A stretch of 44,174 nucleotides of DNA, taken from contig NZ_NHSQ01000128.1 of NCBI RefSeq assembly GCF_016653465.1, positions 1 to 44,174 of the forward strand, read 5' to 3'. A model generated the notes under the pieces. The model saw nothing but the letters and a program-made list of their open reading frames with translations, was not told where the DNA came from and made no database searches. The position numbers and the translations under genes are program-made. The stretch's first letter is position 1. Each line of letters opens with the position of its first letter. This DNA comes from Thiocystis minor (lineage in GTDB: Bacteria; Pseudomonadota; Gammaproteobacteria; Chromatiales; Chromatiaceae). Below are positions 1 through 44,174 of this stretch, piece by piece.

Positions 1-56
1 TCGCGGCGCGCGTCGCCCAGAGCGATCCCGCGAAATTCGTCTTCTGCCCAGCCCAT
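1..56 (-). CDS. Transposase, Tn5/IS4-like, N-terminal fragment
   Basis: Only 18 codons are visible, starting at the ATG complementary to 54-56 and running off the left edge. They read MGWAEDEFRGIALGDARR. This matches the DNA-binding N-terminus of Tn5/IS50-type transposases, where a tryptophan-acidic stretch is followed by an ALGD-x-RR motif. A GGGGA ribosome-binding sequence lies about six bases before the ATG. The DDE catalytic domain would be outside the window, so activity cannot be judged. The terminal repeat to the right and the interrupted vapB support an insertion sequence rather than a host gene. Confidence 0.55.
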   Translation of the reverse strand, partial: MGWAEDEFRGIALGDARR

Positions 57-107
57 GCGATCCCCAATGAACGTGAATGCTCAAACCTATTTTACCCGCA
101 CACGGGG

Positions 108-126
108 AGTTGTGTGTAATGGGATG
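108..126 (-). repeat. Candidate terminal inverted repeat of the left insertion sequence
   Basis: The plus strand reads AGTTGTGTGTAATGGGATG. The complement carries CATTACACACAACT, close to the TTATACACAAGT core of IS50 ends. It sits exactly where recognisable antitoxin coding sequence starts. The match is by eye to a remembered family end, so it is tentative. Confidence 0.4.
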
Positions 127-299
127 CCTTTGAGCGGACGGATATTGAGCTGGAAATTGAGCGACATGGCGACGAGCTGCGCATTCGCCCCGCGCGCCGG
201 TCGTTGGCGGGCGTGTTGAGCAAGTTTGCTCAATTCTCTCCTGACTTCATGGCGAACGGTCGCGGCGATCAGGATCAGGATGATCGGGAGTTGCTGTGA
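120..299 (+). pseudogene. vapB: VapB-type antitoxin, 5' end removed by the insertion sequence
   Basis: The frame ending in TGA at 297-299 encodes about 59 residues typical of the C-terminal two thirds of a VapB antitoxin: an ERTDIELEIERHGDEL stretch, then RRSLAGVLSKFAQFSPDFM and an acidic tail. The first 15 to 20 residues expected of the family (the start of the AbrB-like DNA-binding fold, with an NG-x-SQAVRLP motif) are missing. They are replaced by insertion-sequence DNA with an in-frame TAA at 117-119. The toxin-binding tail is retained. In-frame alternative starts exist only far inside (TTG 204, GTG 213, ATG 249), so production of a working antitoxin is doubtful. The stop overlaps the vapC start (TGATG). 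Confidence 0.6.
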
Positions 300-697
300 T
301 GCTGCGCTACATGCTCGATACCAACATCTGCATCTACCTCATCAAGCATCAGCCCGAAAGCGTCGCTCAACGCTTTGCCCAATGTGCGGTCGGCGAGGTG
401 GTGATGTCCGCGATCACGTTCGCCGAGTTGGAGTATGGCGTGGAGGTATCGCTCCATCCGCAACAGGAACGCGATCATCTGGACAGTCTGATTCAAGACA
501 TCCCGGTGGCGCCCTTCGCGGCGTCGGCGGGTCGCGCCTATGCATCGATCAGGCTGGCGACGCGCGACAGTCGGAAAGATGCGCTCGACAAGCTGATTGC
601 GGCCCATGCGCGGTCTCTCAATGTCACGCTCGTCACGAACAAGACGCAAGACTTCGCCAGATACCCCGGCGTCATGATCGATAACTGGCTGATATAG
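299..697 (+). CDS. vapC: VapC ribonuclease toxin, PIN domain
   Basis: This 132-residue PIN-domain protein has the full set of VapC landmarks. They are D7 in MLDTNI, E43 in FAELEYG, an acidic pair around residues 94-97 in the segment before LIAAHA, and the C-terminal TN-x-x-DFAR motif near residue 113. PIN toxins of this group are Mg-dependent endoribonucleases that act on tRNA or rRNA. I start at ATG 299, which overlaps the antitoxin stop; an upstream GTG at 296 is also possible. The toxin frame is intact although its partner antitoxin has lost its N-terminus. Either the shortened antitoxin still neutralises it, another antitoxin substitutes, or the toxin is poorly expressed. Confidence 0.9.
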   Translation: MLRYMLDTNICIYLIKHQPESVAQRFAQCAVGEVVMSAITFAELEYGVEVSLHPQQERDHLDSLIQDIPVAPFAASAGRAYASIRLATRDSRKDALDKLIAAHARSLNVTLVTNKTQDFARYPGVMIDNWLI

Positions 698-859
698 CCT
701 GGTAGATACCGCATGGAGTGTATCGTGCCCTTGCGCGGAGAGCCGGCGGGCCAGGCGGCGCGGCAATTGGGCGTCGATCAGCGAAAGCCGGGGTCTCCCA
801 TTGAGCGGAATGCAGCAACCTGCGTGGTAACGGACGCCGCCGAAAAACAGAGCATCCGT

Positions 860-1104
860 CAGCAATTCCAACTTTGGCCGGTCGCGACCGGCAATCTCCT
901 GACGCGCCCCTGGGAGTGCCGGCTTGCAGCCGGCATCTGGGGAGTCCGACTTGCAGTCGGACGAATCGGCAGGGCTTCCCGTGCCGTCGACTGGCTTCGC
1001 CACCGCCGACAACCTGTCGGCGACCCCAAGGGCCGGCTGCAAGCCGACGCTCCCAGGTCTCGCCCCGCCCAGAGTGCGTCGGCCATCCAAATTTGGAATC
1101 GCTG
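860..1104. repeat. Nested inverted-repeat element of about 245 bases
   Basis: Two sets of arms are nested. The outer arms at 860-877 and 1087-1104 match 16 of 18 positions when inverted (core ATTCCAA-x-TTTGG). The inner arms at 909-934 and 1032-1057 share GGCTTGCAGCCGG in inverted orientation. Small hairpins lie inside: GTCCGAC/GTCGGAC at 944-962 and GCCGAC/GTCGGC near 1004-1021. The stretch 698-1180 holds no credible gene. Its role is unknown: a REP-type or small non-autonomous element, or a transcript-stabilising fold before hslV. Confidence 0.6.
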
Positions 1105-1180
1105 AGCATCCGTCCGAACCCTCGGTCAGTCCTGAATTCAGGATAGAATGAAGGTCTCCAATCGGTCACACGGGTTCACG

Positions 1181-1735
1181 ATGGAAAATTTTCGCGGTAC
1201 GACAATCCTCTCGGTCCGACGCGGCGGCAAGGTCGTGATCGGCGGCGACGGTCAGGTCTCGCTGGGCCAGACGGTGATGAAAGGCAATGCGCGCAAGGTG
1301 CGCCGGCTCTATAAGGGGCAGGTGCTGGCCGGATTCGCCGGTGCCACGGCGGATGCCTTTACCCTGTTCGAGCGGTTCGAGGGCAAGCTCGAAAAGCATC
1401 AAGGGCATCTGACGCGCTCGGCGGTCGAACTGGCGAAAGACTGGCGCACCGATCGCATGCTGCGGCGTCTGGAAGCCTTGCTGTGCATCGCCGACGCGAC
1501 CACGTCGCTGATGATTTCGGGGACCGGCGACGTGGTGGAACCGGAGTACGATCTGATGGCGATCGGCTCGGGCGGCGCCTTCGCCCAGTCCGCCGCGCGT
1601 GCACTGCTGGAAAATACCGACCTCGACGCGCGCGAGATCGTCGAGAAGGGTTTGCATATCGCCGCCGACATCTGCATCTATACCAATCATAATCTGGTGA
1701 TCGAGGAACTCGACGTCGTGACTGGCGAACCGTGA
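1181..1735 (+). CDS. hslV: HslV, proteolytic subunit of the HslVU (ClpQY) protease
   Basis: HslV forms the double hexameric peptidase core of the bacterial proteasome-like HslUV protease in the cytoplasm. The protein has 184 residues. The TTILSVRR motif begins at residue 7, so the mature catalytic threonine would be exposed after removal of a short MENFRG propeptide. [20 protein letters not shown] and the [12 protein letters not shown]-type core are typical of the family, as is the C-terminal ICIYTNH segment. I prefer the ATG at 1181 because it gives this short propeptide. An ATG at 1148 would add 11 residues, and neither has a strong ribosome-binding site. hslU follows after 149 bases and is presumably co-transcribed. 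Confidence 0.95.
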
Positions 1736-1884
1736 CCGGAGCGTTGAGCGATGGCCGTCCCGGATTTTCAAAGTCAAGTTGGCGTTTCCATCGTCTTCGC
1801 TTTACCCGGCCAAAAGAATCGACTCCAACTTTTTTAATGAAGCGATCCGACATCCCGGTTCGCTTCGCGCAATGGATGGATGAC

Positions 1885-3216
1885 ATGTCCGAAATCACCC
1901 CCCAGCGTATCGTCGCCGAACTCGACAAACACATTGTCGGTCAGGATGATGCCAAGCGCGCCGTGGCGATCGCGCTGCGTAACCGCTGGCGTCGCTCGCA
2001 GATCGCCGAGCCCATGCGTTCGGAGATCACGCCCAAGAACATCCTGATGATCGGTCCCACGGGTGTGGGCAAGACCGAGATCGCCCGACGGCTCGCCAAG
2101 CTGGCGAATGCCCCTTTCATCAAGGTGGAGGCGACCAAGTTCACCGAGGTGGGATATGTCGGGCGCGACGTGGAATCCATCATCCGCGATCTGGCCGATA
2201 TCGGCGTGAAGATGGCCCGCGAGCAGGAAATGGCCAAGCTGGCCGATCAGGCCGAGGCCGCCGCCGAGGAACGCATTCTCGACGCGCTGCTGCCTCCGCC
2301 GTCCGGTTTCGAGGAGGAGACCCGTTCCACCGCCAGTACCAAGACCCGCGAGAAATTCCGCGACAAACTGCGCGCTGGCGAACTCGATGATCGGGAGATC
2401 GAAATCCAGCTCTCGGCCACCCCGCTTGGGGTCGAGATCATGGCCCCGCCCGGCATGGAGGAGATGTCCAGCCAACTCCAGGGGCTGTTCCAGAATCTGG
2501 GCCAGGGCCGGATGAAGCGGCGCAAGCTGCGCGTTCGCGATGCCCTTCAGATCCTCAAGGACGAAGAAGCGGCCAAGCGGGTCAACGACGAGGATCTGAA
2601 GCTGCGCGCGATCGAGAACGTGGAGCAGAACGGCATCGTCTTTCTGGACGAACTGGATAAAGTCACCAAACGCGGCGAGGCCATGGGCGGCGCCGATGTT
2701 TCGCGCGAGGGGGTGCAGCGCGATCTGCTGCCGATCGTCGAGGGCAGCACGGTCTCGACCAAGCATGGCGCGGTGCGGACCGATCACATCCTCTTCATCG
2801 CCTCCGGCGCCTTTCATCTGTCCAAGCCGTCGGACTTGATCCCGGAATTGCAGGGCCGTCTGCCGATCCGGGTCGAACTCAAGGCGCTGACGACCGAAGA
2901 TTTCGTGCGCATCCTGACCGAGCCGGATGCCTCGCTGACCGACCAATATCGCGCGCTGTTGGGAACGGAAGGCGTGCATCTGGATTTCACCGAGGACGGT
3001 ATCCAACGACTGGCCGAGATCGCCTGGCAGGTCAACGAGCGGACCGAGAACATCGGCGCGCGGCGTCTGCATACGGTGATGGAGCGGTTATTGGAGGATG
3101 TGTCCTATAACGCCTCCGACCTGGACCGGGTTACGGTGACCGTCACCGCCGCCTATGTGGATCAGAATCTGGCGGGGCTGGCGGCCGACGAGGATCTCTC
3201 CCGCTATATCCTCTAA
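1885..3216 (+). CDS. hslU: HslU, ATPase/unfoldase subunit of the HslVU protease
   Basis: HslU is the AAA+ unfoldase that feeds substrates to HslV. The protein has 443 residues, the usual family length. It starts with [20 protein letters not shown], has Walker A GPTGVGKT at residues 57-64, Walker B VFLDELDK, the sensor/arginine-finger region ([12 protein letters not shown]) and the conserved C-terminal tail LSRYIL that docks into HslV. The start at 1885 matches the family and follows a GGATGGA sequence. An open frame extends upstream to 1732 but its translation does not look like HslU. The TAA stop coincides with the left end of an 87-base repeat, described separately. Confidence 0.97.
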
Positions 3217-3300
3217 ACCGCGTCCAGTGCGGTATTGTGATGTTCTTGGATTGGATTAACCTTGGCCGCATCGACGATAGTCGGAGCAGACGCGGTTTAA
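3214..3300 (+). repeat. Inverted-ended repeat family, copy A
   Basis: This 87-base unit runs from TAAACCGCGTC to GACGCGGTTTA. Its first three bases are the hslU stop codon. Its interior matches the reverse complement of copy E (43961-44046), including the shared GCGGCCAAGGT core. A 21-base AT-rich spacer (3301-3321) separates it from copy B. Confidence 0.85.
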
Positions 3301-3321
3301 GGTATTAAAAAATATATAATT

Positions 3322-3408
3322 TTAAACCGCGTCTCTAGTGAGGCTGGTGAAATCCCCAGAGCCAAACACAAACTGGAAATTACGCATATCGTGCTGGACG
3401 CGGTTTAA
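3322..3408 (+). repeat. Inverted-ended repeat family, copy B
   Basis: This 87-base unit has perfect 12-base inverted ends TTAAACCGCGTC / GACGCGGTTTAA. The interior resembles the reverse complement of copy D and the end of copy C (TCG-x-GCTGGACGCGG). It is followed after three bases by a heptamer array. Confidence 0.85.
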
Positions 3409-3411
3409 TCA

Positions 3412-3472
3412 CTGACAACTGACAACTGACAACTGACAACTGACAACTGACAACTGACAACTGACAACTGAC
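3412..3472 (+). repeat. Heptamer tandem array, CTGACAA, eight full copies plus five bases
   Basis: Eight uninterrupted CTGACAA units run from 3412 to 3467, with a partial CTGAC to 3472. They end four bases before the ATG at 3477. The array occupies the place where a ribosome-binding site would be expected, and no purine-rich site is visible. A period of seven is not a multiple of three, so copy-number change alters spacing rather than reading frame here. Confidence 0.95.
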
Positions 3473-3476
3473 TACC

Positions 3477-3839
3477 ATGCCCACACCCACCGAACTGAAC
3501 CTGCATCGTCAATCCCGCGTGTTGGAAATCGCCTACGAGGACGGCGCCCGTTTCGCGCTGCCCTGCGAATATCTGCGCGTCTACTCGCCTTCGGCGGAAG
3601 TCCAGGGCCATGGCCCCGGCCAGCGTGTCCTGCAACTCGGCAAGGAAGAGGTCGGCATCGATCGAATCGAACCGGTTGGTAACTACGCGGTCTGTCTGCA
3701 CTTCGACGACGAGCACAACACCGGCATCTATTCCTGGGATTACCTCTATCGACTTGGGACTGAGCAGGAACAGCTCTGGCGCGAGTATCTGGACGAGTTG
3801 GAGAAGGCAGGTCAGGTGCGTAAGAACAAGCCTTCCTGA
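3477..3839 (+). CDS. DUF971 family protein (gamma-butyrobetaine hydroxylase-like N-terminal domain)
   Basis: The protein has 120 residues and consists of a single DUF971 domain. Recognisable features are the LPCEYLRVYSPSAEVQGHGP segment, the central GKEEVGIDRIEPVGNYAV strand and the signature HNTGIYSWDYLYRLG around residues 80-94. The same fold forms the N-terminal domain of gamma-butyrobetaine hydroxylase; stand-alone bacterial forms have no settled biochemical role. Its position between hslU and ubiE is commonly conserved in gammaproteobacteria. The start is taken at the ATG right after the heptamer array. The repeat upstream and the absence of a Shine-Dalgarno sequence are unusual for a housekeeping gene. 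Confidence 0.9.
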   Translation: MPTPTELNLHRQSRVLEIAYEDGARFALPCEYLRVYSPSAEVQGHGPGQRVLQLGKEEVGIDRIEPVGNYAVCLHFDDEHNTGIYSWDYLYRLGTEQEQLWREYLDELEKAGQVRKNKPS

Positions 3840-3991
3840 ATCCGGATTCGGCGTGAACCGTTTGGTTCCGAGACGACGCCAGCATCCGCTCGCCTCAAAC
3901 CTACGGCTTGGGGCTTTGGTGTAAACTAGCGTCCATCGTGCCGGGCGAATTCATTCGTCCATCCGCCCATTCCGAGAACCAGGGACGCAGC

Positions 3992-4741
3992 ATGTCCAAC
4001 GAAAAAACCACCCACTTCGGCTATCAGCAGGTACCGGTCGCGGAAAAAGCCGCGCGAGTGCGCGAGGTCTTCGACTCGGTCGCCTCCCGCTATGACCTAA
4101 TGAACGATCTGATGTCGCTCGGCATCCATCGCCTCTGGAAGCGTCACACCATCGAACTGGCCGGCGTGCGCCGGGGACAGCGGGTGCTCGATCTGGCTTC
4201 GGGCACCGGCGATCTGGCCGATCGCTTCGCCGGCATCGTCGGCCCCGAGGGTTGCGTGGTGATGTCGGATATCAACGCGGCCATGCTCACCGAGGGGCGC
4301 GGGCGCATGCTCGACCGCGGCCGGGTCGGCAATCTGCATTACACCCTGATCAACGCGGAAAAAATTCCCTTTGGCGATGACCGGTTTGACTGTGTCACCA
4401 TCGGTTTCGGTTTGCGCAACGTCACCGACAAACAGGCGGCGCTCGACGAGATGTATCGGGTGCTGCGGCCAGGCGGGCGGGGGCTGATCCTGGAATTCTC
4501 GCATCCGGTCAGCAAGTCGCTCGGCAAGGTCTACGATCTCTACTCCTTCTCCGTGCTGCCGACCCTGGGCCGTCTGGTGGTCAATGACCCCGGCAGTTAC
4601 CGCTATCTGGCCGAATCCATCCGTATGCATCCCGATCAGGAGACGCTGCGCTCCATGATGGAGACCGCCGGTTTCGAGCGCTGCGAATACTTCAATCACA
4701 GCGGCGGCATCGTCGCGATCCATCGGGGGTATAAGCTGTGA
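3992..4741 (+). CDS. ubiE: UbiE, ubiquinone/menaquinone C-methyltransferase
   Basis: UbiE methylates the benzoquinol ring carbon in ubiquinone synthesis, and demethylmenaquinol where menaquinone is made, using S-adenosylmethionine. The protein has 249 residues. It carries the N-terminal FG(Y/F)-x-x-V segment, SAM-binding motif DLASGTGD at residues 67-74, the INAEKIPF and [10 protein letters not shown] signature, and the C-terminal [12 protein letters not shown] that is nearly invariant in gammaproteobacterial UbiE. The start at 3992 is preceded by AGGGA; an upstream extension to 3908 does not look conserved. The TGA stop overlaps the GTG start of ubiJ, so the genes are translationally coupled. 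Confidence 0.97.
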
Positions 4742-5379
4742 CCGAAGGCATCCAGATTCCGGACGCGCTGCTGGCCGTGATGGAACAGGCGGTCAATCGG
4801 TACATCGCGCTCGATCCCGAGGGGGCGGACGGTTTCGCGGCGCTGTCGGGCCGCATCGTCGCGATCGAGATCAAGGGGTTCGGTACGCGCGTGACGATCA
4901 TCCCGAACGCACATGGATTGCAGCTCTTCGGCGCCTATGACGCGGAGCCAGACTGTCTGATCCGCGGCACGCCGCTGGGTCTCGCGCGCATGGGGATGGC
5001 CGAGCGCAAGGAGACCCAGTTGATCTCGGGCGAGGTGGAAATCACCGGCGATACCGCGCTGGCGCAGGCGTTCAATGCCGCGCTCGCCCATCTGGAGGTC
5101 GATTGGGAGGAGCAACTGGCGCGGGTGATCGGCGATCCCTTTGCGCATCGGGTCGGCAGCCAGTGCAAGGCCGCCGAGCGCTGGGGTCAACGGACCTCCG
5201 AGTCGCTGACCGCCGATCTGAAGGAGTATCTTCAGGAAGAACGCCGTCTGGTTCCGACCCGCTACGAGGTCGATGCCTTTCTGACCCAGGTCGATACCCT
5301 GCGCGATGACGTCGAGCGCGTTGCCACCCAGGTCGAGCGCTTGGTCCGACGCGCTGCGGAATCCGGCATTCAACAATGA
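4738..5379 (+). CDS. ubiJ: UbiJ, SCP2-domain ubiquinone biosynthesis accessory factor
   Basis: The protein has 213 residues. An SCP2-like lipid-binding domain occupies roughly residues 15-115, and a helical, probably coiled-coil tail follows ([25 protein letters not shown]). UbiJ belongs to the cytoplasmic Ubi complex and is thought to bind ubiquinone intermediates together with UbiK. The start is GTG within GTGA, overlapping the ubiE stop. The ubiE-ubiJ-ubiB order is the canonical gammaproteobacterial operon and strongly supports the call even though sequence conservation in this family is low. Confidence 0.93.
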
Positions 5380-7028
5380 TCGGACCCCGTCAGGCACTGC
5401 GTCTTTTCCGGATCAATTGGGTTCTGCTTCGCCACGGTCTCGATGAGGTCATTCTCGCCACGCATCTGTTCAGGCCGCTGCGCTGGATCATGGTTCTCCT
5501 GCCCTGGCACTGGGTCAAACGCGATCTGCCGGCCTACCCTGTGCGGGTACGCCGCGCGCTCGAAGACCTGGGGCCGATTTTCGTCAAGTTCGGACAGATC
5601 CTCTCCACCCGGCGCGATCTGCTGCCGGACGATTTGGCGGTCGAACTTGCCAAACTCCAGGATCGGGTGCCGCCGTTCAGCGGTGTCGAGGCCCGCGCCC
5701 TGATCGAAAAGGCATGGGGCTGCTCGGTCGACGCGGTGCTGGACGAATTCGATCCTATCCCGCTGGCCTCCGCGTCCATCGCGCAGGTCCACACCGGACG
5801 CCTGAAGGACGGAACCGAGGTGGTGGTCAAGGTATTGCGCCCTGGCATCGAGCGCACCATCGGCCAGGATCTCGGGCTGATGTACACCGTCGCGCAACTC
5901 GCCGAACGCTACTGGAAGGAAGGCCGGCGTCTGCGTCCGATCGAGGTGGTGCGCGAATACGAAAAGACCATCTACGACGAACTCGACCTCCAGCGCGAGG
6001 CTGCCAACGCCTCGCAGATCCGCCGCAACTGGGTCAACAGCGAGATGCTCTATATCCCGGAGGTTTACTGGGACTGGACCCGACCCAATGTCATGGTGAT
6101 GGAGCGCATCTACGGCACTCCGGTCAGCGATGTCGCGACACTCAAGGCCCAGGGCGTGAGCATGAAGCAACTCGGCGAGCGTGGCGTGGAGATCTTTTTC
6201 ACCCAGGTCTTCCGGGATAACTTCTTTCATGCCGACATGCACCCCGGCAATATCTTCGTCGAACCCTCCGGGCGCTATATCTCGATCGACTTCGGGATCG
6301 TCGGCACCCTGACCACCGAGGATCAACGCTATCTGGCCGAGAACCTGCTCGCCTTCTTCGAGCGCGACTATCGGCGGGTCGCCGAGCTGCATGTCGAATC
6401 CGGCTGGGTGCCCCACGGCACGCGCGTCGATGAGTTCGAGAGCGCGATCCGGACCGTCAGCGAGCCCATCTTCGAGAAGCCCTTGGCCGAAATTTCCTTC
6501 GGGCATTTTCTGGTGCGACTGTTTCAGACCGCACGGCGCTTCAACATGGAGATTCAGCCGCAGTTGGTGCTGTTGGAGAAGACTCTGCTCAATATCGAGG
6601 GGTTGGGGCGACAGCTTTACCCTGAGTTGGATCTTTGGACGACCGCGAAGCCCTACATGGAGCGCTGGATGAAGGATCAGATCGGTTTCAAGGGGCTGTT
6701 CGACCGCACGAAACGCAATCTTTATTCTGTGGCCGATCAGGCGCCCGAATTGCCTTTGATCGCCTATCGTATGCTGATGGCCTACGACAAGCGCATGCGG
6801 ATGGATGCGTTGCCGCCGGGCGGGAATCATGGTTCGCGGGAGGCGCCATCGCTCGGCGCGGCCAATTCAATCCGGGCGCTTGGCGGGGCGACCCTTATCG
6901 TCTGCGGCACGCTTGTGCTACTGCTCGGTCCCGGTCATTGGCTCCAGGAGTCGCTGAGTGCGGTCTTGATTGCGATCTGTTATCTGCTTGGAGCACTGTT
7001 GTTTTTATCGGCCGCGCGGCGGGCCTGA
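5376..7028 (+). CDS. ubiB: UbiB, atypical kinase/ATPase of ubiquinone biosynthesis
   Basis: UbiB is an ABC1/ADCK-family protein-kinase-like ATPase needed for ubiquinone synthesis. The protein has 550 residues. The KxGQ-type signature KFGQILSTR starts at K71. The alanine-rich ASASIAQVH loop spans 131-139, and K152 lies in the VVVKVLRPG strand. HADMHPGN is near 285-292 and the metal-binding DFG at 305-307. Two hydrophobic membrane helices form the C-terminus (about 503-520 and 525-545), as expected. The ATG overlaps the ubiJ stop (ATGA), making ubiE-ubiJ-ubiB a tight operon. The gene ends facing the convergent ABC-exporter genes, with 52 bases between and no obvious terminator. Confidence 0.97.
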
Positions 7029-7080
7029 TGCATTCAGGGCGGATGGCCAGAGCCGTCCTTCTGAGTGGCTAGTTCAATCC

Positions 7081-7839
7081 TTATTGTCCACGCATCGCCC
7101 GATAAAGCGCCAAAACTTCTTCGGTAGGGCCGTGTTTGACGATTTGGCCGTGCTCCATCAGTAATGCCTGGGAGCACATGCCAGAAATCAACTCCTCGGA
7201 ATGAGAGGAAAGGACAATAATCGAGACCTGGTCGGTGAAGTGTTTCAGGCGTTCGCGCGCCTTCTGCAGAAAGCTGGCGTCGCCCGCGCCGATCCCCTCG
7301 TCCAGCAACAGAATATCCGGCACGACCGAGGTGGAGACGGCAAAGGCCAGCCGCATCTGCATTCCGGCGGAGTAGGTGCGAATCGGCAGGTCGAGAAAAT
7401 CGCCCAACTCCGTGAATTCAGCGATCTCATCCAGCCGGGATTTGATTTGCTGGCGGGTTAGGCCCAGGAAGAGTCCACGCAGGATGATATTCTCATAGCC
7501 GGTGCTTTCCTGATTCATGCCAAGGCTGATGTCGAACAGTGGAACGGTCGAACCATCGACTGAAACGCGTCCGCAATTCGGCTCGTAGATGCCGCCGAGA
7601 ACCCTTAAAAGGGTCGTTTTCCCGGCGCCATTGTGTCCGACGAGCCCGATCCGATCACCGCTTTTCAGCGACAGATTGATATTTTGTAGCGCCTGAACGA
7701 TCGAAATCCGCTGCGTCGCTCCATCGGCGCGGATCTGACCACCGGTCGCGCTTTGGATCAGGCGGTTCTTGATTGAGCGGGTCGATGAGTTGTAAACCGG
7801 AAAGGAGACAGAAACGTTTTCCAGAAGTATCGATGCCAC
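7081..7839 (-). CDS. Polysaccharide ABC exporter, ATP-binding subunit (Wzt/KpsT type)
   Basis: The nucleotide-binding subunit of an ABC-2 exporter for O-antigen, capsule or teichoic-acid-like glycans, 252 residues. Visible are Walker A GHNGAGKTT, the signature YSAGMQMRLAFA, Walker B ILLLDEGIGAGD typical of the Wzt/TagH/KpsT subgroup, and the switch region SSHSEEL. The protein ends soon after the nucleotide-binding domain, so it lacks the extra C-terminal carbohydrate-binding domain of O9a-type Wzt. I choose GTG at 7839 because AAGGA lies just before it and the protein then begins VASILLENVSVSFP, like homologues. It follows the permease gene by 11 bases. Confidence 0.9.
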   Translation of the reverse strand: MASILLENVSVSFPVYNSSTRSIKNRLIQSATGGQIRADGATQRISIVQALQNINLSLKSGDRIGLVGHNGAGKTTLLRVLGGIYEPNCGRVSVDGSTVPLFDISLGMNQESTGYENIILRGLFLGLTRQQIKSRLDEIAEFTELGDFLDLPIRTYSAGMQMRLAFAVSTSVVPDILLLDEGIGAGDASFLQKARERLKHFTDQVSIIVLSSHSEELISGMCSQALLMEHGQIVKHGPTEEVLALYRAMRGQ

Positions 7840-7850
7840 GAGCGTTTCCT

Positions 7851-8702
7851 TCAAACCCAGTAGGCGATGCGCCACCGGTAGGCCGAGTAAAAAAACAGGG
7901 TAATTGCCCATCCCAGGAGCGCCAGACCGATGACGACTAACCAGTTATTCAATTCTGGCGGGTGACCCAGCATGGGAGCGCGTGCGATCTCGATCATGTG
8001 ATAAAACGGATTCAGGTGGAGTAATAAGGCGCGTCCCGGTAGCATGTCTGGCCGCCAGATCACCGGCGTGATGAAAAAAAGCACCTGAACGATGCTTCCG
8101 ATGATCAAGGGAACATCGCGGAAGCGCGCGCTCAGAAGACCGAAAAACAGCGACATCCACAGGCCATTGATCAACAGGATGACAACGGCGGGCAGGAGCC
8201 AGAGAAAGTTCCAGTTCAGATCAACACTGAACCAGAGCGCAACCGCGACAAAGATCCAGATGTTGTGGGCGAAGGCGATCAGGACAGACCAGAGGCCGCG
8301 ATACGCATAGATGGAGACGGGTGCGTTGAGCTGTCGGATCATGCCTTCCGCAACGATGAACGCCTGACAGCCATCAAGAATCATCGTCGAAATCAGCCCC
8401 CAGATGACGAAGCCGGCGGCCAGAAAGGGTAGGTATTCGTGAATGTCCTGGCCAAAGATTTGGCCATAGAGCAGTCCCAGCGCCAACACCATGACCCCCA
8501 TCGAGATGGTGATCCAGAAGGGGCCAAGCTTGGAACGGCGATAGCGCTGTCGGACATCGTGCAGGCCGAGCGTCATCCAGAGTTCGCGGCGTTTCCAGCC
8601 CGCGCCGATATCCCGCAGGGCATTGCCGATATTTTCGCGGCGCATGCCTTGCCGGAGCTGGCTTATGAGAGGCGATTCGACTTGTTGGGTGTCAGTAGAC
8701 AT
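7851..8702 (-). CDS. Polysaccharide ABC exporter, permease subunit (Wzm/KpsM type, ABC-2)
   Basis: This 283-residue ABC-2 membrane protein has six predicted hydrophobic segments. Before them is a cytoplasmic N-terminus with the conserved LRQRYRRSxLGPFW-like element (VRQRYRRSKLGPFWITIS). The NPFYHMIEIARAPMLG motif near the C-terminus is typical of Wzm-family permeases. It partners the ATP-binding subunit encoded directly downstream. The start is put at ATG 8702 (MSTDTQQ); a TTG at 8720 would add six residues. Its upstream region is divergent from the AT-rich glycosyltransferase at 9026. Confidence 0.9.
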   Translation of the reverse strand: MSTDTQQVESPLISQLRQGMRRENIGNALRDIGAGWKRRELWMTLGLHDVRQRYRRSKLGPFWITISMGVMVLALGLLYGQIFGQDIHEYLPFLAAGFVIWGLISTMILDGCQAFIVAEGMIRQLNAPVSIYAYRGLWSVLIAFAHNIWIFVAVALWFSVDLNWNFLWLLPAVVILLINGLWMSLFFGLLSARFRDVPLIIGSIVQVLFFITPVIWRPDMLPGRALLLHLNPFYHMIEIARAPMLGHPPELNNWLVVIGLALLGWAITLFFYSAYRWRIAYWV

Positions 8703-9025
8703 CAGTGTCGTCCAATACAAAAATCTGAGTCATGCGACGGCATTCGGGTTAGAAGTGATTGATGTTTGCCGCAGAAATATATGGCAGTCGTGGCAATGTC
8801 AACTCTCAACTTGGCGTGCTTGCGGGCAATTCAAAAGCGTTTTGAATCTAGCATAGACATGAAACCCTGGAGCAGCCAAACGTTTCAGCAGACACTGATA
8901 CCTTGTTTTCTGATAATCTTCGCACTATACCACGCTAGTCGTTTGGGATCTCGGTCTGGTAACTGGAACTCGGTTAGCATGGATTCTGGCTCCTGAAAAG
9001 ATATTTTATGTAGGCAGCCATTTTA
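8703..9025. other. Divergent intergenic region, no gene recognised
   Basis: About 320 bases separate the permease gene from the divergent glycosyltransferase. Base composition drops from GC-rich to AT-rich across it, marking the edge of probably acquired DNA. A short open frame of 76 codons (8766-8996, plus strand) lacks a ribosome-binding site and family features. I could not pin down a convincing promoter. Confidence 0.5.
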
Positions 9026-10870
9026 ATGCGTAAAAAAACAAAATTTATAATCAATGCTTTTAAAATCTTACGTGTAAGATTATCCAATAATGTGCATAAA
9101 TTATGGCATATGTTGCCAATCGATGATCTGACTAAGCAAAAAGCAAAGTCTGCTGTTTTTAGAAGTCTTTCATTTATAATTAATGGCACAGAGATTTATC
9201 GTCGCTGGGAAAATTTTAGTACTCAGCGCGGCCTCAATGAGATCGGTCTCAGTGACTCGCTATGTCTTGATCGGCTAAGAACCGCGCTGCCATTTGAAAT
9301 CGTCACCACGAAACATACTCTTTATGTTGCTCAATTATTAAAGAAAATATTGGCCGAAATGGGCGTGTCAGCCAATATCTCTTTCGGATTTTTACCTAAA
9401 ACCGACAAGGGTCAGATGTTTTTCGTGATTTGCCCTCAAATGTTCAAGAGACTTCCACGATATTTTGTTGCTTTCCAAATGGAACAAAGTGTTCACACTA
9501 GATGGTTTACGCCTGACTATTTTTTGCTTCTTAAAAAGGCATGCGCCGTATTTGATTATTCGTTGACAAATATTGAAAGTTTAATAAATAACGGGGTTCC
9601 TTTTAAACAGATTTTCTACATGCCAATAAGTGCATTTAGAGATTACGATGCTTACCTGAGAAAAACAGGATACCTATCAAATGATTTGGAGCCGGAAATC
9701 GATGTTTTGTTTTACGGGGATCCAAACTCTGAACGTCGTCAGCGTTTTCTTAGTAAAATCAAGAGTAAATTCAACTTGTATATTGCATCTGAGGTGTTCG
9801 GACGCGATTTATATCCATTAATGAAAAGTGCCAAAGTTATTGTTAATATACATTATTACGAAAATGCGTTGTTAGAAACCACTCGGATTTATGAAGCTCT
9901 ATCAATGGGCGTGCCGGTTGTCAGCGAAATAAGCAAGGATTTATGCCAGTATCAAGGTCTTGAAAATTTAGTGATTTTTACAGAGATTGGCAATGTTGAC
10001 TGCATGATTTTGGAAATAGAGAAATTACTGAAATCGAAATGTCTGCGCGAGGAGCGCAAAAGTGCCATTAGTGATTTTGTGCAGGAAGACAATGTTTTTG
10101 CGCAACACCTCAAGCGATATTTTCTTTCGGTTGGTGTTTTATCGCTTGATAATTATTTAAGAGAGTTAAAAATCACTCCCGAAATTTCTTGCGATATCCC
10201 CAAACTCTGCCTAACTTTGCCGGAAACTCCAATACGAACTCGATCTTTTATCAATCAAGGGAAAATCGATTTTAAGTTTGTGGAAGGAATGCGCCATGCC
10301 ATAGGGTGGGTAGGATGCGGCTTAAGTTATAAATGCATTGCGCATGAGCTTGTTCTTAAGGCTTCTGAGCTGGCTGTCATTTGCGAGGATGATGTGTTTT
10401 TTCCGCCTGATTTCGATCAGCGATTGAATCATGCTATTGCCTATTTAAAGCATGATTTCTTTTCCTGGCACATATTTGTCGGCATGGTCGCGCATTTACA
10501 TCCTTCGACAAACATTTTGCGAATCCACGAATTTAAAGGTATCGAGTATATTTACATTGATACCATGACGAGTATGGTCATGAATATTTATTCCCCCGCT
10601 GGGCTCGATTTGATTAGGCAGTGGAATGAAAAAAACGAGGATCCCTACACGAATACTATTGATCGATACTTGGAGCGGATCTCCGGGCTTGTCGTTGTTG
10701 TAACGTTACCTTTTTTGGTTGGCCATTCCGAGGAACAGGAGTCGACGCTATGGGGAATTGCGAATGTGCAGTACCGTGAACTGATCGATCAATCGGAAAA
10801 ATTGCTTGCTGATAAAGTTGCTGACTATAAAAGCAGGTCTCGATATCTGACTGAGGTTAGTGCGCTATAG
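9026..10870 (+). CDS. Two-domain glycosyltransferase: GT1-like domain plus GT25-like domain
   Basis: The protein has 614 residues. The N-terminal two thirds (about 80-340) resembles CgeB/Glycos_transf_1-like enzymes: DVLFYGDPNSERR, then a stretch ending in ARIYEALSMG-like TRIYEALSMGVPVVSE, the donor-binding segment of GT-B folds. The C-terminal part (about 390-600) resembles GT25, the LPS-type galactosyltransferases. LPETPIR(T) begins it, then GWVGCGLSYKCIA in place of the usual GC-x-LSH, and the acidic ICEDDVFF metal-binding motif. The gene is visibly AT-rich and uses codons unlike its neighbours, suggesting horizontal acquisition. It lies divergent to the exporter permease and upstream of another glycosyltransferase, consistent with glycan assembly. 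Acceptor and donor cannot be inferred. There is little Shine-Dalgarno signal before the ATG. Confidence 0.7.
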   Translation: MRKKTKFIINAFKILRVRLSNNVHKLWHMLPIDDLTKQKAKSAVFRSLSFIINGTEIYRRWENFSTQRGLNEIGLSDSLCLDRLRTALPFEIVTTKHTLYVAQLLKKILAEMGVSANISFGFLPKTDKGQMFFVICPQMFKRLPRYFVAFQMEQSVHTRWFTPDYFLLLKKACAVFDYSLTNIESLINNGVPFKQIFYMPISAFRDYDAYLRKTGYLSNDLEPEIDVLFYGDPNSERRQRFLSKIKSKFNLYIASEVFGRDLYPLMKSAKVIVNIHYYENALLETTRIYEALSMGVPVVSEISKDLCQYQGLENLVIFTEIGNVDCMILEIEKLLKSKCLREERKSAISDFVQEDNVFAQHLKRYFLSVGVLSLDNYLRELKITPEISCDIPKLCLTLPETPIRTRSFINQGKIDFKFVEGMRHAIGWVGCGLSYKCIAHELVLKASELAVICEDDVFFPPDFDQRLNHAIAYLKHDFFSWHIFVGMVAHLHPSTNILRIHEFKGIEYIYIDTMTSMVMNIYSPAGLDLIRQWNEKNEDPYTNTIDRYLERISGLVVVVTLPFLVGHSEEQESTLWGIANVQYRELIDQSEKLLADKVADYKSRSRYLTEVSAL

Positions 10871-11000
10871 GCTGCATGCAGAAACCCCGTTCCATCCTCC
10901 ATACAATCCTGTTGCATCCTGTTCATGAGATAATGTATCCGTTTGTTCACCGCCTTAATGCCTGTTACCTTAGATTGATTGAAAGAAATTGATAAATCCC

Positions 11001-13235
11001 ATGATAGAAAAAATATTTGGAAGACATGGCAGTCTTGCGCAGATGATGCGATTGGGGTGGCGTCGACTACCCTTGGGGATTGCAACCAAACAGCGCATCC
11101 GCCACGTTTTGTTAAAGACGATGTCCAGTGGTTACCGGGCAATTTCGTCCGATTCCGAGCAGTCGGCCTTTCAGCCATCGGTACGTTTTACATCCGAGGC
11201 AGGTTTCTTTGCTCCGCAAGTCACTGTAGTCGTTCCAAATTATAATCATGCCCCGTATTTGCGTCAGAGATTGGACAGCATCTACGGTCAAACGTATCCG
11301 AACTTTCAGGTTCTTCTACTCGATGATTTTTCCACGGACGACAGCAGAAGCATTCTCGAGGAATATGCCGAGAAGCACCGTCACATAACGACGACGATTT
11401 TTAATCAACAGAACTCCGGTGGCGTTTTTAGACAATGGCTCAGAGCGATCCAGCTAGCTGAGACCGAGCTAATTTGGATCGCCGAAAGCGATGACTACTG
11501 CGATCTGAATTTCCTGGAGACACTGGTTCCTTTTTTCATGGATGAGGCGGTAAAGCTTGCGTATTCGCACTCCGTGTTTGTGACCGAACAGGGGAAGCCG
11601 GCACTGTTTCGTTTCGAGGATTATCTCGGAGAGCTTTCGACGGTGAAGTGGAGGCAGACTTATGTTGCCGCCGCTCACGCCGAAGTGGTGGATTTTCTAG
11701 GGCGTAAGAACACGATACCGAATGTTAGCTCGGCCGTGTTTCGAAAATTCGATCCGGCTTTTCTGCTTGCTGAAAGCGATTGGTTAGAGATGAAGATCTG
11801 CGGCGACTGGGTCTTCTATCTGCATGCGGCGCGAGGCGGAAAGATCGCCTACACGGTGGATGTTCATAACTATTACAGATTTCACGCCGATAACAGTTCG
11901 GTCAAAACCTATGCGACACCCGTTTACTATCGCGAACACGAACGCGTAGCCATCGAGATTGCGCGTTTATATCGTGTGCCAGTCGAGACCCTTGCGGCGC
12001 ACAAGTATTTCGTAAAGCAGTTTTTCGATCAGAATGCGTTTGAGCTGAGAGCGCTCGGGATCGAATTCGAGGCTCTTTATGATGACGAACGGATTCGGGA
12101 GGCGACCGAAAAGCGACTGCCTCATATCATGATGGCATCATTTGCGTTTGCCTCGGGAGGGGGAGAGATCTTCCCGATCCGTCTCGCCAACGCTCTGGCT
12201 CAAAGAGGTTATGCGGTCACTTTTTTCGACTTTCGGGGCGAGCCCATAAATTTTCTGGTGCGCGAGATGCTGAAGCCGGATATTCCGGTCATCGAATTGA
12301 CGAACCGTTTTCTTGATGTCGACAGCATGATCGATTCATTCGGCATCGATATCATTCATTCGCATCATGCGAGTGTCGATCAGTTTCTTGCTGTTTCTTC
12401 ACTGGGACAGCGTCGGTCAAACGTCACGCATATCGTGACGTTGCATGGTATGTACGACGATATGCAACGCGACATCTTCGACCGGACGCTACAGGATGTT
12501 TATCCCGCGGTTTCCCGATGGGTCTATATTTCGGATAAAAATTTGATTCCCTTCAAGCAGAGAAATCTGTATCGGGAAGAGCGGTTCATCAAGATCCCCA
12601 ACGGGATGAGTGCGCCTAATATTCAAGCGGTGCAGCGCTCCGTGTTTGGAATTGAAGACAATGCTTTCGTCGTCTGCGTTGCGAGTCGGGCAATTCCTGA
12701 AAAGGGGTGGAGGGAGGCGATCGAGGTCATCCGTGAAGCGCGCAGTCTCTCGGGAGTGGATATCCAGCTCCTGCTCCTGGGGGACGGTGTTCTTTATGAA
12801 ACGCTCAAGGCGGAGACCGTACCCGCGTTCGTGCATCTCTTAGGATTCGTCAAGGATGCCGTGAATTACTATGCGGCGGCGGACGTTGGAATGTTGCTCA
12901 CGACTTTTGGCGGAGAGAGCTTTCCGCTCACGATCATCGAGTGTCTGATGGCGGGTCGTCCGGTGATCGCCAGCGATATTGGCGAGATTAGGAATATGCT
13001 AACCAACGAAAAAGATCTGATCGCGGGATATCTGGTCGATATCTCCGATGGCAAGATCCCAATCGAGGCGACCGCGTATCAGGTGGTCGAACTGGCGACG
13101 AACCCCATCGTTAGCTCGGCTAAACAAGCGCTCGCGAAAGAGCAATCAAGTTGTTTCGATTTGGGGCGTGTTGTCGATCTGTACGCCAGCGCTTATCGTT
13201 ACCCTATTGCAACCGAAGTCTGTTTGAGGTCTTGA
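11001..13235 (+). CDS. Bifunctional glycosyltransferase, GT2 followed by GT4
   Basis: The protein has 744 residues. A GT-A family 2 domain spans about 72-290: VTVVVPNYNHAPYLRQRLDS, LLLDDFSTDDS, and the WIAESDDYCD acidic motif. A GT-B family 4 domain covers about 375-735: a GGGEIFPIRLANALAQRGYAV start, the HSHHAS segment, CVASRAIPEKGW, and the donor-site TTFGGESFPLTIIECLMAGRPV with its EX7E-like pair. Such fusions add two sugars or act in a polymerising or tailoring step. The start is uncertain: ATG 11001 or TTG 10989, the latter with GAAAGAAA nearby. Composition is intermediate between the AT-rich gene before it and the GC-rich backbone. It converges with the sulfotransferase gene, 14 bases apart. 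Confidence 0.85.
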   Translation: MIEKIFGRHGSLAQMMRLGWRRLPLGIATKQRIRHVLLKTMSSGYRAISSDSEQSAFQPSVRFTSEAGFFAPQVTVVVPNYNHAPYLRQRLDSIYGQTYPNFQVLLLDDFSTDDSRSILEEYAEKHRHITTTIFNQQNSGGVFRQWLRAIQLAETELIWIAESDDYCDLNFLETLVPFFMDEAVKLAYSHSVFVTEQGKPALFRFEDYLGELSTVKWRQTYVAAAHAEVVDFLGRKNTIPNVSSAVFRKFDPAFLLAESDWLEMKICGDWVFYLHAARGGKIAYTVDVHNYYRFHADNSSVKTYATPVYYREHERVAIEIARLYRVPVETLAAHKYFVKQFFDQNAFELRALGIEFEALYDDERIREATEKRLPHIMMASFAFASGGGEIFPIRLANALAQRGYAVTFFDFRGEPINFLVREMLKPDIPVIELTNRFLDVDSMIDSFGIDIIHSHHASVDQFLAVSSLGQRRSNVTHIVTLHGMYDDMQRDIFDRTLQDVYPAVSRWVYISDKNLIPFKQRNLYREERFIKIPNGMSAPNIQAVQRSVFGIEDNAFVVCVASRAIPEKGWREAIEVIREARSLSGVDIQLLLLGDGVLYETLKAETVPAFVHLLGFVKDAVNYYAAADVGMLLTTFGGESFPLTIIECLMAGRPVIASDIGEIRNMLTNEKDLIAGYLVDISDGKIPIEATAYQVVELATNPIVSSAKQALAKEQSSCFDLGRVVDLYASAYRYPIATEVCLRS

Positions 13236-13249
13236 TCCGCGTGTTGTGA

Positions 13250-14140
13250 TTATAAAGCGTTCTTGCACTTGTCCAGCCAGCGAGTGGGATGGTGTTCGTA
13301 TCTCTGGGCAAGTATCTGCAAATCGTCAATATACAGAGAGGCCAAGTGCTGGTGCAGCCTTTGTGGAATCGATGCCTTTTGGCCCGCATTGACAGCCGAC
13401 CGCGGGTCGGCATGAATCGCGTCCGCCGAAGAGTTTACCCCCAGGAAGTCTAGAATCCGAGTCAAGAGGATTTCCGGCTCCGATTCGATCTGGTCGAAAA
13501 AACCGATGAATAATTGATCCTCGGGATATTTTTCGAGCCAGCAGTTGATCGTTCGTAAATAGTCGCCGCGGAGTCGCGATGCACGACTATTGAAATGAGC
13601 GATGTAGTCATCTTCTGTCACGCTTCTTGGATTCCGACGTCTGGTGGTTGCTAAATCCATCTTTGCGTGTGACCAGGCTCTATCGATCGGGTCACGCAAT
13701 AATAGGATGAGTTTGGCGTGCGGCATGAGATTGTAAATATGGGAGATGGCGGTCGGACCCAGACACGAGTAGGCAGGGGTGATTTCGCCCGTCATTCGCC
13801 CGGCGTGGTTCTCGAAGAGGGAGGAATACCAAGCGTCATCCCAAGCACCAAAAATGAACTTGAATTCCCATCCCAAATCGCTCAGTCGGTGAATCTGTAA
13901 GCGTTCTCTCAGTTTATCCAGGCTGAATCGCTGGATTCTCCGTCTCAAGTGATTTCCGGCAACACCTTGGCGAGGCGTGGGATTGAGAAATCCATCGGAT
14001 TCGTTGACGGGAAATTTCCGATCGAAATAATGCAGCTCTTTCAGATGGGGCAGCCAGATATCCCGATGTTGCGAGAGCATGGCATGCAGCCATGTCGTCC
14101 CGGATTTTTGTGCGCCGATCCCTAGGAAATCCGGATACAT
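13250..14140 (-). CDS. Sulfotransferase (PAPS-dependent family)
   Basis: This 296-residue cytoplasmic sulfotransferase transfers sulfate from PAPS to a hydroxyl group. The 5'-phosphosulfate loop QKSGTTWLHAML is at residues 11-22, and the 3'-phosphate motif LLLRDPIDRAWSH lies near residue 135. The FDRKFP and GEITPAYS segments are typical of the bacterial Sulfotransfer_1/heparan-sulfotransferase-like group that modifies carbohydrates. The ATG at 14140 follows GAGG and gives the usual N-terminus MYPDFLGIGAQKSGTT; an open frame continues to 14200. Location beside glycosyltransferases and a glycan exporter suggests it sulfates the exported polysaccharide, which is inference. Confidence 0.88.
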   Translation of the reverse strand: MYPDFLGIGAQKSGTTWLHAMLSQHRDIWLPHLKELHYFDRKFPVNESDGFLNPTPRQGVAGNHLRRRIQRFSLDKLRERLQIHRLSDLGWEFKFIFGAWDDAWYSSLFENHAGRMTGEITPAYSCLGPTAISHIYNLMPHAKLILLLRDPIDRAWSHAKMDLATTRRRNPRSVTEDDYIAHFNSRASRLRGDYLRTINCWLEKYPEDQLFIGFFDQIESEPEILLTRILDFLGVNSSADAIHADPRSAVNAGQKASIPQRLHQHLASLYIDDLQILAQRYEHHPTRWLDKCKNAL

Positions 14141-14196
14141 CTTGGGCCTCGGTTCATCGATTGGCGATTTGTTGAGGATAACGGTGCGGCCAACGA

Positions 14197-15270
14197 TCAA
14201 TGGCTTTTGTCCGCCTGTCTCCCGATTCCGTGTGTGCGGGCAAAGTCGAGCATCCTTTTGACCGGTAACATCGCGCGTTGTCGTATTTCCGGGTCAATGA
14301 GGATCTCTTGATCGCCATTTCGCAGTACTCTCTCCAGGTTTTGTAGCGCATTCATCGCCATCCAGGGGCAATGGGCGCAACTTTCGCAGGTCGCGCCCTC
14401 GCCGGCGGTGGGGGCTGGAATCAGGGTTTTGTGGGGGGCGATCTGGCGCATCTTCCAGAAGATGCCCGCATCGGTAGCGACGATGAATTCCTGGTTCGGT
14501 AACTCCGCGACCGCCTTGATCAGTTGGGTGGTCGAACCGACCAGGTCGGCCTGATCGACGACCTCGTCCGGTGCCTCCGGGTGAACGAGGACCGCCGCGT
14601 CCGGGTGGAGTTTGCGGACCCGTTCGAGTGCGAAGGATTTGAACTCCTCGTGAACGACACAGGCGCCATCCCAGAGCAGCATCTCGGCGCCGGTCATACG
14701 TTCGATGTAGTGGCCGAGATGTTTGTCGGGCGCCCAGAGGATTTTTTGGCCCTGGGACGCCAGATGCTGAACGATCGGTAAAGCGATGCTTGAGGTTACT
14801 ACCCAGTCCGAGCGCGCCTTGACCTGAGCGCTGGTATTGGCATAGACCACGACGGTGTGATCCGCATGTGCATCGCAGAAATCGGTGAAGGCGGCGGCCG
14901 GGCAGCCCTCGTCGAGCGAGCAGGTGGCCCGAAGGTCCGGCATCAGCACGCGCTTCTCGGGGTTGAGAATCTTGGCGGTCTCGCCCATGAAGCGCACACC
15001 GCAGACCACCAGGGTTTCGGCATCGCTTTCGGTGCCGAAGCGCGCCATTTCGAGCGAGTCCGCGACATAGCCGCCGGTCTCCTCGGCGAGTGACTGGAGA
15101 TCTTCGTCGGTATAGTAGTGCGCGACCAGAACGGCTTTCTGGGCGACAAGAAGCTCGCGGATGCTGGCCTTGAGCGCGGATTTCTCCGTTTCGCTCAAGA
15201 TCGGCCAGTGTGGGGTTGGCGGCACTTCAATGTGGGGATGCCGCGGAATCGGGGAAGGCGCGTTGGTCAT
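14197..15270 (-). CDS. nadA: NadA, quinolinate synthase
   Basis: NadA condenses iminoaspartate with dihydroxyacetone phosphate to quinolinate in NAD synthesis, using a 4Fe-4S cluster. The protein has 357 residues. Cluster ligands correspond to C117 (ATCSLD), C204 ([10 protein letters not shown]) and C301, the last cysteine of [10 protein letters not shown]. The motifs [39 protein letters not shown] and PTAGEGATC are conserved. The ATG at 15270 has GGAG seven bases upstream; the open frame continues to 15357 without family resemblance. nadB and nadC are not in the window. It is a housekeeping gene between two glycan regions. Confidence 0.97.
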
Positions 15271-15353
15271 GAGATCACTCCGCGTCGCGTAAAAACGCCT
15301 GTCCTGAGTTTGGTCTATGCCAGTAGCATTGACAGCCAGATTGCCATCAGCGT

Positions 15354-16895
15354 TCAACTCGACGAGGGAGTCATCTCAGGTACGACGGATGTCGGCATGA
15401 CTGGCTCGGTTGTCACTGAGGCGAATGTTTTCGGGATGGGGCTTGTGACCGAATCGTGCAATCCTCTCGGATTGGTGAAGCGTTCGTTCAGGGTCTGGAT
15501 ATAGTTTTCGCAGCCCTGGATCACTTCGTCGATCTCAGCGCGGGACTGGGCGTTCCAGCCAAGAGGGCGACCGAGCAGCACGGTTCTCCAGAACCGGGTA
15601 TTGCGTTTGAAGGTCGCGATGACATTTCCTGGTGGCTTCTGCTTTTCGACAGCTTTGCGTAACGATGGCATGACGCTCAGCGCAGCCAGCCGGCGGATGC
15701 CAAAATGGCCCAGGATCATGAAACAGATCAGCGCGATCTCGAAGCCTTCCAGACCCCATTGGATGGATTTGATCAGAGCGAACCATGGCGCCTCGTAAGA
15801 AAAGCCATGCCACTGGCCCGCACTCAGACTTAACGTCATAAAGCCCGCGACGACGGCAACCAACAGGATAAAATCCGCGAGCAGCGTCCGACTGCGCCAG
15901 CGCCGCAGGGCGGTCTGCAATAAAGGAACCGCGTTATTGCTTAAGTCGGTCGCGCTCTTGCGCAGCGCGGCCACGATGCGATACGCGCGTTCGATTTCAA
16001 CCCGCTCCATGCGTTGATAAATCTCTCCCAGGTCTTCGTCGCGTTTCTTTTCGAAACGTTGACGCCGATGTTCGTCCGGAATCTGGGTCGTCGCATCCGG
16101 GCTGTAGATCGTGTAGAAACGTCCCGCGGTCAGTCCCGCTTCGCCCATCGCGCGCAGCCAGGCCGCCACGACATCCTCCGGATTGTCCTCGCCGGCCGCC
16201 GAGTCCAGTTGGTTGAGAATATAGAGAAACTTTCCGGAATCCGGGCGATTGATGGTGTCGCCAACCAGATGCTTCAAGGTGTCGCGCATCGCGCCAGGTT
16301 CCGGATGGCGGGCATCGAACAGCACCAGAACCAGATCCGACAGGTCGATCATATGATTGCTGATGCGCAGCACCGCCGTGCGTTGGGCGTCGGCGTCGAA
16401 TCCGGGTGAATCAATCAGAATCTTGCCGCGCAGGCGGTCGCTGCGGCAGGTTTTGAGCTGAAGATAAGCGTCGATTCGATCGCCTTCGCCGTTTGCGACT
16501 TCCTCGATATCGTGGGACATCCGATAGAAGGGGAAACGCGGATCCGAGTCGAGCGAGACCCCGGGCAGCGAGTGACTGACCGGCTCCGGACTATAGACGA
16601 TGACGGTGAAACGATCATCGACGGCCTGATTGCCCGTGCGCTGTAATTTGTGCCCGAGATAATAGTTGATGAACGTGGACTTGCCAGCCGAAAACGTGCC
16701 TAGAATGGAAATCAGAGGCCACCAGGGGATCTGCGTCGCAAATGACTGATTGGTTTCCAGGAGGCCCATCCGGTAAGCGATGCGATCGAGCATGCGGAAG
16801 CTCTGCACGGCATTCAGCAGGACTGGATTCTCCTGTTCCAGATGCGACTCCAATTCTTGCAGTCGCTGCTGGACGGCGTCGGACGATGACGTCAT
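15354..16895 (-). CDS. Membrane-associated dynamin-like GTPase
   Basis: The protein has 513 residues with a large dynamin-type GTPase domain. G1 is GTFSAGKST at 66-74, G3 is DSPG at 162-165 and G4 is NQLD at 228-231. Two hydrophobic segments (about 342-362 and 385-405) separate the GTPase from a basic C-terminal region. A leading coiled coil (residues 5-30) precedes G1. Bacterial dynamin-like proteins remodel or protect membranes, but this subgroup has no assigned role that I recognise. The ATG has GAGGAT upstream. It precedes nadA by 83 bases in the same direction. The 246 bases on its other side (16896-17141) hold nothing I recognise. Confidence 0.8.
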
Positions 16896-17141
16896 TGCTT
16901 TGTATCCTCAGTGTCTCGGGTTGGTCCGCCAGGGGCGTTGAGATAACGCCACAGCGTCCTTAGAGCATTGCTCGGTTTGTGCTTCTCGGGGTCGCGAAGA
17001 CTTGGTGCGCCATGATGTTACACCGAACTTCACGGCAAGCGCCAACTCGGTGAAACGCGGTCGTGCATTGTCCGCTGACCGATTTGCGGCATGGCGGCGG
17101 AGGCGAGGCGCCCTCAAGATTGCGAGTGCGATCCGGCCGGC

Positions 17142-19661
17142 TCAGGCGAGTTCCAGGTAACGCTCGGCGATGCTGCGCCAATCCATGGGCGCGACGAATT
17201 CCCGGGCCGCCGCGCCCATGTCGCGGCGGGTTTCCGGAGCGGCGAGAAGCTCGGCGATGGCCTGCGCGAATGGCTCGTGACCGTCCGCGATGCGCACATG
17301 GATCGCCGGATCGATCGGGATCCCTTCCGCTCCTTTCGAGGTGCTGACGACTGCCAGCTCCGCGGCGAAATAGTCCAGAATCTTCATGCGTGTCCCGCCT
17401 CCTTGCTGCAGTGGGACCACCGCGAGATCCGCGCCCTTGAGGTAAGGGGCCACCGAGTCGACGGGGCCGGTGAAGATCAGGTGCGGATGCAGCGTGCGTT
17501 CTGGCGGAAAAGCGCCGATCGCCAGGACCGTGACCGATACGCCAAGGCGTTCGAGTCGGGGTAGGATCTCGGCTGCCATCACCTCCATGGCCTCCAGATT
17601 CGGCGGATAGAGATAGATGCCATGGTAGACCAGAATCGCCCGCTCGCGCGGGATCCGGTAGAGGGCATGCAGATCGAGCGGCGCGGCGCGCGCGAATTGC
17701 TCCAGATCCACTCCGTGGGGGACGACATGCAGCCGTTCGGGCTCGACGCCAGCGTTGAGCAGGCGTTGCCGATCGGTCTCGGAGACCGTGATCACGGCAT
17801 CCGAGCGGTTGCACCAGGCGAGCTCGATGGTTTTGAGCAACTGCAATCCCTGGTCGGGCAGGTCGGGCGTCTGCTCCGCCAGACGCTGATACTCGACGTT
17901 ATGCTCGACCAGCAACGCTCGCCCTCCCAGCAGATCGCGCGCCCAGACCGTCGCGCGGCCATAAGCGGGGAACTCTGCCTGGTAGGTACGCGCGCCGCTC
18001 TTCAGTGCCAGATAAAGCGTGCGGGCGATGAAGCTCCAGTCACCGACCGGCGCGTACAGAAAGGCGTCGCTGGCGGGGATGCCAGCGGTGATCAGGTTCT
18101 CCAGAACGCGCGCCTGATTGGGGCCAAGCTGCTGTAACCAGAGTGGAAACCGTCGCTCGCGGAAGATGCCGTTACGCACCTCATGGTAGATGACGCGATC
18201 TTCGCTCAGCAGATAGACGCACTTGACGGCATAGGACAAGCCCCAGGCGGTGCGGTCGATCTTGACCGCCGCGCCGTGGTTGGCGGGTCTGATGTCGGAG
18301 CGTGACACCAGGATCACCGCGTCGGTTCGACGCCGCCGGCCGAGGCGTTGCGAGACAGCCATCAGCAGTCGCATCGGTCGCGACCAAGTCCGGGGGGGCA
18401 AGGGTTCGATCGGGGATTCCGCTGCCGCCTGCCGCGCGGGAGGGGCGGTCGGCGTGGCGTCCATATCCGGAGGTGGTTGGACAGGGGCTAGCGCGACCAG
18501 CGGCGGACCGGGCGTCGCCTTGCGTGGCGCGCGTAAAAATGCAAGCAATGGCGCGATCGTCTCGGCGTAATGGAAATGTTGCTCGACCAGCCGCAGGGCA
18601 TTGCCGGATTTCACGGCGATGCTGTTCGGGCGAGCAATGATCTCGTCGATCACCGCGTCGAGATCCTCTATTCGATCGACCACCCATCCGGCATCATAGG
18701 CACGGATCTGCTCGGCGAGTTCGGTATAACCGTTACAGATCAGCGGCAGGCCGTTGCGTAGAAATTCCATGGCGCGAAATGATTGGCTATGCCGCCGTTC
18801 GGGGTTCTCGTCGGCGAGTTCCACGCCAATGTGGCATTCGTCTCGCAGGTAGCGCTGCATCTCGCCGTAGGGAAGAAGCCCGAAGCGTTTGACCAGCGCG
18901 GTGGGCGCGGGGATGGCGTCGGGCTGGCCGGTGGGTTCGGCCGGTGCTGGCGCGTAGATGTAGCCCCCGGAGAACAGCGCCAGTTCCTCCCGGCCCGTGC
19001 CATGACGCTGAAGCGCCATGACCAGTCGCTCGAACCAGCGCTCGGTCTGGCGCCAGGGCCATGAGACGCCGCCGGAGACCAGGCGGAGATTCGCGCGAGA
19101 CGCCTGTCCCGCGACTCCGGCTGGGGCCGGTGGCGCAGTCTCGACGGAAATCGGCAAGACGTCCACGGGCGCCGCCGCGCGGCAGTCGAATCCCGCCAGA
19201 ATCAGCCAGCCGATGAGAAAGCTGGCCTGGCGCTGGTTGCCGACGAGAAAACGGTCGGCCCTGCGGTAGCAGGCGAGGGTGCGTCGCACCTCGTCGGAGA
19301 GATCGAGCTGTTCCTGATACATCGCCTCCAGGATCCTTGGCGCGACCACGTCCAGGACGATCGGCATGTCCAGCCAGTCCGGAAGCGTTTCGATCAGTTC
19401 CCAATAGCCCAGGATCAGGGCGTCGGGGGCTTGCGCGCGGATCAGTTCGGCGAGGGCGTCACGATCCTGATAGGCGCACACGCAGATGCCGGGACGGGGC
19501 GCTGGATTGGCGGGCGCGCCAAGCGCCGCGGGATAGGTGTGCATCACCTCGATCCCGTTTTCGGCTAAACCGCGTGCGATAAAGTAGGCACGGACGCTGT
19601 TGCCCGAGGCAATCCTCATGTCGTCCAGGTATTCGCCGTGGGTGATGAAAAGAACCTTCAT
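17142..19661 (-). CDS. Double glycosyltransferase (two GT4-like GT-B domains in tandem)
   Basis: The protein has 839 residues with two GT-B units. The first (about 1-395) begins MKVLFITHGEYLDDMR and has the LRNGLPLICNGYTELAEQ donor-side segment. A proline/alanine-rich linker (about 400-445) follows. The second (about 450-835) contains EHNVEYQRL, the VITVSETDRQRLL and VVPHGVDLEQF motifs, and the donor-binding GGGTRMKILDYFAAELAVVST segment of family 4. The start at 19661 overlaps the stop of the upstream gene as ATGA, so the two are translationally coupled. The same DNA reads open upstream to 19763 but that belongs to the neighbour. Substrates unknown; likely part of polysaccharide or glycoprotein glycan synthesis. 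Confidence 0.85.
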   Translation of the reverse strand: MKVLFITHGEYLDDMRIASGNSVRAYFIARGLAENGIEVMHTYPAALGAPANPAPRPGICVCAYQDRDALAELIRAQAPDALILGYWELIETLPDWLDMPIVLDVVAPRILEAMYQEQLDLSDEVRRTLACYRRADRFLVGNQRQASFLIGWLILAGFDCRAAAPVDVLPISVETAPPAPAGVAGQASRANLRLVSGGVSWPWRQTERWFERLVMALQRHGTGREELALFSGGYIYAPAPAEPTGQPDAIPAPTALVKRFGLLPYGEMQRYLRDECHIGVELADENPERRHSQSFRAMEFLRNGLPLICNGYTELAEQIRAYDAGWVVDRIEDLDAVIDEIIARPNSIAVKSGNALRLVEQHFHYAETIAPLLAFLRAPRKATPGPPLVALAPVQPPPDMDATPTAPPARQAAAESPIEPLPPRTWSRPMRLLMAVSQRLGRRRRTDAVILVSRSDIRPANHGAAVKIDRTAWGLSYAVKCVYLLSEDRVIYHEVRNGIFRERRFPLWLQQLGPNQARVLENLITAGIPASDAFLYAPVGDWSFIARTLYLALKSGARTYQAEFPAYGRATVWARDLLGGRALLVEHNVEYQRLAEQTPDLPDQGLQLLKTIELAWCNRSDAVITVSETDRQRLLNAGVEPERLHVVPHGVDLEQFARAAPLDLHALYRIPRERAILVYHGIYLYPPNLEAMEVMAAEILPRLERLGVSVTVLAIGAFPPERTLHPHLIFTGPVDSVAPYLKGADLAVVPLQQGGGTRMKILDYFAAELAVVSTSKGAEGIPIDPAIHVRIADGHEPFAQAIAELLAAPETRRDMGAAAREFVAPMDWRSIAERYLELA

Positions 19662-22600
19662 GGGTAGCGTTCCGACAACAAGCGTTCCAGCGTGGCGCGC
19701 GCTGTTTGGCGTGAAAAATGGGTTGCGATATTGACTAGGCCATGGCGGGCGATGGACTCCCACAACGTCTGGTACCGATACAGACCTGTCACCGCGTCGG
19801 CGAAAGATTGATCGTCCTCGCCGATCAGGATGTCGCGTCCCGCCTGCAGAAACATGCCTTCGGCGGCACAGGGCGTGGCGACAACTGGAACGCCGTAGGC
19901 CATGCTCATATTGATTTTGCCTTTCACCCCGGCACCATAGCGCAGCGGTGCGATCGAGAGACGGGCCCGCGCAAAGTAAGGAGTCACATCCTGGATGAAG
20001 CCGACGACGTGCAGACCGCGATCAGGGTCATCGAGCGCGAGCACCTCCAGGGGAGGCCGGCTACCGATGATATAGGTCGGGACGTTGCCGAGTTCTGCCC
20101 GGATGCGCGGCAGGATGTCCGCCACGTAGTGCAGAACGGCATCGACGTTGGGATGGTGGTTGAAGCCGCCGATGAAAACGATGGCGTCGCGCGCGTTGAA
20201 ATGCGTCTCGGTCGGTTGCGGATCGTGGATATTGCTCAAGATTTCGACCCGAATCTCCGGCGCTTCCATGATCAGGAGATCGCGTTCGACGGGGCTGACG
20301 ACCAGCGTGAGATCGGTCCTGCGCATCAGGTCGATCTCCTGATGTTGTCGTTGGTTCGCTTGTTCGCGTGCGAGCGGATCGCCGCGCAGATCGGCCGCGC
20401 GCTGTTCGCGCAGAAAATGCAGGTCGACGGTGTCGAACCAGAGCCAGGCCTGTGGGGCGTGGCGACGCACGGCGTCGAGGAAGACGCTGGCGACATCGAG
20501 CCGGCTGAGGATCACAAGATCGAAACTGGCGCCGCGCCGTTCCAGAAAATCTGGAATCGAGCTGGTCTGGGAGGTGTGAATGACCTCCACCCCGCGATGC
20601 TGAAGCTGTGGACCATAGGGTTCGCAGAAATCAAGATTCGAGGGGACGAAAGTGACATGCCAGCCCAGGTCGAGAAAGATCTCCAGCAAGCCGGCCATCC
20701 GCAGCGAGCCGGAATCCTGGTCCGGGGTCAGCATGACCGCGTCCACCACGAGCAGCCGGCGCCGATGATTTAACGGTCTTGATGGATGGACAGGCATGTC
20801 TGACTTGGGATCGTCGACGATTACGCTGACTTCGGGTTGATAAAGGATGGACCAGCCAAGCGTACGCATCTCCTGGCAGAGGTTTTCGAACATGAAATCG
20901 TCCGCCGGCGATCGATCCGCGGACGCGCTTTCTCCGATTGCCTGTTTGAGCGGTTCGCCAGCCGTGCGTCGGTTGAGGGCTTCGCGGACCGCGTGGAGGT
21001 TCAATAACAGACAAGCCTTCGCGCCAGCGTCTACCTGGCGCGGATAGTTGTACTCGGGCGCTTGCGGATCGTCGCCCGATCCGATGCTGAGCCAGCGTCC
21101 GTCATGGGTATGCAGGAAGCCGGCATTCGCCAGTCGTCCGTCGGTTCCGATCGCCTTGGCACAGATCGCGCCGGCGGGAGGGCAGGTTGAGGGGGCGTCT
21201 TCTGGCGTTTTCAGGAGCAACGCCATCCATGCCAGCGGTTGTACCGATGTGCTGGAGAGCAAGAGCAGCCAGTCCCCGGCGGTCCGATCGAGCGCGTTGG
21301 TAAGCCATGCGGTGCCTCCCTTATCAGCGTGACACGGTAACGCCTTTATACCCTCCAACCGGTTGGCGAGGATCGCGCCAAGCGCACTCTGGCGGGGACC
21401 GAGTCGCAGCAGAACCTCGAACGGTGGCATTTCTCGCTCCCGCGTCAGCTCTTCCAGCAGGCGACGCGCCTCTGAGAGCGTCAGCGAATGATCGATGAGC
21501 ACGGAGACGATGGGGCGTGGAGGCGATGGCAAAACAAGCGCTTCGATCTCCAGGATCTGCCACAGATCCGCTAGGCGCGGACCGCCGCTGGCACCTGACG
21601 GTCGCAGTCGGTCAATCGATGATCGCAGCACGGCCGCTGGCCCAAAGGCTTTCGACATCTCGGCCAGGTGCGCCGCATGGGTCAGGAATCTGAAGACCGG
21701 CGCCAATGACCGGCGCGCAAGGTTCCCAAGCGCATCGCCTGTCCAAGCGATTCCATTCAGGATCTGTCCATGAAAGGAGCGGTATCGGGCGAGTTCTTCC
21801 CGGCGCTGGATGACGTCGCTTAAGGCATGGATCCCGAGTAGGTTCAGCCATTCGCGGACGGTGTCCCGCGCCTCATCGGCTAAGCGTTGGTGTGCTTCGG
21901 ATGTCAGGAGACGCTCGTTCAGGAGGCCGAGATTGATCTCCAGGTCGCGTTTTTCGTTGGAGAGTCGCGAGTAGCGCTCCTGTAACTTGCTGGCTTCGGT
22001 CTGGAGTCGGTCAAGCTGGTTGAGCAACTCCGGGATCTTTCCCGCCTCGGCATTGACTCGGTCGAAATGTCCGAGTAATTCCGCCATCTCTTTGGCATGC
22101 CGCTCGCCTTGCTCACGCAGTTCAAAATACATGGAGCGGTATTTGGCATAGTCGGCGATCGCCAATACTTGCTCCAGACTCCATCGTGAGCGCCACTTGC
22201 CGAACAAGGCGACAAGACCGCGGTTCATCATCGGATCCGCCTGACGGATCCCGAACCCACTGTCACCGGCGACCCGATAGACCGCGCTCACATGATCGAC
22301 ATGCACCAGATCGGTGAGTGCGCTGAGCTGAATCCAGAAATCCCAGTCTTCGTAGACATCAAACGATTCGTCGAAGCGCAATGCGGGTCCAATCAGTTGG
22401 CGGCTGAACAGAACCGCATGAATCGGGAGATAGTTTTCCACCAGCAGGCGCACCGGATCATGCGGCTGATTGAAGACATGCGTGACCTGCCAGGTGCCGT
22501 CGGGAATCCGGGTCCGGCATTCGATCCCCGCATAGGCGGCCAGCGCGCCGTTCGAGGTTTCGATTGCGCTCATAAGTCCGGCGACATGCTCTGGCATGAA

Positions 22601-23680
22601 CCAGTCATCGTCATCGAGGAAGATGACATAGTCTCCAGAAGCCGCCTCCAGCCCCGTGTTCGCGGCGGTGGAACGGCCCAGTAAGGCACCGGTCGACACT
22701 GTGCGCAGCGGGAATTCGCCGCACCGATCAGAGCGTCCCAGATCCCGTTGTCCTTTCACATCGACCAGGATCACCTCAAGATGGCGATAGGTCTGCGCGG
22801 CGACAGAGTCCAGTGCTTCATCCAGCGTGCGGCGTCCCATCGAGCGAATCACGACCGATATCAGCGGCCGTGATTTGGCGCCCCGTGCGGTTCGCTCGTC
22901 AGCACGCGTCGCCAGATTGGGCAGTTGGTCGGGGAGGTCGCCGGCCGCCGCCAGCCAATAGGCTTCTACCGCCACCGTCCCGGGTGGCAGGTCGAAGGTG
23001 CGCACCGTATTTAAGGCCAGAGTCTGCCGGTCCAGCGGTGTCGCGGTCATTCGCGAACGGAAACAGTTCATCGCCAGTTGTTTCAGTTCCAGGTTCGCCG
23101 TAATGTCGAGCAGTCGGTTCGGAGTTGGGGCCAGCGGGATGCCGATCTCATAAACCGCCAGCTTGCAACGGCTCTTCGAGCGCCGCACGGCTTCGCGCGC
23201 AATCAAGCCCAGGCAAGCGCGAACTGGAGCGGGGTCTGTCGCCGAGGGAGCATAGAGCAGCGAGGCGTCAAGCGCTGCGATCAGTCGCATGACTCGACGC
23301 ACGGCATATTCGTCATAGATGAAGCGCCCCACCGCTCTGCGCCAGAAGTGGGGGGGCGGATAGCCGAGACAGGCGGCCGCGGCATGGCTTTCCGCATCCA
23401 GGGCGGTGGCTGCATCGCGTGACGAACCTGGTTCGCCCGTGACTATAACCATGACTTGATCGCCGGCATGGACATGGTTGGCGAGTGCGCCCCCGCAGCC
23501 GAAAATTTCGTCTCCGGGGTATGCGGCGAGGGCGAGGACAGGGCCGGCGTCCAAGGCGAACACTGGATGGCGCGCAATCTGTTGTGTCTCAAGGCTAGTC
23601 ATACAACGGCAACAGGCGATCAAGGGAGAACGGGATTGGGGTTGTGGATTCTTTTCGCTGACGGCGCGATGATACACCAT
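19658..23680 (-). CDS. Giant multidomain glycosyltransferase with N-terminal degenerate PIG-L deacetylase domain
   Basis: The protein has 1340 residues. In order: a PIG-L/LmbE-like domain (about 45-255); a GT2 domain (about 272-490) with ISVVIRSMGRRTLDEAL and FLDDDDW at 355-360; a coiled coil (about 520-600); a second, weak GT2-like region (about 720-950) opening with VSVLIDHSLTLSEA; and a GT4 domain (about 965-1335) with VFIGGFNHHPNVDA and the donor segment RYGAGVKGKINMSMAYGVPVV. In the PIG-L part the normal AHPDDE is AYPGDE (53-58), so the metal-binding histidine and the catalytic aspartate are replaced. The C-terminal HPDH motif is not visible either. The start could also be ATG 23602. The gene is divergent from a phosphorelay kinase. 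Confidence 0.8.
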   Translation of the reverse strand: MVYHRAVSEKNPQPQSRSPLIACCRCMTSLETQQIARHPVFALDAGPVLALAAYPGDEIFGCGGALANHVHAGDQVMVIVTGEPGSSRDAATALDAESHAAAACLGYPPPHFWRRAVGRFIYDEYAVRRVMRLIAALDASLLYAPSATDPAPVRACLGLIAREAVRRSKSRCKLAVYEIGIPLAPTPNRLLDITANLELKQLAMNCFRSRMTATPLDRQTLALNTVRTFDLPPGTVAVEAYWLAAAGDLPDQLPNLATRADERTARGAKSRPLISVVIRSMGRRTLDEALDSVAAQTYRHLEVILVDVKGQRDLGRSDRCGEFPLRTVSTGALLGRSTAANTGLEAASGDYVIFLDDDDWFMPEHVAGLMSAIETSNGALAAYAGIECRTRIPDGTWQVTHVFNQPHDPVRLLVENYLPIHAVLFSRQLIGPALRFDESFDVYEDWDFWIQLSALTDLVHVDHVSAVYRVAGDSGFGIRQADPMMNRGLVALFGKWRSRWSLEQVLAIADYAKYRSMYFELREQGERHAKEMAELLGHFDRVNAEAGKIPELLNQLDRLQTEASKLQERYSRLSNEKRDLEINLGLLNERLLTSEAHQRLADEARDTVREWLNLLGIHALSDVIQRREELARYRSFHGQILNGIAWTGDALGNLARRSLAPVFRFLTHAAHLAEMSKAFGPAAVLRSSIDRLRPSGASGGPRLADLWQILEIEALVLPSPPRPIVSVLIDHSLTLSEARRLLEELTREREMPPFEVLLRLGPRQSALGAILANRLEGIKALPCHADKGGTAWLTNALDRTAGDWLLLLSSTSVQPLAWMALLLKTPEDAPSTCPPAGAICAKAIGTDGRLANAGFLHTHDGRWLSIGSGDDPQAPEYNYPRQVDAGAKACLLLNLHAVREALNRRTAGEPLKQAIGESASADRSPADDFMFENLCQEMRTLGWSILYQPEVSVIVDDPKSDMPVHPSRPLNHRRRLLVVDAVMLTPDQDSGSLRMAGLLEIFLDLGWHVTFVPSNLDFCEPYGPQLQHRGVEVIHTSQTSSIPDFLERRGASFDLVILSRLDVASVFLDAVRRHAPQAWLWFDTVDLHFLREQRAADLRGDPLAREQANQRQHQEIDLMRRTDLTLVVSPVERDLLIMEAPEIRVEILSNIHDPQPTETHFNARDAIVFIGGFNHHPNVDAVLHYVADILPRIRAELGNVPTYIIGSRPPLEVLALDDPDRGLHVVGFIQDVTPYFARARLSIAPLRYGAGVKGKINMSMAYGVPVVATPCAAEGMFLQAGRDILIGEDDQSFADAVTGLYRYQTLWESIARHGLVNIATHFSRQTARATLERLLSERYP

Positions 23681-23712
23681 GCTTCTTGCTGATATTCGTT
23701 ACCTTCCTCATT

Positions 23713-23727
23713 CAGTGTTTGACACTG
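23713..23727. promoter_or_regulatory. Perfect inverted repeat CAGTGT-TTG-ACACTG in a divergent promoter region
   Basis: A 6+3+6 palindrome lies in the 99 bases between the giant glycosyltransferase and the kinase gene. It overlaps a consensus -35 hexamer TTGACA (23719-23724) facing the kinase. No good -10 hexamer follows at 16-18 bases, so promoter use is uncertain. It could be an operator shared by both genes. Confidence 0.35.
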
Positions 23728-23779
23728 TCGATGAGCGAGCGCCATCAACCGCTAACCTGATGCGTCACGGAGGATAGCA

Positions 23780-25666
23780 ATGTTCGCGGACACTCTGGAC
23801 GATACCGCCGAACTCTGCCTGATTCGGTCGGCGGGCGAGCTTTTTCATCTTGTGAGAGACGGTGTTCTCCTCACCGACGTCACGCCGCGCATTCTCTCGG
23901 TGAATTCAGCGTTTTCCCGAATTACCGGTTACGCCGAGTGCGACGTTAAGGGACTAAATCCGAACTTTCTCAAGTCCGGTCGTCATGCGCCGGATTTCTA
24001 TCGGCGTCTGTGGCAGAAGCTGATTGAGGATGGTCATTGGCATGGTGAAATCTGGAACCGCCGCAAGAACGGAGAGGAGTATCTCGCACTCCTGACGATC
24101 CGGGCGATTCGGAATGCTCAGGGCGAGGCGCTCGGGTATCTGGGCGTCTTTGGCGACCAGAGTCAGGCGAAGCGGGAACAGGAGCTGGAGGCCGCCAAGC
24201 ATGCGGCCGAGGACGCCGCGCGCGCCAAGGCCCAGTTTCTTGCGAATATGAGCCATGAGATCCGCACGCCGCTCACGGCGATCATCGGCTTTGCCGAAAC
24301 CATGATCGATAGCCGTCAGACGTTGGCCGAACGCGCCCAGGCGGTGGATATCATTATCCACAACGGCCGTCATCTGCAGTCGCTCCTGAATGACATCCTG
24401 GACTTCTCCAAAATTCAGGCGAAACGGATCGAGGTGGAACACCTGGAAACCTCCCTGCCGGATTTGTTGGCCGGCGTCGTGGAAGTCGCGCGGGCGCAAG
24501 CCGAGGAGAAAAAACTGGAGTTCGGCGTGCATTTCATGCCGCCTTTGCCGCTGACGATCCACACTGATCCGACCCGCGCACGGCAAATTCTGATGAATCT
24601 TCTGAACAATGCCATCAAGTTCACCGATACCGGCGCGGTTCGTCTGATCGTGAGCTTTTCGCCAGAACAGGAACAGCTTCACGTCGCGGTGCAGGATACC
24701 GGTTGCGGCATCGAAGAGAGTCAACTGATGTCCTTGTTCGAGCCATTCGCCCAAGAGGATCGTTCCATCAGCCGGCGTTTTGGCGGCACTGGTCTCGGGC
24801 TCTCCATCTCCAAGGAGTTAGCGGAGAATCTGGGGGGCGGTATTCGGGTCACCAGCTTTGCGGGCATCGGTTCCGTCTTCGTTGCCATGCTGGCGACAGG
24901 GCGGGTCGCGGCCGCGGATCTGTCCTGGGATATCCGTGTCTTTAACCAATCCTCTCAGGTGAGCCCGGTGAGGACGGTCCGTCCTCCGACGCTCAGCGGC
25001 AGAATCCTGGTCGTGGACGATAATCGTGCCAATCAGGAGTTGATTTCCCTGTATCTACGACGCTGCGGACTGGCGGCGGAGATTGCCGGGAATGGTCAGG
25101 AGGCCGTGGATATGGCCCAGCAGTCGGTGTTCGATCTGGTGCTGATGGATATGCGAATGCCCGTGATGGGCGGACTCGACGCCACCGAAATACTGCGGCT
25201 GACTGGCTTCAGTCAACCGATTGTGGCGCTCAGCGCAAACATTGACCGGCCCGACATCGAAGCGGCGCTGGCCGCGGGTTGCGATGCCTATCTGCCTAAA
25301 CCTATTCATCTGGACACATTTTATCAAATGCTCGCGCGCTATTTGCCTAATGGGGAGACAAATCGGATGACACCGGGCCTGATCGACTGCCGGGTCGGCG
25401 AAGATCCGGAACTTGAACGGTTGCGTGCGGAATTTCTGGCCGAATTGCCAGGCAGAATGGCGAAGCTCCGAACCGCTTTTGCTGCGGGGGATCAGGAAAC
25501 CCTGCGCTCTCAGGCGCATCAGATCAAGGGCGTTGGAGCGAATTTCGGAATGCCGGAACTGACACGCCTGGCTGGCGCCATGGAATTCCAATTGTTGCGG
25601 GGTGACTTGTGCGAAGTCGCCTGCTTGCTCGATGACATGGAGCGATCATGGCAGTCATCGCTTTAA
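23780..25666 (+). CDS. Hybrid sensor histidine kinase: PAS, HisKA, HATPase, receiver, Hpt
   Basis: This 628-residue soluble phosphorelay kinase has no membrane segment. A PAS domain (about 20-130) has a typical FLKSGRHAPDFYRRLW stretch and PAC end. A short coiled coil leads to the phosphoacceptor H159 (NMSHEIRTPLTAIIGF). The ATPase has NLLNNAIKF, DTGCGI and GGTGLGL boxes. The receiver has D457 in LMDMRMP and K507. The C-terminal Hpt has the phosphohistidine H580 (AHQIKGVGANFG). All relay residues are present. A GGAGG precedes the ATG. The next gene overlaps by 19 bases and encodes the likely output receiver. It is divergent from the giant glycosyltransferase operon, which could be a target. 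Confidence 0.92.
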   Translation: MFADTLDDTAELCLIRSAGELFHLVRDGVLLTDVTPRILSVNSAFSRITGYAECDVKGLNPNFLKSGRHAPDFYRRLWQKLIEDGHWHGEIWNRRKNGEEYLALLTIRAIRNAQGEALGYLGVFGDQSQAKREQELEAAKHAAEDAARAKAQFLANMSHEIRTPLTAIIGFAETMIDSRQTLAERAQAVDIIIHNGRHLQSLLNDILDFSKIQAKRIEVEHLETSLPDLLAGVVEVARAQAEEKKLEFGVHFMPPLPLTIHTDPTRARQILMNLLNNAIKFTDTGAVRLIVSFSPEQEQLHVAVQDTGCGIEESQLMSLFEPFAQEDRSISRRFGGTGLGLSISKELAENLGGGIRVTSFAGIGSVFVAMLATGRVAAADLSWDIRVFNQSSQVSPVRTVRPPTLSGRILVVDDNRANQELISLYLRRCGLAAEIAGNGQEAVDMAQQSVFDLVLMDMRMPVMGGLDATEILRLTGFSQPIVALSANIDRPDIEAALAAGCDAYLPKPIHLDTFYQMLARYLPNGETNRMTPGLIDCRVGEDPELERLRAEFLAELPGRMAKLRTAFAAGDQETLRSQAHQIKGVGANFGMPELTRLAGAMEFQLLRGDLCEVACLLDDMERSWQSSL

Positions 25667-26307
25667 TGGCTCCCGTCGTGGCAACGGACATTGTCGCTGG
25701 AGAGCCATTGCCCTACCACATCTATCTTGCGAACGGAGTCCCGCTCGCGAACCGCGGGCAGATCCTGACCGATCCAGATCAGTTGGAGATCCTACGGTGC
25801 CAGGGCTGGCGGGGGGTGAGCGAGGAAGGTGTTCCGCCAGCCGATGCAATTCCCCCGGACGAGGCGGCTTTGCGCATGGATCGGCAGGCACCGGTGCGGT
25901 GCCAGCCCCAGGCACGACCTGTCTTATCCGAAGCCACGGGGCTGGTGGCGGACGATATGCCATTGTCGCTCAAGTTGCTGTCGCGTCTGCTCCGCGAACA
26001 GGGCGTCCATCGGATTGTCGCGGCGGAGAACGGTCGTCAGGCCGTGGGTCAGTTTTTCCGGCAACGACCGCCGCTGGTCTTTCTCGATATCGACATGCCG
26101 GGCCTGGATGGCATCGATGTCCTCAAACAGATCAAGTCCTGGTCGCCGGAGACGTTCGTCTGTCTGGTGAGCGGCAATGCCACCATGGTCAATGTCAAAG
26201 TGGCTAAGACGTATGGGGTGGACGCCTTCCTGGTGAAGCCAATCAGCGGACTGAATTTGCAGCGGGTATTGTCATTGTACGGCCCGTTGACGCTCTCGGC
26301 GGACTAA
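25648..26307 (+). CDS. Response regulator with an extra N-terminal domain, no DNA-binding output
   Basis: The protein has 219 residues. The C-terminal receiver (about 97-212) has the acidic pair D102/D103, phosphoacceptor D147 (LVFLDIDMPGLDG) and K197. The N-terminal 85 residues contain PYHIYLANGVPLANRGQIL, which I recognise only as resembling short domains found before HD-GYP or receiver modules. No DNA-binding or enzymatic output follows, so it may act by protein contact. The ATG lies 19 bases inside the kinase gene with GGAG seven bases upstream, so the two are coupled. It is probably the final receiver of the Hpt-containing kinase. Confidence 0.85.
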   Translation: MAVIALMAPVVATDIVAGEPLPYHIYLANGVPLANRGQILTDPDQLEILRCQGWRGVSEEGVPPADAIPPDEAALRMDRQAPVRCQPQARPVLSEATGLVADDMPLSLKLLSRLLREQGVHRIVAAENGRQAVGQFFRQRPPLVFLDIDMPGLDGIDVLKQIKSWSPETFVCLVSGNATMVNVKVAKTYGVDAFLVKPISGLNLQRVLSLYGPLTLSAD

Positions 26308-26405
26308 GCGAATCGCGGGCAATGGGCGGTAAATCGATCTGGAATGGCGCATCTCTGGCGGCGGTTGTTATCTCTTGCCGCTCGCCGGTGGGCGTGCAGT
26401 CAGCG

Positions 26406-29018
26406 TCAAGCGATGCCGCCCAATACCCTGCATGGTGGTTCAAGATCGGCGGACTCGACCAGAATCTGCCATTGTTCATTCAAGCGCAGGTTGACTGTGT
26501 GGCGGTCACTTGTCGCGTCGTTGATCATTCTTGCGATCGGCCCTGTCTGCCCCTGCTCGATCAATGCACGGATCTGTTCCTCGGTGAGCGTCAGGTCGCC
26601 GATGGTCTTCCAGACCACGAAATCGCAGCCATCGCGATAGCGGTTGCAACCGTAGCCGCGGCGCCCCTCGATGATGTGACCCTGGCCGCACTTGGGGCAG
26701 GCAGGCGGTCGCTCGCGGATGCCCGGCGACCGGGAGGGCGCGGATTCGTTCGGTCGCCGGGCAGCGCCTGAGTCCGGTGAACGCGTATCGGCTATGGTTT
26801 GAGGCGCCTCATTCGGCGATTCGCTCCGCTCGACGTTGAAATCCATACTCACCTTGCCGGCTTCGTCGAGTCGCAGCGCGGCGCGAAAGGGTTTCCCCGC
26901 CTTGGATTGGAAGCCGTCGATGGGGTCGGTGTGGCCGGGCTCGATGAGTTGCCGTACCTGGACCTCGTTCAGCGTCAGGCCCGCGACCGTCTTCCAGATG
27001 GTGAAGCCGCAGCCATCCCGATAGCGGCTGCAACCGAAGGCTTTGGCGGTCTCGGTGATCTCGCCCTGTTTGCAGATCGGGCAGGCGCCGAATCCGGTGG
27101 ACTTGATGCCGCTGGCGCGGTGGGCGGTCTTTCCTGCCTTGCCGCCCTTGCGTACCGGCTCGTCCGCGCGGGCGGCGGCGACCTGCTCCGGACTCAAGGC
27201 CGGGCCTTGTGCGATCTGTGGGATCATCTCGCGCACGAAGGCGACGATGTCGCGATAAAATTCCGCCGCTGTTTGTTCGCCCTGCTCCACCTGTTTCAAC
27301 CGCTGTTCCCAGCCGGCCGTCAGTTCGGGGCTGCGCAGCGGCGCGGCGACCAGACCGGCCAGGGCCTGACCCTTGGCGGTTGCGCGAATCTGTTTGCGCT
27401 GGCGTTCCAGGTAGCCGGTGCGGATGAGTTTTTCGATGGTCTCGGCGCGGGTCGCCGGGGTGCCGAGGCCGGATGCCGCCATGGCCGAGGCGAGCGCGTC
27501 GTCCTCGATCGTGCGTCCGGCGTTTTTCATGGCGGCGAGCAGGCTTGAATCGTCGTAGTGACGCGGCGGCTGGGTTTCCTTTTCGACGACGTCCAAGCGG
27601 TCGACATGGACGGTCTGGCCGGGTTCAAGTGGCGGCAGCGGCCCCTCTGAATCGACCGCTTCGGGCGGGCGAGAATCGGCTCCTGGTGCCTCGGGCGTTC
27701 TGGCTGGACGACGGCTCGGCTCGACCCGCTTCCAGCCCGGCTCCAGCACCACCGAACCTTGCGCCAGAAAAAACCCCTCGCCGATGGCAATCTCGACCCG
27801 CGTCTCTTCCAACCGCTGATCGGGCAGAAAGACGGCGACGAAGCGCGCGGCGACCAGGTCGTAGACCTTGCGCAACGGCTCCGCCAAATTCGCGGGCGGC
27901 GTCCGGTCGGTGGGCAGGATGGCGTGATGATCGGTGAGCTTGGTGCGGTCGACATAGGCTTTGCTCAAACGGTGTCCGGACTCCAGTCGCGCGAGCGCCT
28001 CGGGGGCGAGCGGATGATCTAGCGCGCGCAGAATGCCGGGCAATTGCGGCAGCATGTCCTCCGAAATGTGTCGACTCTCGGTGCGCGGATAGCTGATGAG
28101 CTTATGGGTCTCGTAGAGCGCCTGGGCCTGTTCGAGCACCTGCGCGGCGGTGAAGCCGAAGCGGCGGTTGGCATCGCGTTGCAGATTGGTCAGGTCGTAG
28201 AGCGGAGGAGGGCGGTTGTGGCGAACCTTCTTGTCCACCGTGCGCACGGTGCCGGTCTGGTGAGGGCTGAGTTCACGGTGCAGACGCTCCGCCGTCTCTT
28301 TGTTATCGATGCGGGTTGCGCCATCGAGCAGATAACGCGCATCGAATCCCTCTGCCAGATGCGCGACCAGTTCGTAGAAAAACGCCTTGGTGAAGCTGGC
28401 GATGGCCTGATCGCGCGCGACGATCATGGCCAGGGTCGGGGTCTGGACCCGGCCGATGGTGCAGAGCACCCGGTTGTGCACGGTATAGGCGCGGGTCAGG
28501 TTCATGCCGACCAGCCAGTCGGCCTGGGCGCGGGCGCGCGCGGCCTCGGCCAGATGATCGAAGGCTTGACCCGGTTTGAGCGCGCGGAAACCCTCGCGAA
28601 TCGCTTCGTCGGTCAGACTGGAAACCCAGAGTCGATCAAAGTGTTTCTTGCAGCGGGCCTGTTCATAGATCAGCCGGAAGATGTGCTCGCCCTCGCGTCC
28701 GGCGTCGGTCGCGCAGACCAGACGCTCGGTGCCGGGGTCGGCGAGCAACGCCTTGATCAGCTTGAATTGCGGGGCGGTTCGCGGGTCGAGCTTGAGTTTC
28801 CAGCGCTCAGGGATCATCGGAAGCTGGTCGGTGGACCAGCGTTTGGCCCAGTCCTCGCCATATTCGTTCGGCTCGGCGAAATGGACCAGATGGCCCAGCG
28901 CCCAGGTGACGCGATAGCCGTTGCCTTCCAGAAAACCCTCGCCCCGGCGCCCGGCGCCGAGCACGCGCGCGATGTCGCGGGCGACGCTGGGTTTTTCGGC
29001 GAGAACGACGATGGTCAT
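26406..29018 (-). CDS. topB: DNA topoisomerase III, type IA
   Basis: Topoisomerase III decatenates DNA by cutting and passing single strands. The protein has 870 residues, longer than the roughly 650 of E. coli TopB. The Toprim domain opens with VVLAEKPSVARDIARVLG and has the metal site ATDAGREGEH (103-112). The catalytic tyrosine is Y310 in LISYPRTESRHISEDM. The extra length is a duplicated C-terminal module (about 650-745 and 780-870). Each copy has CP-x-C-x(n)-C(S/N)RYRDGC and then a WKT-x-x-x-LTL-x-E-x-Q segment, i.e. a zinc-ribbon plus topoisomerase C-terminal repeat. It starts eight bases after the Sel1-protein gene and is probably co-transcribed with it. Confidence 0.95.
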   Translation of the reverse strand: MTIVVLAEKPSVARDIARVLGAGRRGEGFLEGNGYRVTWALGHLVHFAEPNEYGEDWAKRWSTDQLPMIPERWKLKLDPRTAPQFKLIKALLADPGTERLVCATDAGREGEHIFRLIYEQARCKKHFDRLWVSSLTDEAIREGFRALKPGQAFDHLAEAARARAQADWLVGMNLTRAYTVHNRVLCTIGRVQTPTLAMIVARDQAIASFTKAFFYELVAHLAEGFDARYLLDGATRIDNKETAERLHRELSPHQTGTVRTVDKKVRHNRPPPLYDLTNLQRDANRRFGFTAAQVLEQAQALYETHKLISYPRTESRHISEDMLPQLPGILRALDHPLAPEALARLESGHRLSKAYVDRTKLTDHHAILPTDRTPPANLAEPLRKVYDLVAARFVAVFLPDQRLEETRVEIAIGEGFFLAQGSVVLEPGWKRVEPSRRPARTPEAPGADSRPPEAVDSEGPLPPLEPGQTVHVDRLDVVEKETQPPRHYDDSSLLAAMKNAGRTIEDDALASAMAASGLGTPATRAETIEKLIRTGYLERQRKQIRATAKGQALAGLVAAPLRSPELTAGWEQRLKQVEQGEQTAAEFYRDIVAFVREMIPQIAQGPALSPEQVAAARADEPVRKGGKAGKTAHRASGIKSTGFGACPICKQGEITETAKAFGCSRYRDGCGFTIWKTVAGLTLNEVQVRQLIEPGHTDPIDGFQSKAGKPFRAALRLDEAGKVSMDFNVERSESPNEAPQTIADTRSPDSGAARRPNESAPSRSPGIRERPPACPKCGQGHIIEGRRGYGCNRYRDGCDFVVWKTIGDLTLTEEQIRALIEQGQTGPIARMINDATSDRHTVNLRLNEQWQILVESADLEPPCRVLGGIA

Positions 29019-29025
29019 GCGGCCG

Positions 29026-29349
29026 TCAGTGCCGCCGATCCGACGACAGCAGGCTCAGGGCGCCGCCGGCCCGCAGTCGCTTGGCGGCAGCGAATTCCTC
29101 GTCGGTCATCTGGCTGCCGACGATGTCGCGCAACCGTTCGGCGTCCCGGTCGCCCTGATCGATCGCCAGCGACAGCCAGTAGTGCGCCTGCGCCAGATCG
29201 ATCGTCACTCCGCGTCCCTCGGCATGGATCAATCCCATGGCGTATTGGGCGTCCACCTCGCCGCGCTCGGCCGCCGCGCGGATCGGGCCGACCTTGGACG
29301 GATCGTTGCGCAGGAGGATCAAGTCTTTGAGATAGCTGTTGTTGCTCAT
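29026..29349 (-). CDS. Small Sel1-like repeat protein
   Basis: The protein has 107 residues. A single Sel1/TPR-like repeat is visible at about 30-70 (DAQYAMGLIHAEGRGV followed by DLAQAHYWLSLAIDQGD). There is no signal peptide. Sel1 repeats mediate protein-protein contact; the partner is unknown. The stop lies seven bases before the topB start, so the two form an operon. A GGACGG sequence precedes the ATG. Whether it has a role with the topoisomerase is only suggested by position. Confidence 0.8.
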   Translation of the reverse strand: MSNNSYLKDLILLRNDPSKVGPIRAAAERGEVDAQYAMGLIHAEGRGVTIDLAQAHYWLSLAIDQGDRDAERLRDIVGSQMTDEEFAAAKRLRAGGALSLLSSDRRH

Positions 29350-29713
29350 GTCGCCGTCCGGATTCAGGTGATGATGCGGTCGTGCTCAACGCATGCGTGC
29401 GTTTCCCGAGGCCAAAACCCAGCGAGCGCCGCCAGCGGTTCGCGATGCGCCTCTACCCTGCTACTTTATAATCGAAACGATGGGATAAATCTAAACGATG
29501 CAGCCAGTTTCCAGCCGTCAGCATCGGGGCGGGTTGTCCTGGCTTGGTCACCTGTCGAAAACAAGCGATACGCCGTGCGATGGAGGCGGGACGCCCGCCC
29601 GGATGCCGTGTTTGACTTGTGATTGCCGCGTCCCTTGGCAACCCGACATTGGCAGTTGGAGATGACGGTTGAATTTCCTAATCCTGACGATTGCGATGAG
29701 GAGGAAACCGACG
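29350..29713. other. Divergent region upstream of the nitric oxide reductase gene
   Basis: About 360 bases without a gene. A perfect TATAAT lies at 29467-29472 but has no good -35 partner at 16-18 bases. A short hairpin GGCGGGACGCCCGCC occurs near 29587-29601. I looked for FNR/Dnr (TTGAT-N4-ATCAA) and sigma-54/NorR sites and saw no convincing match. Confidence 0.4.
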
Positions 29714-31981
29714 ATGTCCGCAACGATCACCAAACCGGCCGAAACCCTGTCGCGCTGGTGGCCAATCTCACTGACGATCGTGGTGATTTTTGGCTTCACT
29801 GTCCTGATCCTGATCTCGCTCAGCGCCTACCGAAATGCCCCGCCGATTCCCGCACAGGCGATCGATCCGACCGGCGCGGTCGTCTTCACCGCCGAGGATA
29901 TCAGCGCCGGCCAGCAGGTCTTTCTCAAGTACGGACTGATGGACAACGGGACGATCTGGGGCCACGGGGGCATGCTGGGGCCGGATTTCTCGGCCCAGAC
30001 GCTGCATGGTCTCGCACTGCATCATGCCGAGCGACTCGCGCGGACCCGCTTCCAGGTCGCTTACGCGGACCTGCCCGAGCCCGAGCGGGCCAGTGTCGAT
30101 GCCCTGGTGGCCGCCGAGTTCAAGACCAACGGCTATGATCCGGCCAGCGGGATCCTGACCCTGCCGACCGACAGCCAGGCGGCCTTCGCCGCTCAGATCG
30201 CCGACTGGACCGCCTATTTCACGGATCCCGCCCGCAACGGCGGTCTCGCCCGCGACGCCATCGCCGATCCCGGCGAACTGCGCCAACTCACCGCCTTTTT
30301 TAGTTGGACCGCCTGGGCGGCAGCGGCTCAACGGCCCGACGCAGCGCACTCGTACACTAATAATTTCCCTTACGATCCGCTGGTCGGCAATCGCCCGACC
30401 GGCGGCGCGGTGCTGTGGAGCGCCATCAGCGTGGTGTTTCTGCTTGCCGGCACGGCGATCGTGCTGCTCGCCTTCGGCAAATTCGACTATCTCGGCTGGT
30501 ACGGGGGCGACGCAAGTCCCGCCGTCCGGAGCGTCGCGCTGGGTGCGGCTACCCTCACGCCAGCGCAAGCGGCGACGCTCCAGTTCATGGTCGTCGCCGG
30601 TCTACTCTTCCTCGCGCAGACACTGATCGGCGGCGGGGTTGCGCACTATCGGGCCGAGCCGGAGAGCTTCTACGGCTTCGATCTCTCGATGCTTTTCCCG
30701 AGCAATCTGTTGCGGACCTGGCACCTGCAACTGGCGATCTTCTGGGTCGCCACCGCCTACGTGGGCGGCGCGCTCTTCGTCGCCGCGGCCCTCGGCGGCA
30801 CTGACCCGCGCCACCAGCGTCCCCTGATCCATGCGCTGTTCTGGGCACTCGTCGCGGTCGTCGTCGGCAGCCTGCTCGGTCAGTGGCTAGGCATCAATGA
30901 TCTGCTGGGCGGGCTCTGGTACTGGCTTGGTCATCAAGGCTGGGAGTATCTGGAGATCGGCCGCTTCTGGCAGATCCTGCTGGCGGCGGGCCTGGTGTTC
31001 TGGGTCTGGCTGCTGCTGCGCGCCACGCAGCCCGCGCGGGCCAATCCCGAGTTGCGCACCTTCGTCAACTTTTTCCTGATCGCAGCCTTCGCGATTCCCT
31101 TCTTCTATCTTCCGGCCTTTTTTTTCGGCAGCACGACGCACTTCTCCGTGGTCGACGTGTGGCGTTTCTGGCTGATCCATCTCTGGGTCGAGGGTTTCTT
31201 CGAGTTCTTCGTGACCGTGATCGTCGCGGTTATCCTCTATCAACTCGGACTGGTGCGACGTCTCACGGCGATCCGGGTCATCTATCTCGACGCCATCCTT
31301 TACTTCGGCGGCGGCCTGATCGGCACCGCCCACCACTGGTATTTCACCGGCCAGACCGAACTTACCATGGCGCTCGGCGCGACCTTCTCCGCACTGGAGG
31401 TCGTGCCGCTGACGCTGCTCACCCTGGATGCCTGGGATTTCTACCGCGTGACCCGCGGCGACAGCCCGGTCTACCGGCACCGCCTGACCTTCTATTTCCT
31501 GATGGCGGTTGGCTTCTGGAACTTCACCGGCGCAGGCATCTTCGGTTTCCTCATCAACATGCCGATTGTGAGTTATTTCGAGGTGGGCACCATTCTCACC
31601 ATCAATCATGCCCATGCCGCCTTCATCGGTGTTTTTGGCATGCTGGCGGTCGGGCTCATGGCCTATGTGCTGCGCGAGGTCACCAGCGATGACGCTTGGC
31701 CCTTGGTCGGTAAATGTCTGTCGATCGGTTTCTGGGGGCTGAATATCGGTCTCGCCCTGATGATCCTGCTCAGCCTCTTCCCCGGCGGCGTCCTGCAGCT
31801 GTGGGACGTGCTCCAGAATGGCTACTGGCACGCCCGCTCGCTGAACTACACCGCCACTCCGCTCGTCCGCTTCGTCGAGTGGATGCGCATCTGGGGCGAT
31901 CTCGTCTTCATCCTGTTCGGCGCGCTCCCGCTCGTCGTTGGGCTGCTGGCCGCCTACCGCGATCAGTTGCGCCTGCGGTGA
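29714..31981 (+). CDS. norB: Quinol-dependent nitric oxide reductase (qNOR)
   Basis: NorZ-type NorB reduces two NO to N2O with electrons from quinol in the cytoplasmic membrane. The protein has 755 residues, the single-chain length. An N-terminal extension of about 215 residues (membrane helix at about 15-37 and periplasmic cytochrome-c-like fold without heme motif) precedes a 12-helix heme-copper-oxidase-like core. Heme/FeB regions visible are RTWHLQLAIFWVATAY, GTAHHWYFTG and NHAHAAFIGVFGM. I start at ATG 29714, which has GAGGAGGAAA upstream; ATGs at 29669 and 29696 look less likely. No norC lies nearby. In organisms without full denitrification such enzymes detoxify NO. Confidence 0.95.
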   Translation: MSATITKPAETLSRWWPISLTIVVIFGFTVLILISLSAYRNAPPIPAQAIDPTGAVVFTAEDISAGQQVFLKYGLMDNGTIWGHGGMLGPDFSAQTLHGLALHHAERLARTRFQVAYADLPEPERASVDALVAAEFKTNGYDPASGILTLPTDSQAAFAAQIADWTAYFTDPARNGGLARDAIADPGELRQLTAFFSWTAWAAAAQRPDAAHSYTNNFPYDPLVGNRPTGGAVLWSAISVVFLLAGTAIVLLAFGKFDYLGWYGGDASPAVRSVALGAATLTPAQAATLQFMVVAGLLFLAQTLIGGGVAHYRAEPESFYGFDLSMLFPSNLLRTWHLQLAIFWVATAYVGGALFVAAALGGTDPRHQRPLIHALFWALVAVVVGSLLGQWLGINDLLGGLWYWLGHQGWEYLEIGRFWQILLAAGLVFWVWLLLRATQPARANPELRTFVNFFLIAAFAIPFFYLPAFFFGSTTHFSVVDVWRFWLIHLWVEGFFEFFVTVIVAVILYQLGLVRRLTAIRVIYLDAILYFGGGLIGTAHHWYFTGQTELTMALGATFSALEVVPLTLLTLDAWDFYRVTRGDSPVYRHRLTFYFLMAVGFWNFTGAGIFGFLINMPIVSYFEVGTILTINHAHAAFIGVFGMLAVGLMAYVLREVTSDDAWPLVGKCLSIGFWGLNIGLALMILLSLFPGGVLQLWDVLQNGYWHARSLNYTATPLVRFVEWMRIWGDLVFILFGALPLVVGLLAAYRDQLRLR

Positions 31982-32113
31982 TCCTGGCGTGCGCAAGCGA
32001 TGGCAGGGCACGAAATGTGTCGCTGCCATCCTGGGCGACTTCGCTCAGGGCGAGCCGCTAACGGCTAGCCGGGGACGTTTTTCGTTGGGCGCGAATCGGC
32101 GGACTTGGCGAGT

Positions 32114-32154
32114 GAAGCCGTTCATGGTTCGAGGGCCTCACCACGAACGGCTTC
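32114..32154. repeat. Hairpin repeat GAAGCCGTTC...GAACGGCTTC, first copy
   Basis: Arms of 15 bases pair with a single mismatch around an 11-base centre that itself contains GAG/CTC. The same core recurs at 36702-36740. Similar palindromes with ACCACGAAC ends are common between genes in proteobacteria. It lies in the 326-base gap between norB and the DUF1015 gene, which otherwise shows no gene, and could end the norB transcript although no T-run follows. Confidence 0.7.
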
Positions 32155-32307
32155 AGGGACATCACAAGCGGCTTCAGAGAGGACACCGCTGCTCATACAG
32201 TGACGTTCAAACTGAGAATTGCGGGGTATCCGTTCTCACTCCCACATCGATGCGAGCATGCTGATACCATCGCGGGCTAACGAATCCGACTGCCAGCGAG
32301 GCCCCTG

Positions 32308-33531
32308 ATGTCCCTGATCCAACCCTTTGCCGGTCTGCGTCCGGCCCCCGGCCGCGCGGCCGAGGTTGCCGCGCCGCCCTACGATGTCATGAATGCCGCC
32401 GAGGCCCGGCGGATGGTCGCGGGGCGTCCCTGGAGCTTTTTGCATATCTCGCGCCCCGAGATCGATCTTCCAGAGGGGACTGACCCCTATGCCCCGGCGG
32501 TCTATGCCAGGGCGCGTGAGAATCTGGAGCGGATGCTCGCCGAAGGTCTGCTGCTCCGCGACCCGGCGCCGCGCTATTACGTCTATCGGCTGACCATGGG
32601 TGAGCATCGGCAGACCGGGCTGGTCGCGAGCGCCTCGGTGGCGGCCTATGACGCGGAGCGGATCAAGAAGCATGAGTTGACCCGTCCAGTGAAGGAGGAT
32701 GACCGGGTGCGTCAGATCGAGGCGCTGAACGCCCAGACCGGGCCGGTGTTTCTGGTCTATCGCGCCACGCCGGCGATCGATGACCTGCTGGCCGAGGTCG
32801 GCACCACGCCCGCCGAGGTCGATCTGACCGCCGCCGATGGCGTGCGTCACGAACTCTGGACCATCGCTGATGCAACGAGCATCGTGCATCTGACCGCCGC
32901 CTTCGAGGCACTGGACGCGCTCTATATCGCCGACGGCCATCATCGCGCCGCCGCCGCCTCGCGGGTCGCGGCCGCGCGACGGGCGAGCGGCGCGTCCGGC
33001 GACGGTTTCCTGTCCGTGATCTTTCCGCACGATCAGATGCACATCCTGGATTACAACCGGGTCGTTCGGGATCTGCATGGACTGGATACCGATGCCTTCA
33101 TGAATCGTCTGTCGGTGGCGTTCGCGATCGAGGGCAGTCCGGTTCCAGTTCGGCCTGAAAAGCCCGCCGAATTTGGGATGTATCTGGCCGGTCACTGGTA
33201 TCGGCTGACCCTGGATTCCGGCCGCATCCCCCACGACGATCCGGTCGCGCGGCTCGATGTGAGTCTGTTACAGGACAACCTGATCGGTCCCATCCTGGGC
33301 ATCAAGGATCCCCGCCGCGACGAGCGGATCGACTTCGTCGGGGGCATTCGCGGACTGGAAGGGCTGGTCCAGTGGGTGGATACGGGCGAGATGGCGGTGG
33401 CCTTCTCCTTGTATCCGACCGGGATGCGGGAGTTGATGGCCGTGGCCGATGCCAGCGAGGTGATGCCGCCCAAATCGACCTGGTTCGAGCCGAAACTGGC
33501 GGATGGTCTGGTGTCTCAGGTGCTGGATTGA
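32308..33531 (+). CDS. DUF1015 family protein (SerK-like fold)
   Basis: The protein has 407 residues. Family signatures visible are IQPFAGLRPAPGRAAEVAAPPYDV at the N-terminus (first part LIQPFAGLRP), ISRPEIDLP, KKHELTRPVKEDDR, and LYIADGHHRAAAA. The DGHHR motif is shared with the ParB/sulfiredoxin-like catalytic pocket of the archaeal free-serine kinase SerK. A small-molecule kinase role is therefore plausible but unproven here. GAGG precedes the ATG. No serA or serine pathway gene is adjacent in this window. Its last 16 bases overlap the convergent PIN gene. Confidence 0.8.
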   Translation: MSLIQPFAGLRPAPGRAAEVAAPPYDVMNAAEARRMVAGRPWSFLHISRPEIDLPEGTDPYAPAVYARARENLERMLAEGLLLRDPAPRYYVYRLTMGEHRQTGLVASASVAAYDAERIKKHELTRPVKEDDRVRQIEALNAQTGPVFLVYRATPAIDDLLAEVGTTPAEVDLTAADGVRHELWTIADATSIVHLTAAFEALDALYIADGHHRAAAASRVAAARRASGASGDGFLSVIFPHDQMHILDYNRVVRDLHGLDTDAFMNRLSVAFAIEGSPVPVRPEKPAEFGMYLAGHWYRLTLDSGRIPHDDPVARLDVSLLQDNLIGPILGIKDPRRDERIDFVGGIRGLEGLVQWVDTGEMAVAFSLYPTGMRELMAVADASEVMPPKSTWFEPKLADGLVSQVLD

Positions 33532-33932
33532 AAAAGATTGTTGAATGCCTGGTTGCCGTTCGCGCGATAGATGGTGAAATCCTTGTCCACGCTGGCGACA
33601 TCCAGGGTCTTCAGCCGTTCGCACAAGACGACCAGCGATGCGTCGGCAAAGTCCGCCGGAAGATCCTGGTATTGCTCCAGAACCGCGCGGATACGTGGAA
33701 GATCGTCGGCTGTGGCGGTGTCGATGCTGGCGGCTCGCTCCACCCAGCGCAGGAAATCGTGCTGCGCCCGTGCCGAGAAATCCAGCATATACATGACCTC
33801 GGTGATGACCGGCAAGTTGGTGACCAAACGACCTGGGAGGTGGCGAATCAATGCAACCGCCTGCGCATGAAAGCGGTCGGACCCGTCGAACAAGGCGATC
33901 AATGGACCGCTGTCAACGACGATGCTTCGCAT
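33516..33932 (-). CDS. PIN-domain protein, probable toxin of a type II pair
   Basis: The protein has 138 residues. PIN landmarks are D7 (VVDSGPLIALFD), E45 (VITEVMYML), the acidic segment PADFADASL (D94/D97) and VDKDFTIYR (D116/D118). The gene for a ribbon-helix-helix protein overlaps its start by 20 bases, the usual antitoxin-toxin order. It differs from the VapC at 299 and belongs to another PIN subgroup. The 3' end overlaps the convergent DUF1015 gene. Confidence 0.85.
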   Translation of the reverse strand: MRSIVVDSGPLIALFDGSDRFHAQAVALIRHLPGRLVTNLPVITEVMYMLDFSARAQHDFLRWVERAASIDTATADDLPRIRAVLEQYQDLPADFADASLVVLCERLKTLDVASVDKDFTIYRANGNQAFNNLFQSST

Positions 33933-34161
33933 CGATCCGTTCCCGTATCATCGTCTTGCGCCGCAGGCTGCGATCGGACTGGCCGCTGCGTTCACGGCCG
34001 AAGAGGGTTGCTCCGAGTTCATAGGGGGTGGGTGGCGTTGGCAGGCGTTCGAGCTTCTCGCGGATCGCCTCGCGCACGAACTCCGAGAGCGGAAGATCAC
34101 GTTCGCGCAGCTGGCTGCGCAGTGCATTTTCGGTGTCCTGGTCCAGGCGGACTGAAATCAT
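33913..34161 (-). CDS. Ribbon-helix-helix antitoxin (CopG/RelB-like)
   Basis: The protein has 82 residues and begins MISVRLDQDTENALRSQL, a typical RHH beta strand and helix. EFVREAIREKLERL forms the second helix. The C-terminal part is basic and presumably toxin-binding. The ATG at 34161 has GAGG six bases upstream; longer frames to 34191 or 34254 lack such a site. RHH antitoxins repress their own operon and neutralise the PIN toxin encoded downstream. Confidence 0.82.
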   Translation of the reverse strand: MISVRLDQDTENALRSQLRERDLPLSEFVREAIREKLERLPTPPTPYELGATLFGRERSGQSDRSLRRKTMIRERIDAKHRR

Positions 34162-34326
34162 GATCGATGCCTCGTAAGACGTGTCCGTCATACAGTAAGC
34201 TAACGTCTGACTGACCGAAATGCAAACTTCCGCGCCGCTGGCGTCGGTTTCCAAGCCCGTTCGCCCTCGCCATCCTGGCTTGATTCGCTGAAAGCCGCTG
34301 AGGGTTCATCCCCCGATTCGACAACT

Positions 34327-36564
34327 ATGGTCAAATCCACCTACAACCTTCCCGAACAGGACAGCAGCGACGAGTCCGCCATCCGTCACTGGCTCGACAG
34401 TCTCGCTACGCACTATCCGGCGGAGGAGCGCAAACAGATCGCCGGCGCCTGCGCGGCGCTGACCCGCTGTCGCGGCGACCGCCAGATCGAGACCGGCGAG
34501 ACGCATGTGCGTCATGTGCTGTCCACTGCGGATATTCTGGTGCGGTTGCGGATGGACTACGAGACCCTGATCGCGGCCTTGCTCAATGGCTGTCTGGATC
34601 AGAGCGATCTGACCGAGGCCCAGCTTGAGGAACGCTTCGGTCCCGGCATCGCGCGGATGGTCGGCGATCTGGCCCGCATCGGTCAGATTGCGAACGTGGA
34701 CGCCATCATCGCCGCGAAGGATCAGATGGAGCATGAGGAAAACCTGCGTCGGTTGCTGCTCGGGATCGCCGAGGATGTGCGGGTGGTGCTGGTGGTGCTC
34801 GCCGAACGGGTGCATCTGATGCGCGCCATCAAGGATCTCGAACCGGAGCGGCGGACCAAGATCGCCCGCGATACGCAGCGCGTCTATGCGCCGCTCGCCA
34901 ATCGGCTGGGCATCTGGCAGGTCAAGTGGGAGTTGGAGGATCTGAGTCTCCGCTATCTGCAACCCGACGAGTACAAGCGGATTGCCAGTCTTTTGGCCGA
35001 GCGGCGCGAGGAGCGCGAGCAGTATATCGTTGCCGTGATGGCGACCCTGAGCGAGAAGTTCCGGGAAGCCGGCATCGCGGCCGAGATCACCGGCCGGCCC
35101 AAGCACATCTACAGCATCTGGAAAAAGATGCGGCGCAAGGCGGTGGATATCGAGGAGATCTTCGATCTGCGCGCGGTGCGCATCCTGGTGAAGACGGTCG
35201 CGGACTGCTATGCCGCGCTGGGGCTGGTCCACGGACTCTGGAAGCATATCCCCAAGGAGTTCGACGATTACATCGCCACCCCCAAGGGCAATCTCTATCA
35301 GTCGCTGCACACGGCGGTCGTGGGTCCGGGGGACAAGCCGCTGGAGGTGCAGATTCGCACCCATGAGATGCACCGTCACGCCGAATTCGGAGTCGCCGCG
35401 CACTGGGCCTATAAGGAGGCCAAGGGTCATGACGCCGCGTTCCAGCGGCGCGTGGTCTGGATGCGTAACTGGCTGGAGCTGAAGAACGAAGGCGATGCCG
35501 CCAGCGGCTTTCTGGAGCGTTTCAAGTCCGAGTTCGAGCCGGTGCATATCTATGTGCTGACGCCCCAATCCAAGGTGGTCGAACTGCCCAAGGGGGCGAC
35601 GCCGCTCGATTTCGCCTACGCCATTCATTCCGAGATCGGCAACCGCTGCCGGGGGGCGCGGGTCAACGAGCGGATCGTGCCGCTGAACTACACGCTCAAC
35701 AGCGGCGAGAAGGTCGAGATCCTGACCCAGAAGAACGCGGCCCCCAGCCGCGATTGGCTGAGTCCGCATCAGGGCTATCTGACCACGGCGCGCGCGCGCA
35801 ATCGGGTGCGTCAGTGGTTCAAGCAGCAGCATTTCGATCAGCATTTGCAGGAAGGGCGCGTGGCCCTCGACCGCGAACTGGCGCGGCTGGGCGTGCTCGA
35901 AAAGCCGCATTTGGACGAACTGGCGCTCAAGTTCAACTACAAGCGCGGCGACGATCTACTGGCGGCCATCGGCAGTGGGGATCTCGCGGTCGGGCAGGTC
36001 GCGCGCCAGGTGGGCGAGCCCAGGGCCGAGGAGCCGAAAGACACGGAACCGCGGATTCGCGTTTTCCAAAAGCCGAAAAAGGCGAGCCCGCCGGCTTCGT
36101 CAAAAGTGGGCTCTGGGGATGTGGTGGTCGAGGGCGTCGACGATCTCATGACTCAGATGGCGCAGTGCTGCAAACCCGTTCCCGGTGACGACATCGTCGG
36201 CTTTGTCACCCGCGGGCGGGGAGTCACCATCCACCGCCGGGATTGCGGCAACCTGAAACACCTGTCCCCCAGTGAGGCCGAGCGTCTGATTGGCGTGCGT
36301 TGGGCGGAGCGGCCGACCCAGACCATCTACCCGGTCGACCTGCTGGTGATCGCCGCCGATCGCAAGGGGCTGCTGCGGGACGTTTCATCGGTGTTCTCCG
36401 ATGAAGACGTGGACGTGATCGGCGTCAACACGCATTCGGAAAAAAGCACCGACTCCGCGAGCATGCGCTTCACGATCGAGATCAAGAATATGGAGCAATT
36501 GGAGCGGCTGCGGGGCAAGCTCCGGCAAATCCCCGAGGTGCTGGAGGTGCGGCGGGCGTATTGA
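34327..36564 (+). CDS. relA: RelA, GTP pyrophosphokinase ((p)ppGpp synthetase I)
   Basis: RelA makes (p)ppGpp from ATP and GTP/GDP on ribosomes carrying uncharged tRNA. The protein has 745 residues. The HD hydrolase region (about 60-180) is degenerate: where SpoT has HDVIED it reads NGCLDQSD, so hydrolysis is not expected. The synthetase (about 245-370) has EIFDLRAVR, the RelA-type EFDDYI and NLYQSLHT. TGS follows at about 405-465 (VYVLTPQSKVVELPKGATP, here with IYVLTPQS), then a CCKPVPGDDIVGF conserved-cysteine domain and a C-terminal ACT domain (about 670-745). No strong ribosome-binding sequence precedes the ATG. Confidence 0.95.
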   Translation: MVKSTYNLPEQDSSDESAIRHWLDSLATHYPAEERKQIAGACAALTRCRGDRQIETGETHVRHVLSTADILVRLRMDYETLIAALLNGCLDQSDLTEAQLEERFGPGIARMVGDLARIGQIANVDAIIAAKDQMEHEENLRRLLLGIAEDVRVVLVVLAERVHLMRAIKDLEPERRTKIARDTQRVYAPLANRLGIWQVKWELEDLSLRYLQPDEYKRIASLLAERREEREQYIVAVMATLSEKFREAGIAAEITGRPKHIYSIWKKMRRKAVDIEEIFDLRAVRILVKTVADCYAALGLVHGLWKHIPKEFDDYIATPKGNLYQSLHTAVVGPGDKPLEVQIRTHEMHRHAEFGVAAHWAYKEAKGHDAAFQRRVVWMRNWLELKNEGDAASGFLERFKSEFEPVHIYVLTPQSKVVELPKGATPLDFAYAIHSEIGNRCRGARVNERIVPLNYTLNSGEKVEILTQKNAAPSRDWLSPHQGYLTTARARNRVRQWFKQQHFDQHLQEGRVALDRELARLGVLEKPHLDELALKFNYKRGDDLLAAIGSGDLAVGQVARQVGEPRAEEPKDTEPRIRVFQKPKKASPPASSKVGSGDVVVEGVDDLMTQMAQCCKPVPGDDIVGFVTRGRGVTIHRRDCGNLKHLSPSEAERLIGVRWAERPTQTIYPVDLLVIAADRKGLLRDVSSVFSDEDVDVIGVNTHSEKSTDSASMRFTIEIKNMEQLERLRGKLRQIPEVLEVRRAY

Positions 36565-36594
36565 GGGGACTTTGGGTGATTGACTGAAAACAAT

Positions 36595-36618
36595 CGTTGT
36601 CGTTGTCGTTGTCGTTGT
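36595..36618 (+). repeat. Hexamer array CGTTGT, four copies
   Basis: Four perfect CGTTGT units lie 30 bases after relA, followed by CGATGAATCA. They are the reverse complement of the longer ACAACG array at 36871-36924, whose outer flank (TGATCATCTCG) is also similar when inverted. Confidence 0.9.
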
Positions 36619-36674
36619 CGATGAATCAATACAATTCGGCCATGAGCAACTCGATGTCTACCGGGTTTCGATCC

Positions 36675-36766
36675 GGTCCGTGGCGTCACTATCATTCAGT
36701 TAAGCCGTTCATGGTTCGAGAGCCTCACCACGAACGGCTTAACTGAATGACAGTGGTCCGTGGCGT
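36675..36766. repeat. 68-base palindrome flanked by 12-base direct repeats
   Basis: The palindrome at 36687-36754 has arms of about 28 bases that pair almost perfectly, with the same AAGCCGTTC / GAACGGCTT core as 32114-32154 and extra arm sequence CATTCAGTT. Exact copies of GGTCCGTGGCGT lie at 36675-36686 and 36755-36766, abutting it on both sides like a target-site duplication. The whole 36565-36990 gap contains no gene, only this and the hexamer arrays. Confidence 0.85.
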
Positions 36767-36868
36767 GGGCTGACGAAACCGCAAAGCGATTCGGGTCGTT
36801 TCGATGCTGACAAAGCTCGGGCAGCGAAACCAGGTGTTGCGGGAAAATCCTCACCGCGATGATCATCT

Positions 36869-36928
<60 letters not shown>

Positions 36929-36990
36929 TGGCGCTAAAAGTATTCGCTCAGACTTGTTTGGCTCATGAATGAACCGTTCCCGATAACCGC

Positions 36991-37326
36991 CTAATGCGCT
37001 CGGTCGTCCAGATTGACAGGACAGAGTACCTCGCGCATGATGCCAATTAATTCAAGAAGTTGGCCATTGCGAATCCGATAATAGATGCGGTTGGCCTCTT
37101 TGCGGGCGACGACGATGTTCTTGTTTCTCAACTGTTCGAGATGCTGCGAGATATTGCTTTGAGAGGTGCCGGTACGCTCGACGATCTCGCCGACCGAGAG
37201 TTCGTTTTCCCCCAGCGAACAGAGAATCTTCCAGCGTAACGGGTGCGCCATGGCCTTCAGTGCATTGGCGGTCAGAGTGGTATTTTCGTCCTCGGACGAA
37301 TCGGGGGTCATTGGTTCGATCATCAT
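36991..37326 (-). CDS. ArsR-family transcriptional regulator with SqrR/BigR-like cysteine pair
   Basis: The protein has 111 residues with a winged helix: AMAHPLRWKILCSLG, then the recognition helix SQSNISQHLEQLR and the wing ARKEANRIYYRI. There is no ELCVCD arsenic motif. Instead C36 lies in the second helix (ILCSLGENELSVGEI) and C102 in the last helix (REVLCPV). The spacing is 66 residues, the same as between C41 and C107 of SqrR and the corresponding BigR pair, which respond to persulfides. AGGAGG overlaps the stop of the preceding gene. It is four bases from ATG 37326 and seven from the in-frame ATG at 37323, so the start may be either. It is the last gene of a kinase operon. Confidence 0.85.
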   Translation of the reverse strand: MMIEPMTPDSSEDENTTLTANALKAMAHPLRWKILCSLGENELSVGEIVERTGTSQSNISQHLEQLRNKNIVVARKEANRIYYRIRNGQLLELIGIMREVLCPVNLDDRAH

Positions 37327-37334
37327 CCATCCTC

Positions 37335-38216
37335 CTAGAGAGCTTCGCGCGCGGTTCGATTCTTTGTCGTTTCCGCGTCCTGTTCAACCCGCACATAGCC
37401 GGTCATGTCCTTTGCGATACAGATGATATCGCTGATGTTTCCCGCGCCGTCCTTGACGGCGGTCCGGGAAAAGAGGATCGGGACGCGCCGCCCGTCGCTG
37501 GCAATCAAGCGCGCATCGATCTTGCTGAGCGCACCGGTGCGGATCAGTGCCTCCAGCCAGGTTCCCATGAAGGCGCCAGCTTCCTCGTCGCCTTCTTCCT
37601 CGAAGACATCGCCGATCGGCATGCCGAGCAGATCCTCGCGACGGTACCCCAGCATGCGGCAGGCCGCGGGATTCGTCATCTTGATGGTGCCGTCCGATGC
37701 CAGCACCAGCAGTGCCTCGCCCATGTGTGTGATGATGTTTTCAAGATATTGACGGGCTTCGGCCAGTTCCAGGGTCCGTTCCTCGACCTTGCGTTCGAGG
37801 TTGCGGTTGATCTCGCGTTCCTTCTCGATCAACCGGAAGTAGGTGCTGATCTTGTTGATCAGCTGATTGTCCTCGATCGGCTTGAGCAGATAATCAGCCG
37901 CGCCGACCGCGAACCCACGTTGCTGAAATTCCTCCGATTTGAAGGCGGCGGTCAGGAAGATGATGGGGATGTCGCGGGAGCGTTTGCGCAATTTGAGCAT
38001 GGACGCGGTCTGAAAGCCGTCCATCTCGGGCATCTGGACATCCAGGATAATGAGGTCGATGTCCGGGTGCTGGTGGGTCAGGTCGATCGCCTCCTGACCG
38101 GAAGAGGCTTCCAGCACGGTAGCATCCATGTGCGTCTTGATCAGCGTGCGCAGCGTGAAGAGGTTATGCGCATGGTCATCGACGATCAGGAGTTTGAATC
38201 CGGCGTAGCGATTCAT
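37335..38216 (-). CDS. Response regulator: receiver plus PAS domain
   Basis: The protein has 293 residues. The receiver (about 7-122) has DD at 13-14, phosphoacceptor D59 (IILDVQMPEMDG) and K112. A coiled coil (about 125-158, EKEREINRNLERKVEERTL) links it to a PAS domain (about 160-282, NPAACRMLGYRREDLLGM). No output enzyme or DNA-binding domain is present. The start overlaps the stop of the upstream kinase (ATGA), and the ArsR gene begins nine bases after its stop. It probably relays the kinase signal by protein contact. Confidence 0.9.
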   Translation of the reverse strand: MNRYAGFKLLIVDDHAHNLFTLRTLIKTHMDATVLEASSGQEAIDLTHQHPDIDLIILDVQMPEMDGFQTASMLKLRKRSRDIPIIFLTAAFKSEEFQQRGFAVGAADYLLKPIEDNQLINKISTYFRLIEKEREINRNLERKVEERTLELAEARQYLENIITHMGEALLVLASDGTIKMTNPAACRMLGYRREDLLGMPIGDVFEEEGDEEAGAFMGTWLEALIRTGALSKIDARLIASDGRRVPILFSRTAVKDGAGNISDIICIAKDMTGYVRVEQDAETTKNRTAREAL

Positions 38217-40675
38217 CCGTTCGTCTCCACGAATTCGCGCCTGGTAAGCGCCTGCTGGTTGGTCGAGCTTGGGCCAGGGTCATCCGGCGATCCTGCGGCC
38301 AGGCTTGTGACGGGCGTCGCGCCAGGCGCTTGCGCGACGAACTTGTCCGGGAACACATCGGCGAGCAACAGACTGAGTCGGTCGGCAGCGATGGGCTTGG
38401 AGAGAAAATCGATCGCGCCCACGCCCAGACACCCCTCGATCTGGCTCTCGGTGCCTGGTTCGCCCAGCACGGCGACCATCGGATGCGGGCCTTGCGTCCG
38501 TTTTAACAGGCTCTGGATCGTATCACAGGTGCTGGCGGCGGACATCCGGGCGGCGAGCAGCACCAGTTCGCAGCCTTCGCCTTCTTCCTGCAGGGTCTCC
38601 AATGCCTCGTCGAGATCGGCGGCGGTCTGGACCCGCAGACCGCGCCGCGTGAGATCGGAGGCGAGTTGAATCAGCGTTTTGACGTCACGTTCGATGATCA
38701 GCACCCAGGGGGCGCCGGGGAGGATGCCGGATTCCGCGACGATCTCGGTGCGCGGCTCGAAGACAAGGTCATCGGAGGCCGCCGATGGCGGTGCGCCGTG
38801 AGTCAGGACGGGCTCGGGCACCTGCCCGTTGGCGGCCGAGAGCGGTAGCAGCAGTGAAAAGCGGGCGCCGGCGCCGGGGGCGCTTTCCACATCGATGCGC
38901 CCGCCGAGCAGGGCGGCCAGTTCGCGGCTGATGGAGAGTCCGAGTCCGGTACCGCCGTAGCGGCGTCGGGTAGAGCCGTCAGCCTGCTGGAACGCCTCGA
39001 AGATGATGGATTGTTTGTCCTCGGGAATGCCGATGCCGGTGTCCACCACGCTGATCGCTACCGGCCGTCGGGCGTCCGCGCGCGCCTCGACCATCACCAC
39101 CACCTGACCGCGATCGGTGAACTTGGCCGCATTCGAGAGAAAATTCTTGAGGATCTGCCGGAGTTTGTCGCGGTCGGTATAGAGACGCGACACGGCGCGC
39201 GGGTCGATCGTCAGAGTCAGTTCCACCGGCTTGCCTGTGAGCAGAGGGCCGACCAGTTCGATCAGTTCCGCCAGCATGGGCCGCAGCTCGACCCAGTCCA
39301 GGGCCACTTTGACGTGCCCCGCCTCGATCTGCGAGATGTCGAGAATGTTGTCGATCATGGTGCGCAGATCGCGCCCTGCCTCGTGGATCACCTGGGCCTG
39401 GCGGCGCTGGCCGGCGTTCAGTCCGCCGGTCTCGGCGGCCAGCATCTTGGAGAGCAGCAGGATCGAATTCAGCGGGGTCCGCAGCTCATGGCTGACGTTG
39501 GTCAGGAACTGCGATTTATAACGGTTGGACTTTTCCAGCTCGCGGGCATGGGCCTGGGCCGCGCGCAGATGTTCGGCGTGCGTTTCCGCCAAGGTGGTGA
39601 GTTGTTCGCCCAGTTCGTGAATCTCGCGCGGTCCGCTCCAACTGAAATGCAATGGACGACCGTCGCGCAGGATATGGCCGATGCCCCCGGTGAGTTCCTT
39701 GCCGAAGTGCTCGGCGCGTTTGGCGATCCAGCGCGCCAGCACCAGGACCGCGACCACCAGCAGGAAGATGATCGAGAGCACCCGGATCATCAACTCGTTC
39801 CGGAAGGCGTCGATGGGAGAAGAATCGACCTCCCGCCCGACCCACAGCGGCAATCCGTCCTCGGTCAGAAACATGGGCAGCCAGAGCATCTGATGGCCTT
39901 GGGGACCTTTCCAGAGTGCGAGATTGCCGTCCGCGAAGATTTTGGCGAGTCCTGGAAAGGCATCGAAGGCCTCCGGATTGCCGCTGGCGGGCTGGTTCGG
40001 GCGCAGATAACTGCCGTCCTGGTTGACCCAGAGGGTGTCCCGATAGAACTGGGCCAGTCCGCCCACGTCGAGGGTCAGGGTGACCGCGCCGCGTGCGTCC
40101 TCGGCCTTCTCGCCACCGATCGGACTGACCAGATTCAGGGTCATGAGCTGGCGCGGATCCTCCGCGCCGGCCGCCGGGTCGATGCGGATGCGGCTGACGA
40201 TCACTCCGCCGGGCTGAAGTTCCAGCCCGGCGGACAGGAACTGCCGGTTCGGCGTCTGGGGGGGCTTGGCGGTCGGGCGCCATTCCTGACTCCGGGAATC
40301 GCGGACCAGCCAGAAGCGCTCCTGCGCGTCGTCGCCCACGAAGAGAATCTGGATGACGTCGCGCTGATCGGCAAAGATTTGATTGATCCAAGTGGTGTAA
40401 CGCGCGCGCGAGAGATCGATCTGATCCGCGTCGCCCTGCTCGCCCAGGATCAGCCCCGGCTCGGGCAGCTTGGAGAGCAGCCGGATCATTTCATGTCGAC
40501 TGGCCAGATGCTGGTCCAGGTCGCGGAAATCGGCCCGCAGATTCTGGAGATAGGCCCGTTGATAAAACAGCGTAGTGCGGTCGAGCACCAGTGGCAGATT
40601 GATCAGGAGCGCCAGGATCAGCGGCGTTAGACCGAAGACCAGCAGGAAGAGCAGGATGTAGACGCGCAGCTTCAC
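38213..40675 (-). CDS. Membrane hybrid histidine kinase with a degenerate receiver
   Basis: The protein has 820 residues. TM1 (about 5-28) and TM2 (about 297-316) flank a large periplasmic sensor of dCache type. A linker leads to H396 (NVSHELRTPLNSILLLSK), the N box NFLSNAAKF, DTGIGIPE and GGTGLGL, so the kinase core is complete. The C-terminal receiver-like domain (about 655-770) lacks the acidic pair (IERD at 661-664) and has alanine (A708) where the phosphoaspartate should be, although K760 remains. It is therefore a pseudoreceiver. The ligand is unknown. The gene heads an operon with the REC-PAS and ArsR genes. Confidence 0.9.
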   Translation of the reverse strand: MKLRVYILLFLLVFGLTPLILALLINLPLVLDRTTLFYQRAYLQNLRADFRDLDQHLASRHEMIRLLSKLPEPGLILGEQGDADQIDLSRARYTTWINQIFADQRDVIQILFVGDDAQERFWLVRDSRSQEWRPTAKPPQTPNRQFLSAGLELQPGGVIVSRIRIDPAAGAEDPRQLMTLNLVSPIGGEKAEDARGAVTLTLDVGGLAQFYRDTLWVNQDGSYLRPNQPASGNPEAFDAFPGLAKIFADGNLALWKGPQGHQMLWLPMFLTEDGLPLWVGREVDSSPIDAFRNELMIRVLSIIFLLVVAVLVLARWIAKRAEHFGKELTGGIGHILRDGRPLHFSWSGPREIHELGEQLTTLAETHAEHLRAAQAHARELEKSNRYKSQFLTNVSHELRTPLNSILLLSKMLAAETGGLNAGQRRQAQVIHEAGRDLRTMIDNILDISQIEAGHVKVALDWVELRPMLAELIELVGPLLTGKPVELTLTIDPRAVSRLYTDRDKLRQILKNFLSNAAKFTDRGQVVVMVEARADARRPVAISVVDTGIGIPEDKQSIIFEAFQQADGSTRRRYGGTGLGLSISRELAALLGGRIDVESAPGAGARFSLLLPLSAANGQVPEPVLTHGAPPSAASDDLVFEPRTEIVAESGILPGAPWVLIIERDVKTLIQLASDLTRRGLRVQTAADLDEALETLQEEGEGCELVLLAARMSAASTCDTIQSLLKRTQGPHPMVAVLGEPGTESQIEGCLGVGAIDFLSKPIAADRLSLLLADVFPDKFVAQAPGATPVTSLAAGSPDDPGPSSTNQQALTRREFVETNG

Positions 40676-40708
40676 GCGCGGGGGCGGCGCGCTGCGTGGT
40701 GACGCGCG

Positions 40709-41182
40709 CTATCCATCCGACAAGTCCCGCGCCAGTCGGAGAACCTCGGCGGCATGTCCCTTGGGCTTGACATCGTAGAGGGCATGACGGATCAGGCCCT
40801 GTTTGTCGACGATGAAGGTCGAGCGCACGATACCCATGCGCTTCTCGCCGTGGGCTTCTTTTTCGCGCCAGACACCGTAGGCTTCGCACGCCTCGCCATC
40901 GGTGTCGGAGAGCAGATGCACGGTCAGCCCGTATTTGTCCCGGAAGGCGCCGTGACTGGTACAGGAATCGCGGCTGATCCCGATCACCTCGGTCTCGGTT
41001 TGGTCGAATTCCGTTTGCAGATCGGTGAATTCCAGCGCCTCCATGGTGCAGCCAGGCGTGTCGTCCTTGGGATAAAAATAGAGGACAGTGTGTCGGCGGC
41101 CGATCAGATCCTCAAGGTTGACCCGCTCCATATCCGCATTGGGTAATGAGAAGAGAGGGGCCTGGTCGCCTGCGTGCAGCAT
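40709..41182 (-). CDS. bcp: Peroxiredoxin PrxQ/Bcp, possible separate internal start
   Basis: From ATG 41182 the frame gives a full 157-residue Bcp-type peroxiredoxin: LHAGDQAPLFSLPN, the peroxidatic C45 in YPKDDTPGCT, then DLQTEFDQTETEVIGISRDS and VRSTFIVDKQGLI. The usual PrxQ resolving cysteine five residues after C45 is leucine here. C99 (ACEAYGVW) and a cysteine in SRDSC remain, so the recycling mechanism may differ. GGAG lies about nine bases before the ATG, and a promoter-like sequence is at 41219-41247. These support independent translation nested inside the larger frame. It reduces organic and hydrogen peroxides using thioredoxin in the cytoplasm. Confidence 0.75.
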   Translation of the reverse strand: MLHAGDQAPLFSLPNADMERVNLEDLIGRRHTVLYFYPKDDTPGCTMEALEFTDLQTEFDQTETEVIGISRDSCTSHGAFRDKYGLTVHLLSDTDGEACEAYGVWREKEAHGEKRMGIVRSTFIVDKQGLIRHALYDVKPKGHAAEVLRLARDLSDG

Positions 41183-42583
41183 CGTCGAATGCTCCGGTGA
41201 TAATGGTGGTCGAGCGCGAATGTAGGCACCCCTGGCCTGTCCGTCAACTCCCTTGCCGTCGGCGCCCGCGCCCATCTCGATGGCGGGCAGTCTCACCGTC
41301 GCGATGGTGCCGCCGCCGCGACGCAAGCCCAAACGCAGTTCCATCTGGTTGGCCAGCGCCAACTGATGCGCGACCGCCAGGCCCAATCCGCTGCCGCCGG
41401 TCTGGCGATTCCGCGAGGCTTCCAGCCGATAATAGGGCATAAGCACCGCGTCGCGTTCGGCGTCCGGAATCCCGGGACCGCGGTCGAGGACGAAGATCGC
41501 GGGTTGGGGCGCCTGACAGTCCAGATAGACGTCCACCCGTTCATGGCTGTAGCGGAGCGCATTTTCAAGCAGGTTGCCAAGGATGCGCCGCAGGGCTAGC
41601 GCGTCCACATGATAGGGGCAGCAGGGGCCGCGCTGCCAGACGATGCGGGGTCGGCCGATGACCAGGTCTTCCACCAGCGCGGCCAGATCCACATCCTCGC
41701 GCCGCCCGGCACCAAGGCTTTTGCCGAACTCGATGGCCTGGGTAATGAGTGCGTTCATCTCCTCGATGTCGCGCTCCATGCGGGAAACCAGTGTCTGCGC
41801 GGTCCCGGCGGGCAGCATCTCGACCGCCAGTCGCAGGCGCGTCAGGGGGGTGCGCAGATCGTGCGAGACCCCGGTCAGGAGCAGCGTGCGATTGGCAAGA
41901 AGTTCGCGGATCTGACGGCTGGTCTCGTTGAACTGACGGGCCAGATTCGCCAGTTCCGTGGGGCCTGTCTCCGGCAGTGCATGAGGCGAAAACCCCTGCG
42001 CGACCTGTTCGGCGGCCTTGGAGAGTCGTTGCAGCGGCTGGGTCACCCGTCCCGCCAGGATCGCCGCCGTGCCGAGGATCAGGAGCGCCGCGACGCCAAA
42101 GATGACCGACAGCGCCTGCAATGGGCGGGTTCCCAGGCGGCTGCGCGGAAAGCCGGTCCAGAGCGTGCCGTCGTCCACGTCCAGCGCCACCCAGAACCAG
42201 CGTTCGCCGTTGGCGACGCTGGTGACGACCTCGATCGGTCGACCGAGACGTTCTGCGAGTGCCTGCTTGAACTGACTCAGATAGGGAAAGAAATAGCGCG
42301 TTTGGTCCGCGAGGGGGCGTTCCTCGGCCAGCCGGATCTGGTATTCGCGTGCGAGGCGCGTGCGGTAATCCTCCCGCAGGCTCGGCGGGAGCTGCTGTAA
42401 GGTCCGGGCCGACAGCACCATGATGCTGGCCAGATCAGCGGCGGAACGCTGGGCGACGGGAACCAGCGCGTAAAAGACGATCGCGGAAATGGTGACCAGC
42501 GCGAACAGCCCGAAGGTCAGGATCAGCGTGAGAAGCGCGCGCCCGAAGAGCGTCGCCGGGACGATCCGTCCCCGCCGGATCAT
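40709..42583 (-). CDS. EnvZ-like histidine kinase fused in frame to a PrxQ/Bcp peroxiredoxin
   Basis: An uninterrupted frame of 624 codons. Residues 1-435 form an EnvZ-type kinase: TM helices at about 14-42 and 158-178, HAMP, H241 (GVSHDLRTPLTRLRL), LLENALRYS, DRGPGIP, GGSGLGLAVA. Residues 468-624 form a complete peroxiredoxin of 157 residues. A linker of about 30 residues (GAGADGKGVDGQARGAYIRA and following) joins them and has no domain character. EnvZ-type proteins normally end near residue 440. The linker DNA contains a promoter-like sequence and a ribosome-binding site, so the peroxiredoxin may also, or only, be made alone. The start overlaps the regulator stop (ATGA). Confidence 0.8.
   Translation of the reverse strand: MIRRGRIVPATLFGRALLTLILTFGLFALVTISAIVFYALVPVAQRSAADLASIMVLSARTLQQLPPSLREDYRTRLAREYQIRLAEERPLADQTRYFFPYLSQFKQALAERLGRPIEVVTSVANGERWFWVALDVDDGTLWTGFPRSRLGTRPLQALSVIFGVAALLILGTAAILAGRVTQPLQRLSKAAEQVAQGFSPHALPETGPTELANLARQFNETSRQIRELLANRTLLLTGVSHDLRTPLTRLRLAVEMLPAGTAQTLVSRMERDIEEMNALITQAIEFGKSLGAGRREDVDLAALVEDLVIGRPRIVWQRGPCCPYHVDALALRRILGNLLENALRYSHERVDVYLDCQAPQPAIFVLDRGPGIPDAERDAVLMPYYRLEASRNRQTGGSGLGLAVAHQLALANQMELRLGLRRGGGTIATVRLPAIEMGAGADGKGVDGQARGAYIRARPPLSPEHSTMLHAGDQAPLFSLPNADMERVNLEDLIGRRHTVLYFYPKDDTPGCTMEALEFTDLQTEFDQTETEVIGISRDSCTSHGAFRDKYGLTVHLLSDTDGEACEAYGVWREKEAHGEKRMGIVRSTFIVDKQGLIRHALYDVKPKGHAAEVLRLARDLSDG
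41219..41247 (-). promoter_or_regulatory. Sigma-70-like promoter before the peroxiredoxin start
   Basis: On the minus strand TTGACG (41247-41242) and TACATT (41224-41219) are separated by exactly 17 bases. They match the consensus at 5 of 6 and 4 of 6 positions. The expected transcript would start about 30 bases before ATG 41182. The site lies inside the kinase-peroxiredoxin linker. Confidence 0.5.
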
Positions 42584-43296
42584 GACTCTCCCATCGGCGT
42601 AAACATATAGCCCTTGCCCCAGATGGTGCGGATGTAGCGCGGTTGTTTGATCTCGGGTTCGATCTTGGCCCGCAACCGGGCAATTTGCACGTCGATGCTG
42701 CGGTCGAAAGGCGCACGTTCGTTACCTTTTAACAGGTCCAGTAACCGATCGCGGTTCAGCACCCGATCCGGATGCTCGGCCAGCACCAGCAACAGATCGA
42801 ATTCGCCGCTCGTCAGGCTGACTGGTTGATGGTGGCAAAGCAGTTCATGCTGGAGCGGATCGAGCCGGTAGGGGCCAAAGTGGATGATGCCGTCTCTTTC
42901 CGGACCTTCCTCCGGCGCGCTCGGTCCGCGGCGGCGCATCACGGCGCGGATGCGCGCCAGCAGCTCCCGAGGGTTGAAGGGCTTGGCAAGATAGTCGTCG
43001 GCGCCAACCTCCAGGCCGACAATCCGATCCACGTCATCCCCACGCGCCGATAACATGATGATCGGCAGATCGGCCTGGGTGCGCAGGCGCCGGGCGATCG
43101 CCAGTCCATCCTCGCCAGGCAGCATCAAGTCCAGAATGATCAGGTCCGTCTCATGCCCGGCCAGCCAGGCGTCCATGGCACGACCATCCTCGGCACCGCC
43201 AACGCTAAAGCCTTCGCGGGCTAGGTAATCAGTCAACAGGGCGCGCAAGCCGGCATCATCGTCGACGACCAGGATTCGCATCGGGTGTTCAGGCAT
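42580..43296 (-). CDS. OmpR-family response regulator
   Basis: The protein has 238 residues. The receiver has DDD near 12-14, phosphoacceptor D56 (DLIILDLMLPGEDG) and K105. The C-terminal winged helix (about 140-235) has LTSGEFDLLLVLAEHPDRVL, RSIDVQIARLRAKIE and the terminal YIRTIWGKGYMF. This is close to OmpR itself. It is translationally coupled to the EnvZ-like kinase through ATGA. The start may be ATG 43296 or the ATG five codons later. Targets are unknown, as no porin gene is nearby. Confidence 0.93.
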   Translation of the reverse strand: MPEHPMRILVVDDDAGLRALLTDYLAREGFSVGGAEDGRAMDAWLAGHETDLIILDLMLPGEDGLAIARRLRTQADLPIIMLSARGDDVDRIVGLEVGADDYLAKPFNPRELLARIRAVMRRRGPSAPEEGPERDGIIHFGPYRLDPLQHELLCHHQPVSLTSGEFDLLLVLAEHPDRVLNRDRLLDLLKGNERAPFDRSIDVQIARLRAKIEPEIKQPRYIRTIWGKGYMFTPMGES

Positions 43297-43321
43297 GTCG
43301 AAACAGCGCTCCGCACAGGCG

Positions 43322-43409
43322 TTAAACCGCGTCTGCTCCGGCGGTCATGGATTTTGATCAACCCAGACACTCGCTCGAAACGACGCGGATCGCGCTGGAC
43401 GCGGTTTTA
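43322..43409 (+). repeat. Inverted-ended repeat family, copy C (solitary)
   Basis: This 88-base unit runs from TTAAACCGCGTC to GACGCGGTTTTA. It shares CCGCGTCTGCTCCG with the inverted right end of copy A and ACTCGAAAC-like and GCTGGACGCGG segments with D (inverted) and B. It lies in front of the OmpR-family gene, which reads away from it. Confidence 0.8.
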
Positions 43410-43596
43410 GGAGGAACCGAAACAATTTGATACAATATTAGCAGATACCGAAATACTCTGTTAATACCGATCCGATAAACTTCACCAAGATTTCATGCCT
43501 GTCAGGCCGTAACCTTTGGCCAAACTGCTGAGAAGGTTCTGGCGCTCGGAAGGTCATGGAGCTTTTTCTTATCCCATTGACTCTGGAGACAAACCC

Positions 43597-43707
43597 ATGA
43601 GCTTCGACGCACTGACCATCGCCGGCATCTCGGTCGCCATCCTTTGTGGCGGCTTTCTGGTCGCATTAGTGAACCGCAACGGCGGAACCCGCTCTTCCAA
43701 GCGTTAG
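43597..43707 (+). CDS. Small single-span membrane protein, unrecognised
   Basis: This 36-residue protein has one hydrophobic helix (about residues 7-25, LTIAGISVAILCGGFLVALV) followed by a short basic tail NRNGGTRSSKR. I do not recognise a family. The ATG has GGAG eight bases upstream, and a perfect-stem terminator follows 92 bases after the stop, so it looks like a real single-gene transcript. A possible extended -10 (TGATACAAT, 43428-43436) would give a leader of about 150 bases, but no clear -35 exists. The frame is open to 43516 without a better start. The helix and positive tail fit an inner-membrane peptide of N-out type, for instance a subunit of a membrane complex. Confidence 0.6.
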   Translation: MSFDALTIAGISVAILCGGFLVALVNRNGGTRSSKR

Positions 43708-43799
43708 CCGGACGGTCGCAATGCCGGCCATCAACGACGCAGTGCAGCTTAAAAAGTACACAAACCTAAGGATATCCTTTTTCGGCAGCAAGCCAATTG

Positions 43800-43844
43800 G
43801 GCCGCAACGGTAGCCACACACCCTGCCGTTGCGGCCATTTTTTT
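43800..43844 (+). terminator. Rho-independent terminator
   Basis: A perfect 11-base-pair stem GGCCGCAACGG / CCGTTGCGGCC surrounds a 15-base loop and is followed by ATTTTTTT. It lies downstream of the small membrane protein gene. Confidence 0.9.
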
Positions 43845-43854
43845 CGATCCGCCC

Positions 43855-43939
43855 TAAACTGCGTCCAGAGCGAGATGCTGAGTTTCGAGTAAGTTCGACC
43901 TTTGGGGCATCCACGGTCCTTGGCGGGGACGCAGTTTAA
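43855..43939 (-). repeat. Inverted-ended repeat family, copy D
   Basis: This 85-base unit has ends TAAACTGCGTC / GACGCAGTTTA. The ends carry matching C-to-T and G-to-A changes relative to the other copies, preserving the pairing. Its reverse complement aligns with copy B. A 21-base AT-rich spacer (43940-43960) separates it from copy E. Confidence 0.8.
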
Positions 43940-43960
43940 ATTTTAATATTTTTTAATCGC

Positions 43961-44046
43961 TTAAACCGCGCCAGCGCGGACAATCGTTGTTGCGGCCAAG
44001 GTCGAGCCAATCCTACAACATCGCATGTCACTCTGGGCGCGGTTTA
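43961..44046 (-). repeat. Inverted-ended repeat family, copy E
   Basis: This 86-base unit has ends TTAAACCGCGCC / GGGCGCGGTTTA, again with compensated change. Its reverse complement aligns with copy A over most of its length. D-spacer-E is thus an inverted version of A-spacer-B. The insertion sequence starts immediately after it. Confidence 0.85.
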
Positions 44047-44174
44047 GCCCGAATTATTCATAAAAATGGGCGACACTCGTTTAACCAATTGATAAAATTG
44101 GTGTTCTGCAAAGAACGCTTCGGAGAAGCCAAACGAGGTCGCCCATGTCCCAGTTTACCCAAGAGCCGCTGCGC
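44047..44174 (+). mobile_element. Left end of an insertion sequence, possibly IS1380 family
   Basis: The stretch begins CCCGAATTATTCATAAAA directly after repeat copy E and leads into a transposase-like start at 44145. The AT-rich end and the TTATTCATAA motif resemble ends of IS1380-type elements as I remember them. The other end is outside the window, so the boundary and target duplication cannot be checked. Confidence 0.35.
44145..44174 (+). CDS. Possible IS1380-like transposase, first ten codons
   Basis: Only MSQFTQEPLR is visible before the window ends. GAGG lies seven bases before the ATG. The opening resembles IS1380-type transposases (short polar start before a GG-x-x-SDGG motif, which would be outside the window). 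The call rests mainly on the insertion-sequence-like leader. Confidence 0.35.
   Translation, partial: MSQFTQEPLR

Follow-up and report, generated by a model that had tools for sequence, protein, structure and literature searches.

An EnvZ-like histidine kinase gene of Thiocystis minor continues in frame through a predicted promoter into a PrxQ/Bcp peroxiredoxin

Results

Organization of the kinase-peroxiredoxin locus

The DNA analyzed here, referred to as the window, is a 44,174-nucleotide stretch of the Thiocystis minor genome (contig NZ_NHSQ01000128.1). On its reverse strand, an OmpR-like response regulator gene precedes a single open reading frame that joins an EnvZ-like histidine kinase to a PrxQ/Bcp peroxiredoxin, and a hybrid sensor kinase gene follows. 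The features of the locus, each with its basis, are as follows.

43435..43464 (-), promoter-like site TTAACA-18-TAATAT 5' of the response regulator (consensus match only)
42580..43296 (-), OmpR-like response regulator, overlapping the kinase start by 4 bases (ATGA) (ORF, Pfam, NCBIfam)
40709..42583 (-), fused ORF of 624 aa, EnvZ-like histidine kinase, linker and PrxQ/Bcp peroxiredoxin (ORF listing; frame shared with genomes G004 and G005)
41279..42583 (-), kinase part, aa 1-435, with RisS-like periplasmic region, HAMP, HisKA (HDLRTP) and HATPase_c (Pfam)
41183..41278 (-), linker, aa 436-467, the promoter and 5' leader of PrxQ read as protein (alignment)
41219..41247 (-), predicted PrxQ promoter TTGACG-17-TACATT within the kinase frame (consensus scan, conservation)
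41192..41195 (-), putative PrxQ ribosome-binding site GGAG (sequence)
40709..41182 (-), PrxQ/Bcp with its own ATG at 41182, 157 aa, peroxidatic Cys45, Cys74 and Cys99 (Pfam, alignment)
38213..40675 (-), hybrid sensor kinase immediately 3' of PrxQ after a gap of about 35 bases (Pfam, neighbor search)

The fused frame opens with ATG and runs for 624 codons with zero internal stops. A Pfam search with the 624-aa protein placed HAMP, HisKA and HATPase_c above their cut-offs, followed by an AhpC-TSA domain (aa 472-600) that also exceeded its cut-off, and the RisS-like periplasmic region of the kinase scored slightly below its own. An initial annotation of this DNA had described a kinase that lacks a stop codon and runs into a full PrxQ, and the frame and the Pfam domains of both proteins bear out that description. 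The promoter sequence that it had reported at 41247-41219 (-), as well as the GGAG at 41195-41192 preceding ATG 41182, was likewise found as claimed.

Assignment of the kinase and the peroxiredoxin

With HAMP, HisKA and HATPase_c all above cut-off, the kinase part carries the domains of an EnvZ-type kinase. The best NCBIfam matches were EnvZ for the kinase (230 bits, cut-off 415) and OmpR for the regulator (292.5 bits, cut-off 331), both below the equivalog cut-offs, and by these profile scores the kinase is EnvZ-like, not EnvZ. The two overlapping genes thus resemble EnvZ/OmpR systems in their best matches, but the kinase of the window bears a 190-residue C-terminal extension with PrxQ.

The peroxiredoxin part scored far above the Pfam cut-offs for AhpC-TSA (125 versus 26 bits) and Redoxin (62 versus 26.6 bits); it missed the NCBIfam PRK09437 equivalog cut-off (129.5 versus 140 bits) when scored on the whole fused protein. 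Its active-site sequence PKDDTPGC agrees with Pxxx(T/S)xxC, which the Prx atlas gives as the active-site motif of PrxQ/Bcp peroxiredoxins (PMC5302317). Peroxidatic Cys45 is present in 103/103 aligned homologs. The initial annotation had stated that the usual resolving cysteine is lacking, which holds at the +5 position, where position 50 is a leucine; cysteine occurs there in 15 of the 103 homologs. However, two other cysteines are present, Cys74 (66/103 homologs) and Cys99 (77/103). A cysteine at +5 does not appear to be a required feature, because the atlas states that the location of the resolving cysteine is not consistent among four PrxQ proteins belonging to one structural group (PMC5302317).

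Known structures provide further points of comparison. PrxQ/Bcp proteins such as PDB 5enu and 5iox are alike in sequence, including the peroxidatic cysteine within Pxxx(T/S)xxC and a GIxRSTF region with a conserved arginine, whereas the PrxQ of the window has Cys74 and Cys99 in place of a +5 cysteine. In 5iox, which we take to be a Xanthomonas PrxQ, the cysteine of the FCAKQG segment aligns with Arg81 of the window PrxQ; this cysteine is presumably C84, with a resolving role. PDB 4eo3, titled Bcp/NADH dehydrogenase, is alike in chaining a Bcp domain to another domain, as judged from its title and matched range only. Its Bcp match is N-terminal, however (21-132 of 322), whereas in the window Bcp forms the C-terminal end of a kinase and has retained its own predicted promoter and start codon. 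As a separate observation, Cys74 lies 29 residues past the peroxidatic cysteine and may be a candidate alternative resolving cysteine.

The fused frame is shared by three genomes of one clade

In a search of 54 genomes (the genome of the window and its relatives), an unbroken frame over residues 1-624 was also present in G005 (95% identity) and G004 (93%), which are two of six congeneric genomes besides that of the window. The search of relatives that the initial annotation had proposed thus recovered the fused frame within the genus. Linker length among the three fused genomes differs by one in-frame 6-base step, and in a kinase tree of 51 genomes the trio (G000, G004 and G005) forms one clade with support of 100/99. 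Among the remaining congeners, G001 has the kinase and PrxQ adjacent in differing frames, G002 has both genes apart, and G003 and G006 gave a close match for PrxQ only.

A sequencing or assembly error that hides a stop codon would produce the same appearance, and we rejected this explanation as having next to no probability, because the uninterrupted frame recurs in G004 and G005; the three genomes differ at many sites, and one of them is a single 5.0-Mb contig. One open frame over both domains is therefore present in three independent genomes, and the clade-specific kinase-PrxQ fusion is genuine at the gene level.

A long open frame by itself was rejected as proof of fusion on account of two counterexamples. 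In L166, PrxQ sits within a long open frame whose register differs from that of the kinase, and in G013 a reported 958-codon frame passes the PrxQ stop TAG and enters a same-frame hybrid kinase. These came from an order-wide PrxQ search with a match in at least 173 of 210 genomes, which served only to choose long-frame cases and was not a full fusion survey. An open linker is likewise weak evidence alone, one of the remaining two frames being open there as well in the fused trio.

A conserved predicted promoter precedes PrxQ

A consensus scan of positions 40500-43500 returned two promoter-like sites, one of them the PrxQ promoter. This site matches the consensus at 9/12 positions and has the hexamers and the 17-base spacing of a sigma-70-type promoter, conserved beyond chance. 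A strict form, TTGAC-N18-TAVATT, was found in 67 of 92 distinct regions upstream of PrxQ homologs (≥55% identity; related genomes, which by descent amount to fewer independent cases) but did not occur once when these regions were dinucleotide-shuffled in 50 rounds. Within the 67 strict matches the -10 element was CCTAAATT in 30 and CCTACATT in 25; TTGACG was present in 64 and CC before the -10 in 61. Upstream of more distant homologs (methanotrophs, betaproteobacteria and others), a looser form was mostly absent. The closest unfused relatives that were aligned have GGAG or GGAA at the position of the ribosome-binding site. On the basis of the consensus match and its strong conservation in relatives without the fusion, this element is a predicted promoter of PrxQ.

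We also considered the motif as a mark of a regulon. The genome of the window contains three exact matches, against none in a reversed-pattern control, and CC precedes the -10 in only one of them; the other two matches have no neighboring peroxiredoxin when inspected by eye, and the idea was set aside. The constancy of TTGACG and CC upstream of PrxQ is unusual for a plain sigma-70 promoter, and a second recognizing factor is possible.

Kinase genes of the family often end inside the PrxQ promoter

In order to compare the kinase-PrxQ junction across relatives, we used 51 genomes of the family, each counted once, whose orthologous kinase shares at least about 50% identity. They came from 194 family genomes searched, which were drawn from a larger group, and from 20 further junctions. 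Kinase matches below about 50% identity (mostly other paralogs) were left out, as were G066 (43%, several stops; the same as L182), G074 (59% kinase, contig end) and L033-L035, which are duplicate records of G127, G096 and G095.

PrxQ lies directly 3' of the kinase on the same strand in 48 of the 51 genomes, and within 1.5 kb of the kinase it was not found in the other three (G002, G149 and G055). All 48 kinase-PrxQ loci have at least a loose match to the promoter, that of G015 being poor. Counting from the first base of the -35, the kinase stop falls at +23 in 18/48 (the TAA contained in the -10 TAAATT), at +1 in 6/48 (the TGA contained in the -35 TTGACG) and in the spacer (+5 or +8) in 3/48. 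Another 18 kinases stop 5' of the promoter, so the borrowed promoter stop is frequent and not universal, and in the remaining three the frame reads through, which leaves 45/48 loci unfused. From the kinase stops inside the PrxQ promoter in the family, it follows that the linker of the window is the promoter and leader of PrxQ being translated.

The clade of the window shares the frame of the +23 group. Its -10 is TACATT, with the codon TAC in place of TAA, and because of this variant the frame meets no stop; the promoter still fits in this clade because TACATT is itself common. Of the unfused kinases, 11/45 are in phase with PrxQ, which does not exceed the 15 that chance would give. Three of the 11 have a single stop separating kinase and PrxQ, and it belongs to the promoter itself, as the TAA of the -10 in G076 and G147 and as a spacer TAG in G058. 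The sole stop precedes the promoter in G107, and the other seven have two to five stops. The initial annotation had named orthologs whose kinase ends before the linker, and whose linker frame is not conserved, as evidence against its reading; across the family, kinases do end ahead of the linker or inside it, and most of them lie in a different frame, but this is not so in the two closest species.

Other upstream genes run into a peroxiredoxin

Genes other than the kinase also meet this promoter. In G060 (L140), an MCP-like frame stops at the TGA of the PrxQ -35, and in G003 (L015) a likely gene, its frame judged by eye, ends at +8 in the promoter spacer. In G014 (L189:1651-4197), the upstream gene is TmcA-like and crosses this promoter motif in the third frame, which is stopless in both hexamers and in phase with PrxQ, giving an 848-aa TmcA-PrxQ frame. 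The Pfam TmcA domains of this upstream protein are above cut-off, and its NCBIfam TmcA score is 363 bits against 700. In an alphaproteobacterial MAG (L099:3013-6495), GlnE reads into a peroxiredoxin as a 1160-aa frame without this promoter motif. Both cases are like the kinase-PrxQ frame in that an upstream gene enters a complete peroxiredoxin in frame, and the TmcA-like gene crosses the same motif, but their upstream partners are unrelated to the kinase and each was seen in one genome. G028 (L018:1-1518) has a response regulator, an apparent short kinase remnant (by eye) and then an intact PrxQ with its promoter. Because other upstream genes end in or cross the promoter, PrxQ looks like an independent unit, into which upstream genes have read through on more than one occasion.

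Selection on the linker and the two domains

For the linker (aa 434-467), the three pairs of fused genomes pooled gave 17 nonsynonymous changes over 232 sites and 7 synonymous changes over 80. The resulting pN/pS was about 0.8, versus about 0.2 for the kinase, with a Fisher p of 0.03 or 0.06 depending on the rounding of halved counts, the pairs being non-independent and the counts small. These small numbers suggest that the protein sequence of the linker evolves near neutrality, an estimate resting on few changes because there are only three genomes, in which a single event is inferred. Ala, Gly, Pro and Arg are abundant in the linker, whose first part is variable.

In the trio, dN/dS was 0.14-0.21 for the kinase and 0.10-0.17 for PrxQ, higher than in 11 unfused pairs (0.06-0.12 and 0-0.09, respectively). 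Relaxed selection caused by the fusion was considered, and the values were not read in this way because those of neighboring genes are partly raised too: the response regulator gave 0.04-0.18 in the trio versus 0.03-0.09 in nine unfused pairs, and the hybrid kinase 0.05-0.12 versus 0.01-0.11. Because the fused kinase remains under purifying selection, a functional kinase can at the least accommodate the extension, which could also bring a benefit.

Discussion

Origin and products of the fusion

We consider it probable that the fusion arose when a kinase frame crossed a stopless TACATT variant of the PrxQ promoter, and that the extension is mostly a tolerated passenger while free PrxQ is also made. 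In this family, the kinase gene often runs directly into the PrxQ promoter, whose hexamers can supply stops in two of three frames (TGA in TTGACG; TAA or TAG in TAAATT or TAGATT). The kinase of one small clade lies in the frame that depends on the -10 for its stop, and the variant TACATT has none while the consensus is still satisfied. From there the frame proceeds through the PrxQ leader and is in phase with PrxQ, for which the chance is about one in three. Translation of the kinase from the operon transcript would then yield the 624-aa kinase-PrxQ protein, and the internal promoter and ribosome site would yield free PrxQ in addition, most likely as the main peroxidase. For the most part, the PrxQ attached to the kinase would be a tolerated passenger, cytoplasmic and joined by a flexible linker.

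The full-length product should be made by a ribosome that stays on the stopless message, as the genetic code offers no stop between the kinase and PrxQ. The initial annotation had posed a choice between a lost kinase stop with an accidental extension and a cell that makes dual products. Its observations stand, since the kinase stop is absent and PrxQ has a predicted promoter and ribosome site of its own, but the two alternatives are not exclusive: the stopless frame would give the fusion and the promoter the free enzyme.

The kinase and PrxQ could nevertheless be effectively separate, with the chain being cut or unstable or with most kinase transcripts ending before PrxQ. The composition of the linker and its variable first part agree with such an outcome, and protein tails are often trimmed. 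However, we found no terminator-like site on the coding strand in the interval between kinase and PrxQ, and a transcript that stopped within the linker would provide no stop codon for the kinase; we consider separation quite improbable.

A functional peroxide sensor has somewhat more in its favor and is still unlikely. Here the tethered PrxQ would oxidize, or be recognized by, its own kinase and so signal to the OmpR-like regulator, and free PrxQ would serve as the bulk enzyme. Ordinary termination cannot give a free kinase, purifying selection acts on kinase and PrxQ alike in the trio, both look intact by profile in the window, and from an EnvZ-like layout the kinase output domain and PrxQ should both be cytoplasmic. 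PrxQ also travels with sensory genes, because the kinase-PrxQ order is kept in 48/51 genomes and 31/48 loci have a hybrid sensor kinase after PrxQ. The fusion is nevertheless confined to a single small clade of three genomes among 48 loci in which the unfused arrangement is the rule (45/48), the changes in its linker are near neutral at the protein level, and G028 keeps PrxQ and its promoter beside the apparent kinase remnant. The in-frame peroxiredoxin tails on the unrelated TmcA-like and GlnE proteins argue for read-through rather than design. A dedicated redox input to the kinase, a possibility raised in the initial annotation, is not supported, and we do not favor it, because genes unrelated to the kinase also stop inside this promoter or continue across it.

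If the stopless promoter variant is indeed the origin, this gene family illustrates how two domains can become fused with no rearrangement of the DNA. The upstream gene borrows its stop from a downstream promoter, and the common -10 variant TACATT, unlike TAAATT, lacks that stop while the promoter stays close to consensus. Fused, nearly fused (a single in-promoter stop) and separate states coexist in living relatives, and because all three exist, whether fusing the kinase to the peroxiredoxin is costly or beneficial is directly testable. The promoter-embedded stop also calls for caution, as a gene annotated as a fusion is not necessarily a designed sensor. Were the sensor reading true, the same DNA would give a peroxide-sensing kinase and a free enzyme by way of a one-letter promoter variant. 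Among the titles and abstract openings covered by literature searches on kinase-peroxiredoxin fusions, promoter-overlapping stop codons, read-through or stop-loss fusions, the resolving cysteine of PrxQ and Thiocystis kinases, with subscription papers mostly outside their scope, none described the arrangement reported here.

The hybrid sensor kinase downstream of PrxQ

Among 31 PrxQ loci that lack the upstream kinase, 13 have a relative of the downstream hybrid sensor kinase after PrxQ, compared with 31 of the 48 kinase-adjacent loci. These other loci were chosen, not random, and 33 were listed, with L188 and L189 uncounted. On account of both frequencies, PrxQ and the hybrid kinase may form a functional unit. 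At L188 (G013:C2:193000-199000), PrxQ and the downstream hybrid kinase are in the same frame with a single PrxQ stop, TAG, between them, which may represent a near-fusion at the opposite end of the peroxiredoxin.
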